Shown here piece after piece: positions 1-43,357 of a stretch of 43,357 nucleotides of DNA. The notes under the pieces were generated by a model. The model did no database searches. It worked only from the letters and a program-made list of their open reading frames with translations, and was not told where the DNA came from. The stretch is from Rouxiella silvae (GTDB lineage: Bacteria; Pseudomonadota; Gammaproteobacteria; Enterobacterales; Enterobacteriaceae): assembly GCF_002093625.1 (NCBI RefSeq), contig NZ_MRWD01000050.1, forward strand, positions 1 to 43,357, written 5' to 3'. Within the stretch, counting starts at the first letter, position 1; each line of letters begins with the position of its first letter. The translations under genes and the position numbers were made by a program.

Positions 1-190
1 ATTAATACCAATGTAGCAACAAAATGATGCTACAAAGACTAAGGCCTAGCGAGTAAACCGTCTATAAACTCGTCCTTAAAAACAAACTAATTAATTATTA
101 TCAAAGTTAATAATGATTAATAATAATTGACTTGGCTATTAATAAAATCTAATAACCCTTAAAGCCCTTATTTAGCGTTGTTTAGGTGTA
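1..190. other. AT-rich gene-free left edge
   Basis: No open frame with a ribosome-binding site is visible here. The stretch is very rich in A and T, with several runs of TTAATAAT-like words around 85-150. It lies beyond the ribB terminator. In E. coli the gene beyond ribB on this side is zupT, so this may be its flank, but nothing in these bases proves it. Confidence 0.5.
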
Positions 191-222
191 AAAAAACCGA
201 CATAACTCACGTCGGCTTTTTC
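191..222 (-). terminator. rho-independent terminator of ribB
   Basis: On the minus strand a GCCGAC/GTCGG stem with a short loop is followed by a T run, about 30 bases past the ribB stop. An A run on the other side makes it potentially bidirectional. Confidence 0.85.
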
Positions 223-250
223 TTATCACTATCTGAGTAACAATCGCAGA

Positions 251-904
251 TCAACTTGCCTGCTGAGACTGTACTTGGCGATACGCCACTAAGTCGTCAA
301 TGGTGACAACCGGCATCTTATGACCGTTAGCGAAGGCAATGGCTTCAGGTGCATGGGCCATGCTGCCGTCGTCGTTAGTCAGTTCACACAGTACGCCGTA
401 AGGACCAAAACCGGCCAGTCTAACCAAGTCGATTGTCGCTTCGGTATGACCGCGACGCGTCAATACGCCACCGTCGCGCGCGCGCAGCGGAAACACGTGC
501 CCGGGACGATTAAGATCGGCAGGCTTAGCGCCCTCGGCTATCGCGGCACGAATGGTGGTCAGGCGGTCAGACGCCGATACGCCGGTAGTCACGCCTTCAG
601 CGGCTTCGATAGTTACCGTAAACGCGGTTTGATAAGCGCTCGAGTTATTCTCGACCATCATGGGAAGTTCAAGATGCTTGCGGTGTTCGTCGGTGATGCA
701 CAGGCACACAATGCCACTGCCGTGGCGAATAGTTAGCGCCATTTGTTCAACCGTCATAGTTTCTGCCGCGAAGATCATATCACCTTCATTTTCGCGGTTT
801 TCGTCGTCCAGCACCATGACACCCTGGCCGTTGCGCAGCGCGGCGAGCGCACGTTCAACGCGTTCTGTTGGGGTACCGAATTCGGAAAGTAGAGTCTGAT
901 TCAT
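251..904 (-). CDS. ribB: 3,4-dihydroxy-2-butanone-4-phosphate synthase
   Basis: The enzyme converts ribulose 5-phosphate to dihydroxybutanone phosphate and formate, which supplies the four-carbon unit of riboflavin in the cytoplasm. The 217-residue product has the same length as E. coli RibB and is very similar throughout. It carries the acidic metal and substrate loop [10 protein letters not shown] (about residues 33-42) and the [11 protein letters not shown] segment (about 150-160). It has no GTP cyclohydrolase II extension, so it is the monofunctional form. The ATG at 904 has a GAGG element about ten bases upstream. It stands alone behind a long leader holding an FMN riboswitch, so expression should fall when FMN is abundant. 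Confidence 0.97.
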
Positions 905-1040
905 GGTAAAATAACCTCATTAACACTATGAAAAATAAATGGATTACCAGAATCAGGGCGTCTTGCGGAGTAAGCATGGCCGTGCACATAGCAGGCTATC
1001 GCTATAAAATAACGTTGCGGGTATTCAAGCCCGATCATTT

Positions 1041-1225
1041 CGTTACTCTCTCCCATCCGGACTATAACCGTCGGCCCCGGAATTACACCGGATCTGCTGA
1101 CCTTATATTTCCATAATTTAGAAACATAAGCGCTCGCGGGCTTCCACGATGATGAAAGAGTGTTTCATCAAGTTGTTCTGTGGTTTACCGCCGGTGGGGA
1201 CTTGCACCCCGCCCTGAGAATAAGC
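1041..1225 (-). promoter_or_regulatory. FMN riboswitch (RFN element) of ribB
   Basis: Read on the minus strand, the region contains the hallmark RFN blocks in order: an AGGGCGGGGTG...CCCCACCGGCGGT start, AGCCCGCGAGCGC, GGTCAGCAGATCCGGT, TTCCGGGGCCGACGG and TCCGGATGGGAGAGAG. These are nearly identical to the E. coli ribB leader. The aptamer binds FMN. The 136 bases between it and the ribB start (905-1040) are the likely expression platform. I did not resolve whether control acts on termination or on ribosome access. Confidence 0.95.
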
Positions 1226-1231
1226 AGGCCA

Positions 1232-1260
1232 ACTATAGCGCCAAAAAAAGGCCGGAGCAA
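1232..1260 (-). promoter_or_regulatory. Probable sigma-70 promoter of ribB
   Basis: On the minus strand TTGCTC (1255-1260) and TATAGT (1232-1237) are separated by 17 bases. Transcription would start within a few bases of the riboswitch 5' end. The -35 match is modest and the -10 is good; the placement just ahead of the aptamer is the main support. Confidence 0.6.
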
Positions 1261-1381
1261 TGCGCCCAATGAGCAATTGGAGCTGTGTTAAGTAAGATTA
1301 AAGCTGTCGCCAAAGGTTTATAGAATGACATTCTGGCATTACACTAGTAGAACGCCACTTTTCTGAAACAGGTTAACGACT

Positions 1382-1714
1382 ATGATCGACACTAAAAAAA
1401 TTGAACAAATTGCTCGTCAGGTGCATGAAGCGATGCCTAAAGGCATTCGTGAGTTTGGGGAAGACACAGAAAAGAAAGTGCGCCAGGTTCTTCAGGCTCA
1501 GTTCGGCCGTATGGATTTAGTTAACCGTGAAGAGTTTGACGTGCAGACCCAAGTATTGCTGCGCACACGTGAAAAGCTCACGCTACTGGAACAGCGGCTG
1601 GCAGACATTGAAAGCAAACTGGCTACGGCTAACAGCGCACCCGCTGCCGCTTCTGCTGCATCAGTTGCGACCGCACCTGCCTCAGCACCGAAAGCTGACA
1701 AACCGCAGGAATAA
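1382..1714 (+). CDS. ubiK: Ubiquinone biosynthesis accessory factor UbiK (YqiC)
   Basis: UbiK belongs to the BMFP family and binds UbiJ to support the aerobic ubiquinone-biosynthesis complex. The 110-residue product starts [19 protein letters not shown] and has the family's amphipathic N-terminal half. A predicted coiled coil follows (about 48-84, [19 protein letters not shown]). The C-terminus is a low-complexity Ala/Ser/Pro tail (about 86-106), somewhat longer than in E. coli. An AGG element precedes the ATG by about nine bases. The gene is divergent from ribB and convergent with hldE, the same arrangement as in related genomes. Confidence 0.93.
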
Positions 1715-1747
1715 ACATTCCCCGACGCTTCGTCGAGTATAAAAAGT

Positions 1748-1778
1748 AAAAGGCCCGCATTATGCAGGCCTTTTCTCT
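1748..1778. terminator. Shared terminator between ubiK and hldE
   Basis: AAAGGCC-cGCAT-t-ATGCaGGCCTTTT forms a strong stem with A and T runs on both sides. It can end transcripts from ubiK (+) and hldE (-). Confidence 0.85.
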
Positions 1779-1815
1779 TTATCACGCGCCTAACCGCCGC
1801 GTCACTGCTGCTGGA

Positions 1816-3243
1816 TTACTCCTGCGATTTAATCTGATTGATTATCTTGGTCGTTGATAATCCATCTTCAAAATTCAACACTTTGACTTCACCGCCGTTG
1901 GCCCACACTTCATCGCATCCGGCAATCTGGTGCGGCTGATAGTCGCCGCCCTTAACCAGCAGGTCTGGCAAAATACCGGCAATCAGGCGACGCGGGGTAT
2001 CTTCTTCAAAATCAACCACCCAATCCACGGCACCCAGCGCAGCCAAAACAATCATTCGTTGCGACAGTGGATTAACTGGGCGAGTCTCGCCTTTCAAACG
2101 CTTGGTTGAGGCATCGCTGTTCACTGCCACAATCAGCCTGTCGCCAAGTTTGCGCGCATTCGCCAGATAAGAGACATGTCCGGCGTGCAAAATATCAAAA
2201 ATGCCGTTGGTCATGACCACTTTCTCACCGCGTTGACGCGCCAGCGCTACGGCAGCTTTCAGCTCTGCTTCCGTCATTACGCCAAAACCCGTCTCTGAGC
2301 GGCCGTGCACGGCGTTTTCAAGCTCAACGGAAGAAACAGTCGAGGTGCCGAGCTTGGCAACCACCACGCCAGCGGCGGCGTTTGCCAGGAAACAGGCATC
2401 TTCAAGGCTGTTGCCCGCGGCCAGCACGGTAGCCAGCACGCCAATTACCGTGTCACCGGCACCGGTCACATCGAACACTTCCTGCGCCTGCGTCGGCAGA
2501 TGCAGCGGCGCTTTGCCTGGCTGTAGCAGCGTCATACCCTGCTCGGAACGCGTGACCAACAGCGCTGAAAGCTCGAAATCAGCAATCAACTGCATGCCTT
2601 TTTCTACCAATTGCGCTTCATCTTTGCACGAACCGACGACGGCTTCGAACTCAGAAAGATTAGGCGTCAGCAGTGTTGCACCACGATAAGGCTCAAAATC
2701 AGCCCCTTTTGGATCGATAAGCACCGGCACGCCGGCCTCTTTAGCCAGGGCAATCATCGCCCGCACGTCTTTCAATGCACCTTTGGCATAGTCAGACAGC
2801 ACCAGAGCCCCCGTGTGCGGCAAAGCTTGTCTGATTTTTTCCAACATCGGTTGCAGATCAATCCCCTCAAAACCTTCTTCAAAGTCGAGACGGATAAGCT
2901 GCTGATTGCGCGACAGTACGCGCAGTTTGGTAATCGTCGGATGTGTAGGCACAGCCAGAAAATCACAGCTGACGTTTACTTCGCTCAAACGTTCACTTAA
3001 AGCACGAGCCGCATCGTCAACGCCGGTCAGGCCAATCAGCCGAGAACGCGCACCGAGAGAGGCAATGTTCATCGCCACGTTTGCCGCACCGCCCGGCCGC
3101 TCTTCAATCGTATTCACCTTAACAACCGGCACCGGCGCTTCCGGTGATATGCGGCTAGTTGGGCCATACCAGTAGCGGTCAAGCATTACGTCACCGACCA
3201 CCAGAACGCCGGCACGGTGAAACTCAGGCAAAGTCACTTTCAT
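1816..3243 (-). CDS. hldE: Bifunctional heptose-7-phosphate kinase / heptose-1-phosphate adenylyltransferase
   Basis: HldE makes ADP-heptose for the lipopolysaccharide inner core by phosphorylating heptose 7-phosphate at C1 and later adenylylating it. The N-terminal ribokinase-type domain (about 1-318) shows the [14 protein letters not shown] substrate segment and the catalytic DVTGAGDT motif. The C-terminal nucleotidyltransferase domain (about 340-475) shows [15 protein letters not shown] with its HxGH signature. At 475 residues it matches the family (E. coli 477). I place the start at 3243 because MKVTLPEF aligns with known HldE and a GGAG lies just upstream; an ATG four codons earlier lacks this support. 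It leads the leftward set with glnE and ygiF upstream. Confidence 0.96.
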
Positions 3244-3401
3244 CCCACACTCCAATTACTTTGGATATAAACTTGGAAAACAGGCTATCTGAACAAATCG
3301 TAGCCAAAAAAAGAGTTAGTTGGTCGCTAAATCGTGTTGTCATCCCGAAAACAATGCGCGCGATAATATCACAAGCGAAAAAGGTTGGGGCTAAAACCCA
3401 T

Positions 3402-6254
3402 TTAGCCCAGCCATCGCTGCCAGCTTGTCTTAATGTGTTCACGCTCGGTGACAAACATATCGACCGCAACTTTCCCATTATGTTCCTGTAATGCCAGATG
3501 ATGAATCTCATCGCGCAGCGTGACATAGGCATGCGTGAGCTGCACGGCTTCATCCTGCGACATGATTTGATATTTCGCCATCAGCTCGAAAATGCGCACA
3601 TTATCGGACCAGCGGGTTAAATCTGGCTCACTGCTGGCGTAGCGCAGGACCAGGTACTGAGCGATAAATTCTATATCGGTAATGCCACCAGGATCGGCTT
3701 TGAGATCAAACACCTCACCTTTTTTGGTCGCCAGATGGGCCACCATTTTTTCGCGCATTTCACGCACTTCTTTTTTCAACACCTCGCCATCGCGCGGCTG
3801 GCAGAGTATTTCACGGCGAATGCCGTTGATCTGTTGGGTCATTTCAGGGCTACCGTAGACCACGCGCGCGCGCACCAGTGCCTGATGTTCCCAAGTCCAA
3901 GCGCTTTCCTGCTGATAATCCCTGAAAGCGGCAATGGTACTGACCAGCATGCCTGACGCACCGGATGGCCGCAGGCGATCGTCGACTTCATACAGAATGC
4001 CGGAAGCAGTGCGAGTGCTGAAAAGATGCATGATGCGTTGGGCCAGACGCAGATAAAACTGACGTCCGTCGATGCTGCGCGGGCCGTCGGTCACCACGTC
4101 CATCGGGCAATCGTGCAGGAAAACCAAATCCATATCTGAGCTGTAGCCCAGCTCCCAGCCGCCCAACTTACCATAACCGATAACCGCAAAGCCGCGCCCA
4201 GCATGATGCTGCAAGTGTGACGGCTGACCGTAGCGCGTTAGCATATGGTCCCACGCCTGCTGAATCACCGCCGTCAAAATTGCTTCGGCGAGGTAGGTCA
4301 AATGATCGCTCACTTTCATCACCGGCAGCACACCGGCAATATCACCCGCCGCAATGCGCAGCTGCTGCGCCTGTTTAAACTGACGCAGTGCCTCAATTTG
4401 CTGCTCTTCGTCGTCGGACGGCACGCGCAGCAAATACTGGCGCAGCTCATCGGGATAGGACTCCGGCGCAATTGGCTGATACAACGTGTTCGGGTCGAGC
4501 AGTTCATCGAGCAATATCGGGTGACGCGCCAGCTGGTTGGCAACCATCGGCGAGGCGGCGCAGAGGCGAATAAGCTGTTTCAGCGCCCCCGGATATTCAA
4601 CCAGCAGCTCGATATAGGTGGTTCGCGTAACGATATTGAGCAGCAAGAGTGTTAACCGTTGCAGCAAAATATCAGCCGTTTTGTAAGTGCACACTTTCGC
4701 CAGGATCCTTGGCATCAGCTGATCGAGCTGGTCACGTCCGCGTGGACCAATGGTGCGTTTATCAACATCCTGTCGAAAGTCATTGATGGTGCGCAGCAGG
4801 TTGGCGCGCGCCGATTCAGAAAGTTGCTCTGCCAATGGCTGGAGGTCACTGTCGTCGAGTTGGTCGGTCCACAGGCTGTTAAACGGCTCCTGCTGCGGAT
4901 CATCTCCCGCATCGGGCGTATCGTCGCCAATCAGCTCGTCAAACACAGCGCGAACCGCCAGCATATGCTCGGTAACGTCTTGATTCAGCGCATCCCAATG
5001 GGTGTAGTTCATCCCCCACGCCAGCCTTGCGCGGTTGAGGTCATCAGTGGGCAGCGTTTGCGTTTGCTCATCGGCAATGGCCTGCAATAGATTTTCCAGA
5101 CGACGCAAAAAAAGATAACTGTCAGTCAGTTGGCGAACCTGGGTCTCTGGCAGTAAATTCAGCGCCTCTACAGCCTGCAGGGTCGGTAACAGCGCGCGCT
5201 GCTGTAGGGAAGGCTCACGGCCACCGCGGATCAGCTGAAATACCTGCACAATAAACTCAATCTCGCGGATGCCACCGGCGCCGAGCTTAATATTGTCTTT
5301 CAAACCACGGCGGCGGACCTCTCGGGCAATCATGCCTTTCATGTTGCGCAGAGACTGGATCACACTGAAGTCGATATAGCGACGGAAAACGAACGGCTTC
5401 AGCATCTTGCGTATTTCCTGACTGCTGGCGTCTTCTGCGCCGCCCATCAGCTTGGCTTTGACCATGGCATAGCGCTCCCAGTCGCGGCCCTGCTCCTGGT
5501 AATAATCTTCTAACGCTGAAAAACTCATCACCAACGGTCCACTGTCGCCAAAAGGCCGCAGACGCATATCAACGCGATACACAAAGCCGTCGATAGTCGG
5601 CTGATCCAAGGCTTTAATCAGACGTTGGCCGAGACGAATAAAGAACTGCGCGTTTTCCAGCTGACGCCGTCCGCCCTGAGTCTGGCCGTTTTCCGGATAA
5701 GAAAAAATCAGATCAATATCAGAAGAAAAATTGAGTTCGCCGCCCCCCAGCTTACCCATGCCAAGAATCAACAGCCGCTGCGGGTCGCCTGCTGCGTTAA
5801 CCGGCGTGCCCCATTCCCGACAACAGGTGTCGTAGAGCCAGTCGCGCGCGGCGACAATCAGCGTTTCTGCCAATACGCTCAGCTGTTGCAGCGTTTGTTC
5901 ACAACTGCTGGTTTGCATCGCCTGAGACCAGCTGATGCGCAGCATTTTTTCCTTGCGGAACAGGCGCAGCGCCTTCATTAGCCCGGCTTCATCGTGAACC
6001 TGCGCTAGGGACGTTGCCAGCTCCGATGAATAATGTTGCCACTCATCCACTCGAGGCGGGTTGGCAGCAATCTCACGCCACCACTGCGGATGAACAATAA
6101 AGTTCTCACTGATAAAATCGCTGCTGGCCAGCACGCGCAGCGCGCCTTCGGTCAGTTCAGGCACATCGGAGAGCTGCTGTTGTTCGAGGCTTTGTTTAAA
6201 ACGCAGATGCAGCTTTTCGGCCTGAGCTTCAAGCAGCGGGGTGAGAGGCAACAT
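3402..6254 (-). CDS. glnE: Bifunctional glutamine synthetase adenylyltransferase/deadenylase
   Basis: GlnE adds AMP to, and phosphorolytically removes it from, glutamine synthetase in response to PII, setting nitrogen assimilation. Two nucleotidyltransferase domains are visible: an N-terminal deadenylylase with [20 protein letters not shown] (about 165-185) and a C-terminal adenylylase with [20 protein letters not shown] (about 690-710). The two domains flank a central helical linker. At 950 residues it is close to E. coli (946). The ATG at 6254 has AAGGA nine bases upstream and gives MLPLTPLL; upstream ATGs at 6275 and 6272 extend the frame by seven and six codons without a clear site. It lies between ygiF and hldE on the same strand, as in E. 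coli. Confidence 0.95.
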
Positions 6255-6277
6255 TCTTCGGGTTCCTTTCATCATGT

Positions 6278-6300
6278 CGGCCTGACGAGGCGTCAGGCCG
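6278..6300 (-). other. Perfect hairpin in the ygiF-glnE gap
   Basis: A perfect 10-bp inverted repeat CGGCCTGACG / CGTCAGGCCG with a 3-base loop sits between ygiF and glnE, about 25 bases before the glnE start. There is no T run, so it is not a standard terminator. It may stabilise or separate the two parts of the message. Confidence 0.7.
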
Positions 6301-6309
6301 GGCTGTCAG

Positions 6310-7617
6310 TTAACGAGGTTGTCCGTTTAACCAAAATGCTGGCTGCATCAAAGCATGTTGGCGCGCTGAGTCTTCCCAAGCGTGCTGCTGCTGCACAATG
6401 GCCTGCTGGAGTTCGGTCCAGACTGTAATATAAGCCATTGATTCCTCGAGAGGATAGGCGCCTGACAGTAAATGGAAAGAGATGATTTGGCGTTTGAGGC
6501 GCGCCAGTTGGTCACGAAAACCCTCTTCCGTCAGCGACTGTGCAAAAGCGTCTTTCAATTCAGCGGCGGTGCGCCCAAGCATGACATCGCAAAAACGCTT
6601 GAAGGAGCCGTCGAGTTTCTTCTGCGATTTATCATCTATGAAAGGTTTCCAGGCTTCGTTCGCTATCCATGAAGTAAGCGCTAACTTACACTCAAGATAA
6701 CGGGCGCTCAGGCAGACTTCTTGGGCATCAAGCCCTTTTTGATCGAGCTTTTCCGCCAGTTCAGTCAGCAGTGCGCGAAGCTCGGTGGAGGCTTTACGCG
6801 GGATTAATCCGCCGTAGATAACCAGCGTCTGACGTACGGCCTCAACGCCCTGCAGCACGTTGATACGCACCGCTTTATCACCACGAACCCACAGCTCTTC
6901 ATGATACTGCCAATGGGCAAGAGACAGCTCCAGCATACCGCTAAGTGCTTGTTCAACCGTTGCTTTCGGCGCAGCGTGGAATACTTTTAAGGGGCGAGGC
7001 TCACGCAAAACGTTGCCCTGAGCCAAGTGATAACCCCGCGCTGCCTTGCTCAAACCGCCGAGACGCAGCCCGCCGTTTTTACCCAGTAGCGCAGCCAACG
7101 CCAGCAGATCGGCGGTGTTGCCTTCTTTAATTTCCAGCTCAATTTCTGACAGTGACTCAGATAGCTCGCCGGCGGTTACATTGCCTTGGTCCAGGCCAAG
7201 TTCAATCTGGCTCTGCTGGTAAGTAATCACCCACTTCTCTCTCACGAAATCGGTACGAAACAGCGGAGCCAACTCGGCCTGTAGCGCACTCACGTCACAG
7301 CCCTGTGGCCAGATATCGGCCGGGAACAGGCTCAGGTCCAGTTCAGGCTTGGCGATGCTGACGTTATACTCAGGGCGCTGGTGCAGACCCGCCACCACTT
7401 TACCGGCAGTTTTAATGGTCATCTCATAGCTGTCGTCGAAACCACGAATGCGCAGACCCATGTCCAACTTACGCAGGCGGTTGTCCGCCGTCTCGTAATA
7501 AATGTTGGTGAGTTTCTGTGGCGCAGAATGTGTGCTGGTAAATGCAGCCAACTGCTCAGGAAGCTCGGCAATGGCCGCTGGGCTGGCAATAAATTTTAAT
7601 TCGATTTCTAGGGTCAT
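6310..7617 (-). CDS. ygiF: Inorganic triphosphatase (CYTH-CHAD protein YgiF)
   Basis: The E. coli homologue hydrolyses inorganic tripolyphosphate. The N-terminal CYTH domain begins with the signature EIELKF (residues 4-9) and has charged strands such as GLRIRGFDDSYEMTIKTAGKV lining the tunnel. The C-terminal CHAD domain (about 220-435) is helical with conserved His and Arg residues (AHWQYHEELWVRGDKAVR). I start at 7617, giving 435 residues (E. coli 433), because MTLEIELKF is the normal CYTH start. The same frame stays open for 40 codons further upstream, but this extension has no family counterpart. It is upstream of glnE on the same strand. Confidence 0.92.
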   Translation of the reverse strand: MTLEIELKFIASPAAIAELPEQLAAFTSTHSAPQKLTNIYYETADNRLRKLDMGLRIRGFDDSYEMTIKTAGKVVAGLHQRPEYNVSIAKPELDLSLFPADIWPQGCDVSALQAELAPLFRTDFVREKWVITYQQSQIELGLDQGNVTAGELSESLSEIELEIKEGNTADLLALAALLGKNGGLRLGGLSKAARGYHLAQGNVLREPRPLKVFHAAPKATVEQALSGMLELSLAHWQYHEELWVRGDKAVRINVLQGVEAVRQTLVIYGGLIPRKASTELRALLTELAEKLDQKGLDAQEVCLSARYLECKLALTSWIANEAWKPFIDDKSQKKLDGSFKRFCDVMLGRTAAELKDAFAQSLTEEGFRDQLARLKRQIISFHLLSGAYPLEESMAYITVWTELQQAIVQQQHAWEDSARQHALMQPAFWLNGQPR

Positions 7618-7851
7618 AAGTCTTTGCACCGCATCTTGGCTGATAAGAACGTCTTGAATGATAAAAAATGTTTTGCCAATTCTAACACACACGTCTCGCG
7701 CGAGCCGCATGTCGTGGGATTGTAAGATAGTTCCCATTCAGGTTTATGCGTTGCGTCGTCACACTGTTGCACTTACTATCGTTCAACATTTATGTCTATC
7801 GCCATATAGGGTACCGAATACCGGCCCGCAAACTACGAAGAATGAACAATA

Positions 7852-8472
7852 ATGAATAAATTACGCCTTTTAGGTTTCGCTTTACTCACTTTAGGCATCA
7901 CCTGTGGCGCTCACGCCGATGAGAAACGCTACATTTCCGACGATTTGATCACCTACATTCACAGTGGTCCAGGTAATCAGTTTCGCATCGTTGGCACCCT
8001 GAATTCAGGTGATGAAGTTACATTAAAAAGCGTCAATAACACCACTAATTACGGTGAAGTCGTTGATGCTAAAGGCCGTAACGCCTGGATCCCATTAGAC
8101 CAGTTGAGTACCTCGCCTAGCCTGCGCACGCAGGTTCCTAACTTGCAACAGCAGGTTAAAACGCTGACTGACAAACTGACCAATATTGATAATAGCTGGA
8201 ATCAGCGCACTGCCGAGATGCAGCAAAAAGTCTCTTCGAGTGATGGCATTATCAACGGCCTGAAGAAAGAGAATCAGGACCTTAAAAATCAGCTTATTGT
8301 CGCACAAAAGAAAGTTAGCGCGGTCAACGTTCAGCTTGATGACAAGCAAAGAACCATTATTCTTCAGTGGTTTATGTACGGTGGTGGCGTGGCAGGTATT
8401 GGTCTAATCCTCGGTCTGGTGCTTCCGCATCTTGTGCCTCGCCGCAAGAAGAAAGATCGCTGGATGAGCTGA
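7852..8472 (+). CDS. ygiM: SH3 and membrane-anchor protein YgiM (TIGR04211 family)
   Basis: The 206-residue product has the same length and plan as E. coli YgiM. It has an N-terminal signal peptide (LLGFALLTLGITCGAHA, about 6-22) and a bacterial SH3 domain (about 25-90, YIHSGPGNQFRIVGTLNSGDE). A predicted coiled coil follows (about 98-165), then one C-terminal membrane helix (about 172-195) and a basic cytoplasmic tail RRKKKDRWMS. It should display the SH3 domain in the periplasm. The molecular role is not established. It is monocistronic, divergent from ygiF and followed by a terminator. Confidence 0.93.
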   Translation: MNKLRLLGFALLTLGITCGAHADEKRYISDDLITYIHSGPGNQFRIVGTLNSGDEVTLKSVNNTTNYGEVVDAKGRNAWIPLDQLSTSPSLRTQVPNLQQQVKTLTDKLTNIDNSWNQRTAEMQQKVSSSDGIINGLKKENQDLKNQLIVAQKKVSAVNVQLDDKQRTIILQWFMYGGGVAGIGLILGLVLPHLVPRRKKKDRWMS

Positions 8473-8505
8473 GTTTTTACTCGCATCATTGAGGCTGAGT
8501 TAATG

Positions 8506-8528
8506 AAAAGGCACCGAGCGTGCCTTTT
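8506..8528 (+). terminator. Terminator after ygiM
   Basis: AAAAGGCAC-cgagc-GTGCCTTTT forms an A/T-flanked stem 34 bases after the ygiM stop. Confidence 0.8.
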
Positions 8529-8635
8529 CGTGTTGCTGGTGCATAGCGCATTAGTCAGAAATTCCATTAACAAATTTGCTACAATGAAAGCCTGAAGCGC
8601 TTTTTATTTTGGTTATATTTCCCAGGAGTTAGCCC

Positions 8636-9874
8636 GTGAAAATCTATCTGGTCGGCGGTGCCGTCCGCGACAGTCTGTTAAACCTTGCCGTCAGTGAGCA
8701 GGATTGGGTGGTGGTCGGATCTACCCCTGAGGCTATGCTTGAGCTTGGCTATCAACAGGTTGGCAAAGATTTTCCGGTTTTTCTGCACCCCGTTAGCCGC
8801 GAGGAATACGCCCTCGCCCGCACTGAACGCAAATCAGGCGCGGGATATAACGGCTTCATCTGCTACTCCTCCCCGGACGTAACGCTGGAGCAGGACCTAA
8901 TGCGCCGCGATTTAACCATTAATGCCATTGCCCGCAGCGCAGACGGTGAGCTTATCGATCCTTACAAAGGTCAGGGTGATATTGAAGCCCGCGTTTTACG
9001 CCACGTTTCCGATGCCTTTGGTGAAGATCCACTGCGCGTGCTGCGCCTTGCCCGCTTCGCCGCGCGCTTCGCCCATTTAAGCTTCACTATTGCCCCCGAA
9101 ACACAGCAGCTGATTACACAAATGGCCGCCAGCGGTGAACTTGAAGCCTTAACACCTGAAAGAGTGTGGAAAGAGACAGAGAAGGCGTTGCAAACGGAAG
9201 ATCCACAGGTTTATTTCCAAGTATTGCGCGACTGCAATGCACTGAAAGTGCTTTTCCCAGAAGTTGATGCACTATTTGGCGTGCCGGCTCCGGCTAAATG
9301 GCATCCTGAAATTGACACCGGCATTCATACCCTGATGACGCTTAAGATTGCTGCCGAGCTTAGCCAAGATGTCGATATACGCTTCTCGGCGCTGTGCCAC
9401 GATCTGGGAAAAGGGCTAACGCCGCCTGAACACTGGCCAAGCCATCACGGCCACGGGCCTGCCGGGGTCAAGCTGGTTAAGCGACTTTGTGAACGGCTGC
9501 GCGTGCCGACCGCCATTCGTGATTTGGCCGTACTGGTTGCCGAGTTTCATGACCTTATTCATACGGTTGAACGACTTCGCCCCGAAACGTTGCTCAAACT
9601 GTTCGACAGCATTGACGTCTGGCGTAAACCACAGCGCCTTGAGCAGATGATCCTTACGAGTGAAGCCGACGCACGTGGCAGAACCGGATTCGAGCGTAAT
9701 CCGTATCCACAGGGTGATTATTTGCGTGCGGCGTTTGCTGCCGCCAACGACGTGTCTGTTAAAGACGTGGTGGCGCTGGGATTACAGGGCATGGCAATAC
9801 GCGAAGAGCTGGGCAAACAACGCATCGCTGCCATAGCACAATGGCGCTCCACGCAGAGCATAATGCCGCGCTAG
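8636..9874 (+). CDS. cca: Multifunctional CCA tRNA nucleotidyltransferase
   Basis: It adds or repairs the 3' CCA of tRNAs and, in the gammaproteobacterial form, also has phosphohydrolase activity. The class II nucleotidyltransferase head shows GGAVRD (residues 7-12) and RRDLTINA. The flexible neck and body include ERVWKE. The C-terminal HD domain shows CHDLGKG near residue 255 and HGHGPAG. The 412-residue length agrees with E. coli. The start is GTG, preceded by AGGAG; a GTG start is also usual for E. coli cca. It is a single gene between two terminators. Confidence 0.95.
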
Positions 9875-9910
9875 CGACGTAACGTCATTACAAGAAAAGA
9901 GCGTTCTGCC

Positions 9911-9942
9911 AACAAAAAACCCGCCGAAGCGGGTTTTTTGTT
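9911..9942. terminator. Bidirectional terminator between cca and uppP
   Basis: AACAAAAAACCCGC-cgaa-GCGGGTTTTTTGTT is symmetrical with A and T runs on both sides and lies between convergent genes. Confidence 0.9.
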
Positions 9943-9966
9943 GTTTATTGCACTTTCAATGGCGAA

Positions 9967-10794
9967 CTAACTGATGAATACCCAGTAAACCAGCGCAGCC
10001 ACCACGAAACGATAAATCGCGAAAGGAACAAACGAAATACGTTTAATGAGCGACAGGAAGGTTTTAATTGCAATCAGTGCCACAATAAAGGCAGTCACGA
10101 AGCCCACGGCAAACATCGGCAAATCTGACCAGCTCAGGATGGAGTGGTTCTTATAAAGATCGAGCGTACTGGCGCCTAACATCATCGGAACGGCAAGCAG
10201 GAACGAATATTCCGAAGCCGCGTAACGACTCACGCCCATCAGCAAACCGCCACCAATCGTTGCGCCAGAACGCGAGAAACCAGGCCACAGCGCCAGACAT
10301 TGGAAACAGCCAATCATAAAGGCCTGCAGGTAGGTAATATCATCAATACCCACTGCTTTAGGAAACTTTGGCTTTACCCATTCAGCAACCAGAATATATA
10401 TACCGCCAACCACCAGCGCATACATGACATATTTAGGTTCAAACAGCGCTTTAATATTGTGGCTAAACAGTAAACCGATCACGACGGCAGGGATCATACC
10501 AAGGAGAATATGCAGCAAAGTAAGGTGACCTTTACCCACGCCTTCGTGCTCGACTTTCTTACCAAAATGTATGCCAATCAGGCCGAAAAGGCGCCGCCAG
10601 AATACCACCACCACAGCCAAAATGGATCCTAACTGTATGATAACCTCGAAAACCTTCGACTTATCATCGGTAAAGCCCATTAAATGACCGGCGATGATCA
10701 AATGTCCGGTTGACGACACCGGCAAGAATTCCGTCAAGCCCTCAACGATACCTAAAATCAGCGCGATTAATAGCTGATGACCTTCAGTTACCAT
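9967..10794 (-). CDS. uppP: Undecaprenyl-diphosphate phosphatase (BacA/UppP)
   Basis: This inner-membrane enzyme regenerates undecaprenyl phosphate, the lipid carrier for peptidoglycan and other envelope polymers, and confers bacitracin tolerance. Both family signatures are clear: [15 protein letters not shown] near the N-terminus and [13 protein letters not shown] near residue 175, in a protein of alternating hydrophobic helices. I use the ATG at 10794 (275 residues; E. coli 273) because [11 protein letters not shown] lines up with the E. coli start and an AGGG lies about ten bases upstream. An ATG three codons earlier (10803) is possible. The gene is monocistronic. Confidence 0.94.
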
Positions 10795-10975
10795 AATTTC
10801 CATGCCCTAAATAGAGTGTTCACTTAACAGCGCAATATGCTCTAACGTCTTAAGGCAAAATTAAGATTTTGCCTACTTCTACCCAATACCACCATCCCAG
10901 AGTAATAGTAGTAATGTGTTATTATGACAGCCGTTTTTCAATTTATACGTAATAAGCGCTAATTTAAATGAAAAT

Positions 10976-11335
10976 TTATTTAATAAGCTTTCCACGCTCG
11001 ATAATGACACCCACGTTGGCGGCATGTGCAACGGCGCCAGGCTTGCTAAGCTTAATTTTTACCCACGGCGTATTGAAGCGCGTCATGAGTAAACTGGCCA
11101 CTTCTTCCGCCACACGTTCGACCAGCGCAAAGCTTTGCGACGTGACGTGTTCGATAACCGCATCACTGACGTCGGCGTAGCTTAAACAGTCATTAACGTC
11201 GTCGCTTTTGGCTGACTTACGATTGTCCCAGGCAAGTTCGATATCAAACACCAGCTTCTGCTGAATTGTTTGTTCCCACTCAAAGGCGCCTATGGTGGTG
11301 ATTACATTCAGTTGCTCAATAAATACGATATCCAT
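10976..11335 (-). CDS. folB: Dihydroneopterin aldolase/epimerase
   Basis: FolB cleaves 7,8-dihydroneopterin to 6-hydroxymethyl-dihydropterin and glycolaldehyde in folate synthesis. The 119-residue product begins MDIVFIEQLNVITTIGAFEWEQ and contains the substrate loop LSYADV and the KLSKPGAVAHAANVGVIIER core with its catalytic lysine, very close to E. coli. The ATG at 11335 follows GGAG with eight bases between; the GTG directly before it is unlikely to be used. It is divergent from plsY, as in E. coli. Confidence 0.95.
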   Translation of the reverse strand: MDIVFIEQLNVITTIGAFEWEQTIQQKLVFDIELAWDNRKSAKSDDVNDCLSYADVSDAVIEHVTSQSFALVERVAEEVASLLMTRFNTPWVKIKLSKPGAVAHAANVGVIIERGKLIK

Positions 11336-11443
11336 CACGCAGTCTCCTGTTTTTGGCCTTGCTGGATACCACTTCCAGCTGAAAGTGCGTATTATCCATA
11401 GAAGTAGTGATTTAAACGACCTCTAATAGACGGAATTGCTTTT

Positions 11444-12085
11444 ATGAGTGCAACCGCGCTTGGAATGATTATTTTCGCCTACCTATGCGGCTCAATTTCC
11501 AGTGCTATTCTGGTTTGCCGCCTGGCGAGACTCCCCGACCCACGAACCCAAGGTTCTGGTAATCCGGGTGCCACCAACGTGCTGAGGATCGGCGGAAAAG
11601 CCGCTGCGGCTACGGTGCTCATTTTCGACGTGCTGAAAGGCATGTTGCCGGTATGGGTGGCGTACAAATTTAACGTGACACCGATGTATTTGGGACTGAC
11701 GGCCATTGCGGCCTGCGTCGGCCACATCTATCCGGTATTCTTCCGCTTTAAGGGCGGCAAGGGCGTGGCGACGGCGTTGGGCGCGATTGCGCCGATCGGC
11801 TGGGATCTTACTGGATTAATGACCGGCACTTGGCTACTCACCGTATTGCTCAGTGGCTACTCGTCATTGGGTGCTATTGTCAGTGCGCTGATTGCGCCCT
11901 TTTATGTCTGGTGGTTTAAACCGCAGTTCACTTTCCCGGTAGCGATGCTCTCCTGCCTTATTCTTTTACGCCACCACGACAATATTCAGCGGCTGTGGCG
12001 AGGTCAGGAAACCAAAATCTGGACGCGGCTCAAGCAGAAGAAAGCCGCCAGAAAAGCCGCAGAAGCCGCGAAGAACAATAAATAG
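11444..12085 (+). CDS. plsY: Acyl-phosphate:glycerol-3-phosphate acyltransferase PlsY
   Basis: PlsY is an integral membrane enzyme that transfers the acyl group of acyl-phosphate to glycerol 3-phosphate, making lysophosphatidic acid for phospholipids. The 213-residue product has about five membrane helices. It carries the three conserved loops: [12 protein letters not shown] (about 37-48), a second with [13 protein letters not shown] (about 99-111), and the late [13 protein letters not shown]. The basic C-terminal tail [17 protein letters not shown] is typical. A GGA lies eight bases before the ATG. Confidence 0.95.
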
Positions 12086-12091
12086 CAGGCA

Positions 12092-12121
12092 TAAAAAAAC
12101 GACCTTCTGAGGTCGTTTTTT
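12092..12121 (+). terminator. Terminator after plsY
   Basis: AAAAAACGACCT-tctg-AGGTCGTTTTTTA, a perfect stem just after the plsY stop. It could also act on leftward tsaD transcripts. Confidence 0.88.
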
Positions 12122-12161
12122 ATTTCTAGCGCTTTATCATCAGCCTGCGTGAGGCATTCAA

Positions 12162-13175
12162 TTAAACGGGTGCCAGCTCATCGAGAGGCCAGCGCGGCCT
12201 AACGGAAATACTTAAGTCTGCGTTCGCGCTGGTTTTCAACCGCACCATGCCTGCATAGGCAATCATCGCGCCGTTATCGGTACAAAATTCGGGACGCGCA
12301 TAGAACACTTCACCGCCGCGTTTTTCCATCACTTCAGCCAATTTGCTGCGCAATGTGCGGTTTGCACTGACGCCACCGGCCATGACCAGACGTTTGAATC
12401 CGGTATGATCCAGCGCGCGTCTGCACTTGATGGCCAACGTATCAACCACCGCATCTTCAAAAGCACGGGCGATATCGGCATGCGTTTGTGCGTCACTTTC
12501 ATTGCCACGAATAGTGTTGGCAGCAAACGTTTTTAATCCTGAAAAACTGAAATCGAGGCCGGGACGGTCGGTCATTGGGCGTGGGAAGGTAAAACGCCCC
12601 GCGACACCCTGCTGCGCCATTTTCGACAGCAGCGGCCCGCCAGGGTAGTCAAGGCCCAGCAGTTTCGCCGTTTTATCAAAGGCTTCGCCGGCGGCATCGT
12701 CAACCGATTCGCCGAGCAGCGTGTATTCACCGATGCCGGTCACGCTGATAAGCTGCGTGTGCCCACCGGAGACCAACAGCGCCACAAAGGGGAATTCCGG
12801 CGGATTATCTTCAAGCATCGGCGCTAAAAGATGCCCTTCCATATGGTGCACGGCAACGGCCGGAACGTTCCAGGCAAACGCCAGCGATCGCCCGATGGTT
12901 GCCCCCACCAGCAGCGCGCCGACCAGTCCAGGACCGGCGGTATAAGCCACGCCGTCGATGTCCTGTGCCGTTAGATTTGCCTCTTTCAGTGCTTCCTGAA
13001 TAAGCGGCAGCGTTTTACGCACGTGGTCACGTGACGCAAGTTCAGGCACAACGCCGCCGTAGTCAGCATGCAGTTTTACCTGACTATACAGTTGATTAGC
13101 TAACAACCCGTTTTCAGAGTCGTAAATTGCAATCCCGGTTTCATCGCAGGACGTTTCAATACCCAGTACTCGCAT
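12162..13175 (-). CDS. tsaD: tRNA N6-threonylcarbamoyladenosine transferase subunit TsaD
   Basis: TsaD, with TsaB and TsaE, transfers the threonylcarbamoyl group to A37 of ANN-decoding tRNAs. The product is 337 residues, as in E. coli. It shows the ASKHA-fold start [13 protein letters not shown], the metal ligands in HHMEGH (H111, H115) and the late [12 protein letters not shown] segment with the third ligand aspartate. I start at 13175 because [14 protein letters not shown] is the family start; five extra upstream codons are open but unconserved. It is divergent from rpsU. Confidence 0.96.
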
Positions 13176-13190
13176 CACTCTTTCCATCAT

Positions 13191-13738
<548 letters not shown>

Positions 13739-13810
13739 TTCTTCGGGGGCAACCCCACCCGCGTGATACTGTTTTTCTAAAACGCGCAGACCGAGTAGTT
13801 GCATACGAAG

Positions 13811-13846
13811 GCCGTGCTTTCCGAAAGGAATGCGCGGCTTGTTCTC
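13811..13846 (+). terminator. Attenuator-like hairpin after rpsU (T1 position)
   Basis: GCCGTGCTTTCC / GGAATGCGCGGC pair around a GAAA tetraloop and are followed by TTGTTCTCG. The tail is poor in T, as fits a partial terminator. E. coli has the T1 terminator in the same place, which lowers dnaG expression relative to rpsU. Confidence 0.7.
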
Positions 13847-13851
13847 GTTTA

Positions 13852-13981
13852 TAGGCTATATCCAAAAGATTTCGTGATGCGGCAAGGCGGCAACCGAACG
13901 AACGCCCGGGAGCTTACCTCGGTAAGTGGCAGGGTTGAGCGAGGAGAGCCAGCGCAGCAGCAGTGCGAAAGATGAAGGGTA
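13852..13981. repeat. Candidate dispersed intergenic repeat in the rpsU-dnaG gap
   Basis: The block beginning TATATCCAAAAGATTTCGTG and ending GAAAGATGAAGGGTAAG has a central palindrome GAGCTTAC-ctcg-GTAAGT and near-repeats of GAGCGA/AACGAACG. I recall very similar blocks repeated between genes in Serratia, Yersinia and relatives, but cannot search for copies here. It ends only about ten bases before the dnaG ribosome-binding site. Confidence 0.5.
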
Positions 13982-13997
13982 AGTGAGTAAGGGGCTT

Positions 13998-15743
13998 ATG
14001 GCTGGGAGAATTCCGCGCGTATTTATCAATGACTTGCTGGCTCGCACCGACATCGTCGACTTAATCGATGCTCGTGTGAAGTTAAAAAAGCAAGGCAAGA
14101 ATTACCACGCGTGCTGCCCATTTCACCATGAGAAAACACCCTCATTCACCGTAAACAGCGATAAGCAGTTTTATCATTGTTTCGGCTGTGGAGCACACGG
14201 CAACGCCGTCGACTTCCTGATGAACTACGACAGACTCGAATTTGTCGAATGCATCGAGGAACTGGCTACCATGCAAGGTTTGGAAGTGCCGTATGAAGTT
14301 GGCACCGGCCCGACCCCTATGGAACGCCACCAGCGTCAAAGTCTTTACCAGCTAATGGAACCGCTCAGCGAGTTCTACAAGCAGTCACTTAAGCAGCCTA
14401 CCGGTGCTCCCGCTCGCGAGTATCTGACGCAACGCGGTTTAAGCGACGACGTTATCAACCATTTTGCCATTGGTTTCGCCCCTGCGGGCTGGGACAACGC
14501 GTTAAAACGCTTTGGCAAAACCGCCGACGACAGAACGTCTCTGACCGACGCGGGTATGTTGATTACTAACGAACAAGGACGCAGTTACGACCGTTTTCGC
14601 GAACGTGTCATGTTCCCTATCCGCGACAAACGCGGCCGGGTTATTGCGTTTGGTGGACGAGTATTGGGCGACGCACTCCCCAAGTATCTCAACTCCCCAG
14701 AAACAGAAATTTTCCATAAAGGCCGTCAACTGTATGGCCTTTATGAAGCACAGGTGAATCACCCGACACCCGCCCGACTTCTGGTGGTTGAAGGCTATAT
14801 GGACGTCGTCGCGCTGGCGCAGTTTGGCATTGATTATGCCGTCGCCTCGCTGGGAACCTCGACCACGGCTGAACATATTCAGCTGTTGTTCCGCGCGACA
14901 GACACCGTAATTTGCTGCTATGACGGCGACCGTGCAGGACGAGAAGCAGCCTGGCGTGCGCTTGAGACTGCACTGCCCTATTTGCAGGACGGCCGACAGC
15001 TGCGGTTTATGTTTTTACCCGACGGCGAAGACCCTGACACATTGGTGCGTAAAGAAGGCAAGCAGGCGTTTGAACAACGTATGGAAGAGGCGCATTCAAT
15101 CTCGACTTTTCTGTTTGATACGCTGATGCCGCAGGTAGATTTGAGCAGTCCCGAAGGGCGAACCAAACTGAGCATGCTCGCGCTGCCGCTGGTGAGTCAG
15201 GTACCGGGCGAGACGCTGCGACTGTATTTACGCCAGCAGTTAGGTAACAAACTCGGAATTTTAGACGATAGCCAGTTAGAAAAACTGATGCCGAAGCCGG
15301 CGGAGAGTGTAAATAGCTACCAGGCGCCCCAGCTAAAACGCACAACCATGCGTATACTGATAGGGTTACTGGTACAAAATCCACAACTGGCTACACTTAT
15401 ACCCTCGTTGCAAGGTTTAGAGCAATCGAAACTTCCGGGTCTGGACCTGCTGAAAGAGCTGGCAGACATCTGCAACGCCCAGCCAGGCTTGAAAACCGGA
15501 CAGTTGCTGGAGATGTATAGAGATAATAAATTCGGCCCACAGCTTGAAATATTAGCAATGTGGGACGATATAGCAGATAGGGACATTGCAGAAAAAACAT
15601 TCCTAGACGCGCTGGACCATTTATTTGACTCGGCATTGGTGCAAAGACTGGAAACATTGATTGCCCGCTCACGAACCGACGGCTTGAGTGCCGAAGAGCG
15701 GGAAGAGGTCAAGGCCATTACCGAAGCGCGCAGAAAACGTTAA
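13998..15743 (+). CDS. dnaG: DNA primase
   Basis: DnaG lays RNA primers for replication with DnaB. The 581-residue product has the E. coli length. The N-terminal zinc-binding domain carries CPFHHEKTPSF and FHCFGCGAHGN-type ligands (C40, H43, C61, C64). The RNA-polymerase and Toprim core has VVEGYMDV (about 263-270) and CYDGDRAGR (about 307-315) for metal binding. The C-terminal helicase-binding domain follows (about 435-581). I start at 13998, with AAGGGG three bases upstream and MAGRIPRVFINDLL identical to E. coli; the in-frame GTG at 13983 adds five unconserved codons. It is the middle gene of the operon. Confidence 0.97.
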   Translation: MAGRIPRVFINDLLARTDIVDLIDARVKLKKQGKNYHACCPFHHEKTPSFTVNSDKQFYHCFGCGAHGNAVDFLMNYDRLEFVECIEELATMQGLEVPYEVGTGPTPMERHQRQSLYQLMEPLSEFYKQSLKQPTGAPAREYLTQRGLSDDVINHFAIGFAPAGWDNALKRFGKTADDRTSLTDAGMLITNEQGRSYDRFRERVMFPIRDKRGRVIAFGGRVLGDALPKYLNSPETEIFHKGRQLYGLYEAQVNHPTPARLLVVEGYMDVVALAQFGIDYAVASLGTSTTAEHIQLLFRATDTVICCYDGDRAGREAAWRALETALPYLQDGRQLRFMFLPDGEDPDTLVRKEGKQAFEQRMEEAHSISTFLFDTLMPQVDLSSPEGRTKLSMLALPLVSQVPGETLRLYLRQQLGNKLGILDDSQLEKLMPKPAESVNSYQAPQLKRTTMRILIGLLVQNPQLATLIPSLQGLEQSKLPGLDLLKELADICNAQPGLKTGQLLEMYRDNKFGPQLEILAMWDDIADRDIAEKTFLDALDHLFDSALVQRLETLIARSRTDGLSAEEREEVKAITEARRKR

Positions 15744-15963
15744 AGCAGTTGTACGACTAAATTTTCCTGATGCCTCCGTCGTGATAAATGGATGAGCAAG
15801 GACCAAGAACACCAACGGCTTAAGTGCCGATATATAGCGGGATGCTACCCCGCAAAATGCCGCCATAGTGGGCCGCGGCGAAATCAAATACGCCCCAAAT
15901 GTTATTGTTGGCGGTTTCGCCGACCGACACCAACCCAATACTCTGAAGTGTGGATACCGTCTT

Positions 15964-17802
15964 ATGGAGCAAAACCCGCAGTCACAGCTTAAGCTACTTG
16001 TCACCCGTGGTAAGGAGCAAGGCTATTTGACCTTTGCTGAGGTCAATGACCATCTGCCGGAAGATATCGTCGACTCCGACCAGATCGAAGACATCATCCA
16101 GATGATCAACGACATGGGTATACAGGTACTTGAAGAAGCGCCTGATGCCGATGACTTGATGCTGGCCGAAAATAGACCTGATACCGACGAAGATGCAGCA
16201 GAAGCAGCAGCGCAGGTGCTCTCAAGCGTAGAATCTGAAATCGGCCGTACCACTGACCCTGTGCGCATGTATATGCGTGAAATGGGTACCGTAGAACTTC
16301 TGACCCGTGAAGGCGAAATCGACATCGCTAAACGTATCGAAGACGGTATCAACCAGGTGCAGTGCTCGGTTGCTGAATACCCAGAAGCTATCACCTATTT
16401 GTTAGAGCAATATGACCGTGTTGAAGCGGGCGAAGCTCGCCTGTCCGACTTGATCACCGGTTTCGTTGACCCTAACGCAGAAGAAGATGTTGCACCGACC
16501 GCGACTCACGTAGGTTCTGAACTGACTAATGAAGAATTAGACGATTCAGACGACGATGAAGAAGAAGATGACGATGCAGAAGACGACAACAGCATCGACC
16601 CTGAGCTGGCGCGTCAGAAGTTCACAGAACTGCGTGAACAACATGAAGCCACGCGTTCTGTTATCAAGAAAAACGGTCGTAGCCACAAAAGCTCTGCAGA
16701 AGAAATTCTGAAACTGTCTGAAGTTTTCAAACAGTTCCGTCTGGTGCCAAAACAGTTCGATTTCTTGGTTAACAGCATGCGTTCCATGATGGATCGCGTT
16801 CGTGCTCAAGAACGTTTGATCATGAAACTGTGCGTTGAACAGTGCAAAATGCCGAAGAAAAATTTCGTCAACCTGTTTGCTGGCAACGAAACCAATCAAA
16901 CTTGGTTTGATGCGGCACTGGCCATGGCTAAACCATGGTCTGAAAAACTGAAAGAAGTGACTGAAGATGTGCAGCGCGGCCTGTTAAAACTGCGTCAGAT
17001 TGAAGAAGAAACCGGTCTGACCATTGAACAGGTTAAAGACATCAACCGTCGCATGTCGATTGGTGAAGCGAAAGCGCGTCGTGCCAAGAAAGAGATGGTG
17101 GAAGCCAACTTGCGTCTGGTTATTTCTATCGCCAAGAAATACACCAACCGCGGCTTGCAGTTCCTCGACCTGATTCAGGAAGGTAATATCGGCCTGATGA
17201 AAGCCGTTGATAAGTTTGAATATCGCCGTGGCTATAAGTTCTCGACTTATGCGACCTGGTGGATCCGTCAGGCTATCACCCGCTCTATCGCCGACCAGGC
17301 GCGTACCATCCGTATCCCGGTACATATGATTGAGACAATTAATAAACTCAACCGTATTTCCCGTCAGATGCTGCAAGAGATGGGCCGTGAGCCAACGCCG
17401 GAAGAGCTGGCCGAACGCATGTTGATGCCGGAAGACAAGATCCGCAAAGTGCTGAAAATTGCCAAAGAACCTATCTCCATGGAAACGCCAATCGGCGACG
17501 ATGAAGATTCGCATCTGGGTGACTTTATCGAGGATACCACCCTCGAGCTGCCGCTGGATTCTGCAACTTCCGAGAGCCTGCGCTCAGCAACGCACGACGT
17601 GCTGGCTGGCCTGACTGCACGTGAAGCCAAAGTTCTGCGTATGCGTTTCGGTATCGACATGAACACTGACCACACGCTGGAAGAAGTGGGCAAACAGTTC
17701 GACGTTACCCGTGAACGTATTCGTCAGATCGAAGCTAAAGCGTTGCGTAAACTGCGCCACCCGAGCCGCTCAGAAGTTCTTCGTAGCTTCCTCGACGATT
17801 AA
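15964..17802 (+). CDS. rpoD: RNA polymerase sigma factor sigma-70
   Basis: This is the housekeeping sigma factor. The 612-residue product (E. coli 613) has region 1.1 at the N-terminus ([20 protein letters not shown]) and region 1.2 ([21 protein letters not shown]). The non-conserved region has an acidic run (about 184-205). Regions 2.1-2.4 include [20 protein letters not shown] and the -10-binding [15 protein letters not shown]. Region 3 and the region 4.2 helix-turn-helix ([20 protein letters not shown]) close the protein. The start at 15964 matches E. coli; the frame is open for 32 codons upstream, but that part is unconserved. The dnaG-rpoD gap is 220 bases. Confidence 0.98.
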
Positions 17803-17830
17803 TCTTTCTGATTAACCGCGCGTTGAAAGC

Positions 17831-17867
17831 AAAAGCCCCGTCTGGATTTCCCGACGGGGCTTTTTTA
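17831..17867 (+). terminator. Terminator after rpoD
   Basis: AAAAGCCCCGTC / GACGGGGCTTTTTT stem with a T run, 28 bases after the rpoD stop. It ends the macromolecular-synthesis operon and also faces the convergent mug gene. Confidence 0.92.
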
Positions 17868-17895
17868 TTGCCATCAATTGCTTAACCAAAACGCC

Positions 17896-18396
17896 TCAGC
17901 GCCCGTTTAGGGCTTCGTGCAACTGTTGATAGCTTTTAACCAGCTCGTCCAACGTCGCGCGGTTAAGGCCGCTAGGATTAGGCAGTACCCAAACCTCGGT
18001 GTCACCCAGCATTATCTCCTGACGCCCCCACGCCACTTTGCGGATGCCAAACGCGCTGCTGAACGCCTGCTTGCCCAATACCGCCAGCGCCCGTGGCTGA
18101 TACTGCATCATTTTGGCCTTCAGCGCCTCACCGCCGTCGCGAAGCTCATTGCGCGCCAGTTCGGTTGCCTCGACGGTTGGGCGTTCAACCAACATCGTAA
18201 TCCCGCAGCCAGTATCCAGCAGATGCTGTTCCTCCTCTGGTTTGAGTAAACGATCGGTAAAACCCGCCTGATAAATCACTTTCCAAAAGCGATTATTCGA
18301 ATTGGCAAAGTGAAAACCATGATGAGCGGTAGATAACCCAGGATTGATGCCGCAGAAAACCACCCGCAGATCGGAGCTGATGATGTCAGTGATCAT
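17896..18396 (-). CDS. mug: G/U mismatch-specific uracil/thymine DNA glycosylase
   Basis: Mug removes U opposite G, and ethenocytosine, during base-excision repair. The 166-residue product (E. coli 168) keeps the active-site motif FCGINPGLS (residues 14-22, catalytic Asn in GINPG) and the intercalating loop VLPNPSGLNR (about 137-146). ANRFWKVIYQAGF-type sequence between them is near-identical to E. coli. It has its normal neighbours rpoD and tRNA-Ile2. Confidence 0.95.
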   Translation of the reverse strand: MITDIISSDLRVVFCGINPGLSTAHHGFHFANSNNRFWKVIYQAGFTDRLLKPEEEQHLLDTGCGITMLVERPTVEATELARNELRDGGEALKAKMMQYQPRALAVLGKQAFSSAFGIRKVAWGRQEIMLGDTEVWVLPNPSGLNRATLDELVKSYQQLHEALNGR

Positions 18397-18499
18397 GTTT
18401 AAGCCTTAAGCCGTTTTTAATGTTGCTATCCTAAAAACTCGCAGCAATAACAACAAGCTAAAAGTTGAACATAAAACAGGCATACGGTCGTTTGAGGTG

Positions 18500-18529
18500 T
18501 AGACCTGGAGTCACTAACTACCGTATAAT
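18500..18529 (+). promoter_or_regulatory. Promoter of tRNA-Ile2
   Basis: TAGACC (18500-18505) and TATAAT (18524-18529) are spaced by 18 bases, eleven bases ahead of the mature tRNA 5' end. The perfect -10 is the main support. Confidence 0.65.
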
Positions 18530-18539
18530 CCTGCACCGC

Positions 18540-18616
18540 GGCCCCTTAGCTCAGTTGGTTAGAGCACGCGACTCATAATCGCTTGGTCACTGGTTCAAGT
18601 CCAGTAGGGGCCACCA
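18540..18616 (+). tRNA. ileX: tRNA-Ile2 (CAU anticodon, lysidine-modified)
   Basis: The 77-base gene folds as a full cloverleaf: acceptor GGCCCCT/AGGGGCC, D arm AGCTCAGTTGGTTAGAGC, anticodon loop CTCATAA with CAT at 18574-18576, T arm CTGG-TTCAAGT-CCAG, and an encoded CCA. It is nearly identical to E. coli ileX, which lies beside mug, so it is the isoleucine AUA reader whose C34 becomes lysidine, not a methionine tRNA. The prophage begins directly after its 3' end. Confidence 0.93.
18596..18616 (+). other. Presumed attachment-site junction at the tRNA 3' end
   Basis: Phages of this group commonly integrate in tRNA 3' ends and restore the gene with their own copy of the core. Here phage genes begin 150 bases past the tRNA. 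The exact core cannot be fixed because the other junction is not in the window. Confidence 0.45.
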
Positions 18617-18642
18617 AATTTTCCCTGTTAAATCAGTACATT

Positions 18643-18668
18643 AAGCCACTTTACGAAGTGGCTTTTTT
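18643..18668 (+). terminator. Terminator after tRNA-Ile2
   Basis: AAGCCACTT-tacg-AAGTGGCTTTTTT, a perfect 9-bp stem with a T run, 26 bases after the tRNA. It could belong to the host or to the phage end. Confidence 0.88.
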
Positions 18669-18732
18669 GTTTCCTAAATTCAGAGTGGCGATGAAATGGC
18701 GACGGATTTTTTGAGCGGCAATATTCAGGGCG

Positions 18733-18764
18733 TAAAAAAACCCGCATATTCGCGGGCTTTTCTT
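18733..18764 (-). terminator. Terminator after ogr
   Basis: On the minus strand GCCCGC-gaatat-GCGGGTTTTTTT directly follows the ogr stop and would end the D-ogr late message before it enters the tRNA gene. Confidence 0.85.
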
Positions 18765-18983
18765 TTAAATCCACAGGGTGCCTTGGTTCATTCTTGAGGG
18801 GTGCGGGGGGACTGGCTTAACCTCCCCTGGCGTTACAATAAAGTCTTCTACTGTTTCAAGGGACTTGAAAGTGCAACTGCAATTAATGTTTTGGCACTGG
18901 TGATAACGTTCTTTCGTTGTCGCACTCAAGTATCTACTTGTTCTTGCGTGTGCAGCGTGTTGACATTTTGGACAATGCATCAT
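18765..18983 (-). CDS. ogr: Late-gene transcription activator Ogr/Delta
   Basis: Ogr is a zinc-binding activator that turns on P2-type late promoters by contacting the alpha subunit of RNA polymerase. The 72-residue product starts MMHCPKCQHAAHARTSRYL and has the four zinc ligands C4, C7, C30 and C35, with TTKERYHQCQNINCS almost identical to P2 Ogr. It is the last gene before the attachment side. Three exact TGT-N12-ACA sites elsewhere in the prophage are its likely targets. Confidence 0.95.
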   Translation of the reverse strand: MMHCPKCQHAAHARTSRYLSATTKERYHQCQNINCSCTFKSLETVEDFIVTPGEVKPVPPHPSRMNQGTLWI

Positions 18984-19070
18984 AATAGTGTTCCCCCGAG
19001 GATTCAGAACACTTAATACACCAAAAGTGAACCACCCTCAACATAAATGCTCAATTTGGTATTTTCAATA

Positions 19071-20219
19071 CTATTCAGATTCTTCATAGCTCACATCTGA
19101 TAACAACACTTCTAAATTCAGCGTGGTAATAAACCCGCTATTACTCAAACTGTGCTGCACCTTGCTGATAATCCATGACTGCGCATCAATCACCGCCTTA
19201 AACCCCCTAACGGCCACCGGTGTTTCTGGGAAGATATCCGCGCGCCCCATAGCCAGCGTTAACGAGAACTCTGCGACGCCCCGCTGCAGCTTTTCCCACT
19301 TCGATTTTGCGGCGTGCATGGCGGCGGCTTTAGTGGCGTAAATCGTCGTCATGGCAAACACGTTATCCTCGGTTCCGGCCATGTACTCGCCCTCTTTTTC
19401 CTCCGGTGTTTTCGTCACTTTTTTCTTGGTGACTTTTGCGCTTGGATGCTGCAAGGCGCGCAGGTGCTGTTCCTTTTTCTTGCGCTGCACCTTCAACTTT
19501 TTCGGGGTCGGGTCTTTGGTGTGTAGCCAACTGGCCGTTACGCCGGTATACGCGCCACGGTCAGCAATACTAAAGGTGTGCCGGTCGCCGTCTTTGCGGG
19601 TGATGGTCATTTGAGGTATGGCTTTTCCGCTGGCCGTCACGCCGCTGCCTGGCTTGATAAATAACAGCTTCCCCTGTTTAACGGCAGCAACTGCGCCGTG
19701 CAACGTTGCCAGGCGCGTAATGAATTTAGCGTCGGTCTCCTGCGTCTGGTCGAGGTGAGTAATCGGGATACCCGCCAGCCCCTCGGCTAAGGCAGCTTTG
19801 AGCTTGTTGCGTTCTGCTATCTGCTTAACAACCTCACCTAATGTCGTATCGTGATATGACACCGCACGGCGGGAATTCAGGCTACCCCTGAAATCAGCGC
19901 TGCGGGCGCGGATAGTCAGCGTGTCCGGCGCGCCGTGGTGCTCCACTTCATCAACCGTAAAACTGCCTTTGCCAATCAGTGCCGACCCTTTCCAGCCGAG
20001 GAAAATTGACAGCACCGCGCCACGTTCCGGCATCGCCAGCAGCCCGTCGGCGTCGTCCAGCTCAATGTCTAACTGGTCAGCCTCAAAGCCGCGATTATCC
20101 GTCAGGTTTAATGAAATAAGCCGCGACCGGATATTTTGCGTAATGTCTTTCTGGTCGAGGTTAATCATAAAGTCCGGCGTTATTTCTGCCCCAGCTGGCA
20201 GGCTCAGATTGGTTATCAT
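19071..20219 (-). CDS. D: Tail hub / late control protein gpD
   Basis: gpD forms the hub at the baseplate end of the tail. The 382-residue product (P2 gpD is 387) begins with a beta-rich domain and has conserved segments such as FRGSLNSRRAVSYHDTTLGEVVKQIAERN and ETDAKFITRLATLHGA. Its middle has a very basic stretch (about 235-275, many Lys) that may be a lineage insertion. It overlaps the end of U by four bases, so translation is probably coupled. Confidence 0.93.
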   Translation of the reverse strand: MITNLSLPAGAEITPDFMINLDQKDITQNIRSRLISLNLTDNRGFEADQLDIELDDADGLLAMPERGAVLSIFLGWKGSALIGKGSFTVDEVEHHGAPDTLTIRARSADFRGSLNSRRAVSYHDTTLGEVVKQIAERNKLKAALAEGLAGIPITHLDQTQETDAKFITRLATLHGAVAAVKQGKLLFIKPGSGVTASGKAIPQMTITRKDGDRHTFSIADRGAYTGVTASWLHTKDPTPKKLKVQRKKKEQHLRALQHPSAKVTKKKVTKTPEEKEGEYMAGTEDNVFAMTTIYATKAAAMHAAKSKWEKLQRGVAEFSLTLAMGRADIFPETPVAVRGFKAVIDAQSWIISKVQHSLSNSGFITTLNLEVLLSDVSYEESE

Positions 20220-20722
20220 GAAAATAACCCTCCCGCCTGCGATGCCAGACTGCCCATTACCGATTGAACGCTCGAAGTGAGATTGCTGCTTTTTCCGATA
20301 AGGTCGTTAGCCTGCTGTTTCAGGTCACCAAACATGGCCGTCAGTGACTCATCAACGCGCAGAAGATTGAGCGTGAAGTCGATACGGCGGGCGCTGCCGT
20401 CGGAAAAAAACTCTGTCGAGTTAGTGTTGTAATCCGTGACTACATACATGCCGTAGATTGTCCCGTCACCGCCAATTAACGGCCAGGCGCGCCCGAGGTC
20501 TGCCAGCGCCTTGAGCGTGACCAGGGAAATTTTACCGCCGGTGATTTCCGGCAGCAGCACGCCGGTGAGCGTGATTTTTTCATCACCTGGCCCAAGAAAT
20601 TGCGCGGTCGCCCGCTGGCCAACGCGGCTATTTGTCGGCCAACGATAATCAACGTTGTGCTGCAATCCCTGATAGGGCAGCGTCTGGCGCATAAATACCA
20701 TCATTCCTAATGTCATCATCAT
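20216..20722 (-). CDS. U: Tail terminator protein gpU
   Basis: gpU caps the tail tube and sheath at the head-proximal end. The 168-residue product has the typical start MMMTLGMMVFMRQTLPYQ and segments such as WPLIGGDGTIYGMYVV and ARRIDFTLNLLRVDES. A strong AAGGAGG lies seven bases before the ATG at 20722. It sits between T and D in P2 order. Confidence 0.93.
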   Translation of the reverse strand: MMMTLGMMVFMRQTLPYQGLQHNVDYRWPTNSRVGQRATAQFLGPGDEKITLTGVLLPEITGGKISLVTLKALADLGRAWPLIGGDGTIYGMYVVTDYNTNSTEFFSDGSARRIDFTLNLLRVDESLTAMFGDLKQQANDLIGKSSNLTSSVQSVMGSLASQAGGLFS

Positions 20723-20734
20723 GGCTATGCCTCC

Positions 20735-23206
20735 TTAGTCATTTGCCATCTGGCTACGTTGACGCGCTGCCCGTTCGCGCTCCTGCCGTTGCCTGTCCTG
20801 TGCCATCAGGGCCAGTGCATCGTCCTTACTCATGCCTGGCGGAATGCTTATCTGATAATGATTGGTCGTCTGGCTTTTATCGACGAAACCACCGCCCGCA
20901 CCTGCCGTCACCGGCGCGTAAGTCATGCCGCCGCCAAAGGCAAAAGGCATGCTTTCATTGGGGGCCATTTGATAGCCACCGCCACCGAAAGCCGCGCTGC
21001 CTGGCTCACCGTTTTTCGGCACCTTGTCAGCCAACCCGTTTGATTTGCTATCTATCAGGCCGAGCTTGTCGAGCACCCAATCAATGCCCTGGCGCAGTTG
21101 GTTCAAGGCATCAAGCGGAATGCGCAGTGCGCTACCAATCCACTCGCCAAACTGCTTGCCCGCACTGCGGCAACTGTCGAGCGATTCCTGCGTGGCTTTG
21201 ACCGGTGCAATTAACTCCTTAAACCATCCCCACGCGGCTTTTACCTTATCGGTAATCCAGCCGAACTGGTCAGCAAACGGGGCCAGCGCATCACCGACCG
21301 GCAAAAATGCCGCCTTGATACCGTCCATTACCCCACCAAAGAACGCCGCAATAGGCTCCCAGTATTTACGGATCATCAACACGGCACCAACAATCAACGC
21401 CACGGCGGCAACTACAGGGAAACTAATCGCGCCAAACACTGTGCCAATAGTTCCGCCTGCAATACTAAACGCCGTTCCAAGCATGCCCGCCCCTGCCATC
21501 AGGAGGTTAAAACCCGTAATCACCGGCCAGGCGACTAACCCAATAGCGCCGAGCACGCCGACCAGAATCAACCCTGCAGAGGCTGCTTTCGCGATACCGC
21601 CAGCTAAAACAGGGTTTTTCTTTATCCAGCCATCAAATTTAAGCAGTAGCTCCGTCACATCCGTCGTTAACTTTCGCAGGCTGCTTTCTTGCTGGTCAAA
21701 AAGGTCAATCCCTATGGCCTCATAGGCAGATTGAAATTCTTTAAAATCGCCCCCTAGATTGTCCTGTTTTATTTTGACCAAATTTTCCGTACTGCCGTCA
21801 GAATGCTGTAGCGTTTTTGTCAGCTGGTCTAACTTCCCACTACGCGCATCCTCCAGGAGGATCGCTGCCGAGGCTGCTGCTTCCTCCCCGAAAATGGTTT
21901 TCATGTACTCGGCCTGCTGCGCCGTACCGAGCTTGTTTTTATCAAAGGATTTTTTGATTTCCTTCAAGATAGTGAACATGGGCCGCATATTGCCCTTGCC
22001 GTCGGCGGTCTTCACCTTTAGCTCTTTAATAGCCTTAAATGCCTCGCCGGTGGGTGCCTGGAGACGCATCAACATTGCACGCGTTCCGGTTCCGGCCATG
22101 CTGCCGGTTACCCCTTTATCAGCCAGCGCGCCAACCATTGCCGCCGTTTGCTCGACACTGACACCGGCATTTTTCGCCACCGGTGCGATATAGGTCAGCG
22201 CATCACTCAGCCCGTCAAAGTTCGCGGCCGTTTTATTCAGCGTCGAGGAAATCACATCTCCCAGGTGCGCGACCTGTTCATTCGCCAGACCAAAGGCGTT
22301 TTTACTGCTCATTAAGAGGCTGGCGTTTTCCTCCATCGACCGCTCGTTAGCCAGAGACATATTGAGTGTGACCGGCGTCGCGGCCATGATCGCTTTCACG
22401 TCACCGCCGCCCTTGGCAATGATGTTTTGCGCCGAGGCTGCATCATCCGCGGAGGCCGCCGTGTTATCACCAATTTGGCGCGCCTGGGTGCGAAGGGCCT
22501 GCATTTCTGGCGACTGTTTTTCTAATCCGAGCGTCGCCTGCAGCGTTGAGTTTTTTTGTGCAAACTCATAGCCTGGTTTGAGAATCGCCATCTCCGCCAC
22601 CGCGCCGACCGTTGCCATGCCGATACCGGCCGCGCCCGCGCCGCGCACTTTGCCGGACAGCTCCTGCCCCTTCCGGTAACGCTCGCTGACGCGGTTTAAC
22701 TGTTCCTGCTTTTGGCTCAGGCTTGCCAGCTGCTGCTTTTGCCTGGCAAGGCTGTTGCTTGCCGTGTCGGCGCTGGCCTTGAGCCGCTGCTGTTCCGAGC
22801 TGAGTTTTTTGGTCGAGATACCCGCCGCGTCGAGCGCTCCGCGTTGCTGCTGCACGGACAACCGAAGGCCGTTCTGTTTGGTCTGCAGCTCGGCCGTTGC
22901 CCGCTTGGCTGATTCCAGTAATCGCACCTGGGCTTTGCTCGGGTTCTCGGCGTTTCTGACCTCCATCGCCAGCGCGGCGGTGTCCTCTTTGGCCTTTTTC
23001 AGTGCCTGACTGGTAACGGCGAGCTGTGCGCTGGTTTTACGAAAGCCGTCGATTTTGGCGGCCTGCGCATTCAGCGCCTTGAGGTTTTCTTGCGTGCCGC
23101 GTATGTCGCCGGAGAGGGTTTTCGTCGCGTTTTGAATGGCTTTAAAGGGGCGGCTTGCCTGGTCAACGGCTTTAAGCAAAACCTGCAGTTTTAAGCTGTT
23201 ACTCAT
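20735..23206 (-). CDS. T: Tail tape measure protein gpT
   Basis: The tape measure sets tail length and helps DNA entry. The 823-residue product (P2 gpT about 815) has a long N-terminal helical and coiled-coil part (about 1-185, KTLSGDIRGTQENLKALNAQ). A conserved middle matches the TP901/P2 tape-measure core (GTGTRAMLMRLQAPTGEAFKAIKEL). A hydrophobic block (about 540-620) has several possible membrane helices. The C-terminal tail is Gly/Ala-rich and charged. Its start overlaps the E' reading frame by eight bases. Confidence 0.95.
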   Translation of the reverse strand: MSNSLKLQVLLKAVDQASRPFKAIQNATKTLSGDIRGTQENLKALNAQAAKIDGFRKTSAQLAVTSQALKKAKEDTAALAMEVRNAENPSKAQVRLLESAKRATAELQTKQNGLRLSVQQQRGALDAAGISTKKLSSEQQRLKASADTASNSLARQKQQLASLSQKQEQLNRVSERYRKGQELSGKVRGAGAAGIGMATVGAVAEMAILKPGYEFAQKNSTLQATLGLEKQSPEMQALRTQARQIGDNTAASADDAASAQNIIAKGGGDVKAIMAATPVTLNMSLANERSMEENASLLMSSKNAFGLANEQVAHLGDVISSTLNKTAANFDGLSDALTYIAPVAKNAGVSVEQTAAMVGALADKGVTGSMAGTGTRAMLMRLQAPTGEAFKAIKELKVKTADGKGNMRPMFTILKEIKKSFDKNKLGTAQQAEYMKTIFGEEAAASAAILLEDARSGKLDQLTKTLQHSDGSTENLVKIKQDNLGGDFKEFQSAYEAIGIDLFDQQESSLRKLTTDVTELLLKFDGWIKKNPVLAGGIAKAASAGLILVGVLGAIGLVAWPVITGFNLLMAGAGMLGTAFSIAGGTIGTVFGAISFPVVAAVALIVGAVLMIRKYWEPIAAFFGGVMDGIKAAFLPVGDALAPFADQFGWITDKVKAAWGWFKELIAPVKATQESLDSCRSAGKQFGEWIGSALRIPLDALNQLRQGIDWVLDKLGLIDSKSNGLADKVPKNGEPGSAAFGGGGYQMAPNESMPFAFGGGMTYAPVTAGAGGGFVDKSQTTNHYQISIPPGMSKDDALALMAQDRQRQERERAARQRSQMAND

Positions 23207-23629
23207 CAGTTTTCCCGCTTCGCAAAAGGGCTTTGTGACGCCACTCCAACACCTCGGCTAACGTCATGTCGAACATTTCAGAGGGCGGCCAGTGAAATAA
23301 AATCGCAATGTCGGCCATCAGGTCATTGACCGTCAGGCCGCGAGGCCAGTCTATCTCTCCGACTTCGGCGATAAAAAACCAATCACCGCGCCCGCCAGTG
23401 CCACAAGGTCGGACAGGTCCATTTTGCTCACTTCATCTTTGGTGAGGTTTGGCAGCGTGATGCGCGGCAGGACAATCAGCAGCGCGTCAACGTCGGCATT
23501 TGCCACGGCGGCCAGCCCGACGCCGCGCAGTGCTCCGGCGTTGGGTTTGATGATTTCTACCTGGCTGATTTCGGTTTCTCCGCGCTTGATGGGGGTTTCA
23601 AGCGTCACAACGTTGTCTTTCTTTTCCAT
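23199..23629 (-). CDS. E': Frameshift product gpE+E' (tail assembly)
   Basis: In P2, gpE+E' is made by a -1 frameshift during translation of E and acts as a tape-measure chaperone. Here the minus strand reads GGT TTT TTA near the end of E, a T-TTT-TTA slippery heptamer at 23378-23372. Slipping back one base gives join 23629..23372, 23372..23199, a 143-residue product (P2 142). The -1 extension contains MADIAILFHWPPSEM and ends inside the T start, which is the GpE family signature. The extension could also be annotated as a separate 39-codon gene from 23318. Confidence 0.85.
23351..23629 (-). CDS. E: Tail assembly protein gpE
   Basis: This is the zero-frame product of the E/E' pair, 92 residues (P2 gpE 91). 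It is a small acidic protein with the conserved segment LPNLTKDEVSKMDLSDLVALAGAV. It lies between the tail-tube gene FII and the tape measure, as in all P2-type tails. Its last six codons follow the slippery site. Confidence 0.93.
   Translation of the reverse strand: MEKKDNVVTLETPIKRGETEISQVEIIKPNAGALRGVGLAAVANADVDALLIVLPRITLPNLTKDEVSKMDLSDLVALAGAVIGFLSPKSER
23372..23378 (-). promoter_or_regulatory. Programmed -1 ribosomal frameshift site
   Basis: The heptamer T-TTT-TTA is in the correct phase (X XXY YYZ), six codons before the E stop. The -1 frame beyond it encodes the conserved E' domain without interruption. P2 uses a T-TTT-TTG slip at the same position. I did not identify a firm downstream stimulatory structure. 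Confidence 0.85.
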
Positions 23630-23687
23630 GATTTATGTCTCTTTTCTACAAGGGGTAAGGCCAGCGGCGACCCGCTGGCTGTGAACA

Positions 23688-24203
23688 TTACAGGCCGATG
23701 TTTTTGCGGTGTTCGGCCAACACATCCACGCCGTTAACCTTTTCAATCAGGTTGACGGTATCGACCTCAATCAGCTCTTTGCCGCCCATCGTGAGTTTGT
23801 AGTAGGTGCACACCGTAGAGATTTTGGTTTCGGTGTCCTCGCCCTGTTTGGCATCGCCGAAATCAATTTCCTTGTGGCGCCCGCGCATGACAATTTCCAC
23901 CGCCACGGTCTCGCCGGTGTCGTCACGCTGGTAGGAACCGGCAAAACGCAGCGGGACGCCTGCAATCTTGGCGCTGCCCCACTGAGACAGCACCAGTTCA
24001 TCAATGCCGCCCATCGACCACTCGACCGAGAGCGCATCGTCGTCCAGCCCGAGGTCAACCGGTGCCACGCCGTTCATGCCTGCGCCGCGATAGTTTTCAA
24101 GCTTGCGGGTCAGCTTGGGCAGCGTGATGGATGACACGATGCCCTGATAGCTGTTGGCATCGTTGAATAGGTTCATGAGTTTTAATTTCTTTGGCAAAGC
24201 CAT
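23688..24203 (-). CDS. FII: Major tail tube protein gpFII
   Basis: gpFII forms the inner tube of the contractile tail. The 171-residue product (P2 172) begins MALPKKLKLMNLFNDANSYQG, almost the P2 start, and keeps the EWSMGGID-type and VEIVMRGRHKEIDFG strands. It follows the sheath gene by a short gap in the FI-FII-E-T-U-D late unit. Confidence 0.95.
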   Translation of the reverse strand: MALPKKLKLMNLFNDANSYQGIVSSITLPKLTRKLENYRGAGMNGVAPVDLGLDDDALSVEWSMGGIDELVLSQWGSAKIAGVPLRFAGSYQRDDTGETVAVEIVMRGRHKEIDFGDAKQGEDTETKISTVCTYYKLTMGGKELIEVDTVNLIEKVNGVDVLAEHRKNIGL

Positions 24204-24216
24204 AATTTACAGCTCC

Positions 24217-25389
24217 TTAATTGCTGGCGACGGACGCGGCGAAGTTCACCAGATACGAATCGGTGATGCGCTGGCGCAGCGTGAGGTCTTCGAGAGGGGG
24301 AACGGGCGTGTAGTCATAATCAATAAACAGCTTGCCCGCCTTGAGGGTGTCTTTATCGTTGGCGGTGTCGTCATACCAGCAGTTCGCTCCCAGCAGATAA
24401 CCGCCGTTCACCAGTTCACGGAATTTGGCATTGATGCCGTCAATCAAATCCTTAACCAGCGTCGGGGTCATGGGCTTGTCGTTCGCCCACATGTGCGCCT
24501 CGGCCATCGTGTCGGCGATAATCTGCGCGGTGCGGGTGTAGCTTTCAAACTGGAACAGCGGATCGTCTGAACAGGTACGGTTACCCCAGAAGCGAAAGCC
24601 GTCTTTGCGAATAAGCGTGGTGACGTCTGCCTGGTTAAGCAAATCCGCATCGGTGCCCACGGTCTGCAAATCCCAGAAGACGCTTGCCGACAGGCCGGTG
24701 ACGCCGTTCACGCCGACGTTGGACAGGGTTTTATGCCAGCCGGTGTCCTGGTCGATTTTGGCGCGCAGTCCTAACGCGCGCGATACCGCAAAGGAGGTTT
24801 CCGATTTGTTGGCCGTGGTGTTCCAGCTGACAAAGTTCGGCCAAATCAGCATTAACTCGCGCTGGCTGAAATTTTCGCGGTAGGCCATGACCTCGGTGAT
24901 GGTTTTACAGCCCCACGCAAAGACATACCCAAAGGCGCGCAGCTGCTGACAGACGGACGCCAGCGCGGTCGCCACTTCCTGAGTGTCCAGACCTGGCACG
25001 CCGAGGATGCGCGGTTTTACGCCGACCTCCGCCTGGGCGCTTAGCAGCGCTTTCATACCGGTATAGCGCCCGTTTTCGTCGGTCTTGCCAATAATATTGG
25101 AGGTCGTTTCCGCATCGGTCGTGCCTTCGGCCACGCGCACAACCACGGTCACCGGCTTGGACTGTTCGGAAATGGCAAGCAGCGCAGCAGAAAGCGTGCC
25201 CTTTGTGCCTGCTTTAGCGGTCGCGCTCAGCACATTGGTGATAAGCACAGGAGTATTGAGGGGGAATGTTGCGGCGTCGGCATCTTCGGCGGTACACACC
25301 ATGCCGATAACTGCCGTTGAAACGGTCGAGATAGTGCGCGTGCCGTCGTTAATTTCTACAACTCGCACACCGTGATGAAAATCAGGCAT
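24217..25389 (-). CDS. FI: Tail sheath protein gpFI
   Basis: gpFI builds the contractile sheath. I start at 25389, giving MPDFHHGVRVVEINDGTRTI, the usual sheath N-terminus, and 390 residues (P2 396); a GGAG lies about eight bases upstream. The frame is open for 29 codons further, but that part is unconserved and overlaps the promoter region. Core segments such as FWGNRTCSDDPLFQFESYTRTAQIIADTMAEAH agree with the family. It is the first gene of its late transcription unit. Confidence 0.95.
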   Translation of the reverse strand: MPDFHHGVRVVEINDGTRTISTVSTAVIGMVCTAEDADAATFPLNTPVLITNVLSATAKAGTKGTLSAALLAISEQSKPVTVVVRVAEGTTDAETTSNIIGKTDENGRYTGMKALLSAQAEVGVKPRILGVPGLDTQEVATALASVCQQLRAFGYVFAWGCKTITEVMAYRENFSQRELMLIWPNFVSWNTTANKSETSFAVSRALGLRAKIDQDTGWHKTLSNVGVNGVTGLSASVFWDLQTVGTDADLLNQADVTTLIRKDGFRFWGNRTCSDDPLFQFESYTRTAQIIADTMAEAHMWANDKPMTPTLVKDLIDGINAKFRELVNGGYLLGANCWYDDTANDKDTLKAGKLFIDYDYTPVPPLEDLTLRQRITDSYLVNFAASVASN

Positions 25390-25459
25390 CTGTATTGCTC
25401 CATCATGAGGGGTGCGGTTAGGATGCCGCGCCCCCTCATGTGAGGCACCTTGTTCGGGA

Positions 25460-25477
25460 TGTTTCAGCAGTGGCACA
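25460..25477 (-). promoter_or_regulatory. Ogr/Delta activator site of the FI late promoter
   Basis: TGT-TTCAGCAGTGGC-ACA is an exact TGT-N12-ACA dyad centred 79 bases before the FI start. In P2 such sites are centred near -55, which would put the transcript start near 25414, about 25 bases ahead of FI. Confidence 0.75.
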
Positions 25478-25497
25478 ACGAAAGATAGAGAGCGGGG

Positions 25498-25660
25498 TCA
25501 GGCGGTGCGATACCAGCCCATCAACTTGATAACGCTGTTGGTGATATCAACTCACCGCTAGGTACATGCAACCAGCCTTTACGAATATGTCAGCCAGCAG
25601 CAACGGCATTTTGAGTCCTTAATAGACAAGTCCGGCTTTACCCCTGATATCACTGCGAGT
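25498..25660 (-). pseudogene. Decayed second copy of the tail-fibre 3' end
   Basis: Bases 25498-25550 repeat 26381-26433, the last 53 bases of the H-like fibre gene, with one mismatch, same orientation. The copy would encode the fibre C-terminus DITNSVIKLMGWYRTA. Further upstream on the minus strand (about 25569-25655) a second block resembles the fibre's GGHIHKGG region (about 26595-26690) at roughly three-quarters identity, with the intervening part lost and no open frame. It is a fibre-gene remnant left beside FI. Confidence 0.85.
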
Positions 25661-25696
25661 TATTCTGTTATCAGGCTGCATTAAATACGAGCGTAC

Positions 25697-26203
25697 TCAA
25701 TCCAATATTTTTATGTCTAAGAAGTTATTAACTTTCGCCATTTTCACAGCATCATTTTTAATATCATTTAGCCATTGCTGCAATGCATCTAGCATTTCAT
25801 TTCCAAAATTATCAACCTGCAACTGAAGTGTTTGGTTGTCTTGAATCATATGTCTAGAGTTCCCCCGAACCCCTGGCATAACAAATGCAAATTCATCCAA
25901 AACCTCTCGCGCCCTTTGGGATGTTATATCGCCACTACCTTCATGAAGGAGAGCGCACCTCAAGGCATAAAAGTCATTGCCACTTAAGAAAACATGTTCC
26001 ATCTTGCCGTCTGGACCTAAATTGTGGGTATATTTAGGCTTTAGGTATTTATTGAACCAGTTATTTGTTCTCCTTTGTGAAGACGTACACTTTGGCTCAT
26101 CTACTTTTCCACAGATATCTGGAAGAGTTAAAGATATAAATAAAACGCCATACCAGTTTTCGGTCTTTAATGCAGTATCTAAAGCTTTGATAAAGTTATT
26201 CAT
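25697..26203 (-). CDS. Unrecognised cargo protein at the Z/fun position, HEPN-like motif
   Basis: I do not recognise a named family. The 168-residue soluble protein has a GNDFYALRCALLHEGSGD segment (about 75-92). R82 and H87 there form an R-x4-H pattern as in HEPN ribonucleases, set in a predicted helical protein. AGAGG lies five bases before the ATG. The gene is much richer in A and T than the flanking tail genes. It lies between the fibre gene and FI, where P2 carries Z/fun, which excludes phage T5, and it is bracketed by fibre-end repeats. A defence or exclusion role is plausible but inferred; the R-x4-H match could be chance in a short motif. Confidence 0.7.
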   Translation of the reverse strand: MNNFIKALDTALKTENWYGVLFISLTLPDICGKVDEPKCTSSQRRTNNWFNKYLKPKYTHNLGPDGKMEHVFLSGNDFYALRCALLHEGSGDITSQRAREVLDEFAFVMPGVRGNSRHMIQDNQTLQLQVDNFGNEMLDALQQWLNDIKNDAVKMAKVNNFLDIKILD

Positions 26204-26380
26204 GTATACCTCTAAGGAAATGATTGAAAACTTCCTATCGTCCGTAAAATTAGCATAGCATCAAATTAGATGGACACTCACTATTTTAATGAAAAGCTTG
26301 AGGTTTCCGTAAACTCAAAATCGATATATGTCTGTAACTTCGCTTGCTATAACTTGGCCGCTATGGCTTTCCCAAAACAA

Positions 26381-27460
26381 TCAGGCGGTGCGATACCAGC
26401 CCATCAACTTGATAAAGCTGTTGGTGATATCAATGCTGCTGCCGTTACCGAGCGCCGACGTTTTGCCGTTTATAATATGTTCATGCGGGCCAATATAAAC
26501 GTCATGCTCATGATCGGGCGCGGCGTCCGTATTTCTTAAAGACACATCAACCTGATTGTTAGAACCAATAGGCGTCTTTGAGTATTCATTGCCAGGCGCG
26601 AGCAACCCGCCTTTATGAATATGCCCGCCAGCCGCAGCGGCCTTTTTGGTTCCCAAATCGACAGACTCGGCCTTACCGCTGATATCAATTTGCACATTCG
26701 GCAGATTATCTTTACCCAACTGGATGCTGTCCGCGCCGCCCGTGGTGAGCACGTCGCTGCCATCCTGTTTTCCCAGGCGAAGCGTTTTGTTTTCGCCAAG
26801 ATAAACCCACGTTGACCACGGCCATTTAACATTCGGGTCTATCTTTTGCTGAAATAATCGCACCGTGCCTACTGGGTTATCGTCTTCCCACACGTCGCGG
26901 ATAGCGGTTTTCATTGCATCAGCCAGGGCCGTCTTTAAGGTTTCGGTCAGCGTACCGGCCACGCCGTCGGTGTAGTCCTGCGCGGCGTCCTGTGCCTTTT
27001 TCAGTTCGGCGGCCGTGGCAACAATTACGGACGGGTCAGCATTCAACTGCACGCTGGCCGCGCTGCTGACCGCAAGCCAAATGCGGATCACCTGGTGACG
27101 TCCGGCCCCCTCGGCCAACAAAGGCTTATAAGTTTCGGGGATGCTGGCGACAGCCAGACACGCCCCCACGTCGTCGAACAAAGCCGCCTCGCGAAGGGTG
27201 AAGCCGCCCGCCTGCGAAGGAATAATAATTTCTGCCTGGATAATATTGCGACTTTTATCGACCAGCGTCAGGCTGTTGAGCGCCGACCGATAAACCTCGT
27301 TAACCAGCCCGACCGGCGTCGGGTCAAGCACGGGAACGCGGCCGCCCCCGTCCCCGACGGCCATAAAAGCGAACCCCGCCGGTGAGCCAGAAATAGTGGC
27401 CTGAGAAATCTTCTCCTCGCCAACCGCTGTCAGCTTCGACATAAAACGCTTTTCAGCCAT
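26381..27460 (-). CDS. Tail fibre protein, gpH-like N-terminus and HxH-rich tip
   Basis: The N-terminal 140 residues (SKLTAVGEEKISQ, FMAVGDGGGRVPVLDPTP, EVYRSALNSL, GFTLREAALFDD, ETYKPLLAEGAGRHQ) match the P2 gpH baseplate-binding domain (DUF3751 type). A short linker leads to a beta-rich C-terminus with three HxH motifs (GGHIHKGG, DHEHD, GPHEH), a pattern that binds metal in fibre tips such as T4 gp37. At 359 residues it is much shorter than P2 gpH (about 670). No gpG-type fibre-assembly gene is next to it. It probably contributes to host attachment. Confidence 0.85.
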   Translation of the reverse strand: MAEKRFMSKLTAVGEEKISQATISGSPAGFAFMAVGDGGGRVPVLDPTPVGLVNEVYRSALNSLTLVDKSRNIIQAEIIIPSQAGGFTLREAALFDDVGACLAVASIPETYKPLLAEGAGRHQVIRIWLAVSSAASVQLNADPSVIVATAAELKKAQDAAQDYTDGVAGTLTETLKTALADAMKTAIRDVWEDDNPVGTVRLFQQKIDPNVKWPWSTWVYLGENKTLRLGKQDGSDVLTTGGADSIQLGKDNLPNVQIDISGKAESVDLGTKKAAAAGGHIHKGGLLAPGNEYSKTPIGSNNQVDVSLRNTDAAPDHEHDVYIGPHEHIINGKTSALGNGSSIDITNSFIKLMGWYRTA

Positions 27461-27510
27461 GATTACCTTCTTATTGCTTCTCAGTCAGGGGACAATTTGC
27501 CCATGCGGGA

Positions 27511-28356
27511 TTAAATACGTGAAATTGAACGCAGGTAGAGCAGCTCGGCCTCACCTTTCATTTCATCGGCGGTCAGCACCTGGCGCGGCCAAAACTCACC
27601 TATTGCGATTTCACCGCTGGTCAGCGTGCGGGAGTTCATCGACCCGTAGGTTACCGCCGCCTCGGTGGCCGTCTCAGCGGCGAGGTTCGTTGCCTTCGCA
27701 AATTTAAACTGCGCGGTCAAAGGCTCCGCATTCCCCGCTTTTACAACCAGCGTGACCAGTCCGGCGGCGTCGCGAGAGACAACGGCGTTAATGATATCGC
27801 CCGAGGCAAAATCAACCGGCACCGAGCACTGTTCTGCGAGGTTATCTTTTGCATCGGCAATGCTGCCCGACCAGGCACAAATGCGGTGATTGTTGCTGTC
27901 GTCAATGTACGCGGCAATGCAAAGCATGGGGGCCGACGTCAGCTCAGCGCCGTTCTGCGCGTAATAAAACGTCGCAATAGGATAAGTGCGGCGGAAAGCC
28001 TCTTTAACCTTGGTTATGTTCCTGAAGGAAACGGCCAGGCTAACCGGAATACCGTCGGCAATCATGTATGACACCGGCACGGCCGAACGGATACCCGTTG
28101 CACTCACGCTATCCGCACCTGGCCCGACAAAGGAAAACAGGCCTTTTTTAAAGGTCAGTTTTTCCGGCGTTCGGGTGAGCACGGAGGTGATTTGCTTTGA
28201 TACCGCGTTATCCACGTTATTGAGCAATGACGTTGCGCTGTCTTTCCCGTAAAGGCCACGGTAGGCCATATTGACCTGTTGAGAACTTTTCAAAAAAGAA
28301 AGGTCTTTTAATACAGAGGTGAAATTCGTCGGGACGGTAATGTTTAATCCAGCCAT
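27511..28356 (-). CDS. Putative phage adhesin, possibly lectin-like
   Basis: The 281-residue protein sits between two receptor-binding candidates. It is mostly beta-like, with an N-terminal helical part (about 10-60). The C-terminal sequence GEIAIGEFWPRQVLTADEMKGE resembles the closing strand of LamG/concanavalin-type domains (IGEvriynRaLsadEi). That fold is a guess from one segment. AAGG precedes the ATG by eight bases. Context suggests a tail-tip protein that binds surface sugars; it could equally be a decoration or adaptor for the SGNH spike. Confidence 0.6.
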   Translation of the reverse strand: MAGLNITVPTNFTSVLKDLSFLKSSQQVNMAYRGLYGKDSATSLLNNVDNAVSKQITSVLTRTPEKLTFKKGLFSFVGPGADSVSATGIRSAVPVSYMIADGIPVSLAVSFRNITKVKEAFRRTYPIATFYYAQNGAELTSAPMLCIAAYIDDSNNHRICAWSGSIADAKDNLAEQCSVPVDFASGDIINAVVSRDAAGLVTLVVKAGNAEPLTAQFKFAKATNLAAETATEAAVTYGSMNSRTLTSGEIAIGEFWPRQVLTADEMKGEAELLYLRSISRI

Positions 28357-28366
28357 TTTATAATCC

Positions 28367-30190
28367 TTACTTGTACCAGTTTAAATTTAACAGATGCGAT
28401 TTAATCACATTCTCGACAACGGCTTTATGGGCGGCCATATTTAAATGCGCGGCGTCCAGTGACAATGACGTCGCCTTATATCCCTGCGCCTGCATTGTCA
28501 GGTCGGATGGCGTGGGCGTTATTCCCGCATCAGTCCATATTTGCGCGCTGCACATATAATCCTGCGTATCGACATATAGCGGGCCAAACTTTTCCTTGCA
28601 GCGGCGATTCATTTCCGCGAGACGCGTTTTATAAATATCGTTGCCGTATGCGCTATCATTAAATACGCCAATAACTACTACACGCTTAACCATTGTCGAA
28701 ACGTGCATGACAGTTTTCACCACGTTATTAAAAATGGTATCCATCGTTATTTCAGGATTGGTGACCGCATCAAACTTTAAATCGTTTTTATACATCCACA
28801 GCAGCACGACGCCATCGCGATACGTCACGGGCAGGCTAGGAATAAAATCCTCCGGCCCTGATAGCGCGACGGCATCACCGGCGGCAGCTCGGGTAAAGCT
28901 CAGGGATTTTAACTGGTTGTCCCATTTCAAATTCCCCGCCACGCCGTGCAGCGTGCCGTCGTAGCTTTTCAAATAATTGCTGTAGTAATTGCTCGGCAAC
29001 TGCTGGCACGCCACGGCGACACTGCCGGACGCAGGCAGCGTGTTGTCTGGAAATTTCAACGTAAACGGCACCGCACCAAATCGCGCCGCAACGTGAAACG
29101 AGGTTTCGCCGCCTTGCCCCTGATTGTTCCAGTCTGTTACGCCCAGCTCTGCCGCAAGGCTAGTGAAATTCACCCCGACGCCGCCCTGGGTGAAGGAAGA
29201 CGATCCCCAGCCGGACATTTTCAGCATGTCAGGATTGACCGGCGATAAATTACCGTCGGTATCAAAATAGCGGTCATGCAAATTAAGCGCCTGGGGTGAA
29301 GAGGACTCGCCGCCCGTTACGATTTCTTCGGCATAAAGTTTTTTGATATACAATTCACTGTCTGTCGTGAGCGCGGCGGCAAAACCATTTTGTCCCATAA
29401 CACTCCATGCCAGCCCGTAAGGATTATCGGTTAATGCATTACCGCCGACCGACGTCGAAACGGTATTAAGTACCCCTTCCTTTGTCAGCGCGAGGGCCAA
29501 GCCGTTTGCACCTAAAATAATAAAAGGCAGCTCGGACGATGAAAGTACACCGGCATTTTTAACGGATAACGTTCTTTCTGCTTCAAGCGCTTGAATAATT
29601 CCCCCTAAATCACCAATGTGAAAAATAACCCCGTTATTCCCTTTAATGGCAAAAGAGCCATCCGGCATTAACCCAAACATTTGCTTTAGGTTGTCGATTT
29701 CTTCCTGCTGCGGGTCGGGTGCCTTTTCCCAGGCACCGTTACTCCAGAAATATAAACTGCCGCTGCTCGCATCCATTGCCAGCGCGTGGGCCGTCGTGGG
29801 GACAAAGGCCAGCAAAGTGGCAACGTCCTTAAACGCCATCGCCGAGCCTGCGGCATTGCTGTAGGCCACGGCAACGGCCTTGCCCCCGTCATTGCGGTAG
29901 TTAATAAAACTGATAAACCCACCGACGCCTTGCGCGACTCGGAACAATTGGCCTTTCGTGGTGGCGGCCAGCCCGGCACGCGTGCCATCCGGATCGGACT
30001 CCGTGATATAAAACGTGAAGCCTCTCAAATCAGGATTATCATCAATCGCCGCTTTCAAATACTGCGTGCGGTTTGCCAGCTGCGCCGCCTGCACGTTTGC
30101 TACGCCATCCAATCCGCCCACAACGCGCTCGCCACGCTGGATTTGATGAATATTTTTTTCCCATAATGCCGACTCGTTAATGTTAGTCAT
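28367..30190 (-). CDS. Tail spike with C-terminal SGNH-type esterase domain
   Basis: The 607-residue protein starts with a phage fibre-type N-terminus (GLDGVANVQAAQLANRTQYLK, about 27-46). A linker follows, then repeats with GLALALTKEG and GFAAALTTDS (about 225-280). The C-terminal half (about 320-600) has SGNH-hydrolase blocks: nucleophile region GWGSSS (327-332), GQGGETS (358-364), YKND (467-470, block III Asn) and DAAH (579-582, catalytic Asp-His pair). Such spikes typically remove acetyl groups from capsule or O-antigen. The start overlaps gpI by eight bases, so it takes the place P2 gives to gpH. Confidence 0.85.
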   Translation of the reverse strand: MTNINESALWEKNIHQIQRGERVVGGLDGVANVQAAQLANRTQYLKAAIDDNPDLRGFTFYITESDPDGTRAGLAATTKGQLFRVAQGVGGFISFINYRNDGGKAVAVAYSNAAGSAMAFKDVATLLAFVPTTAHALAMDASSGSLYFWSNGAWEKAPDPQQEEIDNLKQMFGLMPDGSFAIKGNNGVIFHIGDLGGIIQALEAERTLSVKNAGVLSSSELPFIILGANGLALALTKEGVLNTVSTSVGGNALTDNPYGLAWSVMGQNGFAAALTTDSELYIKKLYAEEIVTGGESSSPQALNLHDRYFDTDGNLSPVNPDMLKMSGWGSSSFTQGGVGVNFTSLAAELGVTDWNNQGQGGETSFHVAARFGAVPFTLKFPDNTLPASGSVAVACQQLPSNYYSNYLKSYDGTLHGVAGNLKWDNQLKSLSFTRAAAGDAVALSGPEDFIPSLPVTYRDGVVLLWMYKNDLKFDAVTNPEITMDTIFNNVVKTVMHVSTMVKRVVVIGVFNDSAYGNDIYKTRLAEMNRRCKEKFGPLYVDTQDYMCSAQIWTDAGITPTPSDLTMQAQGYKATSLSLDAAHLNMAAHKAVVENVIKSHLLNLNWYK

Positions 30191-30791
30191 CTAGCCTCTC
30201 CGAATACTGATAATTTGCATCGTAAGATGCTGTTCCGTTGTAAGAAATACTGTCATCAGGCTGATAATCTGACGGGTAAACAGTAAGAATATCGCCATCA
30301 AAACTGGCGGCTCCGATGTAGGCAAAGCCCGCCGTTCTCACCGAGAGGGTAAGCTGCGAGATATGGCGACTCACCGGCCTTGCATCGCCTATCAGCCGCT
30401 CCAGCTCGTTAACCATTGCGGCGGTAATGCCTATCTCGTTAACGTCAATGCTCAGGCGAAACGTGCCTGCGGGGTCGGCAACCGTCCACCACTCCTGAAT
30501 TGTCATGGCGTAGCCGAGGTTTTCGATAACGCGCCGAATGGCCGCGACCGTTCCCTTGCGCCGGTGAATGTAAAACGCGTCTTTTACCGCCTGGCGTTTT
30601 TCCGCAGCCGTCCACTTTTCATCCCAGCGATCGACAGAAAAAGCCCACGCCAGATAGGGCAGGAATTTCACCGGACACTTTTCAGGGTTCCACAGGTCAC
30701 GCAGCGGCACGGCCAAATCACTGACGCCCGCACAGGCTTCGGCGGCGCGTCGCTCAAGCGGCGTTGAACCGGACGGCAGCAAGTCACTCAT
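30183..30791 (-). CDS. I: Baseplate protein gpI
   Basis: gpI links the baseplate wedge to the tail fibres. I start at 30791, giving MSDLLPSGSTPLERRAAEAC, the family start; the frame is open for 30 more codons inside J. The conserved core DLWNPEKCPVKFLPYLAWAFSVDRWDEKW is clear. At 202 residues it exceeds P2 gpI (176). The C-terminal end is a Tyr/Ser/Asp-rich tail (about 155-202) that may fit the unusual spike encoded next. It overlaps J by eight bases. Confidence 0.92.
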   Translation of the reverse strand: MSDLLPSGSTPLERRAAEACAGVSDLAVPLRDLWNPEKCPVKFLPYLAWAFSVDRWDEKWTAAEKRQAVKDAFYIHRRKGTVAAIRRVIENLGYAMTIQEWWTVADPAGTFRLSIDVNEIGITAAMVNELERLIGDARPVSRHISQLTLSVRTAGFAYIGAASFDGDILTVYPSDYQPDDSISYNGTASYDANYQYSERLDD

Positions 30792-31692
30792 CAGAGCCGC
30801 CGGACGTGATGGTGTAAGCGGTGCAGTTTGCCGCCTGCGTCTTATCCAGCACCACGTCGTCAGACGGTGAGGCCAGCTCAACGCGCTGCACGCCCTGCGT
30901 GGTCAGTGCGGCATAAATTGCCGAGCGGCGAATGTCTCGCCCGAGGCGGCGCATCTCGTTGATGTAGGCCAGCAGGCGTTTTTTGGCGTCCGCTAAAATC
31001 GGCTCAATGGCTGGCCCTGGGTAAACGAATACCGTCGCCTCAATCTGATAATTCACAATCTTCGCCGACTGCACCGTGACGCGGTCAGCGACGGGGCGCA
31101 CCTCGTCGTCATTGAGCGCGGCGCTCACCGTAGCCAGCAGCGCGGGGGTGGCGGTGCCGTCTCCGTCACGTGAAAGGATGGTTACCACCACCTCAGCCGG
31201 TGCCGGACTGATTGCGGACGCATCGGCAACCAGCCCGCTGGCGCTGGCGGCGTGGTATTCGTAAGCCCCCGTCGGCCCCGCAACGCTCATGCCCTCAAAC
31301 GCGGCAGGGATGCGCTGGCGCAAATCGGCGTCGCTTTCCATCACGGCGGCAACCGGCGGCACGGCATCAACATCGGCGGGGGTGATCATCAGGCGCTGTA
31401 CATTATTGTTGGCGGCCAGCTGCTCAAGGTCATTGCTGAGGGCATAGGCCACCATCACCGCCTGCGCCGCTTCGTTTACCCGCTGGCGCAAAAGCACCTC
31501 ACGGTAGGCGTTCTCCTGCAGCAGCTTCACCATCGGCTCGGATTCCAGCGTAAGCGTGCGCGCAATGGCCGCCTGCTCACTTTCGGGATAGAGGGAAACC
31601 AGCGTGGCTTTACGCTCGGCAAGGAGGGTTTCGTAATCCAGCGTTTCCACCACGTCCGGCGCGGGTAACTGGCTAAGGTCAATGGTTGCCAT
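30784..31692 (-). CDS. J: Baseplate wedge protein gpJ
   Basis: gpJ is the baseplate J/gp47-type wedge protein. The product is 302 residues, the P2 length. It begins MATIDLSQLPAPDVVETLDYE and has the conserved RVNEAAQAVMVAYALSNDLEQLAANNNVQR segment. It is between W and I in the standard V-W-J-I baseplate order. Confidence 0.95.
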   Translation of the reverse strand: MATIDLSQLPAPDVVETLDYETLLAERKATLVSLYPESEQAAIARTLTLESEPMVKLLQENAYREVLLRQRVNEAAQAVMVAYALSNDLEQLAANNNVQRLMITPADVDAVPPVAAVMESDADLRQRIPAAFEGMSVAGPTGAYEYHAASASGLVADASAISPAPAEVVVTILSRDGDGTATPALLATVSAALNDDEVRPVADRVTVQSAKIVNYQIEATVFVYPGPAIEPILADAKKRLLAYINEMRRLGRDIRRSAIYAALTTQGVQRVELASPSDDVVLDKTQAANCTAYTITSGGSDE

Positions 31693-31696
31693 GCTG

Positions 31697-32047
31697 TCAG
31701 CTCACAGGTAAGGAAATGGAAAAGGCCGCCGCCGTATCAACGCGGGTGCCGGTCAGCTCAACCACCATTTTTCCGGCTTCGGTTGCGCCGTAGGTGATGC
31801 CGGTCAGGTTCACGCGGGGTTCCCACTTGAGCACGGCCATATAGCAGGCGGCCATGATTTGCAGCGGCAGCGCGGGATTCATGGGCATATCAATCAGGTC
31901 AGACAGCATTGAGCCGTATTCACGACGCATCACCCGTGAGCCAATCGGCGTGCCGAGAATGTCGCTTAACGACTGGCGAATGTGGTCGAGATCTTCGATT
32001 GCCAGCCCGCTGTTGCGATTCATGCCGAGGTATTTTGCGTTAGCCAT
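31697..32047 (-). CDS. W: Baseplate protein gpW (gp25-like)
   Basis: gpW belongs to the gp25-like baseplate family. The 116-residue product (P2 115) has the typical core LSDILGTPIGSRVMRREYGSML and PLQIMAACYMAVLKWEPRV. It starts inside the end of V (eight-base overlap). Confidence 0.95.
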   Translation of the reverse strand: MANAKYLGMNRNSGLAIEDLDHIRQSLSDILGTPIGSRVMRREYGSMLSDLIDMPMNPALPLQIMAACYMAVLKWEPRVNLTGITYGATEAGKMVVELTGTRVDTAAAFSISLPVS

Positions 32048-32684
32048 AGGTGCCCTCTGTTTTGTCTCCGCCGCGCATCACGCCGCCGTGCGAATGGTTA
32101 TCAACCTTCACGCCGTTTGAGGCGAGCGTGCCGCCCGAATGGTTGATATCGCCGCGCATCTCGCCGCCGCTGGTGACCTTAAGTGTTTTGGTCACCAGCT
32201 CGTGGGTGCATTCGACCGTGGGGGAATCCAGCACGATTTTTTGCGAGGCCGTCACCGTCACCAGCTTGGCGGTGGCAGTGATGGACTCGGATGCTTCGAT
32301 GTTCGCGGAAGTGATCCCGATAGCCTTTAGCGCGCCGGTTTTCGGCTCGTACTCAATTACCGCGCCGTCGGAAAAAGCGAAGTGAAGCGCCTCGGCAGAG
32401 GCCGAGGGGGCGGGGAAATTGTCGGAGAAAATACCAGGCAAAACGAAAGCGGCATTCAGCTCACCGCCCAGGGAAAAAATAAGGACTTGCTCGCCAACGG
32501 ACGGCGCGAACCAGGTGCGGGACTCGCCCGCACGGGCAGAGAGCCATTGCAGCCAGTCAGTGGTATTTTCACCCGTGAGCACGCGACATTTTCCTGCGAA
32601 CAGGTCAATCTCGGTCACGGTGCCAATGCGGATCAGGTTGCGAATGAGTCGCAGGGTTTCGTTTAGTTCTTCATGTAGATTCAT
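32040..32684 (-). CDS. V: Baseplate spike protein gpV
   Basis: gpV is the membrane-piercing spike at the tail tip. At 214 residues (P2 211) it has an OB-type N-terminal domain (LIRNLIRIGTVTEIDLFAGKCRVLTG) and TTDWLQWLSARAG, then a beta-helix. The C-terminal apex HNHSG-like pattern, here VDNHSHGG (about 197-204), binds iron in P2. I start at 32684, matching P2. The AGGAG there is only one base from the ATG, and an in-frame ATG twelve codons upstream has no site. It opens the V-W-J-I late unit. Confidence 0.92.
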   Translation of the reverse strand: MNLHEELNETLRLIRNLIRIGTVTEIDLFAGKCRVLTGENTTDWLQWLSARAGESRTWFAPSVGEQVLIFSLGGELNAAFVLPGIFSDNFPAPSASAEALHFAFSDGAVIEYEPKTGALKAIGITSANIEASESITATAKLVTVTASQKIVLDSPTVECTHELVTKTLKVTSGGEMRGDINHSGGTLASNGVKVDNHSHGGVMRGGDKTEGTYG

Positions 32685-32690
32685 ACTCCT

Positions 32691-32696
32691 ATTACA
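32691..32696 (-). promoter_or_regulatory. Probable -10 of the V late promoter
   Basis: On the minus strand TGTAAT lies where a promoter activated from the site at 32731-32748 would need its -10. It would place the transcript start at or very near the V start codon. Confidence 0.5.
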
Positions 32697-32730
32697 ATGA
32701 TTGGGGTGAAAAAAATCCATGATATGTGTA

Positions 32731-32748
32731 TGTGTAGTTGCAGAGACA
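32731..32748. promoter_or_regulatory. Ogr/Delta activator site between V and cargo 2
   Basis: TGT-GTAGTTGCAGAG-ACA matches TGT-N12-ACA exactly and is centred 55 bases before the V start. It matches the P2 V-promoter position. Because the dyad is symmetrical and lies between divergent genes, it also sits about 58 bases before the rightward cargo gene. Confidence 0.75.
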
Positions 32749-32797
32749 ACTGATATATTTATCTATACTGCATTTTAAAATCTAACCAAGGTTACAT

Positions 32798-33070
32798 ATG
32801 AAATTCTTTCAAGATGATAAAATGAAAGAAGTAATATCTAATTACACACAGGAATTGGTGTCATTTCAGAATTCTCAACATACCAAGCCAATTAGTGATT
32901 TCTCCAAGATGAGAACCGATTTAGTTATACTTATCCTTAATCATTTCATTTCAGACCAATCATCATGGGATGAATCGTGCCCATACAACATTAAACGAAT
33001 TTCAAATAAACTCACAAAGGAATTAGAATATCAAGAGTTTGATGAGGATAGTTTGAGTTTGGTTTTTTAA
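32798..33070 (+). CDS. Unrecognised small cargo protein (first of two)
   Basis: I do not recognise this protein. It is 90 residues, hydrophilic and probably mostly helical (KMRTDLVILILNHFISDQ, about 38-55), with an acidic end. AAGG lies seven bases before the ATG, which follows an AT-rich leader with -10-like TATACT (32764-32769). It is transcribed against V, S and all nearby late genes. Its composition is far richer in A and T than the phage genes, a mark of recent acquisition. It is 30 bases upstream of the next cargo gene, in the same direction, and probably co-transcribed. P2 carries its accessory orf30 at this place. Confidence 0.75.
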   Translation: MKFFQDDKMKEVISNYTQELVSFQNSQHTKPISDFSKMRTDLVILILNHFISDQSSWDESCPYNIKRISNKLTKELEYQEFDEDSLSLVF

Positions 33071-33100
33071 ATATGTTTTCGCTTTGTTATGGAGCGATAT

Positions 33101-33877
33101 ATGCTAATGCCACAAGAAGCTGATATTCCTTATTACAACATTACAGAGTTCGCCACGAATAACACCACACAATTCTCTAACGATGCCTTTAAAAATATAG
33201 ATTTCGCTACCCGACTAATGCCGATAGCTTTATTCAAAGAAATGATGACAAGCCAAAGAGTGAATAGTCTAAAAGACTTTAATACAACCTTGGATGATGT
33301 TTTAGGCTTGAAATCTGATTGGGACGCTGAGTTGGAAGTTAAAGTAGAAGAAGTTAATAAATTAAAAGAGCATCTTGATCAGCAAGTCATCGCCTTTAAT
33401 TTTGTTGGGTTATTTAAAGGCTTCAACAACCTTAGTAGAAGCAAGTGGTGGGAAATATTTTGGGCAAGATTACTCTTATGTTTTCTAGGCCTCATGGTAA
33501 TATCCCCTTTATGCTATGAAATATACAAATCTGTAACAATTGAACCTGAAAAAATATCAATAGCACTCTATCTTTCAGTTATCCCAATATTGTCAATAAC
33601 TATTATACTTGTTTACTTTTTCAGAATTTCATTACATTCTTTGAATTCATCAAAATCGCAACTGGACCAAATTGAATTGAGAAAAACGCTTTGCATGTTC
33701 ATTCAAGACTATGCAAAATACTCCGTTAGTATCAAAAAAGAAGACCCAGATGTATTGGCAAAATTTGAAAGTTTGATATTTTCAAACATTCTTCCTCATG
33801 GCGCAGATATCCCATCTGCATATGATGGGATTGAACAGTTATCCAAATTAATTTCTTCAGTGAAAAATGGGAAATGA
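33101..33877 (+). CDS. Unrecognised coiled-coil protein with two membrane helices (second of two)
   Basis: No firm family is recognised. I start at 33101 (258 residues) because GGAG lies six bases upstream; an ATG at 33089 would overlap that site. The N-terminal 65 residues may be globular. A coiled coil follows (about 75-95, ELEVKVEEVNKLKEHLDQQ), then two membrane helices (about 122-140 and 151-173). A cytoplasmic C-terminal helical domain follows (about 180-258, FIQDYAKYSVSIKKEDPDVL). The plan recalls membrane proteins annotated DUF6161, a weak resemblance. It ends one base from the convergent S gene, with no terminator between. A membrane-linked anti-phage or superinfection role is inferred from position. 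Confidence 0.75.
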   Translation: MLMPQEADIPYYNITEFATNNTTQFSNDAFKNIDFATRLMPIALFKEMMTSQRVNSLKDFNTTLDDVLGLKSDWDAELEVKVEEVNKLKEHLDQQVIAFNFVGLFKGFNNLSRSKWWEIFWARLLLCFLGLMVISPLCYEIYKSVTIEPEKISIALYLSVIPILSITIILVYFFRISLHSLNSSKSQLDQIELRKTLCMFIQDYAKYSVSIKKEDPDVLAKFESLIFSNILPHGADIPSAYDGIEQLSKLISSVKNGK

Positions 33878-33878
33878 T

Positions 33879-34337
33879 TTAACCCATATTCAAATAACTC
33901 ATCATTATGGAGTTAACCAATTTTAAAACGTTTTCATTAACTCCTAATAATAATCGCGCATCATACTTCACATCTTTTTCTTTACTGTTCTTAGACGGCC
34001 TGTCACGCAGGCCGTAATGATGCACCCTCGCCATGCGTTGCACGCTTCCTGCAAACTCCACCGTGGCGTCGTTGCTGGTGCCTTTCGCCTTCATGTATTT
34101 ATTGGTGCGCAGTTTGGCAAACATCTCACGCTTCACTCGCCCCTTTTTGGCCCTGATAGGCTGTTTCTTTCTGGCAGCAAAAGGCGTGCCGTCCGGTGCG
34201 CGCTGCGCCTTGATGTTGGCTTGCTGACTGGCGCGCAGCTGTTTCGCAATCTCGGCGGCCATTTTCTTACGAGAAGCGGGTGAGAGGCTGGCAATCAGCG
34301 CCGACAGGCGCGCATCAAAGGCGCTTAACTCACTCAT
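33879..34337 (-). CDS. S: Tail completion protein gpS
   Basis: gpS is needed to complete the tail. The 152-residue product (P2 150) keeps the core KREMFAKLRTNKYMKAKG and VQRMARVHHYGLRDRPS. I start at the ATG at 34337; a GTG three codons earlier is also open. The last 35 codons (33879-33985) are as AT-rich as the adjoining cargo genes, unlike the rest of S, so the gene end may have arrived with the cargo. It overlaps R. Confidence 0.92.
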   Translation of the reverse strand: MSELSAFDARLSALIASLSPASRKKMAAEIAKQLRASQQANIKAQRAPDGTPFAARKKQPIRAKKGRVKREMFAKLRTNKYMKAKGTSNDATVEFAGSVQRMARVHHYGLRDRPSKNSKEKDVKYDARLLLGVNENVLKLVNSIMMSYLNMG

Positions 34338-34797
34338 TCCAGTCACTCACCAACTGGCCGCCCGCATAGAGTCGTGTCGGTGTCGGGTCGTTCTCAGGCT
34401 CATGCGGCTCCGGTACGTGGTCAACGTGTAGCGCGCCGTCAATGTCTTTAACAATTACCCGCTCGGTCAGTTGCAAATCAATGCTGAGGTCAATCGTGTT
34501 ATCACTGATCACATCCGCCTTGAAGGTGTAGCCGGTGTCACGCTTTTCCTTGGTGGCCATAATGTCCGGCTGGTTCACGCGCAGCCAGGCGAGCACCGGC
34601 ACTATCAGTAAATCGACGTCTCCGGCGTAGTCGGTGATCACAATGTTGAGCTGATACTGATACTCAAAAGACAGCGACGCGGCCAGCGTGGACACGATGC
34701 GCCCGTGCTCAACAAACATATTGAAACTATCGGGGTTGCGCTGCAGGTAGGGGGACGTTTTGGTTAACGCTTCGCGCAGCTGCTTGGGCTTCAACAT
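34330..34797 (-). CDS. R: Tail completion protein gpR
   Basis: The 155-residue product has exactly the P2 gpR length and begins MLKPKQLREALTKTSPYLQRNPD, with the NIVITDYAGDVDLLIVPVLAWL segment typical of the family. gpR and gpS act together late in tail assembly. Its start lies inside the end of lysC (71-base overlap), as in P2. Confidence 0.94.
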   Translation of the reverse strand: MLKPKQLREALTKTSPYLQRNPDSFNMFVEHGRIVSTLAASLSFEYQYQLNIVITDYAGDVDLLIVPVLAWLRVNQPDIMATKEKRDTGYTFKADVISDNTIDLSIDLQLTERVIVKDIDGALHVDHVPEPHEPENDPTPTRLYAGGQLVSDWNE

Positions 34798-35050
34798 CGT
34801 GTTTCTCCTGGCATTGTTTTATTGCTTCAACCTGCAGGCCGCATGAGGCCAGCGCGCTTTCGAGCTGGCGATTATCGGCGGTCAAATCGCCGTTGGTTCT
34901 GGGGTTACTGGCCGGAAAGGGGCAGCTTGTTACCCTCGGACACCCAACGTAAATAATCATTGGCGTTGGCAAAGGCGGGGCGCTCCTGCAGCCTGATAAC
35001 AGCATCAGGCAAAGCAGTGTTAACCCAATGTCTAAGCGTTTCATTTTCAT
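34727..35050 (-). CDS. lysC: Outer-membrane spanin lipoprotein (LysC/Rz1-like)
   Basis: This is the outer-membrane half of the two-component spanin that fuses the membranes at the end of lysis. The 107-residue product has a lipoprotein signal MKMKRLDIGLTLLCLMLLSGC with lipobox LLSGC, then a short Pro-containing segment. It lies mostly in another frame inside lysB. I start at 35050, where GAGG is seven bases upstream; further upstream codons of the frame are unlikely. At its other end it overlaps R. Confidence 0.85.
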   Translation of the reverse strand: MKMKRLDIGLTLLCLMLLSGCRSAPPLPTPMIIYVGCPRVTSCPFPASNPRTNGDLTADNRQLESALASCGLQVEAIKQCQEKHDVEAQAAARSVNQNVPLPAAQPR

Positions 35051-35318
35051 TGATAAGCCTCTGAATTTTCGCCTCACGGGTCAGCGCCACCGTTCCGGCA
35101 TTATTGAGGGAGACACGCAGCGCCAGCTCGCTTTTCTCCCGCTCTGCCGACTCGTGTTGCAGGCGGGCAATCGCCGCGTCGCGGCTCTCAATTCCGGCAG
35201 ACAGCGTGCCGATTATCTTATTGGCGCTTTGCAGGTCGCCGCTGAGTTTGTGGCCGTACCCACCGGCCCCCGCTAGCGCCAGCAGGGCGAGAACGAGTAA
35301 AGCCATCGCTACGCGCAT
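34905..35318 (-). CDS. lysB: Inner-membrane spanin (LysB/Rz-like)
   Basis: The 137-residue product has one N-terminal membrane helix (MALLVLALLALAGAGGYGH, about 5-23) and then a long periplasmic coiled coil (about 24-95) before a conserved end DAVIRLQERPAFANANDYLRWVSEG. This is the LysB form of the inner-membrane spanin; with the nested lipoprotein it makes the spanin complex. It follows the endolysin immediately. Confidence 0.9.
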   Translation of the reverse strand: MRVAMALLVLALLALAGAGGYGHKLSGDLQSANKIIGTLSAGIESRDAAIARLQHESAEREKSELALRVSLNNAGTVALTREAKIQRLINENETLRHWVNTALPDAVIRLQERPAFANANDYLRWVSEGNKLPLSGQ

Positions 35319-35319
35319 A

Positions 35320-35826
35320 TCACACCCCGCTCAGGCACAGTTTGCGCTCAGCCTGGCGGCGACGTTCCAGCCCTGCTGACACTTCCCCGTTGACGTAAAC
35401 CCAGCGCGGTAGCTGGTTGCAGGCTTTTGACCACTCGCCCTTATTGATAAAAAAGGCCAGCTTGGATTTGCAGGCGGCGGTAATGCCGACGTTAAACGCA
35501 AAGGCCACCACCGCGTCGTAAACCGCCTGCGGCATGGCAACGGCCATGCAGCGCGCTATTGCCCTCTCGACTATCAACACGTCGGCAATCAGGTTGCTCG
35601 CCGCCTGGCGTTCGGTGATATGGCTTCGCGAAGTGACGCCCGCCGTGTGTCCAATGCCGTTTGTCCACGTTCCCGCCTGACACTGGTAGGGGGAAAGCTG
35701 GCAGCCCTCAAAATCGGCAATCAGGCGCAGACCCGCCTCGGAGGTGTGCAACTGCTGATAGTCGGGCAGCGTGGCGGCGATAATCAGCACCGCCGCCGCC
35801 AGACAGCGTTTAACGAGTGTATTCAT
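35320..35826 (-). CDS. SAR-type endolysin, GH24 lysozyme
   Basis: This muramidase degrades peptidoglycan at lysis. The 168-residue protein starts with a weakly hydrophobic signal-anchor-release-like helix (CLAAAVLIIAATLP, about 8-21) rather than a cleavable signal. The catalytic triad reads E40-C49-T55 in FEGCQLSPYQCQAGTWTNGIGHT-type sequence, the E-x8-(D/C)-x5-T form with Cys in place of Asp. P2's own endolysin K is cytoplasmic, so this is a replaced lysis module. It overlaps the holin gene. Confidence 0.9.
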   Translation of the reverse strand: MNTLVKRCLAAAVLIIAATLPDYQQLHTSEAGLRLIADFEGCQLSPYQCQAGTWTNGIGHTAGVTSRSHITERQAASNLIADVLIVERAIARCMAVAMPQAVYDAVVAFAFNVGITAACKSKLAFFINKGEWSKACNQLPRWVYVNGEVSAGLERRRQAERKLCLSGV

Positions 35827-36040
35827 TGGCGGCCTCTCTGCTCATCCCCTGCGCCTCAAGCAGTGCCAGCGTTTTACGCCGGTAGTGCCAGTTAACAATC
35901 GCGCTCACTAGGTTAATAATCAGCGTGCCCACCGCGACCAGGCTACCGACCATAAAGGCGATATCCTGCGGTGAGTGGCGGCTGAACCAGGCGAGCAGCA
36001 GCGAGACAAAATAGGCAAAGGCCGTTTGTAGTCGTTCCAT
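35810..36040 (-). CDS. Small two-helix holin, pinholin-like
   Basis: The 76-residue protein has two hydrophobic helices (about 8-18 and 28-51, FMVGSLVAVGTLIINLVSAIVNW) and a charged C-terminal tail HYRRKTLALLEAQG. This is the layout of class II holins such as S21. Its partner here is a SAR-type endolysin, the pairing used by pinholins, which depolarise the membrane rather than form large holes. P2 instead has the three-helix holin Y here. It overlaps the endolysin start by 17 bases. Confidence 0.8.
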   Translation of the reverse strand: MERLQTAFAYFVSLLLAWFSRHSPQDIAFMVGSLVAVGTLIINLVSAIVNWHYRRKTLALLEAQGMSREAANEYTR

Positions 36041-36042
36041 GT

Positions 36043-36246
36043 TTAATCCCAGAGTTGGACGGTTTCGCGCACAGTGGCGTCGGTGATTTCCGGCATCTCC
36101 ACCGCGTAGCCGTGGGGTAACATCACCCCCACGTCTGCCAGACCTGGATTCGCCAAAAGAACCTGTTCAAGCACAGATTCAGTGCGGCCGTAATAGCGCC
36201 AGCACATCAAATCAACCGTATCCCCCTGCTGTGCATAGGCTTTCAT
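36043..36246 (-). CDS. X: Tail protein gpX
   Basis: The 67-residue product has exactly the P2 gpX length and pattern: GDTVDLMCWRYYGRTE, VLLANPGLADVGVMLPHG and VETVQLW-like end. gpX is required for tail formation and resembles a small LysM-type fold. The ATG at 36246 shares a base with the L stop, so translation is coupled. Confidence 0.94.
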   Translation of the reverse strand: MKAYAQQGDTVDLMCWRYYGRTESVLEQVLLANPGLADVGVMLPHGYAVEMPEITDATVRETVQLWD

Positions 36247-36710
36247 CACAGCAGCCCGATAATGCAGGCCGAGCGACCGGCGATTTTGCTGATACTGAAC
36301 CGCGCATCACGCCACAACTCATCGGCAGACACGTTGATTTCTTCCGCCTTGCGGGTGCCGCTGGCGTCATACCCGCGATAACGTTCAACGATGGTCGCGC
36401 CCGTCAACGCACACACGGCGGCCTCGTAATGCGTCAGCTTGATGCTTTCGCCGTCTATCCTGTCGGCGGGAACCTCGGCAAGCGTGAGATAGCCCGCGTC
36501 CATTTGCTCGGTGCGGTAGTCGTACAGCTCGGCGTTCACTTCTGAAATCGCCGTTTTTACCGCCTGGCGCAGACGCTCGGCCGTCACGGTGCCCTCATAG
36601 CGCAGGGAGGCACGCAGGCTTTTCAGGTCAACGTCCGGCCAGAAATAGGTGTTTTTAATCGGCAGCTCGTCAGCGTCTGACGGCTTTGGGGCCGGTATTA
36701 CTAGCGACAT
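36246..36710 (-). CDS. L: Head completion protein gpL
   Basis: gpL closes the filled head ahead of tail joining. The 154-residue product starts MSLVIPAPKPSDADELPIKN; GAGG lies five bases upstream. The frame is open for 30 more codons, but these are unconserved. The central YEAAVCALTGATIVERYRGYDA and late RDARFSISKIAGR segments are typical. It is slightly shorter than P2 gpL (169). Confidence 0.93.
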   Translation of the reverse strand: MSLVIPAPKPSDADELPIKNTYFWPDVDLKSLRASLRYEGTVTAERLRQAVKTAISEVNAELYDYRTEQMDAGYLTLAEVPADRIDGESIKLTHYEAAVCALTGATIVERYRGYDASGTRKAEEINVSADELWRDARFSISKIAGRSACIIGLL

Positions 36711-36805
36711 AATGACCTCGTGATAGGGGGGACGGTGGACGACGGCATTAACGCGGTAAAAACCGGTCGCAGCCGTCGTGCCGTCCTGCTCGGGGAGCAT
36801 TCTTT

Positions 36806-37468
36806 TTAGCGGCTGGCCTTGTTGCGTAACTCACGGGCCAGCCGCTCAATATCCTTGACGACGCCGCAGCGGTCGTGCAGCTGCAGCGCCCGTTTTAAAT
36901 GCTCTAACGCCTCCAAAGCCCTGCCCGCATCGCGCAGCACATACCCGATAATTTTGTGCAGCTTGGCGCGCACCTGGTCGGGCATATCTTCTGCGTTCGT
37001 CAGCTCCAGCGTGGCCAGCAGCGGCGCGGGGTCTACCGCGTCCTTTGCCGTCCAGGCGCGGGTTGCCGCTTCGGCTACGTCCTCGGCCAGCAAATAGGCC
37101 GTGCTGTTGCGCTTGTAGCTGTCCGGCGGCACCAGACCAAAGCGCAGCGCATAGCGGGCGATAGCCAGCGCGCCGGTAATGTCTCCGGCATCAAGACGCC
37201 AAATCATGACGGTCATCAGGATGGCATCTTGCGCGCCGCGCCCCTCGCTCAGGACGCCGTTCACCCAGGGCGCATAGTCGGGCAGCAAGCGCCGTTTGAT
37301 GTCGGCCTTCTTCTCCATCGACCGCACTTTTTTCAGGGTGCGCTTGTCCTCATTGAGTTTCAGCATCATCAGCTCGTAGCCGTTGGCGTGGCGCAGCGGG
37401 CCAGATACCTGCTGCGAGGCGTCAACCGCTGACTGGCGCATTAAGTGACGGCGGGCAGGACTTAACAT
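36806..37468 (-). CDS. M: Terminase small subunit gpM
   Basis: In P2, gpM cuts the cos site and works with the ATPase gpP. The 220-residue product starts MLSPARRHLMRQSAVDAS and keeps VNGVLSEGRGAQDAILMTVMIWRLDAGDITGAL and ADIKRRLLP. The C-terminus (EALEHLKRALQLHDRCGV) is conserved but lacks the long basic tail seen in P2 (247 residues). It lies between N and L. Confidence 0.93.
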   Translation of the reverse strand: MLSPARRHLMRQSAVDASQQVSGPLRHANGYELMMLKLNEDKRTLKKVRSMEKKADIKRRLLPDYAPWVNGVLSEGRGAQDAILMTVMIWRLDAGDITGALAIARYALRFGLVPPDSYKRNSTAYLLAEDVAEAATRAWTAKDAVDPAPLLATLELTNAEDMPDQVRAKLHKIIGYVLRDAGRALEALEHLKRALQLHDRCGVVKDIERLARELRNKASR

Positions 37469-37471
37469 GGC

Positions 37472-38536
37472 TTACTCTCCGGCTGGCACGGTCGCGGCTG
37501 TAAACTCACCCAACTGGATATTTTCAACCAATGCGCCGCAGCCGTAGTCCTCGATCACGTAGTCTTCATTGATTGATTCGTAGTTTTCGATGCGGTCACG
37601 CTTCGCCACTTCATCGACCATGCGGCGGTTGGTGCCCTCTTGCCAGTAGATAGACAGGTTATCGAGACGAGTGATTAACAGTGCGTTAGCAGGGAAGTAC
37701 GGCACGCGCACGGCTGGCAGGTTGCCGATGCGTTTCTGGCTGACAATCATGTCTCCGGCCAGCGCTTCCGTGTTGGCCTGGGCTTTGTTGATGATAGGAA
37801 AATACTTGTCAGCCAGCAGCTGACGCCCGCAGATCACAACCAGCTCCGGGTCTTCCTGATACCACGGCTCAATCAGGTGGTTGGTGGCATCCATTACCAG
37901 TGCGTCGAGATTTTCATAGTCGCCGTTTATACCGACGCGGATTTTTTCAGAAACCACCGCGTCATTTTCATCCAGAATTTTGCTCATCACGCGCTTTGGC
38001 GCATTGGTGCGGTACTTCTGCAGCCAGCCCACGGCCACGTCTTGTAACAGCGGATTAACGGCACGGTTGGAGGTTTTGGCGCGGCTTGTGCCGTTGAAGC
38101 CAACCATAATGCGGTCGAGCGCCTGGCGCTGGATAATCGCGTCACGAAGGCGAGTCTGAAAATCTTCATAACGCGCCCACAGGTCGATAGTGTTGTAGCG
38201 AATGTGGAAATCGTAGTTAACCTGCTGGCACTCGTAGCCTTCGCTGTCGAGCGAGGCAAAGTCCGCCGTTTCGCGCTCATCGCCGCCCGAGGTGTCCGTG
38301 GTGCTGGCAATGGAGCCGCTGACGCCCACGCCGATTTTTTCACCCTTCATTTCGGCAACCGGCACGATATTGATGCGGGTCAGAAACTCGGAGGACTCCT
38401 GCACGCGGTTCATCAGCGTTTGGGTCACGGACGGCTCGACGCTGAATTTCTTATTCAGGTCGCCGGTGTCTACGCCGTTCAATTCCGCCAGGCGGGAGAG
38501 GAAAGCATTAAATTTAAATCGGGTTGCTGGACGCAT
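37472..38536 (-). CDS. N: Major capsid protein precursor gpN
   Basis: gpN forms the T=7 head and is trimmed at its N-terminus by gpO. The 354-residue product (P2 357) begins MRPATRFKFNAFLSRLAELNGV and keeps the HK97-fold core VNYDFHIRYNTIDLWARYEDFQ and the end QLGEFTAATVPAGE. It directly follows the protease-scaffold gene, in the O-N-M-L late unit. Confidence 0.96.
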   Translation of the reverse strand: MRPATRFKFNAFLSRLAELNGVDTGDLNKKFSVEPSVTQTLMNRVQESSEFLTRINIVPVAEMKGEKIGVGVSGSIASTTDTSGGDERETADFASLDSEGYECQQVNYDFHIRYNTIDLWARYEDFQTRLRDAIIQRQALDRIMVGFNGTSRAKTSNRAVNPLLQDVAVGWLQKYRTNAPKRVMSKILDENDAVVSEKIRVGINGDYENLDALVMDATNHLIEPWYQEDPELVVICGRQLLADKYFPIINKAQANTEALAGDMIVSQKRIGNLPAVRVPYFPANALLITRLDNLSIYWQEGTNRRMVDEVAKRDRIENYESINEDYVIEDYGCGALVENIQLGEFTAATVPAGE

Positions 38537-38596
38537 GTTTATTTCCTAATTAGTTCAAAGTTTTTCAGGGTGTGCCTGGTATTCAGCGAGCCGCTA

Positions 38597-39448
38597 TCAG
38601 CAGTCGGTCAGCACTTCATTTTTGCCGCTGCCGCCGTTGGAGAACGGGCGTCGTGCCTGAGTGCCGCTGTCCGTGTGGGCAAGCTTGTTGCTCAGCTCGA
38701 CCAGCTCAGTGCGGTCAGCGGCGGCGGCCTGTTCAATCTGGGTAAGCCGCTCGGTCAGCGCCTGCTCGGTCGCGGTCAGTTTGGTTTCGACCTGCCCGAC
38801 CTGTTCCTGGGCAAAGGTGGCGACCACTTCAACCGCCGCATGCACATCGGCAAAGCGCGCTTCGTCCGTGGTTTGTTTCGCCGCAAACATCCCCTTGATG
38901 CGGGAAAGCAGCGTGACGCCTGGCTCCTGCACGTCATCAAACGTCATCTCGACTTCGGTCGCGGCAGAGAACAGGTTTTCAGGGTCGGCCTTGCGACTCG
39001 CCAGCGGGTTAACGGACGCCTTGGCGCTGAATGCGAGCATTTCGGTGCCGAGGCTGGCGGGGTCATCGGTCACGGCAAGGCCGACCAGGTAGGCTTTGCC
39101 GGTCTTGGCAAAGTTGGGCTGAATTTCCATTGAGGTGTAAATCTTTTGCTTCTGGCCGACCATCGCTACCAGGTCATCGGTCGGGCTGATTTGCGCATAG
39201 AGTGCGCGCTTGCCCTTTAGCGCCGAATCGTCGTCAATGGTGTCAGCTTTGAGTGCGGTCACGTCGCCGTAGCGCTTAAACTGGCTGTCGGGCAGCAGGC
39301 CCTTATAGTGCTCAAGGTTGACGCGGCAGCCGTAGACGCGGGGGTCAAACCCTTCTGCCATCTGGTCAATATCGGCGGCGCTGATTTCGCGGCCGTCGCA
39401 GGTATCACCGGCAACGCCGATGCGGATAAACTTCGATACTTTTGGCAT
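38597..39448 (-). CDS. O: Capsid scaffold and self-cleaving protease gpO
   Basis: gpO is the internal scaffold and the serine protease that processes gpN, the portal and itself. I start at 39448 (283 residues, P2 284), where PKVSKFIRIGVAGDTCDGR aligns with P2. The protease triad is visible as D18 (DTCDGR), H47 (NLEHYKG) and S106 (YTSMEIQPN), one residue offset from P2's D19/H48/S107. The C-terminal scaffold is a long coiled coil (about 205-265). The gene is divergent from P. Confidence 0.95.
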   Translation of the reverse strand: MPKVSKFIRIGVAGDTCDGREISAADIDQMAEGFDPRVYGCRVNLEHYKGLLPDSQFKRYGDVTALKADTIDDDSALKGKRALYAQISPTDDLVAMVGQKQKIYTSMEIQPNFAKTGKAYLVGLAVTDDPASLGTEMLAFSAKASVNPLASRKADPENLFSAATEVEMTFDDVQEPGVTLLSRIKGMFAAKQTTDEARFADVHAAVEVVATFAQEQVGQVETKLTATEQALTERLTQIEQAAAADRTELVELSNKLAHTDSGTQARRPFSNGGSGKNEVLTDC

Positions 39449-39529
39449 GGACAGGATTTCCATTCGTTGAGTGTTTCAGGACAAGGGCCAGTTTCCAGAC
39501 CTTGCCCCCTCGCCACAACGAAGGCCGGT

Positions 39530-39547
39530 TGTGCGCCTTTTCACACA
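39530..39547. promoter_or_regulatory. Ogr/Delta activator site between O and P
   Basis: TGT-GCGCCTTTTCAC-ACA is an exact TGT-N12-ACA dyad in the gap between divergent O and P, inside a longer TTGTG...CACAA palindrome. Its centre is 90 bases before O, so a start about 55 bases away would give a short O leader. P2 has its P and O late promoters in the same gap. Confidence 0.75.
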
Positions 39548-39593
39548 ACACGCACCACGGGCGCGGGCGTGCGCGCCTCGGTAGCCTGTTGCC

Positions 39594-41357
39594 ATGAATA
39601 CAACCCCGAGCCTCATCATTAGCGACCCAAGGCGGCAAGCGGCCCTGCTTTACTGGCAGGGTTTTTCCGTGCGCCAGATTGCGGAAACGCTGAACCAAAA
39701 AGCCCCGACCGTGCAGAGCTGGAAGAAGCGAGACGCATGGGACGCGATTGCGCCCATTAGCCGCGTGGAAACCAGCATGGAAGCGCGGTTAATTCAACTC
39801 ATCGTGAAAGACGCAAAAGACGGGAGGGACTTCAAAGAAATAGACCTGCTGGGCCGACAGATAGAACGCCTGGCGCGGGTGAACCGCTATAGCCAGTCCG
39901 GCAACGAGGCGGATCTCAATCCCAACGTGCGCAACCGCAATAAGGGCGAGCGCGCGCCGGTTGAAAAGAATCAGTTCAGCGAAGAAGCCGTGGAGAAGTT
40001 AAGCGATATTTTTCTGGGGGAATCGTTCGGCTACCAAATGGGCTGGCACAAGGCGGGACTTGAGCACCGTATCCGCAACATCCTCAAATCGCGACAGATT
40101 GGCGCAACGTTTTACTTTGCCCGGGAGGCGCTGATTGATGCGCTGACCACGGGCAGGAATCAGATTTTCCTCTCGGCCAGTAAAGCGCAGGCGCACGTCT
40201 TTAAAAACTACATCATCGACTTTGCGCGCCAGGTAGACGTTGACCTGAAAGGCGACCCGATTGTGTTACCCAACGGGGCGCGCCTGATTTTTCTCGGCAC
40301 CAACGTGCGCACCGCGCAGAGCTACACCGGCAACCTGTACCTGGATGAATATTTTTGGATACCGAAGTTTCAGGAGCTGCGCAAAGTGGCCTCGGGCATG
40401 TCGTTGCACAAGAAGTGGCGCACCACCTATTTCTCGACACCCTCCAGCCTGGCGCACAGCGCCTATCCGTTCTGGTCGGGGGAGTTGTTCAACAAGGGCC
40501 GCCGCGATAAATCGACCCGCATTGAACTGGATTTAACCCACAGCCACCTCGCAAAAGGCGTGCTGTGTGACGATGGGCAGTGGCGGCAGATTGTGACGGT
40601 TGAGGATGCGCTGTCAGGCGGCTGTAACCTGTTCGACCTTAACCAGCTGTCGATGGAATACAGTCCGGCAGAGTACGACAATCTGCTGATGTGCGAATTC
40701 GTGGACGATGCCGCCTCGGTGTTCCCGTTCGCCGAGCTGCAAACCTGCATGGTGGACAGCCTGGAGGAATGGCTCGACTTCAACCCTTACTCTTTGCGGC
40801 CCTTCGATTACCGTCCGGTCTGGATTGGCTACGACCCGTCGCACACCGGCGACAGCGCGGGCTGTGCGGTGATTGCGCCGCCGATGGTCAACGGCGGTAA
40901 GTTCCGCGTACTGGAGCGCCATCAGTGGCGCGGCATGGACTTTGCCGCGCAGGCGAAATCCATTGAAGACCTGACTAAAAAATACAGCGTTGACTACATC
41001 GGCATCGACTCGACCGGCCTCGGTCAGGGCGTGTTTCAACTGGTACGCCAGTTCTTTCCTGCCGCGCGTGAAATCAAATATTCCCCCGAAATCAAAACCG
41101 CAATGGTATTGAAAGCCAAAGACACCATCACCAGCGGACGTCTCGAATACGACACCGGCAGCACGGACATTACTCAAAGCTTTATGGCCATTCGCAAAAC
41201 CATGACCGCCAGCGGCAACCGCTCGACCTACGAGGCCAGCCGCAGCGAAGAAGCCAGCCACGCGGACGTTGCCTGGGCAATTATGCACGCCCTGTTAAAC
41301 GAACCCCTCACCGCCGCCAGCGGGAACGATAGCCCGAACATTTTGGAGTTTTACTAA
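39594..41357 (+). CDS. P: Terminase large subunit gpP
   Basis: gpP is the ATPase that drives packaging from cos. The 587-residue product (P2 590) begins with a helix-turn-helix-like segment (GFSVRQIAETLNQKAPTVQSWKKRDAWD, about 24-50). It has the Walker A region KSRQIGATFYFAREA and the Walker B-like NLYLDEYFW. The nuclease-fold part shows IGYDPSHTGDSAG and YIGIDSTGLGQGV. The start ATG has only a weak ribosome site. Its stop overlaps the Q start by one base. Confidence 0.95.
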   Translation: MNTTPSLIISDPRRQAALLYWQGFSVRQIAETLNQKAPTVQSWKKRDAWDAIAPISRVETSMEARLIQLIVKDAKDGRDFKEIDLLGRQIERLARVNRYSQSGNEADLNPNVRNRNKGERAPVEKNQFSEEAVEKLSDIFLGESFGYQMGWHKAGLEHRIRNILKSRQIGATFYFAREALIDALTTGRNQIFLSASKAQAHVFKNYIIDFARQVDVDLKGDPIVLPNGARLIFLGTNVRTAQSYTGNLYLDEYFWIPKFQELRKVASGMSLHKKWRTTYFSTPSSLAHSAYPFWSGELFNKGRRDKSTRIELDLTHSHLAKGVLCDDGQWRQIVTVEDALSGGCNLFDLNQLSMEYSPAEYDNLLMCEFVDDAASVFPFAELQTCMVDSLEEWLDFNPYSLRPFDYRPVWIGYDPSHTGDSAGCAVIAPPMVNGGKFRVLERHQWRGMDFAAQAKSIEDLTKKYSVDYIGIDSTGLGQGVFQLVRQFFPAAREIKYSPEIKTAMVLKAKDTITSGRLEYDTGSTDITQSFMAIRKTMTASGNRSTYEASRSEEASHADVAWAIMHALLNEPLTAASGNDSPNILEFY

Positions 41358-42385
41358 TGAGTAAGCGCAAGGGCCGCAAGGCTTTACCCCAGCAACACAC
41401 CGCCGCCCAGCCAGAACAGCAGGCGCAGGCGTTTACCTTTGGTGACGCGTCGCCGGTGATGGATAAGCGGGATATTCTGGATTACGTGGAGTGCATCGGA
41501 AATAGCCGCTGGTATGAGCCGCCGGTGAGCTTTGACGGACTGGCCCGCAGCCTGCGCGCCGCCGTGCATCACAGCTCGCCGATTTACGTGAAGCGTAATA
41601 TTTTATCCTCGACGTTCATCCCGCACCCGCTGCTCAGTCAGCAAGAATTCAGCAAGTTTGCGCTGGATTATCTGGTGTTCGGGAATGCCTTCGCGGAGCT
41701 GCGCCGAAATGCTTTAGGACAACCGCTGCGCCTGGAAACGTCACCGGCCAAATACACGCGACGCGGGGCCGAGCCTGGCGTGTATTGGTTTACGCAATAC
41801 GGGAAGGAGGCGCACGAATTTGAGAAAGACAGCGTGTTTCACCTGATTGAGCCGGACATCAACCAGGAGCTGTACGGCCTGCCGGAGTACCTCAGCGCGT
41901 TAAACAGCGCCTGGCTGAACGAGGCGGCGACGTTGTTCCGCCGCAAGTATTACCAGAACGGTGCGCACGCCGGATACATTCTCTACATGACCGACGCGGC
42001 CCAAAGCAGCAGTGACGTGGACAAAATGCGCCAGGCTATGCGCGACACCAAAGGGCTGGGCAACTTCCGCAACCTGTTCATGTACGCGCCCAACGGCAAA
42101 GCGGACGGCATCAAGATTTTGCCGCTTAGCGAAGTGGCAACGAAAGACGATTTTTTCAATATCAAAAAGGCCAGCCGCGACGACCTGTTAAGCGCGCACC
42201 GCGTGCCGCCGCAGATGATGGGGATTATTCCCGACAACGCGGGCGGGTTCGGGGATGTTGAAAAGGCTGCCAAGGTCTTTGTGCGCAACGAGCTGACACC
42301 GATGCAGGAGCGGATGAAAGAAATCAACCAATGGTTAGGGGTAGAAGTGATTCAGTTCCAGCCTTACCAGCTTGACGCCTCGTAA
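41357..42385 (+). CDS. Q: Portal protein gpQ
   Basis: gpQ forms the portal ring through which DNA enters. The 342-residue product (P2 344) has conserved segments SRWYEPPVSFDGLARSLRAAVHHSSPIYVKRN, FHLIEPDINQELYGLPEYLSAL and SAHRVPPQMMGIIPDNAGGFGD. It is translationally coupled to P and is the last gene before cos. Confidence 0.96.
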   Translation: MSKRKGRKALPQQHTAAQPEQQAQAFTFGDASPVMDKRDILDYVECIGNSRWYEPPVSFDGLARSLRAAVHHSSPIYVKRNILSSTFIPHPLLSQQEFSKFALDYLVFGNAFAELRRNALGQPLRLETSPAKYTRRGAEPGVYWFTQYGKEAHEFEKDSVFHLIEPDINQELYGLPEYLSALNSAWLNEAATLFRRKYYQNGAHAGYILYMTDAAQSSSDVDKMRQAMRDTKGLGNFRNLFMYAPNGKADGIKILPLSEVATKDDFFNIKKASRDDLLSAHRVPPQMMGIIPDNAGGFGDVEKAAKVFVRNELTPMQERMKEINQWLGVEVIQFQPYQLDAS

Positions 42386-42404
42386 CACCTGCCCCCCTTC
42401 GAAG

Positions 42405-42430
42405 AGCCGTCCATCTGGGCGGCTTTTTTC
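42405..42430 (+). terminator. Terminator after Q
   Basis: AGCCGTCC-atct-GGGCGGCTTTTTT, a stem with one internal mismatch and a T run, 20 bases after the Q stop. It ends the P-Q late message before cos. Confidence 0.8.
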
Positions 42431-42613
42431 AGCCTGCCGCTTAGCCATTCCGCAAACTTAACTCACCCGAAAACACACCCCCACCTAAAGCGCCTCAGAC
42501 GCACGACACGACGCGCGCACGCCGATTCACCCCTGAATCTGATTTTCGATGCCGCCACCCCCTGCGTGCGGCTGACTGCGTCTGCGCTGAACGTCCACAG
42601 GGGTCAGCGCGCA

Positions 42614-42632
42614 ATACTTTCCCCGCCGCGCC
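42614..42632 (-). other. cos: cos site (19-base cohesive end)
   Basis: On the minus strand GGCGCGGCGGGGAAAGTAT matches the P2 cohesive end GGCGAGGCGGGGAAAGCAC at 16 of 19 bases and the 186 version at 17 of 19, as I remember those sequences. It lies about 230 bases beyond Q, the position of cos in P2. The flanking 42431-42613 has no gene and is GC-rich. Confidence 0.85.
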
Positions 42633-42674
42633 TGCCCGCTTTATAGGCCGTTTTTAATGCAGTTGCATGATCGT

Positions 42675-42697
42675 AAAAAAACCAGGCGGGGCCTGGC
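42675..42697 (-). terminator. Terminator of the small cos-proximal gene
   Basis: On the minus strand CCAGGC-ccc-GCCTGG is followed by seven T. It is 77 bases past the stop of the small leftward gene and stops transcription before cos. Confidence 0.88.
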
Positions 42698-42727
42698 TCT
42701 TTAGGGGATATGCGGTCCTATTCGAAT

Positions 42728-42757
42728 CATGCAAATTCATGCGCTGTATGCATGCAA
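42728..42757. repeat. Cluster of CATGCAA/TGCATGC words beside cos
   Basis: CATGCAA occurs directly repeated at 42728-42734 and 42751-42757, with CATGCG and the palindrome TGCATGCA between or overlapping. A related TGCATGA lies at 42664, and CTGTATGCAT recurs near 42990. This could be a protein-binding cluster (terminase, repressor or other); no known site was matched. Confidence 0.5.
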
Positions 42758-42773
42758 GGTCAAAAACTCAGGT

Positions 42774-42962
42774 TTAGCCGCTATTTTGCTGACTTTTCCC
42801 CGCTAATGCGGCCTGTAAAATCTCAGTAATGCTTACCCCTGAAAGCTCCGCAATCCAAATCAGAGCAATGTCTTTATCGTTTTTTTGGCTCTCGCAGCCC
42901 GATGAAAGCCGAGCAATCAGATTGATGCGCTCAAGCGTTACTATCTCGTCTAAATCTGACAC
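42774..42962 (-). CDS. Small unrecognised gene beside cos, possibly SOS-regulated
   Basis: The 62-residue protein is not recognised. It is helical and has no membrane segment (IVTLERINLIARLSSG and IALIWIAELSGVSITEILQAAL). The start is GTG with a strong GGGAGG seven bases upstream. A -10-like TATAAA and a LexA-like box lie directly upstream, and a strong terminator follows, so it is a self-contained transcription unit. It lies on the far side of cos from Q, where P2 has tin and old and where 186 has its LexA-controlled tum gene. The protein is much shorter than Tum, so equivalence is not claimed. Confidence 0.7.
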   Translation of the reverse strand: MSDLDEIVTLERINLIARLSSGCESQKNDKDIALIWIAELSGVSITEILQAALAGKSQQNSG

Positions 42963-42986
42963 CTTTTTACCTCCCTGGTGTTTTTA

Positions 42987-43006
42987 TACTGTATGCATAA
43001 CCAGCA
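42987..43006 (-). promoter_or_regulatory. LexA-like box over the small-gene promoter
   Basis: TACTGTATGCATAACCAGCA has the CTG-N10-CAG core of LexA sites with an AT-rich centre, differing at the inner A of the right half. On the minus strand it overlaps the -10-like TATAAA of the small gene. Control by LexA is an inference from this match and from the 186 precedent. Confidence 0.5.
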
Positions 43007-43012
43007 TAATGC

Positions 43013-43357
43013 CAGTGCGAGCGAAATAATTCTACATATATCTATACGTTATCTTGAGCTTACGCGACGTCTAGAAACTCATAAAATCAATCACTGGCAT
43101 CTAATGCTGTGCCAAAAATCGCTCCCTGATTCTAATTTTGGTGAAGCTGAGTGACTGGATCTCTCGATATATGCATGTTCGAAAGCAGCGTATCAGCCAG
43201 GAACATTGCTACAAGTAAATCGACTAGCGGTTTTGGGTAAGTCGGGGATAAAAGTGATCACCCTTAATCTCACATTAGTCAGTAAGTATAGAAAGAATTT
43301 TCATTAAATACTTTTCCAACTCTAGCCTGCCAAAACATAACTTCATAATATTTAATG
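43013..43357. other. Gene-free AT-rich right edge
   Basis: No open frame of useful length with a ribosome-binding site is visible on either strand in these 345 bases. It lies inside the prophage, on the early side of cos, and continues beyond the window. The AT-rich composition resembles that of accessory DNA. Confidence 0.5.

Follow-up and report, generated by a model that had tools for sequence, protein, structure and literature searches.

The window analysed here, the whole 43,357-nt stretch of contig NZ_MRWD01000050.1 of Rouxiella silvae (one of the 128 contigs of the assembly), contains a P2-like prophage whose last fibre gene ahead of the tail sheath (26381..27460, minus strand) encodes a 359-residue fibre of the tail-collar type. 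It is surrounded by P2-type genes for the sheath, baseplate J, gp25/W, spike V, scaffold, and terminase. The fibre was assigned to PHROG 4618 (E 2.7e-102), and its only Pfam match is PF12571, Phage_tail_fib (E 6.2e-42, 143.6 bits against a gathering cut-off of 23), which covers residues 4-149 (27014..27451, minus) at the N-terminus and presumably attaches the fibre to the baseplate; NCBIfam gave no match for the fibre. A collar-like domain follows at residues 187-254 (26699..26902, minus), with a pLDDT of about 90 over residues 187-226 in the second structure model described below and a weak likeness to T4 gp10. In P2, gene H is followed by the chaperone gene G. Directly after the present gene come a 168-aa ORF (PHROG 18591) and then the sheath, with no chaperone gene there, and for this reason we do not file the fibre as P2 gpH in the strict sense. 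No gene for a Tfa-type chaperone was found in the window, and the only PF02413 match of the genome lies on a different contig. The genome encodes a second fibre of the same kind on a different contig, 71% identical and with a different tip loop. Another fibre of the prophage lies upstream (607 aa, 28367-30190, minus), has no HxH motif at all, and has a sub-threshold match to a GDSL lipase (E 0.072); proteins in its place in relatives are annotated as endo-N-neuraminidase or tailspike, and it is perhaps a first fibre that modifies capsule or O-antigen.

The C-terminal region of the 359-residue fibre carries three HxH motifs, as the preliminary description had claimed and as the ORF and the motif positions bear out: GGHIHKG with His280/282 (26615..26623, minus), PDHEHD with His317/319 (26504..26512, minus), and, nine residues past the latter, GPHEHI with His326/328 (26477..26485, minus). 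They are closer together than the earlier figure of about 70 residues, with 49 residues from the first to the last histidine. Six of the seven histidines of the protein sit in these motifs, and three or more HxH arose in only 9 of 100,000 shuffles of the fibre's own letters, so a cluster produced by chance is unlikely. We assembled 92 tips (28 viral-contig loci, 53 genome-contig loci, 10 phage or genome records, and the window), which after setting aside 5 partial ones gave 77 distinct tips and 50 representatives at less than 85% identity. The genome-contig tips were found with patterns lacking HxH, and one of the six patterns that gave the viral-contig tips did include it. Histidine occupies the six columns in 50, 50, 46, 46, 48, and 50 of the 50 representatives; the second motif is missing in four of them, and two have Gln at His326. 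Entropy is 0 to 0.5 bits at the histidine columns versus 2.8 to 3.2 bits at the middle residues of the motifs. The C-terminal segment past the last motif, which ends in KLMGWYRTA (26384..26476, minus), is 31 residues long in 48/50 representatives. The number of HxH motifs ranges from 2 to 8 across the 50 tips, and with three the present tip deserves the earlier epithet of short.

A number of arguments favour homology between the C-terminal half of the fibre and the needle of T4 gp37, to which the preliminary description had likened the tip. First, a profile built from 29 tips, themselves picked by an expression demanding three HxH, aligned to gp37 with an hhalign probability of 97.3 (E 2.4e-11). 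Second, the alignment runs motif on motif: His280/282 falls on gp37 His915/917, and His317/319 and His326/328 fall on His980/982 and His989/991, with GGHIHKGG opposite GGHTHSGS and DHEHDVYIGPHEH opposite DHSHSVGIGAHTH. Third, when the PDB was searched with the same HxH-selected profile, 2xgf, the gp37 tip, was the sole significant chain (whole-sequence E 2.2e-4), a score inflated by low-complexity content since the best single domain reaches an i-E of just 0.37. The fibre used as a single sequence retrieved nothing relevant from the PDB (best E 0.18), and the collar stretch resembles the C-terminal domain of T4 gp10 weakly in sequence (E 0.97). Taken together, the profile comparisons support both the homology and the earlier gp37-like reading of the tip. 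The composition bias of the 2xgf match (25.7 bits against a domain score of 14.2) would also suit the idea that the motifs are a by-product of the Gly/His/Thr-rich strands common in phage fibres, with no need for metal binding. Yet the motifs of the window (HIH, HEH, and HEH) have unlike flanks, relatives keep the histidines while varying the middle residue, and the counting rule described below is not expected from composition alone; we disfavour this by-product and regard it as very improbable.

In gp37 itself, the HxH motifs have been reported to hold iron (PMC11705849, PMC6957217), with seven iron ions in all (PMC11705849), in a needle of six antiparallel strands whose residues 932-965 form an OmpC-related region (PMC9659904); replacing His929 or His931 by Ala is reported to abolish plaques (PMC6957217). 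Structure prediction for the present fibre gave a first monomer model, from 19 aligned rows, that was discarded at a pLDDT of 43.7, and a second one, from 54 rows hand-picked among relatives, with a mean pLDDT of 76.1 and a pTM of 0.39, in which the start of the collar and the needle strands are confident and the loop is loose. Foldseek comparison of the second model with the PDB gave no match with an E-value of 0.001 or lower; 2xgf was absent among the best 50 of 81 matches. The weak matches included a Pseudomonas phage fibre, T4 gp10 (gp10-type folds at E 0.18 to 0.55), and the Bizionia protein C24, described as somewhat similar to the T4 tip (PMC11821841). Among the BFVD models, a fragment of T4 protein 37 was matched at E 3.3e-3 and a probability of 0.57. 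By the parity of a beta-strand, motifs nine residues apart would point to opposite sides, an objection answered solely by the equal nine-residue spacing in T4 gp37.

Between the first and second motifs lies a loop, residues 283-316 (26513..26614, minus), whose position matches that of the receptor region in T4 and whose sequence is variable. Compared with the fibre of another genome of the same genus (L002), residues 1-254 are 99% identical, residues 255-279 are 56% identical, and residues 317-359 are 91% identical, versus 39% identity in the loop over 23 aligned residues with 26 gap columns. A like contrast between loop and flanks separates two viral contigs, L029 and L031. This pattern fits the exchange of a receptor head between conserved flanks, and the loop is presumably that receptor-binding head. 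Two motifs directly flank the variable loop, as they might if exposed histidines of the cluster bound the receptor or the cell surface themselves instead of serving the structure. The histidines are constant while the loop changes, however, the third motif is kept although it is distant from the loop, and a lost basal site has mostly turned hydrophobic, which suits a buried place; a direct role in surface binding is thus hardly credible.

That basal site, which we call site 0, corresponds in the window to V256-Q-I258 (26687..26695, minus), is HxH in 35 of the 50 representatives, and precedes the outward needle stretch of residues 259-279 (26624..26686, minus). In all 15 representatives lacking HxH there, both histidines were replaced jointly, by Val, Leu, or Ala at the first position and Ile, Val, or Leu at the second, as expected for an inward-facing pair. 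The wider set of tips described below lacks HxH at site 0 in 42/92 cases, 33 of which have a hydrophobic pair and 9 another one (Q-L in seven, S-L in one, and E-I in one). Parsimony needs just two changes on the tree, so these replacements represent few events.

Longer relatives have two kinds of repeat, one of ten residues in the outward strand (of the type STFDYGTKTT) and one of nine residues in the inward strand (of the type IGAHTHTVG), and the lengths of the two strands are linked by a simple rule: counted from site 0 up to the first HxH, the outward stretch is 10n+4 residues long, where n is the number of inward sites spaced nine residues apart. It thus measures 14, 24, 34, 44, 54, and 64 residues for n from 1 to 6, and the fibre of the window, with n=2, has the 24 residues that the rule gives. 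Among the 77 distinct tips, 75 obey it, two of them (L028 and L108) when QxH is counted as a site; the rule fails in L097, which has HTY at its fourth inward site, and in L073, which has an extra HxH spacing of 12 residues in both the outward and the inward strand. We then widened the set to 138 distinct tips, 24 of which went unmeasured (18 in the window's class, 3 of T4 type, and 3 others), some of the 18 being covered by the earlier alignment-based count of 75/77. In the window's class, all 92 tips that could be measured, 39 of them new, fell on the 10n+4 line; L097 and L073 joined it because degenerate sites were accepted as units in this class, with site 1 placed at the first G-x-HxH. With intact HxH alone the count is 89/92, the degenerate site being needed for L097, L108, and L028. 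The new tips of this class test the slope little, as 37 of the 39 have n=2. On representatives, the line took 63/63 tips, whereas 10,000 shuffles put 31.0 on it on average and 44 at most.

The tips with T4-type ends share this slope with another intercept: 10n+2 holds in 21 of 22 tips, T4 gp37 among them, and in 11/11 representatives, and the single exception, L225, has lost residues inside its top motif. The slope was fixed before the additional loci were fetched, and the intercept of 2 in the T4 class was fitted afterwards. Stricter anchors were used for the counts of 92/92 and 21/22, a looser automatic placement of site 0 (60/77 new tips) having been wrong for L137, L138, L159, L177, L209, and the T4-type tips. 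The window's class covers n values of 1 to 6, the T4 class those of 3 to 5. One HxH unit of 14 residues is present in each strand of T4 gp37; such units occur in both strands in 3/22 T4-type tips and in neither in 19/22. The tree is poorly resolved, leaving 45 of its 85 inner branches open; parsimony puts at least 12 changes of n on it, and far fewer are forced by well-supported branches.

The plain reading of the rule is an antiparallel needle whose outward and inward strands must lengthen together. We consider it somewhat probable, with distinctly less confidence than we place in the fold itself, that gp37-type needles grow in general by an obligate pair, 10 residues outward and 9 inward with one metal site, such that reach and ion number would be quantised together and a pair of residues, hydrophobic for the most part, could take the place of a metal layer, as at site 0 here. 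Needles with HxH were known before, and the apparently new element here is the counting rule, which a search of the mostly open-access literature on HxH and gp37 tips did not turn up. As far as the cited accounts go, published HxH needles have been reported by motif count, case by case. If true, the rule would make the number of ions readable from sequence alone across many fibres: the relation between outward and inward length would be a test of needle topology that needs nothing but sequence, would predict the ion number, and would show where the receptor loop begins and ends. Its starting point was a fibre with three sites from an enterobacterial prophage, and since T4 gp37 has the same slope, the rule can be checked against the solved structure 2xgf.

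We infer from these elements, with a probability of about 0.83, that the fibre ends in a gp37-type receptor-binding tip, in which an outward run, an apex loop, and an inward run would build a trimer with stacked metal sites. Past the collar domain, the chain would run outward, make the apex loop at residues 283-316, where it should touch the host receptor, and return inward. Each HxH, present three times in the trimer, would contribute six histidines to the binding of one metal ion on the axis, by analogy probably iron(II). This would give a stack of three ions: 280/282 and 317/319 would each bind one right below the apex loop, and 326/328 would bind the third, one unit lower; the fourth, basal site of most relatives would be vacant and filled by V256 and I258. 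The length of the tip would be set in paired units, with 10 residues for the outward strand and 9, including the metal site, for the inward one; n is 2 here. The same fold might instead hold zinc, nickel, or copper, or be filled in part, with a role in registering the trimer during folding and not in the stability of the finished fibre. T4 gp12 has HxH with zinc, possibly acquired in purification, and buried ions have been proposed to act in folding, a proposal for which, according to the same source, experimental backing is still absent (PMC6116203). Iron, on the other hand, is what has been reported for gp37, for R pyocin fibres, and for gpV-type spikes (PMC11705849, PMC6116203), and we consider another metal or a folding role unlikely, if less so than the two alternatives weighed above. 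The same prophage has a further HxH at the apex of its spike protein gpV (32040-32720), within NHSHGG (residues 209-211, 32088-32096, minus), so HxH occurs in both the spike and the fibre of one phage; P2 gpV is reported to carry iron at a motif of this type (PMC6116203).

Among known systems, the tip of T4 gp37 (2xgf) shares with the present fibre an HxH needle in which the receptor region, presumed in the window fibre, separates the outward from the inward motifs, inward motifs spaced by nine residues (980, 989, and 998), and, putatively, the arrangement of a collar and an antiparallel needle (PMC7291167, PMC9659904), the collar being weakly matched in the window fibre. It differs in having seven HxH versus three, in ending with VRLA 26 residues past the last HxH versus KLMGWYRTA and 31 residues, and in requiring gp38 (PMC3004832), whereas the window fibre has no Tfa-type gene nearby. 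The receptor-binding family of the T4 and lambda lineages described in PMC9659904, which names a Klebsiella phage among its members, is similar in that homology is confined to the last ~215 residues and the receptor region is divergent; the main text of that paper mentions neither histidine nor iron. The collar fibres of Klebsiella Peduoviridae (such as ST13-OXA48phi12.1 and ST437-OXA245phi4.1) are close to the window fibre, with 36 records whose alignments cover 80% or more of the length at 41-49% identity, and the gene lies directly ahead of the sheath in five of the seven opened; they have a different loop, and end in LLMCWSRVA (6/7) or LLMCWARVA (1/7). Burkholderia phage E094 has P2-like relatives. 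Its gp23 also has a gp37-like C-terminus with HxH predicted to bind iron, but has seven motifs versus three, and is accompanied by the Tfa-like chaperone gp24 (PMC8174754), of which no counterpart was found in the window.

The interval between the fibre and sheath genes is occupied in the window by an 883-bp stretch (25498-26380) that is absent in L029 and L030, where the fibre end runs straight into the sheath leader. The 3' end of the fibre gene recurs as a direct repeat of 53 nt, 98% identical, that bounds the stretch. Within it is a decayed second copy of a tip (25498-25652), far more similar to the tip of this same fibre (78/103 aligned letters) than to the L002 tip (23/33). Insertion in the window and repeat-mediated deletion in the relatives fit equally well; an invertible tip cassette was rejected, as the tip copies are in direct orientation. 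In a further locus (L036:489-2359), an interval of ~1.9 kb between fibre and sheath contains frames open for 216 and 300 codons, and a duplicated tip end was sought there and not found. Within the 883-bp stretch lies the 168-aa ORF (25697-26203, minus), which has neither a Pfam nor a PADLOC match. Its relatives are found in phages of Acinetobacter, Bacillus (SPbeta-type), Escherichia, and Gordonia (eight records) and, split in two pieces, in 1 other of the 149 genomes of the family, with none in the viral contigs searched. A role as fibre chaperone was rejected, given the lack of a Pfam match and the relatives in unrelated phages. P2 itself carries fun in the stretch between tail fibre and sheath. 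A second P2 defence locus is reported to contain fun (PMC9519451), and our guess is that the 168-aa ORF is a defence gene.
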